The notes under the pieces are model-generated. The model did no database searches and was not told where the DNA came from. It was given only the letters and a program-made list of their open reading frames with translations. A stretch of DNA of 20,309 nt from a virus. Position 1 is the first letter of the stretch; every line of letters begins with the position of its first letter. Location of the stretch: IMG/VR virus record IMGVR_UViG_3300042691_009241, positions 1 to 20,309 of that record; one strand, 5' to 3'. Shown here piece by piece: positions 1 through 20,309 of the stretch. Made by a program: the position numbers and the translations under genes.

Positions 1-292
1 CTGCGTTACTAAAATCTTCTGAGTAGTAACATAGATTCGTCCTCTGCTCCTCGACCAACAGCCCACGAGAAATCCAGCTAGTGCCGTTGTATGTGTGGTC
101 GAAGCGGGGAGCGTTGATCGCTGCTGAAGTGAGAACGCCGGATGAGTTGAAGTAGGTGCCGGTGCTGGCCCGTGAGTATGATGGCGTGATCCCTGACGAG
201 GAGGTTAGGGAGAGGCTGGAAGCGAATTTAAGATCAAGGGCAGCGGAGATGCCGGGAGCGGATAGGCCAGCGTGGGTAAGGGGTAGGGACAT
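1..292 (-). CDS. Tail fibre or spike-like protein, N-terminal part (continues past the left edge)
   Basis: An open frame starts with ATG at 292-290 and stays open to base 1, giving 97 residues; the rest lies outside the window. The visible protein contains the pattern SRASTGTYFNSSGVLTSAA, then PRFDH, then LLVEEQRTNLCYYSEDFS. From memory this 'RaSt.ty...G...aa.N.pRfd...rGLLiE.qrTNL...Sedfsn' pattern is very common in phage tail structural proteins, often followed by a carbohydrate-binding-like beta-sandwich. The ATG directly follows the TAA of the holin-like gene (TAAATG), with GAGG about 9 bases upstream as ribosome binding site, so the two are probably co-transcribed and translationally coupled. 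I infer a virion adhesin or fibre. The part that would define its receptor-binding fold is not in the window. Confidence 0.8.
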   Translation of the reverse strand, partial: MSLPLTHAGLSAPGISAALDLKFASSLSLTSSSGITPSYSRASTGTYFNSSGVLTSAAINAPRFDHTYNGTSWISRGLLVEEQRTNLCYYSEDFSNA

Positions 293-568
293 TTACGGCA
301 TCCTCAAATGCTGCGTGACGATGGAAAGCTTTTCGACCACTTCTTCCATCCTGTCAATCTTCTCATTCATCTTGTTAAGGCCAGTCTGCATCCCCTCAAG
401 TATTTCAGCCTGCTTTTCCACCGTCTTAGCCAGTGACTTGTTTGTCTCTTCCGTTGTGTCAAGGAACTTAACATGACGGTCTTTCAATGGCAGAATCACA
501 TACCAGAAGACCAAGGCTAATCCAGCCGAAGCAAGTCCATACTGTTCAGCGAATTTAAGCCAATCCAT
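293..568 (-). CDS. Holin-like small membrane protein with coiled coil
   Basis: The protein has 91 residues if it starts at the ATG at 568 (MDWLKFAEQYG). A TTG at 622 would add 18 residues, but that extension lies over the promoter candidate and lacks a ribosome binding site, whereas ATG 568 has GGGGAAG about 7 bases upstream. Residues 8-28 form one hydrophobic segment (YGLASAGLALVFWYVILPL), followed by a charged region, about 33-85, with heptad-like spacing (KTVEKQAEILEGMQTGL). A single N-terminal membrane helix plus a coiled coil in about 90 residues is the organisation of BhlA/UviB-type and XhlA-type phage holins or haemolysins, which act at the inner membrane in lysis. It sits between tail genes with no endolysin visible. 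A tail-associated membrane protein is an alternative. The holin role is inferred from architecture only. Confidence 0.55.
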   Translation of the reverse strand: MDWLKFAEQYGLASAGLALVFWYVILPLKDRHVKFLDTTEETNKSLAKTVEKQAEILEGMQTGLNKMNEKIDRMEEVVEKLSIVTQHLRMP

Positions 569-607
569 GCCATAACTTCCCCGAAATAGCCTATGGTGGT
601 TTGACTC

Positions 608-636
608 AATATAATATATCAATATATCATTGACAA
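608..636 (-). promoter_or_regulatory. Sigma70-like promoter candidate upstream of the holin-like gene
   Basis: On the minus strand TTGTCA (636-631) is separated by exactly 17 bases from TATATT (613-608); each hexamer matches the bacterial consensus at five of six positions. Predicted transcription would begin near 601, leaving a leader of about 33 bases that contains the GGGGAAG ribosome binding site of the gene at 568. It lies in the longest non-coding gap near this end (569-656), after the TAA of the large Cys-rich protein. The gap is AT-rich, so chance matches are easier. No convincing terminator hairpin is seen in it. Confidence 0.5.
616..627 (-). repeat. 12-base element ATATATTGATAT, copy 1
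   Basis: The same 12 bases recur at 14449-14460, also in a rare intergenic gap and also just after a TTGxCA hexamer. Here it falls inside the spacer of the promoter candidate. It may be an operator or part of a phage promoter; AT-richness makes coincidence possible. Confidence 0.3.
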
Positions 637-656
637 TAGGTCTGCTAGTCTAAATT

Positions 657-2060
657 TTAATTATTAGAATAATCTTCACAAGTAACGCATTGGCGGGACT
701 CTCCAGTAGGATCGACCCTACGGCATTCCCCGTGAATTGAGCATTTATACTTGTAACAAGAACCGCATCCGCCCCTATTGGAGCCTTGAATTAACTCTCC
801 AAGGTGGACGCAGGGCAATTTAATCCGATTTAGGAACTTGACCTGAGATTGATCCAGAACGGGTTCTTCTGCCACTGGGGCGTTATTTTCAGCTTCTACC
901 GGGACAAATCCTTCGGCTGGAGGCGTGTAGCACTCTACTGGGAGAAGCTCAGAATTAGGGAAATTAAGGGCATACAGATAGACCACGAATGTTGCCCGTG
1001 TCGCCGTTAGAATGTGCGGACTATTAGCTTGAGCTAATACGGCAGTAGAGCAAATCCATCCAGCCCCATTGTCGTTTGTGCAGATATAGATTGTTCCGCC
1101 GATCATCTTGGCTACAACTTGAATTCCAGCTGCTGTACCCTTGGCGACCTGAATTTCTTGGACCACTCCAACCGCTTCCACACCGCCAGCAATTCCAAGG
1201 ACTCCATAGGAAGTCACAAATGCTGGATCAGTGTTATATGTCGTTGTTCCGGCTGGAGGGGCCAATGTGGTAAGCGTTATATTGTCACAATCGCATTGAG
1301 GGCCACCCATGGCTCCGCAACCAGATGAATTGAACCCAAGCTGAGTGAATTCTCTGATTGCCGTATTTCCGGTCGATTTGATGAACCCACGAAGGCAACT
1401 AAGCCATTGCGATCCATCCCAGAACCCGCACACATTGGGGACCGCATTAGATGTTGCGGACGGATCGGCGCAACCAACTCTCATACTTTCCATGCCGACA
1501 GTCATCTTGTAGTAACTTACAGGGTCACCTTTACCGCCAATCTGATTGACCGATATGGGCATAAAATTGGGTGATGCAAACGCTCTGCTTCGGTATGGAG
1601 TAGTGTCTACGCTTGGGATTTCCGTCAGAGTCTCACTGAACGAGACATAGCTGGACCAAGTTGTCCCGCCAGCAGTTGGGACTAGGACATAGACTGTAAC
1701 AGAAACGGATATCTGTGTCGTATTTAAGGCATCAAGCTGCGCCTCAAATTTGTATTGGTGAGCGCAACTGCCACCAGATACACCATTAAAGTAGCCAGTG
1801 GCGACCCATCTATTGGGATTTGGCTCTGAACCCATGCCCGGATTTGGGCACTTCCATTGAGCCATTTTCATGGCTGATCCTAGCCAGTAGCTTGGACTAG
1901 GGTTTGTGGCCGGTGGGCAAATTGGTCCGTAAAAGTTTAATCCTATTTGGCCACCATATTGCGGAAATCCAATATTGCACAATGAGCAGTCAATATTGAC
2001 TGGAATCTTAGGTGGGATCGTCCCACAGACATTCGACGCTACTGTGATATTTGTTGGCAT
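657..2060 (-). CDS. Large distal tail protein with Cys-rich zinc-binding-like C-terminus
   Basis: A protein of 467 residues with 22 cysteines, unusual for a phage tail protein. Residues 1-400 are beta-strand-like and rich in Gly, Thr and Pro, with no family I can name. After an Ala/Glu/Pro-rich linker (about 385-405) comes a compact C-terminal domain, about 412-467, with C417-V-H, C432-G-S-C435, C440-S-I-H-G-E-C446 and C458-V-T-C461-E-D-Y. This spacing (PCVHLGE...CGSC...CSIHGEC...CVTC.DY) matches, from memory, a small motif appended to phage and glycosyltransferase-like proteins in Planctomycetes, and looks like a metal-binding ribbon. The gene follows the 358-residue protein by 2 bases, so it is probably co-transcribed with the tail block, and it ends before the promoter gap. 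Role inferred: virion tip or fibre component. Gene reality is sure; function is not. Confidence 0.75.
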   Translation of the reverse strand: MPTNITVASNVCGTIPPKIPVNIDCSLCNIGFPQYGGQIGLNFYGPICPPATNPSPSYWLGSAMKMAQWKCPNPGMGSEPNPNRWVATGYFNGVSGGSCAHQYKFEAQLDALNTTQISVSVTVYVLVPTAGGTTWSSYVSFSETLTEIPSVDTTPYRSRAFASPNFMPISVNQIGGKGDPVSYYKMTVGMESMRVGCADPSATSNAVPNVCGFWDGSQWLSCLRGFIKSTGNTAIREFTQLGFNSSGCGAMGGPQCDCDNITLTTLAPPAGTTTYNTDPAFVTSYGVLGIAGGVEAVGVVQEIQVAKGTAAGIQVVAKMIGGTIYICTNDNGAGWICSTAVLAQANSPHILTATRATFVVYLYALNFPNSELLPVECYTPPAEGFVPVEAENNAPVAEEPVLDQSQVKFLNRIKLPCVHLGELIQGSNRGGCGSCYKYKCSIHGECRRVDPTGESRQCVTCEDYSNN

Positions 2061-2062
2061 GG

Positions 2063-3139
2063 CTACGGAGTCACATAGACCTGAAGATTAGATATGCCAA
2101 ACTTGATGACTTCGCTACCGCCACCAAGATGATTAAATGTCACATCGAATTTCCAGTTATCGACACCGCCATTTATCAAGTAAATGTATGGCTGGCAGAT
2201 GTTGTATGTCGAAGTCGGCTTATTGTAGAACCAGTACCGTGTCGAATTGAGTCTTGGCGACCTGATCTCTGATCCGGCATAAGCTGGTGCGCCTACGAGG
2301 AATAGATGACAGTCCAGAGAGATGAACTGGTTCTCAGTTGTCACTCTGATTGGAGGGGATGGCTGGGGATTGACATAGTAGTCCTCTGGCCTGTTATCGC
2401 CAAATGGCTGGCGTACATAAGCGAATCCGAAATAATAAATCATCGTGTAACCGATGAACTGGCCGATTAGAGTTCCAGAACTGTTGTAGACATTGAGAGG
2501 ATTGCAAAATGGAATCAAGTATTGATTGTAATTATCAACAACTACAGGATTTGATCCTGACTGCTCGTAGTTATTTACCGCCAAGAATGGCTCTGCGACA
2601 TTCTTATTAGTCCAAAAGAATCCAGCTGGGTGCATGAATCTCAGCCAATCATTCTCGCCATTTATCGTCGTTGTCGAATCGGTGAAATAATAGGAGTACC
2701 GTCCAGAGTACAGAGCGTTGTTAGGGGCAGCACCACGAAGTCTTCTTCTGACTTCGGTAACCATATGTCCTTGCTGAACAGCTGGCCCAGAAGTGTATTT
2801 GTTATATGGATCAGATGGGCCAAATATCTTCCTTGACCTCCAAGGAGCAAGATTGGCCGGATTGTAGTAGTAATCCAAGACACGATTACTGTTTGTTCTT
2901 CCGTATATTGGGGCATAATTGATATTGTTTGGAACTTTCGGTTCTGGAAGATATTGAGTACCAAGATTGGCTACTGTTGCCATACATCCAAATGTTCCGG
3001 CCTCTGGATTTGTTGGTTGCCCTACTGCTGGAGAGTGCATCAGGGTATGGATGCAGAACTCCTTGAATGGCATACAAATCCTCGTTGGGACTGTCACGCA
3101 GTCTCCAGCAAGCTGATTTGCTGCACCATGAATTGCCAT
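2063..3139 (-). CDS. Distal tail module protein of unknown function
   Basis: A protein of 358 residues starting MAIHGAANQLAGDC. It is rich in Tyr, Asn, Pro and aromatic residues (for example YYYNPANLAPW, YYVNPQPSPP), suggesting a compact beta-rich fold. Its six cysteines are mostly near the N-terminus (CVTVPTRIC, EFCIH, FGC). No signal peptide, membrane segment or catalytic motif is seen and I do not recognise the family. It starts 4 bases after the stop of the 149-residue protein and ends 2 bases before the start of the Cys-rich 467-residue protein, so all are likely one transcription unit. Position between the tape measure and the fibre-like gene suggests a baseplate, tip or fibre part. The ribosome binding site is weak, consistent with coupling. 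Confidence 0.7.
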   Translation of the reverse strand: MAIHGAANQLAGDCVTVPTRICMPFKEFCIHTLMHSPAVGQPTNPEAGTFGCMATVANLGTQYLPEPKVPNNINYAPIYGRTNSNRVLDYYYNPANLAPWRSRKIFGPSDPYNKYTSGPAVQQGHMVTEVRRRLRGAAPNNALYSGRYSYYFTDSTTTINGENDWLRFMHPAGFFWTNKNVAEPFLAVNNYEQSGSNPVVVDNYNQYLIPFCNPLNVYNSSGTLIGQFIGYTMIYYFGFAYVRQPFGDNRPEDYYVNPQPSPPIRVTTENQFISLDCHLFLVGAPAYAGSEIRSPRLNSTRYWFYNKPTSTYNICQPYIYLINGGVDNWKFDVTFNHLGGGSEVIKFGISNLQVYVTP

Positions 3140-3143
3140 TGAA

Positions 3144-3593
3144 TCAACCGTTAAAAGTTATGGTTACAGGGCACTCGCAAAATCCATCGCTGATTACAGC
3201 TGTAAATGTCATCGTGACAATTCCAGTTGATGGGTCTTGTGAACATGACCCAGTTGGAGTTCCAACCACATTGCCAACTGACCAATCTGGGAACATTTCA
3301 ACTTGATTTATCGTGCAGCTTAATGGAGGTCCGGCATTAGTCCAAGCGAATAGGATTCCAAACGATCCAGTGGAATAGCCCCAAGTGAAATCGCATGGCC
3401 CCGTTCTGGTTAGCGTCCCAGTAATTACCGTTGTTGGCCATCCAGTATTGCAGCTTGTATTTGGCGGTATTGGAGTAGACGGTCCAGCGGAGAAAGACAT
3501 CGTTGCCGGTAAAGCCCTAAGCCCCCAGCATGGATGATAGGTGGGACTATAAGTTAATCCCGGCGCAAGAGTTTTGCAGTCGATTGATGGCAT
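3144..3593 (-). CDS. Small Cys-containing beta-rich minor tail protein
   Basis: I place the start at ATG 3593-3591 (MPSIDCKTLAPG), giving 149 residues. An upstream start at 3677 would add 28 residues entirely inside the preceding gene (MGCSSRWWYR...), which look like out-of-frame shadow. The chosen ATG overlaps the previous TAA as TAATG, a form seen repeatedly in this window. The protein has spaced cysteines and ends FTAVISDGFCECPVTITFNG, a pattern (C.CP...TVT at the terminus) that from memory recurs in small planctomycete-phage tail proteins. No membrane or catalytic motif is visible. It probably forms a small beta-sandwich in the distal tail; the role is inferred from position only. Confidence 0.65.
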   Translation of the reverse strand: MPSIDCKTLAPGLTYSPTYHPCWGLRALPATMSFSAGPSTPIPPNTSCNTGWPTTVITGTLTRTGPCDFTWGYSTGSFGILFAWTNAGPPLSCTINQVEMFPDWSVGNVVGTPTGSCSQDPSTGIVTMTFTAVISDGFCECPVTITFNG

Positions 3594-4123
3594 TATCCGT
3601 AAGTTACGATTAAGTAACCACCAGTACATTGGACTGAAGTGACATATCCTGTACCACCACCGGGAAGAGCAACCCAAGAACCATCCTGTTTTATATATGT
3701 GGCTCCACTAACAGTATCTTGATAAAAATCACCATTATTTCCAATGGTATCGCTTGGTGGACCACCGCCTAGCGTCGAAGAAGAGAACCACTGGGCACTT
3801 CTTGGAATGAATTCATATATCGTATCTCCGGCCGTATCTACTCCACGAACACGCATCAATACAATATCATCTTCTACTGCATTCACACCATTCACTGGAT
3901 AGGCTGGAGCCAAGAATCCATCACTATTCTCAGCTGATGCCTCATCTGCATCTTGGTAATTTATTCCATTGGCACAGACACGCTGCTCTATCCAGCTATG
4001 CTTGTATCCAATACATGATCCCGTGCCACTCTCCGTAGTGTCTACGGCAGTAATTCGTGCGACAAACCACTCCGATTGAACGAAGTTGGCATTGCCTATC
4101 GTATTGACATTCATCAATGCCAT
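3593..4123 (-). CDS. Distal tail or short fibre protein with G-D-x-Y fibre motif
   Basis: The protein has 176 residues. The N-terminal part (FVARITAVDTTESG...YKHSWIEQRVC) followed by APAYPVNGVNAVEDDIVLMRVRG matches, from memory, a family common in planctomycetes and their phages with consensus 'aRIT...YsW.Eq...' and 'nPAyevNG..avp...VvwlrrG'. Residues about 120-160 (GGGPPSDTIGNNGDFYQDT, then TYIKQDGSWVAL) resemble the short segment that follows collagen-like or fibre repeats in many phage fibres. It begins 5 bases after the 359-residue tail protein; no strong ribosome binding site precedes ATG 4123, and ATG 4114 (MNVNTIG) is an alternative start. Its stop overlaps the next start as TAATG. Likely a structural tail-tip or fibre part; exact role unknown. 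Confidence 0.65.
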   Translation of the reverse strand: MALMNVNTIGNANFVQSEWFVARITAVDTTESGTGSCIGYKHSWIEQRVCANGINYQDADEASAENSDGFLAPAYPVNGVNAVEDDIVLMRVRGVDTAGDTIYEFIPRSAQWFSSSTLGGGPPSDTIGNNGDFYQDTVSGATYIKQDGSWVALPGGGTGYVTSVQCTGGYLIVTYG

Positions 4124-4128
4124 GATCG

Positions 4129-5208
4129 TTAATCCAGTTTGAACAAGCGTTCCATCGGATACGATTCGTATACGGGCCTTCCATCTAAAGCCGGATTGCT
4201 AGGATTCTTCGTCTGGACATAATAATATTTCAATTCTCCAGCCCTTGGAAGAAGATTGTGCCCGTAGGTGATCTTGAATCCCGTGCTTGCTGGAATGTCA
4301 GCTGACAAGTCACGATAAGGCTGCATGAAGCAAATAAATACGAATGTCACATCACAGAGCTTTTGGGCGACAGACGATCCAGAAGCGGGATCGACTTTGA
4401 ACAGAACTTCTGGGGGCGGATATCGCTTTGATTCGATTCCTTCAAACAAGAGCGATCCCTTTGGATAACCAAAGAAATCGTACTGATTGACCTTGCCGAA
4501 TCCAGAGACAACATTCTCAGCGAACACGATCTCGTAAGGAACGAAGTACCAAGTGAATTTGACCTTCTGCTTTACTATTCTCAGGACGATACCGCCACCA
4601 TTCTGATTGGTCGCTGGAAGGTCATTAGGCACTGCGCCACTCTGCGTCTTGAATGTGAATTGGCCTTGAGGGCTTGTCAGGAACTCAGTATTTGGCTCAG
4701 ATTCAATATCGACGAATCTCAAGTATTCTCTTGGATCGGTGAAATTGACGAAGTTGTCATTTATGTCGTAGTACCATTTAAGCTGCTGCTGCTTACCCTT
4801 CAAATCCGTGTCATTCATCAGCAGATAAGGACGAGGCTCGAATTGGACCGTTACTTTGTATTTCTGATAAAAGACAAAATCGTAGATGTAATTAACTGAT
4901 TTGTCACGCTGGTAAGTCTCGCCAAGACTTCTGCCAGCTGGCTGGATTCCTTCGATATTGGTAATCTTGGAAGCGAATAGCCAGTCGTAGTATGGATGCG
5001 CTGCCGGAAGTCTTCTTACCAGTCTTCCAGTACCATCTCCAGCCTTATAGACGCTACCAAGGATATCGCTTACCAACGCTCCAAGATTGGCACGATCAAT
5101 GATGAAATCCATCGTCGCAGCACCGCCATCGGTCTGAAACGATGCGTTTGACGGGCTAGTCCTGTCGATTAGCTCATAGAGATTTCTTGATGAAGGTTCA
5201 ATTGCCAT
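4129..5208 (-). CDS. Conserved distal tail protein following the tape measure
   Basis: The protein has 359 residues and lies directly downstream of the tape measure, the usual place for distal-tail or baseplate hub proteins. It has an aromatic, beta-strand-rich composition without membrane segments. Recognisable pieces are HPYYDWLFASKITNIEGIQP, EPRPYLLMNDTD, GEFLTSP-like NTEFLTSPQGQFTF, GKVNQYDFFGYPKGSLLF, and a terminal GRPVYESYPMERLF. From memory these segments recur in the same order in a conserved but functionally unassigned family of planctomycete-type phages. The ATG at 5208 overlaps the tape-measure TAA as TAATG, with AAGGGG 7 bases upstream, so the start is well supported. I infer a structural baseplate or tail-tip role; the specific activity is unknown. 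Confidence 0.7.
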   Translation of the reverse strand: MAIEPSSRNLYELIDRTSPSNASFQTDGGAATMDFIIDRANLGALVSDILGSVYKAGDGTGRLVRRLPAAHPYYDWLFASKITNIEGIQPAGRSLGETYQRDKSVNYIYDFVFYQKYKVTVQFEPRPYLLMNDTDLKGKQQQLKWYYDINDNFVNFTDPREYLRFVDIESEPNTEFLTSPQGQFTFKTQSGAVPNDLPATNQNGGGIVLRIVKQKVKFTWYFVPYEIVFAENVVSGFGKVNQYDFFGYPKGSLLFEGIESKRYPPPEVLFKVDPASGSSVAQKLCDVTFVFICFMQPYRDLSADIPASTGFKITYGHNLLPRAGELKYYYVQTKNPSNPALDGRPVYESYPMERLFKLD

Positions 5209-6812
5209 TATCGAACCCCTTGCTGAGGAGCATTTTGTTTGCCTTGTCCAAGTGCCCAGCCAACTAGCTGCTTCATTCCTTCAGCCATCATCTTTGTATT
5301 ATCGGCAGTTTGTAGAGCAGCATTTTGCTGAGACTGCCCAAATGCAGCTTGCATCATGTTCTTTCCAAGATCGGCTATGCCTGAGTAAGATGCCTGCTTT
5401 GCTGCTGCGCCAACTGATGCGCCTTGAGTATATTCCGGCATACCTCTTGATGGCCCAAAAGCTCTACTAAATGAATCTGCCTGCGCCTCCATGCTTCTGT
5501 CCATGCTTTCTTGGACAGATTTGGACATATCTTTTAGCTCTTGCTCGCCAGAAGAGCTAAACCAGCTTGTAACCCAAGCTGCTGCATCCAATAAAGCAAC
5601 CGTTATCGCTTTAATTCCAACCATGAAAGTATGGACAACGCCAATTGCAAGATTCAATCCTCTGGCAATACTATCGAATGAGATTAACAATACTGGAGTC
5701 AAAACTGACAATATTTCAGCAATATCATAAAACAATGGAATTATGCTTTCCAAGACGGGGATCAGCATATTTATTACATTTGCCCACAAAGCTATTATTG
5801 GAGCAGCTACTTTAATTAGAGCATTTCCAAATTGCTGCATTACTGGAGCAAGCATATTTGCCAACGGCATCAAAGTGTCTGCAAATGCTCTAATTATTGG
5901 AACTATGGCCTGAATTATTGGTCTTAACCCAACTCCAATTGTTGCCATTAAGTCACTGATGGCTAATTGAAGTTGAGCCATTAACGCCGGGTCTAAGGCT
6001 TTTACAAAGCCGGAAATTAGATTTATCAATTCAAATAAATAACCGGGTGCGTTTGCAACTGCCTGTGTTACAAGCATTAGCCCCTTAGCTGCTGCCATTG
6101 CTGCTGCCGTTATTCCCTCAACTGCTTTTGAAAACATATTTGGCAGTGCCATACTCAATGCAGAGAGTATGGAGTCATCCATTTCACCTTCGCCACCAAC
6201 ACCTCTTCCGCCACCAATCAAGCCACCGCCACCCCCTCCACCTATTGCTGCTGTTTCAAAAGATGAGCCAAGATCATCCATCTTGTTTGCAAGAAGTTCA
6301 ACCCCATCCAGAAATTGAGCATCTTCCCATTGACTGTAAAGCCTTCCGTACTCGTCTACACTTCTCCCAGAATATTCAACTATTTTTCCAAATCTCTGAA
6401 TCTGTCTTCCTTCGCCACTAAGATCTGGAAGAGAATCCATTATCTCTATAGGTATTTCTCTGAAATCGTCTTCCCATTGAGAGAACATACTTCCAAATTC
6501 AATAATTGATGATGTGGTTCTTTGGATCGAGCCACCCATTTCATCAATTCTTTGAGATACACTTACTATTGCCGTGCTTACAGGATCAGCAGATTTTGCT
6601 ACATCCTTAAATGAACTTTGGATATTTTCTGATGGCGTTTTTTCTTTTGCAGCCGGTGTAGCCTTCGCCTTCTCCTCTTTAGGCTGGACAACCTTTATGT
6701 TTTTTATTGCCGAAATTATTCCATGTATTCCTGTAAGTATTTTGGATAAATTCCTATTAGCCTCCTCAAGTAAGGACACTGCGCCTTCAAGATTTTCCGC
6801 TGGAGTCGCCAT
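5208..6812 (-). CDS. Tape measure protein
   Basis: The protein has 534 residues and sits immediately downstream of the G/GT chaperone frames, the canonical tape-measure position. Residues 1-115 are helical with a Lys/Ala/Pro-rich linker (about 42-61). A Gly-rich hinge occurs at about 191-208. Residues 215-415 are long hydrophobic helices (LMLVTQAVANAPGYLFELIN, IPVLESIIPLFYDIAEILSV, KAITVALLDAAAWVTSW), typical of the membrane-active portion, and the C-terminus is Gln/Ala-rich and polar. It sets tail length and later exits to the host membrane during DNA entry. At the family rule of about 0.15 nm per residue, 534 residues would suggest a tail near 80 nm. The start has GGGAG about 8 bases upstream and overlaps the T-frame end by 26 bases. 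A SQWED-containing repeat occurs at residues 111 and 160. Confidence 0.85.
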   Translation of the reverse strand: MATPAENLEGAVSLLEEANRNLSKILTGIHGIISAIKNIKVVQPKEEKAKATPAAKEKTPSENIQSSFKDVAKSADPVSTAIVSVSQRIDEMGGSIQRTTSSIIEFGSMFSQWEDDFREIPIEIMDSLPDLSGEGRQIQRFGKIVEYSGRSVDEYGRLYSQWEDAQFLDGVELLANKMDDLGSSFETAAIGGGGGGGLIGGGRGVGGEGEMDDSILSALSMALPNMFSKAVEGITAAAMAAAKGLMLVTQAVANAPGYLFELINLISGFVKALDPALMAQLQLAISDLMATIGVGLRPIIQAIVPIIRAFADTLMPLANMLAPVMQQFGNALIKVAAPIIALWANVINMLIPVLESIIPLFYDIAEILSVLTPVLLISFDSIARGLNLAIGVVHTFMVGIKAITVALLDAAAWVTSWFSSSGEQELKDMSKSVQESMDRSMEAQADSFSRAFGPSRGMPEYTQGASVGAAAKQASYSGIADLGKNMMQAAFGQSQQNAALQTADNTKMMAEGMKQLVGWALGQGKQNAPQQGVR

Positions 6813-7095
6813 GCCTATTCTCCCATGCAGCCTCTAGCTCTTGAATCGACTTTCCAAAGGCGAGGCCCATCTCGAAGAACTGCTGCCTTGCAAGCGATTC
6901 GTTCTCTCCAAAATGCGGATCAATCCTCAATGGTACGCCAGTCTTCTTATTCCTTGGCCTGTAATATATAAGCGACACTTGCCTCATCGTCAGCTTGGCC
7001 ACTTGATCCATCGACAAGCAGTATGGCTCATCAACTAATCCAGCTACAAGCTGTGGCCAATTCGGCGTTATGTCTTCGCCTCCTGCCCCTTGGCC
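6787..7095 (-). CDS. T domain of tail assembly chaperone GT (made by -1 frameshift from G)
   Basis: This open frame has no well-placed start of its own. Read upstream of the TTG at 7017 it continues without a stop through the end of the G gene, encoding PNWPQLVAGLVDEPYCLSMD before the 7017-6787 part. The slippery heptamer GGGAAAG at 7101-7095 joins the frames: 143 residues of G plus 102 of this frame give a 245-residue GT product. The W..L...L.DEPYCLS...V..LT..Q....YY.PR segment and the terminal ELEAAWENRHG resemble C-terminal chaperone regions in other siphoviruses (from memory). In lambda, GT bridges tail tube subunits to the tape measure; the tape measure gene overlaps the end here by 26 bases. 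An independent 76-residue gene from 7017, or 74 from ATG 7011, is less likely. Confidence 0.8.
   Translation of the reverse strand, partial: GQGAGGEDITPNWPQLVAGLVDEPYCLSMDQVAKLTMRQVSLIYYRPRNKKTGVPLRIDPHFGENESLARQQFFEMGLAFGKSIQELEAAWENRHGDSSGKS
7055..7095 (-). other. Nested inverted repeats just after the slippery site
   Basis: In the transcript GGCCAA (7095-7090) can pair with TTGGCC (7060-7055), and inside it GGCG (7080-7077) can pair with CGCC (7067-7064) around a 9-base loop. The outer stem starts at the last base of the heptamer, closer than the usual 5-9 base gap, so it would have to be partly opened by the ribosome. It may stimulate frameshifting or be chance. Confidence 0.3.
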
Positions 7096-7523
7096 TTTCC
7101 CACCGCAACAGGGAAAGAACGCTCAACTATCATCTCAATAAGTGATGAAATTTCAGAGTTTTCATTTATAAGTGTGTTTGCATCATTTGGTGAAATACCG
7201 GCCAATATTGAAAGTAGGGTTGATATGCCCCAAAGCGTCCTTAGATTCTCGCTTGTTTTTTTACCACCAAAAACAAAGTCGCCATTTTTTATTGATTCAA
7301 TAACCTGTGCGATCTGCTTGTCATATTCCTCTTTGTCGAGGAATTCTTTGTACTCACGAATCTTCTCAAGCGATTTCCGCTCAAATGCCCTTTCAAGCTC
7401 AGATTGCTTTTCAAGAGTAAGGAGTGAGATTTTGTACTTATTGCCTTTGGAGCATACCCATTCGATAGCTCCTCCAGACTGTCCAATGGAGTCGGAGAGG
7501 GTGTGGAGTCCCATTTCAATCAT
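7068..7523 (-). CDS. Tail assembly chaperone G
   Basis: The protein has 151 residues if started at ATG 7523, or 148 from ATG 7514 (MGLHTLSDSIGQ), which has the better-spaced AAAGG. It is mainly helical and charged in the middle (LEKQSELERAFERKSLEKIREYKEF) with a hydrophobic helix (TLWGISTLLSILAGISPNDANTL), like G-type chaperones that hold the tape measure in a soluble state during tail assembly. Order tail tube, this gene, -1 frame extension, tape measure matches the standard siphovirus arrangement. Near its 3' end, codons GTG GGA AAG contain the GGGAAAG heptamer that makes the GT fusion. Its ATG overlaps the preceding TGA (ATGA arrangement), indicating translational coupling to the tail-tube-like gene. 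Sequence similarity to a named family is weak, so the call rests on position and frameshift. Confidence 0.8.
   Translation of the reverse strand: MIEMGLHTLSDSIGQSGGAIEWVCSKGNKYKISLLTLEKQSELERAFERKSLEKIREYKEFLDKEEYDKQIAQVIESIKNGDFVFGGKKTSENLRTLWGISTLLSILAGISPNDANTLINENSEISSLIEMIVERSFPVAVGKAKGQEAKT
7095..7101 (-). other. Programmed -1 ribosomal frameshift site GGGAAAG
   Basis: In the G reading frame the bases fall as G-GGA-AAG, a perfect X-XXY-YYZ slippery heptamer and the same heptamer used by the phage lambda G/T gene pair. The -1 frame is open on both sides of the site, from upstream of it to the stop at 6787. The zero frame stops at 7070-7068, only 25 bases after the heptamer. Confidence 0.85.
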
Positions 7524-8035
7524 CCTTTCGGGTGTGGTGCGTAATCAACTTCCGTAGACAAGCAGGCAAACTCTATATCATACTCTAGCAAATTTCTGAC
7601 AGAGTTGTCATAGCTAGTGCTAACAACTACTGAATTTGTTACTTGGAATAAAGTTCGTTTCTGGCCAGCCTGATTGGTGTATTTGATTTCCAGCTTGCCT
7701 TTTTCGTTGATGATCGGCACTCTTGGACCGTCATTGATGCTTATGGAATTATCTAGGAATAGATAACCGTGAATCGTGATTTTGGTTTCACGCATACCGC
7801 CATTAAGCATCTGCATTGGGATGCCATAATTCTTCCACGCTGGAACGGCAGACAAATCGCCATTGACGATATCGCCTTCAATATTCGCATCACGGAGTGA
7901 CTTGATATTGGAGATATGAATAGACTCGTCCTCAATCTCAATGCCCCATTCGTCGGCAAAGAGAGTGAGGACGGTCCCCGGACGAGTCTCGGAAGTGAAG
8001 ACAACGCCAGAACCCTTACCTGAATAGAAGGGCAT
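7520..8035 (-). CDS. Tail tube-like protein 2
   Basis: The protein has 171 residues beginning MPFYSGKGSGVVF, parallel to the MAYYAGKTGFVTV start of the next gene upstream; both continue to an E-W-x-(I/M)-E-(I/L)-E segment and a glycine-containing 'G..G.(T/E)...' segment, so they look like diverged paralogs. Small beta-rich proteins with this beginning, placed before the chaperone and tape measure genes, are typical tail tube subunits. This copy is 30 residues longer and contains an extra central section (WKNYGIPMQMLNGGMRET). It could be the main tube protein, a minor tube or tube-initiator protein, or a decoration. ACGAGG about 9 bases before ATG 8035 is a good ribosome binding site. No cysteine cluster or membrane segment is seen. 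Confidence 0.65.
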   Translation of the reverse strand: MPFYSGKGSGVVFTSETRPGTVLTLFADEWGIEIEDESIHISNIKSLRDANIEGDIVNGDLSAVPAWKNYGIPMQMLNGGMRETKITIHGYLFLDNSISINDGPRVPIINEKGKLEIKYTNQAGQKRTLFQVTNSVVVSTSYDNSVRNLLEYDIEFACLSTEVDYAPHPKG

Positions 8036-8047
8036 GGCTTATCCTCG

Positions 8048-8473
8048 TTATCCTTGAGCGATAGTCTGGTTCTGAGCAGCTTGGATAACGCCAGTGTTAT
8101 CCATGTTTGTCAGGGTTCCAGTAAACTCAAATGTTGGCTTTTCACGCACATTATTTCCTACTGTAACACCAGTCAGGATCACATTGAGTGAAAATCCAAT
8201 AGTTCCAGTCTGCAATAGGCCAAGCTCAACAGGAACAACCGTTCCCGCTTGGAAAGTGGTCAGGACTCCAGCGTCAGCAATACTCTCATACGGGCCAGAA
8301 GCAGAGATAGTGCCACCCCTAATACCAGACATAATCGAGTTCATGCCATAGGATTCAAAGTTGGTAGCATCCACCTCTTCGACTTCAAGCTCCATGCTCC
8401 ACTCTTCGAGGGGAATGCGAACTGCTGGCGATCCAACAGTAACGAATCCAGTCTTACCAGCGTAATAAGCCAT
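8048..8473 (-). CDS. Major tail tube protein candidate (tail tube-like protein 1)
   Basis: The protein has 141 residues (MAYYAGKTGFVTVGSPAVRI), rich in Thr, Val and Gly and low in Cys, fitting a beta-sandwich tube subunit. The EEWSMELEVEEVDATNFES segment is recognisable, from memory, in tail tube proteins of other siphoviruses with the 'W.......vD.TN' pattern. GGGAGG about 9 bases upstream of ATG 8473 is the strongest ribosome binding site in this block, consistent with high expression as the major tube protein. It precedes a longer paralog-like gene (7520-8035) and the chaperone pair. Assignment of major versus minor tube between the two neighbours is an inference. Confidence 0.7.
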   Translation of the reverse strand: MAYYAGKTGFVTVGSPAVRIPLEEWSMELEVEEVDATNFESYGMNSIMSGIRGGTISASGPYESIADAGVLTTFQAGTVVPVELGLLQTGTIGFSLNVILTGVTVGNNVREKPTFEFTGTLTNMDNTGVIQAAQNQTIAQG

Positions 8474-8475
8474 GA

Positions 8476-8958
8476 TTACTGACCTCCCAAGAAGGCGATT
8501 TTATAAGTAGCACCAGCGGAACTAGAAAGAGTAAGCGTCTTGTCAGTTCCACTGACCGTCTGATGGGTAGGAGTCGTGAAAAGGAATCCCGCTCCAGCCG
8601 GAATCGAAATTGTCGGGCTTGTGCCACCAAGGAACCATTCAAGACCATTCGTTGCGCCGGGAGCGAATACAACCGTTCCAGTGGAGGAAGTGACGATGAC
8701 CGCAAAAATCCTAGTCAGATTAATTGCGGTTCCCAAGAAGTCTGTCAGGCCAGTAGTCAGATCGTAGGTGTATGATCCACCAGCAGAAAGAGTCCTCTGC
8801 TCTGCGAATACGATATTGGCTGGGGTTGCACCAGTAAGCGCAGGGGATACTGAGAGCGATACAGCATCAGCACCTTGGGCGACAGGATTGAATCCGGTCA
8901 GCGTCTTCTGCTGATCCCAAGCGACATTCATCAATGTCGATGCTGAGTTGAGTGCCAT
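8476..8958 (-). CDS. Beta-rich virion protein of unknown role
   Basis: The protein has 160 residues beginning MALNSASTLMNVAWDQQKTL, with no cysteine and few charged residues; Gly, Thr, Ser and Ala dominate. It reads as alternating beta strands (SYTYDLTTGLTDFLGTAINL, FAVIVTSSTGTVVFAPGAT, TISIPAGAGFLFTTP), like small jelly-roll or immunoglobulin-like phage proteins. From memory, the 'GATN...WFLGGTS....IPAG..FL' pattern occurs in unassigned phage proteins. It lies between the likely tail terminator and the tail-tube genes; its ATG overlaps the preceding TAA as TAATG and its stop is 2 bases before the next start. It could be a tail-tube decoration or a neck-associated protein. No specific function is claimed. 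Confidence 0.65.
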   Translation of the reverse strand: MALNSASTLMNVAWDQQKTLTGFNPVAQGADAVSLSVSPALTGATPANIVFAEQRTLSAGGSYTYDLTTGLTDFLGTAINLTRIFAVIVTSSTGTVVFAPGATNGLEWFLGGTSPTISIPAGAGFLFTTPTHQTVSGTDKTLTLSSSAGATYKIAFLGGQ

Positions 8959-9395
8959 TAGCTCACTCTCTCCTCAATGCTTTTATATCTGATAATCATT
9001 CCAGATATATCATAATTATTCGCATCACCAGATACAATATCAAAAGCTGGCGTTAATTCAATATTTGCATCAATAAATTCAGTTCCCGGCAGATTTGGCT
9101 GGAATAGCGCATTCCTAATGTCTTCACGGAGAGCTAGGAACGATTCGACATCTGCCTCGTAAATCCTATTCCCCGGCCTAATCAGCGTCACATGAATGTC
9201 ATAGGTGTATTCGGCTACTTTGTCGAAAGCCTCCATAGTCACCTTCTCCTTGCCGGGACTAAGGAAGATGACTGGAACAGGGTCTTCTTGGAGCAATACT
9301 GGCTTTTTCCTGATCTTTACTGGCGGAATCAGGGGAATGGCTTCAATGCGCTGCTTGGTATAAACAAGACCATTCCAGAAGTAGGAACTAGGCAT
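8958..9395 (-). CDS. Likely tail terminator (tail completion) protein
   Basis: The protein has 145 residues. After a Pro/Lys-rich N-terminal third it contains EYTYDIHVTLIRPGNRIYE, then a helix AD-V-ESFLALREDIRNAL, then beta segments TEFIDANIELTPAFD and a final ISGMIIRYKSIEE. A strand, the 'V.li..gN...' turn, a helix with R..IR.AL, and terminal strands is the order in tail terminator proteins that cap the tube and join it to the head (lambda gpU-like). Position between the likely stopper and the tail-tube genes agrees. Both ends overlap neighbours as TAATG. The extra 30-40 N-terminal residues are unusual. The assignment rests on pattern and position, not on a conserved active site. Confidence 0.55.
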   Translation of the reverse strand: MPSSYFWNGLVYTKQRIEAIPLIPPVKIRKKPVLLQEDPVPVIFLSPGKEKVTMEAFDKVAEYTYDIHVTLIRPGNRIYEADVESFLALREDIRNALFQPNLPGTEFIDANIELTPAFDIVSGDANNYDISGMIIRYKSIEERVS

Positions 9396-9805
9396 TAGTT
9401 TACCCCTTCCCCAGCTTGAGAAGTGGCCTTGACGCTCCAGCGAGTGCGGAGAACTCCGTCATCAATCAAGTCCACATTATATTTCTTGCCGTTTTTATCG
9501 GTAATTATCGCATTGATTCTGGGAATGAAGGATACCGCTCCACCGACATCAATATTGGTTTCATCGTCATCAGCGACAATATCGTTGTCCAATCCATCCT
9601 GAAGATAAGCGGATTGGATCGAATTCTTCCAGATAAGGAACTCAATCGCTGCTGCGTAATATGTCGATCCAGAAGCGGAATCTGTGGCCAATACCGCTGG
9701 CCTTCTGGTCACATCCGCAATGGTTAGTGCCGATTCACCTTGGTTCTGGAAGGTGATCGTTTCCTTATTATCGAAGATTACATAATCGTCAGCTATGTTT
9801 AGCAT
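9395..9805 (-). CDS. Likely head-closure (stopper) or head-tail connector protein
   Basis: The protein has 136 residues with an acidic, beta-rich sequence (MLNIADDYVIFDNKETITFQ). Its C-terminal part, INAIITDKNGKKYNVDLIDDGVLRTRWSVKATS, follows the 'I.D.dG..w.V......g....w.v...r' pattern typical of small head-closure proteins. It lies between the gp10-like protein and the likely tail terminator, where stoppers are usually found. TAATG overlaps at both ends point to coupled translation. It has no cysteine or membrane segment. Alternative: another neck protein of unknown type. Confidence 0.5.
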   Translation of the reverse strand: MLNIADDYVIFDNKETITFQNQGESALTIADVTRRPAVLATDSASGSTYYAAAIEFLIWKNSIQSAYLQDGLDNDIVADDDETNIDVGGAVSFIPRINAIITDKNGKKYNVDLIDDGVLRTRWSVKATSQAGEGVN

Positions 9806-10413
9806 TACACATAGCCCTCGGTGTCATAGCTCCATTGAAGCAGATATCCACTCTGCGTCTTGATTGGACTCAATGCCATTGCCGTGTCAGGAATACTCTT
9901 CCTTCCCTTATCAGCAAGATACTGGGAATAATCTGCCGGATTTCCGGTAGGACCATTGATGTCCTTGTAGCCAACTTTGGCTTTAACTCCAGATGAATCA
10001 ATTTTATATTTAATGCTCTTAGCCAGACTTGTTGTTCTGTATCTGGGATATTGTCCCGGCCTTGATCCCGGTGGACCTTTCAGCCTTAACAATTCTTGCT
10101 GGTGCGAAGATACAAAATACTTAACAGTCTGCTTCAGTTCTTTTTCTAATGTAGCACTATCCACTGGAGAAGTCTGTACAACCTGCTGAGACGATGTGGT
10201 TGTTGTCACATCTTCTGGAATGTCAGCTGGATTGTATGGTCTTCCACTAAGGAAGTTGACTACGGCGTTAAAATATCTAACCGCTGACCAGACTATTTCT
10301 CTGGCCAGATCGGTTATTTTTGTTCTGTTAGTGTTGGTTACATTCTGCGTGACAACAGTATCAACCGTTGGCGTACCATCGTACTCTATTACCAGTACAG
10401 AGTGGAATGCCAT
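9805..10413 (-). CDS. HK97 gp10-like head-tail joining protein
   Basis: The protein has 202 residues. Residues 32-58 and 87-112 are helical. Then follows GPPGSRPGQYPRYRTTSLAK with SIKYKIDSSGVKAKVGYKD, and a YSQYLADKGRKS segment. The 'G.P..yP..rTG.L..SI.......G....VG.......YA..le.G..r' order is the hallmark of the HK97 gp10-like neck or tail-completion family. The N-terminal 30 residues are Thr/Val-rich and longer than usual. The stop overlaps the next ATG as TAATG, and the start lies 6 bases after the 105-residue gene. Acts at the capsid-tail interface by family; its precise partner is not visible. Confidence 0.7.
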   Translation of the reverse strand: MAFHSVLVIEYDGTPTVDTVVTQNVTNTNRTKITDLAREIVWSAVRYFNAVVNFLSGRPYNPADIPEDVTTTTSSQQVVQTSPVDSATLEKELKQTVKYFVSSHQQELLRLKGPPGSRPGQYPRYRTTSLAKSIKYKIDSSGVKAKVGYKDINGPTGNPADYSQYLADKGRKSIPDTAMALSPIKTQSGYLLQWSYDTEGYV

Positions 10414-10419
10414 GCTTCA

Positions 10420-10737
10420 TCAGTCCGTCACGATATAGGCGAGGTGACCACCCACTGCGATTGCAGCGGAAAGATTCATGTTGAGTGCTTCACCCTGCTC
10501 AGTTTGGAATTGGCCGATAAGCCCAGCAGGAGTAGCCTGTCCAGCAGCAGGAGCAGCACCGCCATTCGTAGCCAGTGCCATAGGACCGCTAATAGCGTTG
10601 GCAGCCGATCTCCAAGTAACGGTCACATCACCAGCAGCAATCATCACATAGGACAGGACTCTGATTCGTTTGCCGGTTACGGCAGCAACGATGGTATTTG
10701 AGCCGGATGCCGAAGCATTGATTACTGCGTATTTCAT
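10420..10737 (-). CDS. Small beta-sandwich virion protein
   Basis: The protein has 105 residues (MKYAVINASASGSNTIVAAVTGKRIRVLSY...), with no cysteine. The 'asaSGdnt.vaAv.GKrIRV.......aG.v.v...sa......g...la.nGg....', then 'p.G....t..GeaLn.nLSaA..v.G.l.Yi' pattern is one I recognise as a widespread small phage protein of unknown fixed role, often near head or fibre genes. It looks like a single beta-sandwich that could be a capsid or neck decoration. Its ATG at 10737 overlaps the preceding TGA (ATGA), so it is probably translated by coupling. Function is not assigned. Confidence 0.6.
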   Translation of the reverse strand: MKYAVINASASGSNTIVAAVTGKRIRVLSYVMIAAGDVTVTWRSAANAISGPMALATNGGAAPAAGQATPAGLIGQFQTEQGEALNMNLSAAIAVGGHLAYIVTD

Positions 10738-10952
10738 CTTGATTTAACCCTCGTCATCCTCTGGAACGGTCCACCAAGGAGCTGCTGGGTCTTTAGCAGA
10801 GATTGCAACTTAGTGGTCAGCGTATCGAGATAATCGGCCCAATTTACCGTCTGGCCATCCACCGTATAGTTCGGTTTTGGATTGGCCGTAATCTCCTTGA
10901 TCGTCTGCGAGATGTTAGCGATTGCCTGAGCAATATCAGTTTCCGCTGACAT
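10734..10952 (-). CDS. Small helical protein of the head-tail region
   Basis: The protein has 72 residues, helical, with no cysteine (MSAETDIAQAIANISQTIKE...TTKLQSLLKTQQLLGGPFQRMTRVKSR). The YTVDGQTVNWADYLDTLTTKLQ segment and the terminal 'GGPF...R' motif match, from memory, short phage proteins of unknown function found among head-tail genes. It overlaps the 64-residue gene by 17 bases in another frame and ends in an ATGA overlap with the next gene, so it sits inside a coupled run. Small size lowers certainty, but the dense packing supports a real gene. Confidence 0.6.
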   Translation of the reverse strand: MSAETDIAQAIANISQTIKEITANPKPNYTVDGQTVNWADYLDTLTTKLQSLLKTQQLLGGPFQRMTRVKSR

Positions 10953-11130
10953 CTTTGAACTCCACAGCTACCGGCTGGCGAGATTCATGCAATTGGTAGC
11001 GAAGTCGATACTCGTTCTTCGCCTGCTCTTTGCCATAAGCCTTGATGAAGGCTCTGGGAAGCTCCCCGAAGGAAACCTCCCAGACCTTCATTGTTGGCAT
11101 TACAGTCTTCTCAGATGTGGTGGGTTTCAT
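10936..11130 (-). CDS. Small protein downstream of the major capsid gene
   Basis: The protein has 64 residues (MKPTTSEKTVMPTMKVWEVSFGELPRAFIKAYGKE...). GAGG lies 4 bases before ATG 11130; internal ATGs at residues 11 and 14 are alternatives. It is charged and probably folds as a helix-strand unit. No family is recognised. It starts 15 bases after the capsid gene and overlaps the next gene by 17 bases, so it belongs to the same transcript. A role in the head-tail joint is plausible from position only. Confidence 0.55.
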   Translation of the reverse strand: MKPTTSEKTVMPTMKVWEVSFGELPRAFIKAYGKEQAKNEYRLRYQLHESRQPVAVEFKDVSGN

Positions 11131-11145
11131 CTGCCTCAGACCTTA

Positions 11146-12486
11146 TTAGGCGTTGTTGTTCTTGACGCTGTGCCAAGGACTCCAGACGCTGGGGATACCA
11201 CGCTCGTTGGCGAAGTAGGTTGCAACGATGCCCCTGTCGAGCATCTCGTACTGGTTAGGGCTGGCCTGAGTGACGGTCAGCGGGTAGTTCTGCATATAGC
11301 GGAACGACTTGCCAGCTTCCATCATGAACCACAGACCATCAGTGTTGGTCTGATTCAGGTTCAGACCATCCGCTGCCAAGCAACGCTGCTCGATCAACGG
11401 GCTGGACAGAACTTGGAACTGTCCAGAGTAGGGGTTGCCGGGAGTACTGCTAACATTCAGGACATCAGCGTTGGCCTGAGTCGAACCGGGAGTGGTGCGA
11501 CGATCAGTGCTGCTTGCACCCAGAATCAGGTTAGCGGTAGCCAACTTCGCCGGGTTCACCAGAATGGTGTTGGGCGAAATCAAGAGACGCTTGCCGGTAT
11601 GGGGGTCTTCCATACGGGAGAAGAGCAGCATGGTTGACTGGATTGAGGTCCAGTCGATCAGCTGGTTGGTGTGGGCGTTGAGGTAACCCAAGGTCCGGCT
11701 CGTCACATAGGTGTTGTAGCTCGACCCGTTGTACTTGAAGGTGTTGTTCACCCCAAGCAGCGTGTCGATGACTTCCAACTCCTTGCGATAAGCAAGCTCA
11801 GTACCAACCGAATTCGCCTGCTGGAGGATTGCTCCGGTCAGGTCGAAGAAGACCGTTTCCTTGAGAACATCAATCGCCAGAGCGTTCTCACGGGTTTCGG
11901 GAGTCTCGATCCAACGCTCACCGAACTGAGCCCTTGGATGAGTTTCGCCGGGAGCCCGCTTGCGACCCCGATCACCGATGTTCTGAAGACCGATAACCTT
12001 CTGACCGTTCAGCTTGGTAGCTTCGACGGGCATCAGCTTATCAGCGATCAGCGCAGGGTTCTGGAAGGCTTCCAGAATCTTCACTTCCACCAGACCACCA
12101 ACGATGGCGGTGAAGGTGTTGATGTTCAAGAAAGCGGAAGGATCGAGACCGAAGCCAGTAGCTTCGACCAAGGCCCTCTGCTCGTTGGGGAAACCGCCTT
12201 CAACCAGAGATCGGGCAACCGTGTACTGATTCAGACTGCCGGACTCGGGATTGAAAACATTGCGCCAGCTGGGTCCGACGATGGACTCGGCCAGCTCTTG
12301 CAGGCTAAACTGCTCAGGACGAACGCTGCGATCCTTCAGGATGCGGTTGCCAGCGAAGTCCCGATTGTCGTTGCCTTCCTTGTCGCACAGACCAAGACCT
12401 TGGCGCATCTCGGTCAGGAATCGCCAACGCCCGTTAGTCTCCTTGCTGCGAGACTCGTACAGGCTCCTCAACTTAATCGTGTTCAT
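11146..12486 (-). CDS. Major capsid protein, HK97 fold
   Basis: The protein has 446 residues. The N-terminal arm (about 1-70) is charged, with PEQFSLQELAESIVGPSW; then follow an extended region and core (GLVEVKILEAFQNPALIADKLM, RGRKRAPGETHPRAQFGERW), a mid-domain strand set (HTGKRLLISPNTILVNPAKLATAN), and a C-terminal IVATYFANERGIPSVWSPWHSV, which fits the final strand-turn of HK97-fold shells. It follows the protease-scaffold and decoration-like genes, the standard order. No separate processing site is obvious. Its G+C and third-position G/C are visibly higher than those of the tape measure and HNH genes, consistent with selection for high expression. GGGAG lies about 11 bases before the ATG at 12486. 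Confidence 0.85.
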   Translation of the reverse strand: MNTIKLRSLYESRSKETNGRWRFLTEMRQGLGLCDKEGNDNRDFAGNRILKDRSVRPEQFSLQELAESIVGPSWRNVFNPESGSLNQYTVARSLVEGGFPNEQRALVEATGFGLDPSAFLNINTFTAIVGGLVEVKILEAFQNPALIADKLMPVEATKLNGQKVIGLQNIGDRGRKRAPGETHPRAQFGERWIETPETRENALAIDVLKETVFFDLTGAILQQANSVGTELAYRKELEVIDTLLGVNNTFKYNGSSYNTYVTSRTLGYLNAHTNQLIDWTSIQSTMLLFSRMEDPHTGKRLLISPNTILVNPAKLATANLILGASSTDRRTTPGSTQANADVLNVSSTPGNPYSGQFQVLSSPLIEQRCLAADGLNLNQTNTDGLWFMMEAGKSFRYMQNYPLTVTQASPNQYEMLDRGIVATYFANERGIPSVWSPWHSVKNNNA

Positions 12487-12513
12487 TGTTCTTATTCTCC
12501 CTGTTACTCGTTA

Positions 12514-13053
12514 TTAGACGGAAGTGGTGTTGTTGTAGTCAGCGAAGTTGAAGGGCGACCACCGCCCAATCAAGCGAACACGCACCGAAGTGGTGTTGGA
12601 AGCATAACGCTCCACAACATAACCAATCGCTTCGCCAGAATCAGTGGTCTTCACCAGAGTCTGGTTAGCCACATTGCCAGCACCAGCAGCAGCGGTCACC
12701 GAAGCGGCGACCAAGTCACCGGGCTCGAAAGTGGCAGCAGCGCAAGTGGCCTCGTAAAGAGCGTCGGGAGCGAAGGTGATAGCCTCGCCATTGAACGCAG
12801 GGTAGCCACCGGAAGGATCAGCTGCCAATTTGCCTTGGAGGGCAACGCCAGCGAATACCGCACGGATGGCGGCTTGGTCGGTGTTAACCGTTCCAGTCGC
12901 CACATACTGGTCAAAAGGCTTCAGCACCTTGTTGGTCGTATCCCAGAACAACAAGTCGCCAACGCTGATGGCGGTGGAAGCTGCGCTGGGCAGGTCCATC
13001 ACCGTGTCAGAAGCTGGCTTATAAAGCCGAAAACCACCAAATACCGTTCCCAT
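12514..13053 (-). CDS. Likely capsid decoration or stabilisation protein
   Basis: The protein has 179 residues beginning MGTVFGGFRLYKPASDTVMD. The text 'GGFRL.KPA......l......v.vGDLl.wd....v..p......' with small beta strands (VATGTVNTDQAAIRAVFAGV, GEAIGYVVERYASNTTSVRV) resembles head decoration or stabilisation proteins encoded just before or after the major capsid gene. It is rich in Ala, Thr and Val, and has a single cysteine. Codon use is G/C-rich at third positions like the capsid gene next to it, consistent with high expression. AAAGGGG lies about 10 bases upstream of ATG 13053. An alternative is a second minor capsid protein; the call is by position and composition. Confidence 0.6.
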   Translation of the reverse strand: MGTVFGGFRLYKPASDTVMDLPSAASTAISVGDLLFWDTTNKVLKPFDQYVATGTVNTDQAAIRAVFAGVALQGKLAADPSGGYPAFNGEAITFAPDALYEATCAAATFEPGDLVAASVTAAAGAGNVANQTLVKTTDSGEAIGYVVERYASNTTSVRVRLIGRWSPFNFADYNNTTSV

Positions 13054-13070
13054 TGCTCATACCCCTTTCT

Positions 13071-14435
13071 TTAGTTTTGCAACCAACGGAACAAGGACTC
13101 ACCTTCAGGAATGCTAGACCCCTTGCTCTCTTGAAGCGGGGCACTCGCTGGTGGGCACTTAGGCTTCGCTGCTGCATAAGAAGCAGCGATCCTCTTGATC
13201 TGACGCTCCATAGCAGACTCTCCAAGTGAGGACAAATCCTCAACCAGAGACTCTTCAAACTTAACGCCAGATGCTTCGCAGAGATCACGAATCTTATCCT
13301 TGGCCTTGAGATAGGCCAATTCCGCCTTCGGGTCTTTCGACTCCTTAACAGGCTTCATGCGCTCTTTGCCGTCTTCTTCATCGGAATCCATCTCGTCTTC
13401 GGATTCCATCTTGTGCTTTGCTCCACACTTCTCGCAGGTGGTCATCTTCTCTTCGTCCATATCCGTTTCATCAGCCTTCTTATAAGGCTCCTTGTCCATT
13501 CCCTCTTCGGTATCATCCGAAGAATCCTTCTCGTCCTTCTCTTTAGGCTTATCTTCAATACGGGCCATAGCTTCTTCGGTTTCCTTGACCGCTTCAGTGG
13601 CATCCATTTCAATATCTCCTAGTTCTTCTGCAAGGAAATCAATAAGTTCATCGGCCTTCTGGTCATCGGCCAAATCATCTCTGGTGAGAATTTGCATGAC
13701 CTTGTAATGAAGGTCTTTCTTCATTTTTTCGCTATCATCAACCTTCGGCTCAACTGGCTGATCGTTTTCATCAGCTTCCTTGATGCTCCCGGTCGGCTTA
13801 TTGGCACTCTGACTCTTACTCTTCACGAAATTCCTCCGTGCTTGAGGAGGTCGTTTTTTGCTCTTTCGATAAACTCCTGAGTACGCTGCTTCTTCTGTTT
13901 CTTGCTCTGTTGCCTGTTTCGATTCCGCAAGCGACTGCGTTGTTGCCGGGTCTGCAACCAAATCGACATGGCGTACCTCAGTGATCTTATTCACTTCAAA
14001 GATACCACGCTTATCGACAACGCCCTCGCCTTGAGCATTATGAGACATTCCAAAGACATCAGGCATCCGCTCGGCAGCTTCGCAAACCTGCTCTGCGATT
14101 GGATGACTCTTCAGGTAGACCAAGTCGCCAAAAAGCCCCTCGCCTTCAACGAAGCGGACATTGACGAACTTTCCAAAGCGGTCGTAGCTGGAACGCTGCT
14201 GAGTCGGTCCTTTTTCAGGATGATCGACATTGACCTTGATCCCCTCATACAGGGGAATGGCAGCTTTCAATGCACCAGAAGTGTATCGCCGTCCATTCTG
14301 GGAATTGAAACCGATGATCTTAACATTGCGAATAACGCCAGCTTCCCTATCCACCATCAATTGGGTTTTGCCCACTTGCTGTGGCTGGAAAGTGGTGATG
14401 CTGAGGTCTTCGGTTAAAATTTCTAGTGTCGGCAT
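13071..14435 (-). CDS. Prohead protease fused to an acidic scaffold domain
   Basis: Starting at ATG 14435 the protein has 454 residues; ATG 14444 and TTG 14471 are alternative starts and none has a clear ribosome binding site. The N-terminal domain (about 28-175) has the protease pattern GFNSQNGRRY...KVNVDHP (His72)...FGMSHNAQG (Ser131)...VDLVADPATT, giving the expected His and Ser of phage serine prohead proteases. Residues about 185-454 are highly charged and helical, as in scaffold domains, with an Asp/Glu-rich stretch around 298-360 and a CEKCGAKH motif near 334-341. The fusion of protease and scaffold in one chain is known in several phages. It precedes the decoration and capsid genes. 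Cleavage of the scaffold after assembly is inferred from the family. Confidence 0.8.
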   Translation of the reverse strand: MPTLEILTEDLSITTFQPQQVGKTQLMVDREAGVIRNVKIIGFNSQNGRRYTSGALKAAIPLYEGIKVNVDHPEKGPTQQRSSYDRFGKFVNVRFVEGEGLFGDLVYLKSHPIAEQVCEAAERMPDVFGMSHNAQGEGVVDKRGIFEVNKITEVRHVDLVADPATTQSLAESKQATEQETEEAAYSGVYRKSKKRPPQARRNFVKSKSQSANKPTGSIKEADENDQPVEPKVDDSEKMKKDLHYKVMQILTRDDLADDQKADELIDFLAEELGDIEMDATEAVKETEEAMARIEDKPKEKDEKDSSDDTEEGMDKEPYKKADETDMDEEKMTTCEKCGAKHKMESEDEMDSDEEDGKERMKPVKESKDPKAELAYLKAKDKIRDLCEASGVKFEESLVEDLSSLGESAMERQIKRIAASYAAAKPKCPPASAPLQESKGSSIPEGESLFRWLQN

Positions 14436-14448
14436 GATAGACATCTTG

Positions 14449-14460
14449 ATATCAATATAT
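14449..14460 (-). repeat. 12-base element ATATATTGATAT, copy 2
   Basis: This is identical to the copy at 616-627. It lies in the short gap before the protease-scaffold gene, 5 bases after a perfect TTGACA (14471-14466), and overlaps a TGATATCA palindrome. No good -10 hexamer is found at 16-18 bases from TTGACA (CAAGAT is the best), so a complete promoter is not shown; an operator or regulatory element remains possible. Confidence 0.3.
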
Positions 14461-14498
14461 TTTTCTGTCAAGTGCCAATGTATAAATTTTTCAATTTT

Positions 14499-15569
14499 TT
14501 ATACTTTAGCAATAACAGTCTTAGCCCTCTTGATTCTATTGATCCTTTCAGTAGGCGTTTCATTCGCCAATTCGTCGGAATCTAATAACATTCCAGAGGA
14601 TGGATCGAGTAGGTGATGCCATTGGAGCGGTTCCCCCTTCTTCAACCGGGATTTCGCTATATCCCATCGCCTTACGCCTACCGCCAGAATCTGCCTATCC
14701 CTAGATGCGGTAGCAAACCATTCATTGAATACTTGGGCGTTAGGAATAATCCTTCCCTTGAAATCATAGAATTTATTAGAAAATGAGGCTAAAATAGGAG
14801 TTAGCCAGCAACGGCAATTGAATGCCGTAGTGCCATCAGCTTCCAGTGGCGGGTTCGGCATCTCATCCATTCCAAGCTGACCATAGCGTGGATTCCTAAA
14901 ATAGATGTTTCCATTCCGCTCCCGGTGCGCTGGCCTGATCCTCTCATCCAGAATCCCGTGAACTTGAAATCCAACTAGATCACGGGGCAGCGCACCATAA
15001 TTTTCCAAGCGAACTTGGCCCATCATGGCAGCAGCATTCGTTCTAGTTACTGTGTAGGCGGTGTTCCGCAGCATCCTGAAGTAATTTGCGACCAAGGATG
15101 CCCTGATTGCCGGATCACGCTGAATTGCTACTACCTGTGCATACGCTTGAGGGGTCATCCTTGTTTTCTGCATAGCCTTTAATATTCTTGCGGGAATGTT
15201 CTGATTCCTTACAATCCTGTCAATAATTTCTTTGGGAATCTGACCGAAGACTTGTCGTGCTATAGACTTGCGTGATTCCTCAATGTCCTTTCCAATGATG
15301 GCGTTCCTTAAAATCTTGGTCACATTTCTGGAGTGCTTCTGTAAGAAGAATGGTGCTTTATTCCTTAAGATTTCGTCAATTTCTTTGTAGACAATTGTCA
15401 ACTGATACTGGATTTTGTCTGGCGTTGAAAGATTATCGGATTTGGACGCATCCCGCATTCGCCTTTCAATGGACGCTCCAACGAGACGAGCTAGCCGAAC
15501 TGAGTCGTAAATTGACTCAATCTGCTCCACTCCAAGACGGGCAGCTAGGATTTCGTTGAGTCTGTCCAT
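14499..15569 (-). CDS. MuF-like minor head protein
   Basis: The protein has 356 residues. The first 190 are helical, ending RNTAYTVTRTNAAAMMGQ. The signature of the Mu F / SPP1 gp7 head-morphogenesis family follows: GILDERIRPAHRERNG (D208, R210, H215), MPNPPLEADGTTAF, then C252-R-C254. The C-terminal third (IPNAQVFNEWFATASRDRQ...KGEPLQWHHLLD) is extra and has a Trp-His-His motif; whether it is a separate effector-like domain cannot be told. Position downstream of the portal and ParB-like genes and just before the protease agrees with portal-bound minor head proteins. It overlaps the preceding gene by 25 bases. The ATG at 15569 is preceded by AACGAAATC without a strong ribosome binding site. 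Confidence 0.8.
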   Translation of the reverse strand: MDRLNEILAARLGVEQIESIYDSVRLARLVGASIERRMRDASKSDNLSTPDKIQYQLTIVYKEIDEILRNKAPFFLQKHSRNVTKILRNAIIGKDIEESRKSIARQVFGQIPKEIIDRIVRNQNIPARILKAMQKTRMTPQAYAQVVAIQRDPAIRASLVANYFRMLRNTAYTVTRTNAAAMMGQVRLENYGALPRDLVGFQVHGILDERIRPAHRERNGNIYFRNPRYGQLGMDEMPNPPLEADGTTAFNCRCWLTPILASFSNKFYDFKGRIIPNAQVFNEWFATASRDRQILAVGVRRWDIAKSRLKKGEPLQWHHLLDPSSGMLLDSDELANETPTERINRIKRAKTVIAKV

Positions 15570-16768
15570 TCCGCTACCCTGACTGGTGGATCGACCTTAT
15601 CACGGTTCTGATGACTTCTACTTGGATAAGCGAAGTAGCTTTGAAGGATTATCTCAATATTCATCGGGTCTGGCTCAGCTGCCATGATCTGGCAATAATG
15701 CCCAAATGTGCAGATGCGTACCAGAAGTCCAGTATTGGCTGATGGAATGATGAATGTAGGGATAAACTTATCGTTTAGACCCCTACTCCTGACCGCTGCA
15801 AATAGTTTTTGCGCTGACTTCCTGTAAACAACCGATCCATCCACCGACGAAGGATATTCGTCCAGATTTATGGCTGGCTCCATTACTTTCTTTTTCTCTG
15901 AATCAAAATGATTCTTGAAGTGCGCTAATGGCTCCTGTTTTTCCTTACTGTGGAATGTGACGATCTGGGCATTATCGCCATTTGATACTGTGTAAAGCCC
16001 TTTGACGCTGCCAGATTGGAGCAGCTTGCATACTAGGGCTGGATCGTTATTGGTAAATGTCCATCCTTCGTCTATTTCAATGAACTGTGAAAGATGGTCA
16101 TACGCTAAATAATCATTCTCTGTAGCCCTTGGAGCGTTGGCGAACAGCTTGTAGTATCTCTTGTTTTCCTTCTTTGTGTTCTTGTTGATTGTGTCAATGA
16201 ATATTTGATCTTTGTAGCTTCCGCAGTAGATGTAGCTTCCAGCCCTTAAACGCCACACATCCCCCGGCTTTACCCCAAATAATCCTTCACCGCTCTTAAG
16301 TTTATCCCTGCGCTCCTTCTCGGCTTTTTCAGATTCTTCACGCTTCTTATCCTCGTCTTCAAATATTTCGGATGATTCGTTTATTTCGTTTGAATCTGCA
16401 AATAGATTGGTTTCATCGGAGAATGTTGAAAGCAGATCATTTAGAATCTTCTCGTCGATCTTCGCCATTGATCCTATGGCATCGTAGGAGGCGAGGATTT
16501 TATTACCTTCGGCCTCATTTACATCCAGAATCAGAACGGGAACTTCTGAGTCGCCACACTCAGCTGCCCTCATATGACCGTCCAGAAGGACCAATTGGCC
16601 ATCCTGTTCACGGCATAACAACGCTCCAGCGAAGCCGATCTCTTGGAGCGTCTTTCGGAGTGCCTTCTTCTGTGGCTCTGGATGGACTCTATGATTCAAT
16701 GGATTGGCCAGTAACTCGCTGGCTTTTACCCGTCTAAATTCCTTTATCCTATCTTTGAACTGAATCAT
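15545..16768 (-). CDS. ParB-like domain fused to degenerate DNA methyltransferase-like domain
   Basis: The protein has 407 residues. Residues 11-105 form a ParB/sulfiredoxin-like domain: ELLANPLNHRVHP, then LLDGHMRAAE (D63-G-H65) and VPVLILDVNEAEGNKILASY. A charged linker (125-165) leads to PGDVWRLRAGSYIYCGSYKD, closely parallel to the 'GDvWrLG.HRLlCGDst' entry of ParB-fused methyltransferases. The expected catalytic DPPY is absent: the corresponding stretch reads FANAPRATEN (209-218). The C-terminal FIIPSANTGLLVRICTFGHYC...EPDPMNIEIIL occupies the place of 'DPF.GSGtT..A....R...g.E.dp.y..vi', with the SAM-binding F-x-G-x-G lost. The frame is intact, so it may act as a non-catalytic DNA- or packaging-associated protein. 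It lies between the HNH gene and the MuF gene. The call from 105 onward is pattern-based. Confidence 0.65.
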   Translation of the reverse strand: MIQFKDRIKEFRRVKASELLANPLNHRVHPEPQKKALRKTLQEIGFAGALLCREQDGQLVLLDGHMRAAECGDSEVPVLILDVNEAEGNKILASYDAIGSMAKIDEKILNDLLSTFSDETNLFADSNEINESSEIFEDEDKKREESEKAEKERRDKLKSGEGLFGVKPGDVWRLRAGSYIYCGSYKDQIFIDTINKNTKKENKRYYKLFANAPRATENDYLAYDHLSQFIEIDEGWTFTNNDPALVCKLLQSGSVKGLYTVSNGDNAQIVTFHSKEKQEPLAHFKNHFDSEKKKVMEPAINLDEYPSSVDGSVVYRKSAQKLFAAVRSRGLNDKFIPTFIIPSANTGLLVRICTFGHYCQIMAAEPDPMNIEIILQSYFAYPSRSHQNRDKVDPPVRVAEWTDSTKS

Positions 16769-17223
16769 TAAACTTTCCTTGACCTCTTACCGTCTCTTAA
16801 TTTTGCACAAGCCCTACACCTTTTCCTTTCAGAACCATTTTTTCTTTTCTCTAGTACCACATTTTTACCTTCAATTTTATGTCCTTTTGTGCAGCAATTG
16901 CCTCTCATCGCATTCATATTTTTTGAATGCGATCTCTTAGAATTTTCTGCACGAGTGACAACTTCCATATGCGCTGTGTTTACACATGATCTGTTTCTGC
17001 AAGTATGATCTATCGTCATGCCTTCTTCTATTTTTCCAATAATCTCTTCATATGCAAATCTATGAGCCATCAACTGTTTTGTTTTTCTATTTCCAACAGA
17101 CTCCATTAGTCTTCCATAGCCATAAATACTTATTGGCCCATTCCATATCCAGCAACCCTCGGCAGATGTTGCTGAAACATTATTCCAAAATCTTTTCTTT
17201 AAGCATTCAGCCTTTTTAGCCAT
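16768..17223 (-). CDS. HNH endonuclease (freestanding homing type)
   Basis: The protein has 151 residues. The HNH core is AHRFAYEEIIGKI (H54), MTIDHTCRNRSC (D72-H73, C75, C80) and VNTAHMEVVTRAENSKRS (N82, H85, N94), the HNH_3-type pattern. A C-terminal Cys/His set (CCTKGHKIEGK around 110-120 and CRAC at 136-139) fits a zinc ribbon. The N-terminal WNNVSATSAEGCWIWNG with YGYGRL is also common in these phage enzymes. Such genes nick or cut at intergenic sites and spread to cognate sites; they are not virion parts. The sequence is more A/T-rich than the portal and capsid genes, fitting recent arrival. It overlaps the portal end by 8 bases and its TAA overlaps the next ATG as TAATG, so it disrupts neither. 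AAGG precedes ATG 17223. Confidence 0.85.
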   Translation of the reverse strand: MAKKAECLKKRFWNNVSATSAEGCWIWNGPISIYGYGRLMESVGNRKTKQLMAHRFAYEEIIGKIEEGMTIDHTCRNRSCVNTAHMEVVTRAENSKRSHSKNMNAMRGNCCTKGHKIEGKNVVLEKRKNGSERKRCRACAKLRDGKRSRKV

Positions 17224-19351
17224 TGCCTTTTTCCTTTTTGTCAGCTGCTTCCATTTGCCTTAAAACTTTATTAGCCCAAGCTCTACCAGCATCGGAGCCC
17301 CATAAGCTCCAAGCGATCCAACCAGCAGAATCCTTGCCCCAACCTTCGCCCTTCTTATCGACTTCGTGACGGGCAAAGTAGCTCACCATCCGCTTAATAG
17401 TGGAAGGCGACAGTTCTGCGCCATTCATCAGATCACGGGCACGGGCCACCCCAACCCCAGTACCTCCACGCCCATGCTTCTTCCTCAATTCAAGTCCACG
17501 CTTCGCAGCTTTGCGGACAGATTGAGGCGGGGTGAATGTGATATGGGAGTATTTGCCACCCTTCGATTCGGATACGGGCTGAACTTCTGGAACCGCATCC
17601 ACTTCCGGAGGAGCTTCCGGCTCGGATTGATCGGATGACCTTCCAGTGGAATGAGGAGGCAACTCTTGGGAGCCAGCAAGCGATTCTGGGAAGATGGCGT
17701 TGATATCCTCTTCAGCCATCAGCGGGAATGCAGCCTTGGCGATGGAACGGCCAACCTCAACAGGAATCTGTCCTGTAGCCACCCGCATCACGATTCCAAC
17801 CAGATTCTCGATCTGGAGCCCATTGAGAGCGGAATCGGATACTTGCGCCTCTCCTTCTCCACCAAGCGACTCGCTAGCCATCTTCTCGGCCTGCTGCTCG
17901 ATATTGCGCTGCTCTGCGTCGAAGTTCAGGCCGATTTCCTGAGTAATGGTCTGGGCCGATTTGATGCCCATACTCATGTAGGTCTGGTTTGATTGCGAAT
18001 CAGCAATCTTGTCCCGTGCTTCCACCGCTGGAGGAGTCACTAGGACATCAATCACATCCAGAATGTTGATAGGCAGATTGCCCATCTCCGCTGCCGTCCT
18101 GATTGCTTCACGGGCAATCCGTGTAAAATGCCTTTTGTAGAATGTTTGCAATCGAACACAGTTGCGGAGGAACGGCGATTCTGCCGTTAATGACGATGCG
18201 TAGTTCGCCCCAGCGATATTCGCTGAAGATAGCCATTCGGGGGCGTTATGCCTATTTCCAGCTGAACGGAGTAGACTTTGAAATATCTCTAAGTGATCTT
18301 TTGCGCCACTTGCACCCGGAGGAGCGACATAATTCATGCCCTTCGGAATATCCAGAAATGTTCCGGGCTCAATTTTCTGGTAGTCTGTCTGCCGTCCATT
18401 GGGAGCAGACGACACAGAATAATCCACCATCTCATCCACAAACGATTCTACTTGTGCAGCAGATGCCGTATCATGCTGGCGAACCGCAGCAATGGCAGAC
18501 TGTACGGATGCCCCTTCACCAAGGTTTTTCCGCAACTTGGACGCAATGCTGAATGTGTCGAGAGTCTCGTAGCTGAAGTCACTCAAGCCACGCTTAATCG
18601 CCTTTGGCACATTGCATTTGACATGGACAATGCGATCAGCATTAACCGTCTCACCCATCGAGGCATCTTTATTGGCTTCATCCTGTTCTTCTCCCTTTGG
18701 AGCGTTGTAGTCCACATAGTATGAGCGGATATTGAATACATCATCTGGATCAGTCTCGATTCCGTAGGACCAATGGGAGAAGTCCTCTCCCGGCGGTTGC
18801 ATGATCTGCTCTGGCTCAATTGTGCGAACCAATAACCGTCCAGAAGGCTGGGGAAATAAGCGGAGGAAGCATTCGCCATCGGTGCGGGAACGCTTGAAGA
18901 TTTCCTCCTCCATCATCGACCAGTCATTCTCGTTGAGGAAGCGGTCGAGGATATCTTGGCAGCGACGAACTGTTGATTCGTCGATATCTATGGTTCCCTT
19001 CGGAGCAATTCTGTAATTGAATCCGCCCCCAATGACATAGCTGCATAGTCCGTTAAGGAGTCCAATTGCATTTGGGTTTGTAGTGGTAACCAGTCGAGCT
19101 TGAGCCCTAATGAGGCTAAGCTGTTGTTCTGAGTACCAAAATGGGTAATTGGAACCGTAGCGACGATCATTTGGATTTGTGATAGGGTAAGAAAAAACGC
19201 CACCATCACGGAAACGATCCAGAAGATCGACATAGTTGCCCAGCCAGAAATCGTTAGTAAGGACATTTTCACGGATATTCCTCTTGACTACCTTGGGAGC
19301 GGATTCCCTTGGTGGAAGGAGAAAGTTGATGATTTTCTGCCAAGTAGTCAT
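17216..19351 (-). CDS. Portal protein with extra C-terminal domain
   Basis: The protein has 711 residues, longer than many portals. It starts MTTWQKIINFLLPPRE; the portal-like core includes FWYSEQQLSLIRAQARLVTT, LNGLCSYVIGGGF, FKRSRTDGECFLRLFPQ, LVRTIEPEQI, RIVHVKCNVPKAIKRGLSDF, and PEWLSSANIAGANYASSLTA, fitting the lambda/HK97-type portal family. A Pro/Glu/Ser-rich linker (about 569-597) leads to a domain at about 608-701, with KRGLELRKKHGRGGT, VGVARARDL, TIKRMVSYFARHEVDK and AWSLWGSDAGRAWA. From memory this second domain occurs, separate or fused, in proteins of many phages, with no function I can assign. The portal forms the DNA channel at the capsid vertex. Its ATG overlaps the terminase TGA (ATGA). 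Portal call sure; C-terminal domain role unknown. Confidence 0.85.
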   Translation of the reverse strand: MTTWQKIINFLLPPRESAPKVVKRNIRENVLTNDFWLGNYVDLLDRFRDGGVFSYPITNPNDRRYGSNYPFWYSEQQLSLIRAQARLVTTTNPNAIGLLNGLCSYVIGGGFNYRIAPKGTIDIDESTVRRCQDILDRFLNENDWSMMEEEIFKRSRTDGECFLRLFPQPSGRLLVRTIEPEQIMQPPGEDFSHWSYGIETDPDDVFNIRSYYVDYNAPKGEEQDEANKDASMGETVNADRIVHVKCNVPKAIKRGLSDFSYETLDTFSIASKLRKNLGEGASVQSAIAAVRQHDTASAAQVESFVDEMVDYSVSSAPNGRQTDYQKIEPGTFLDIPKGMNYVAPPGASGAKDHLEIFQSLLRSAGNRHNAPEWLSSANIAGANYASSLTAESPFLRNCVRLQTFYKRHFTRIAREAIRTAAEMGNLPINILDVIDVLVTPPAVEARDKIADSQSNQTYMSMGIKSAQTITQEIGLNFDAEQRNIEQQAEKMASESLGGEGEAQVSDSALNGLQIENLVGIVMRVATGQIPVEVGRSIAKAAFPLMAEEDINAIFPESLAGSQELPPHSTGRSSDQSEPEAPPEVDAVPEVQPVSESKGGKYSHITFTPPQSVRKAAKRGLELRKKHGRGGTGVGVARARDLMNGAELSPSTIKRMVSYFARHEVDKKGEGWGKDSAGWIAWSLWGSDAGRAWANKVLRQMEAADKKEKGNG

Positions 19352-20309
19352 GCCGTAATCCGCCTAACTTGGGGATTTCTCTTGCCATTCCAAAGGGAAA
19401 TCATGGTTCTGAGGGCCATCTCCAATCCATCTGGCCCGTCATCATGCTTCCCTAGTGGGAATTCTCGGAGTTGCGCCACCAGTAGTCTTGTGCCTTCATT
19501 ACGCTTGAATTTAATCAGCTTATTGGCAAGGTATGGGCCAAGTCTCCTGATACGCACATCCTTTGATATATTATTATAAATTTGCATGATTGGAATAGCA
19601 TTTCCTTGCTTTTTTGATTCTTCAAGGATTTGCGTAGCCAGTAGGTGCTGGAACTGGTTCGTTTCAATTCCCAGTCCATCAGGATCGAATTGGGCAGCTT
19701 CCGCCACAGTTAGTGCCACTAGATTCTCTGAATCCATACGGCGCATGGTTGCGTCACAGTAAAGAGTTCCGTCCTGATCTCTGGCCAGTTTTATGATGGA
19801 TGTATAGTCGCCATGACGGGCATCTCGTCCCTTGGATGGGTCAACCGCCATCGTCTTGATTTTGATATTGGAATTATGTGGCCACTCGTCGAACCAGATG
19901 GACTCTCCAAAGTGAGAATTAGGCCACTCCGCCCCTTCCTGATCGACGAATTCGCCATCTAATTCCTGATTGGCCTGCTTGTCGGAGTATTGCTTGGATA
20001 CTGCGCTAACGAATTCACGGGCCAAGAAAGGATTCTGGGAAGTCTTGGATCGGAATAGCTCCGTGTTCTCCCTATCGCCTCGACCGAATACTTCGTAAGT
20101 CCAATGGATCATTCCTTTGGGAGTGAAGGTGGCAGTTAGCCATCCCGCTCGTCCACCTTCACGGAGGCGACCGATGCAGATGTTGAATACTTCCTCATCC
20201 ATCACGGATGCTTCGTCTAGCCAGATTCCGCTGATGTTGGGTCCACGCAGCTTGTCCGGGTCTTCACCAGATCGAAAGATGATTTCGCTGCCATTAGCCA
20301 AGACGAGGC
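19348..20309 (-). CDS. Terminase large subunit, C-terminal part (5' end lies outside the window)
   Basis: The frame is open to the right edge, so the start and the Walker A region are missing; 319 residues are visible. A TTG at 20301 is an internal codon, not a start. The ATPase Walker B appears as GIWLDEAS, followed by motif III TATFTPKG. The nuclease domain has its first acid at AVDPSKGRDARHGDYTSI, the second at LGIETNQFQ, and the third at KHDDGPDGLEMAL, fitting the RNase H-like terminase nuclease. It pumps and cuts DNA at the portal, which is encoded next with an ATGA overlap. No small terminase is in the window. Confidence is high from the motif order. Confidence 0.92.
   Translation of the reverse strand, partial: LVLANGSEIIFRSGEDPDKLRGPNISGIWLDEASVMDEEVFNICIGRLREGGRAGWLTATFTPKGMIHWTYEVFGRGDRENTELFRSKTSQNPFLAREFVSAVSKQYSDKQANQELDGEFVDQEGAEWPNSHFGESIWFDEWPHNSNIKIKTMAVDPSKGRDARHGDYTSIIKLARDQDGTLYCDATMRRMDSENLVALTVAEAAQFDPDGLGIETNQFQHLLATQILEESKKQGNAIPIMQIYNNISKDVRIRRLGPYLANKLIKFKRNEGTRLLVAQLREFPLGKHDDGPDGLEMALRTMISLWNGKRNPQVRRITA

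Follow-up and report, generated by a model that had tools for sequence, protein, structure and literature searches.

A predicted lambda G/GT-type programmed −1 frameshift in the tail assembly chaperone gene of an uncultured tailed phage

In bacteriophage lambda, the tail assembly chaperones G and GT are made from overlapping frames joined by a −1 ribosomal frameshift (Levin 1993; Xu 2004, 2013, 2014, as cited in PMC5009743). As summarized in that source, the lambda products arise at a ratio of 30:1, G binds the tape measure and T binds the tail shaft protein; the slippery sequence G_GGA_AAG is described there as highly shift-prone in E. coli. The same paper reports g–t frameshifts in the haloarchaeal viruses HCTV-1, -2 and -5, and describes the tail-chaperone frameshift as widely conserved despite low sequence similarity (PMC5009743). 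Here we analysed a 20,309-nucleotide stretch of viral DNA (IMG/VR record IMGVR_UViG_3300042691_009241, positions 1–20,309; hereafter the window), which reads as the structural module of an uncultured tailed phage. The evidence points very strongly to a programmed −1 ribosomal frameshift of the lambda G/GT type in its tail assembly chaperone gene. The mechanism is well known and textbook; what is new is confined to the sequences themselves and to the way lineages have exchanged one heptamer for another.

Architecture of the G/T locus

The genes around the site lie on the minus strand in the order tail protein, G, T, tape measure. Directly upstream of G is a 171-residue tail protein gene (7520–8035; PHROG tail-protein match, E = 0.0035), the stop codon of which overlaps an ATG at 7523, and beyond it is a probable major tail (tube) protein gene (8048–8473, 141 residues; PHROG 1407, E = 8 × 10−5). 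G and T thus sit between the major tail protein and tape-measure genes, with both upstream matches being weak. The downstream gene (5208–6812) starts 26 nucleotides before the end of T and encodes a 534-residue protein that matched PHROG tape-measure profiles (E about 10−7) and, weakly in tblastn, proteins annotated as tape measures. A similar junction was present in 10 of the 10 relatives checked, in which an open reading frame of 490–907 residues begins 11–38 nucleotides before the T end. When the downstream frames of four relatives were scanned for tape-measure profiles, those of L025 and L023 matched (E = 2 × 10−6 and 1 × 10−5), that of L009 matched weakly (E = 0.075) and that of L049 had no such match. 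Position before the tape-measure gene and lambda-like overlaps support a tail-chaperone role.

Two features elsewhere in the module were recorded. The portal frame (17216–19351, minus strand) is extended at its C terminus by an additional domain of some 110 residues (residues 600–710; window 17216–17555) that matches PHROG 2859, of unknown function; stretches of it are 39–51% identical to proteins of Vibrio, Synechococcus, Roseobacter and other phages that are annotated as coil-containing protein, capsid maturation protease, portal or major capsid protein. At the place expected for the major capsid protein, a 446-residue frame (11146–12486) had no PHROG or Pfam match.

The G frame (7068–7514, minus strand) ends at TAA 7070–7068 and encodes 148 residues from ATG 7514 or 151 from ATG 7523. 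As the initial annotation had stated, it contains G_GGA_AAG at 7101–7095 in the phase GTG|GGA|AAG; GGGAAAG occurs nowhere else on the window's minus strand. In-frame X_XXY_YYZ patterns occur at 16 of 6,185 positions across the window's genes, and strongly slippery types at only 3 of these positions, one of them in the G/T overlap. A second pattern in phase, TTTCCCT at 7116, was rejected as the slip site, being absent from most relatives.

Across this heptamer the −1 frame is open, as had been claimed: it opens at 7122, behind a stop codon, and runs to 6787. Inside the window's genes, 6.7% of −1 frame codons are stops (on average one per 15 codons), and from this rate the chance of 102 consecutive open codons is about 8 × 10−4. 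The heptamer and the open −1 frame together are more than chance. The T-type extension (6787–7095, minus strand) comprises 102 residues after the predicted slip, ends at TAA 6789–6787 and includes the block PNWPQLVAGLVDEPYCLSMD.

From the heptamer and the conserved −1 frame we infer a GT fusion (6787–7514, minus strand) made by a single −1 slip at 7095. The predicted product reads ...VAVGK|GQGAGGEDITPNWPQLVAGLVDEPYCLSMD... to the TAA at 6789–6787, with the G/T junction predicted as VAVGK|GQGAGGEDITPNWPQ. The initial annotation gave this fusion 245 residues, a length that applies if G begins at ATG 7523. An AAAGGA ribosome-binding site is better spaced for the second ATG, at 7514, and relatives of the L009–L016 group align from a first residue, Met, that matches 7514; G therefore probably starts there, which would give a G of 148 residues and a fusion of about 242.

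Conservation of slipperiness across lineages

A G alignment and a T alignment were each used to search IMG/VR, and both searches recovered the same 28 contigs, whereas searches with either single protein returned subsets of them; searches from outlying members added none beyond these 28. The contigs fall into about six lineages. The window's G is 38–98% identical to relatives, and its T extension, read in the −1 frame, 44–96%. At the matching position every contig has a slippery heptamer in frame (28/28, or 29/29 with the window), phased so that a tandem −1 slip could occur. The initial annotation had named relatives with −1 frame stops, or without a heptamer, as evidence that would count against the shift; neither kind was found among the 28 contigs, none of which has a −1 frame stop between the slip site and the T end.

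The heptamer itself differs between lineages. GGGAAAG is present in 17 of the 28 relatives (L002–L008, which are the window's own lineage, L009–L016, L023 and L024), A_AAA_AAG in three (L025–L027; L025:5992–5998, L026:6004–6010) and C_CCA_AAA_AAA_G in eight (L048–L055, around 3989–3999). Because two further lineages have other heptamers at the same place, what has been maintained is slipperiness rather than one DNA motif. One relative carries two in-frame GGGAAAG sites 15 nucleotides apart in a single G gene (L023:5971–5992); either could yield the fusion, with products differing solely in five intervening residues, and the pair perhaps tunes the G:GT ratio.

Codon usage at the site was examined in representatives of the GGGAAAG lineages, which are related by descent, so that these codon observations are not independent draws. 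The codon preceding GGA_AAG is GTG, ATG, TCG or ACG (V, M, S or T), and its wobble base is always G although the residue varies; no synonym takes the place of GGA or AAG in any of them, while upstream, along most of G, synonymous codon identity is about 50%. In the window's genes, G is the third base in 18% of Val codons, 13% of Ser codons and 21% of Thr codons, and GGA makes up 35% of Gly codons. A fixed wobble G followed by fixed GGA and AAG is the pattern that slippage requires.

The protein encoded by the −1 frame is conserved as well. The pattern PNWPQ..A.L.DEP[YF]CL recurs in this frame, and P-N-W-P-Q, A, L, D-E-P and C-L were invariant in an alignment of 12 T representatives. The claim that conserved-looking T sequence precedes any independent start was borne out: the pattern begins upstream of any usable start codon, with PNWPQ lying before every ATG, GTG and TTG in frame after the slip site.

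Alternative explanations and predicted mechanism

Were T instead translated independently from a start codon of its own, the heptamer would be incidental and its wobble base would be without constraint, contrary to what was observed. Candidate starts do exist in the −1 frame (TTG 7017, the first, then ATG 7011, and GTG 7002), but across all 29 sequences, none of the ATG, GTG or TTG codons among the 35 that follow the slip site has a Shine–Dalgarno-like sequence in front of it. Because the conserved block lies upstream of all these starts, a separately started T would miss its PNWPQ part; as originally calculated, a gene called from TTG 7017 would span 76 residues, with 26 missing, and one called from ATG 7011 would span 74, with 28 missing. 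An AGGAGG does stand 7 nucleotides before an ATA codon at 7071, and we considered that codon as a start, but it is not conserved (TTA in L003; GTA or ATA in the L009–L016 lineage). We regard an independently initiated T as highly improbable.

Slippage by RNA polymerase rather than by the ribosome could also make a shifted product, and runs of seven A in L025–L027 and L048–L055 leave room for it there. At the site in the window and its 17 GGGAAAG relatives, however, homopolymer runs do not exceed three, and such a sequence is not known to act as a polymerase-slippage site; the X_XXY_YYZ codon phase is the feature common to all lineages. Transcriptional slippage is a still fainter prospect. A one-base assembly error that split one continuous gene could mimic a frameshift, but the same frame relation recurs in 28 separately assembled contigs whose G proteins show 31–100% identity. 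These relatives refute an assembly indel, to which we give next to no credence. The initial proposal that a programmed −1 frameshift joins G and T is thus upheld by the heptamer and open frame in 28 of 28 relatives, the fixed wobble base and the conserved −1 frame protein.

In the programmed ribosomal frameshift that we favour, most ribosomes would translate G and stop at 7068. On a minority positioned over GGA AAG, both tRNAs would shift back by one base and pair with GGG AAA, after which the −1 frame would be read across the T extension as far as 6787; G is thus predicted to be abundant and GT scarce. The binding partners are likewise predicted, by analogy with lambda: G would coat the tape-measure protein, the product of the next gene downstream, and GT would recruit the major tail protein through its T part, so that the G:GT ratio would matter for tail assembly. 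Folding of the RNA downstream of the site in the window, L052, L009 and L025 revealed no stimulatory structure consistent across lineages (z = −2.4 in the window and L052, about 0 in L009 and L025).

Relation to lambda and haloarchaeal viruses

Scans of G and T against Pfam, PHROG and NCBIfam yielded nothing significant, placing neither protein in the lambda G/T sequence families of these libraries, and searches of isolated-phage proteins returned no match to either. Profile searches of solved structures gave chance matches only, hhalign of G and T against lambda G and T was negative, and the AlphaFold models, built from 11 sequences, were of too low a quality for use (pLDDT 44 and 56). A search for a prophage in genome contigs, using T and the portal, found none. 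Because no library, isolated phage, structure or lambda profile matched, it is by architecture, position and conservation that G and T are assigned to the functional class. The description of the −1 domain as T-like accordingly holds for position and architecture and not for sequence similarity to lambda T.

We tentatively suggest that G and T form a tail-chaperone family without detectable isolated-phage relatives, in which the heptamer has been swapped (GGGAAAG, AAAAAAG, CCCAAAAAAAG) at a fixed place; we consider this plausible rather than probable. Gene callers split or truncate frameshifted genes of this kind and, since G and T match no library, both would remain unnamed. Comparison of the relatives yields a small set of naturally occurring heptamer variants at a single site.

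HCTV-1, -2 and -5 infect archaeal hosts and are likened to this locus by description, the phage collection search being without a match for G or T. The window's G and T have no detectable sequence similarity to those of lambda (J02459), and the dimensions of the two loci differ: the heptamer lies 24 nucleotides from the G stop in the window and 15 in lambda, the T extension has 102 residues compared with 144, and the overlap between the end of T and the start of the tape-measure gene is 26 nucleotides compared with 8 at lambda T/H. The slip site, in contrast, is the same, as had been proposed: lambda has GGGAAAG at 10109–10115, the identical G_GGA_AAG in the identical phase. With the lambda order V, G, T, H, the chaperone gene in both genomes follows the tail-protein genes and precedes the tape measure.
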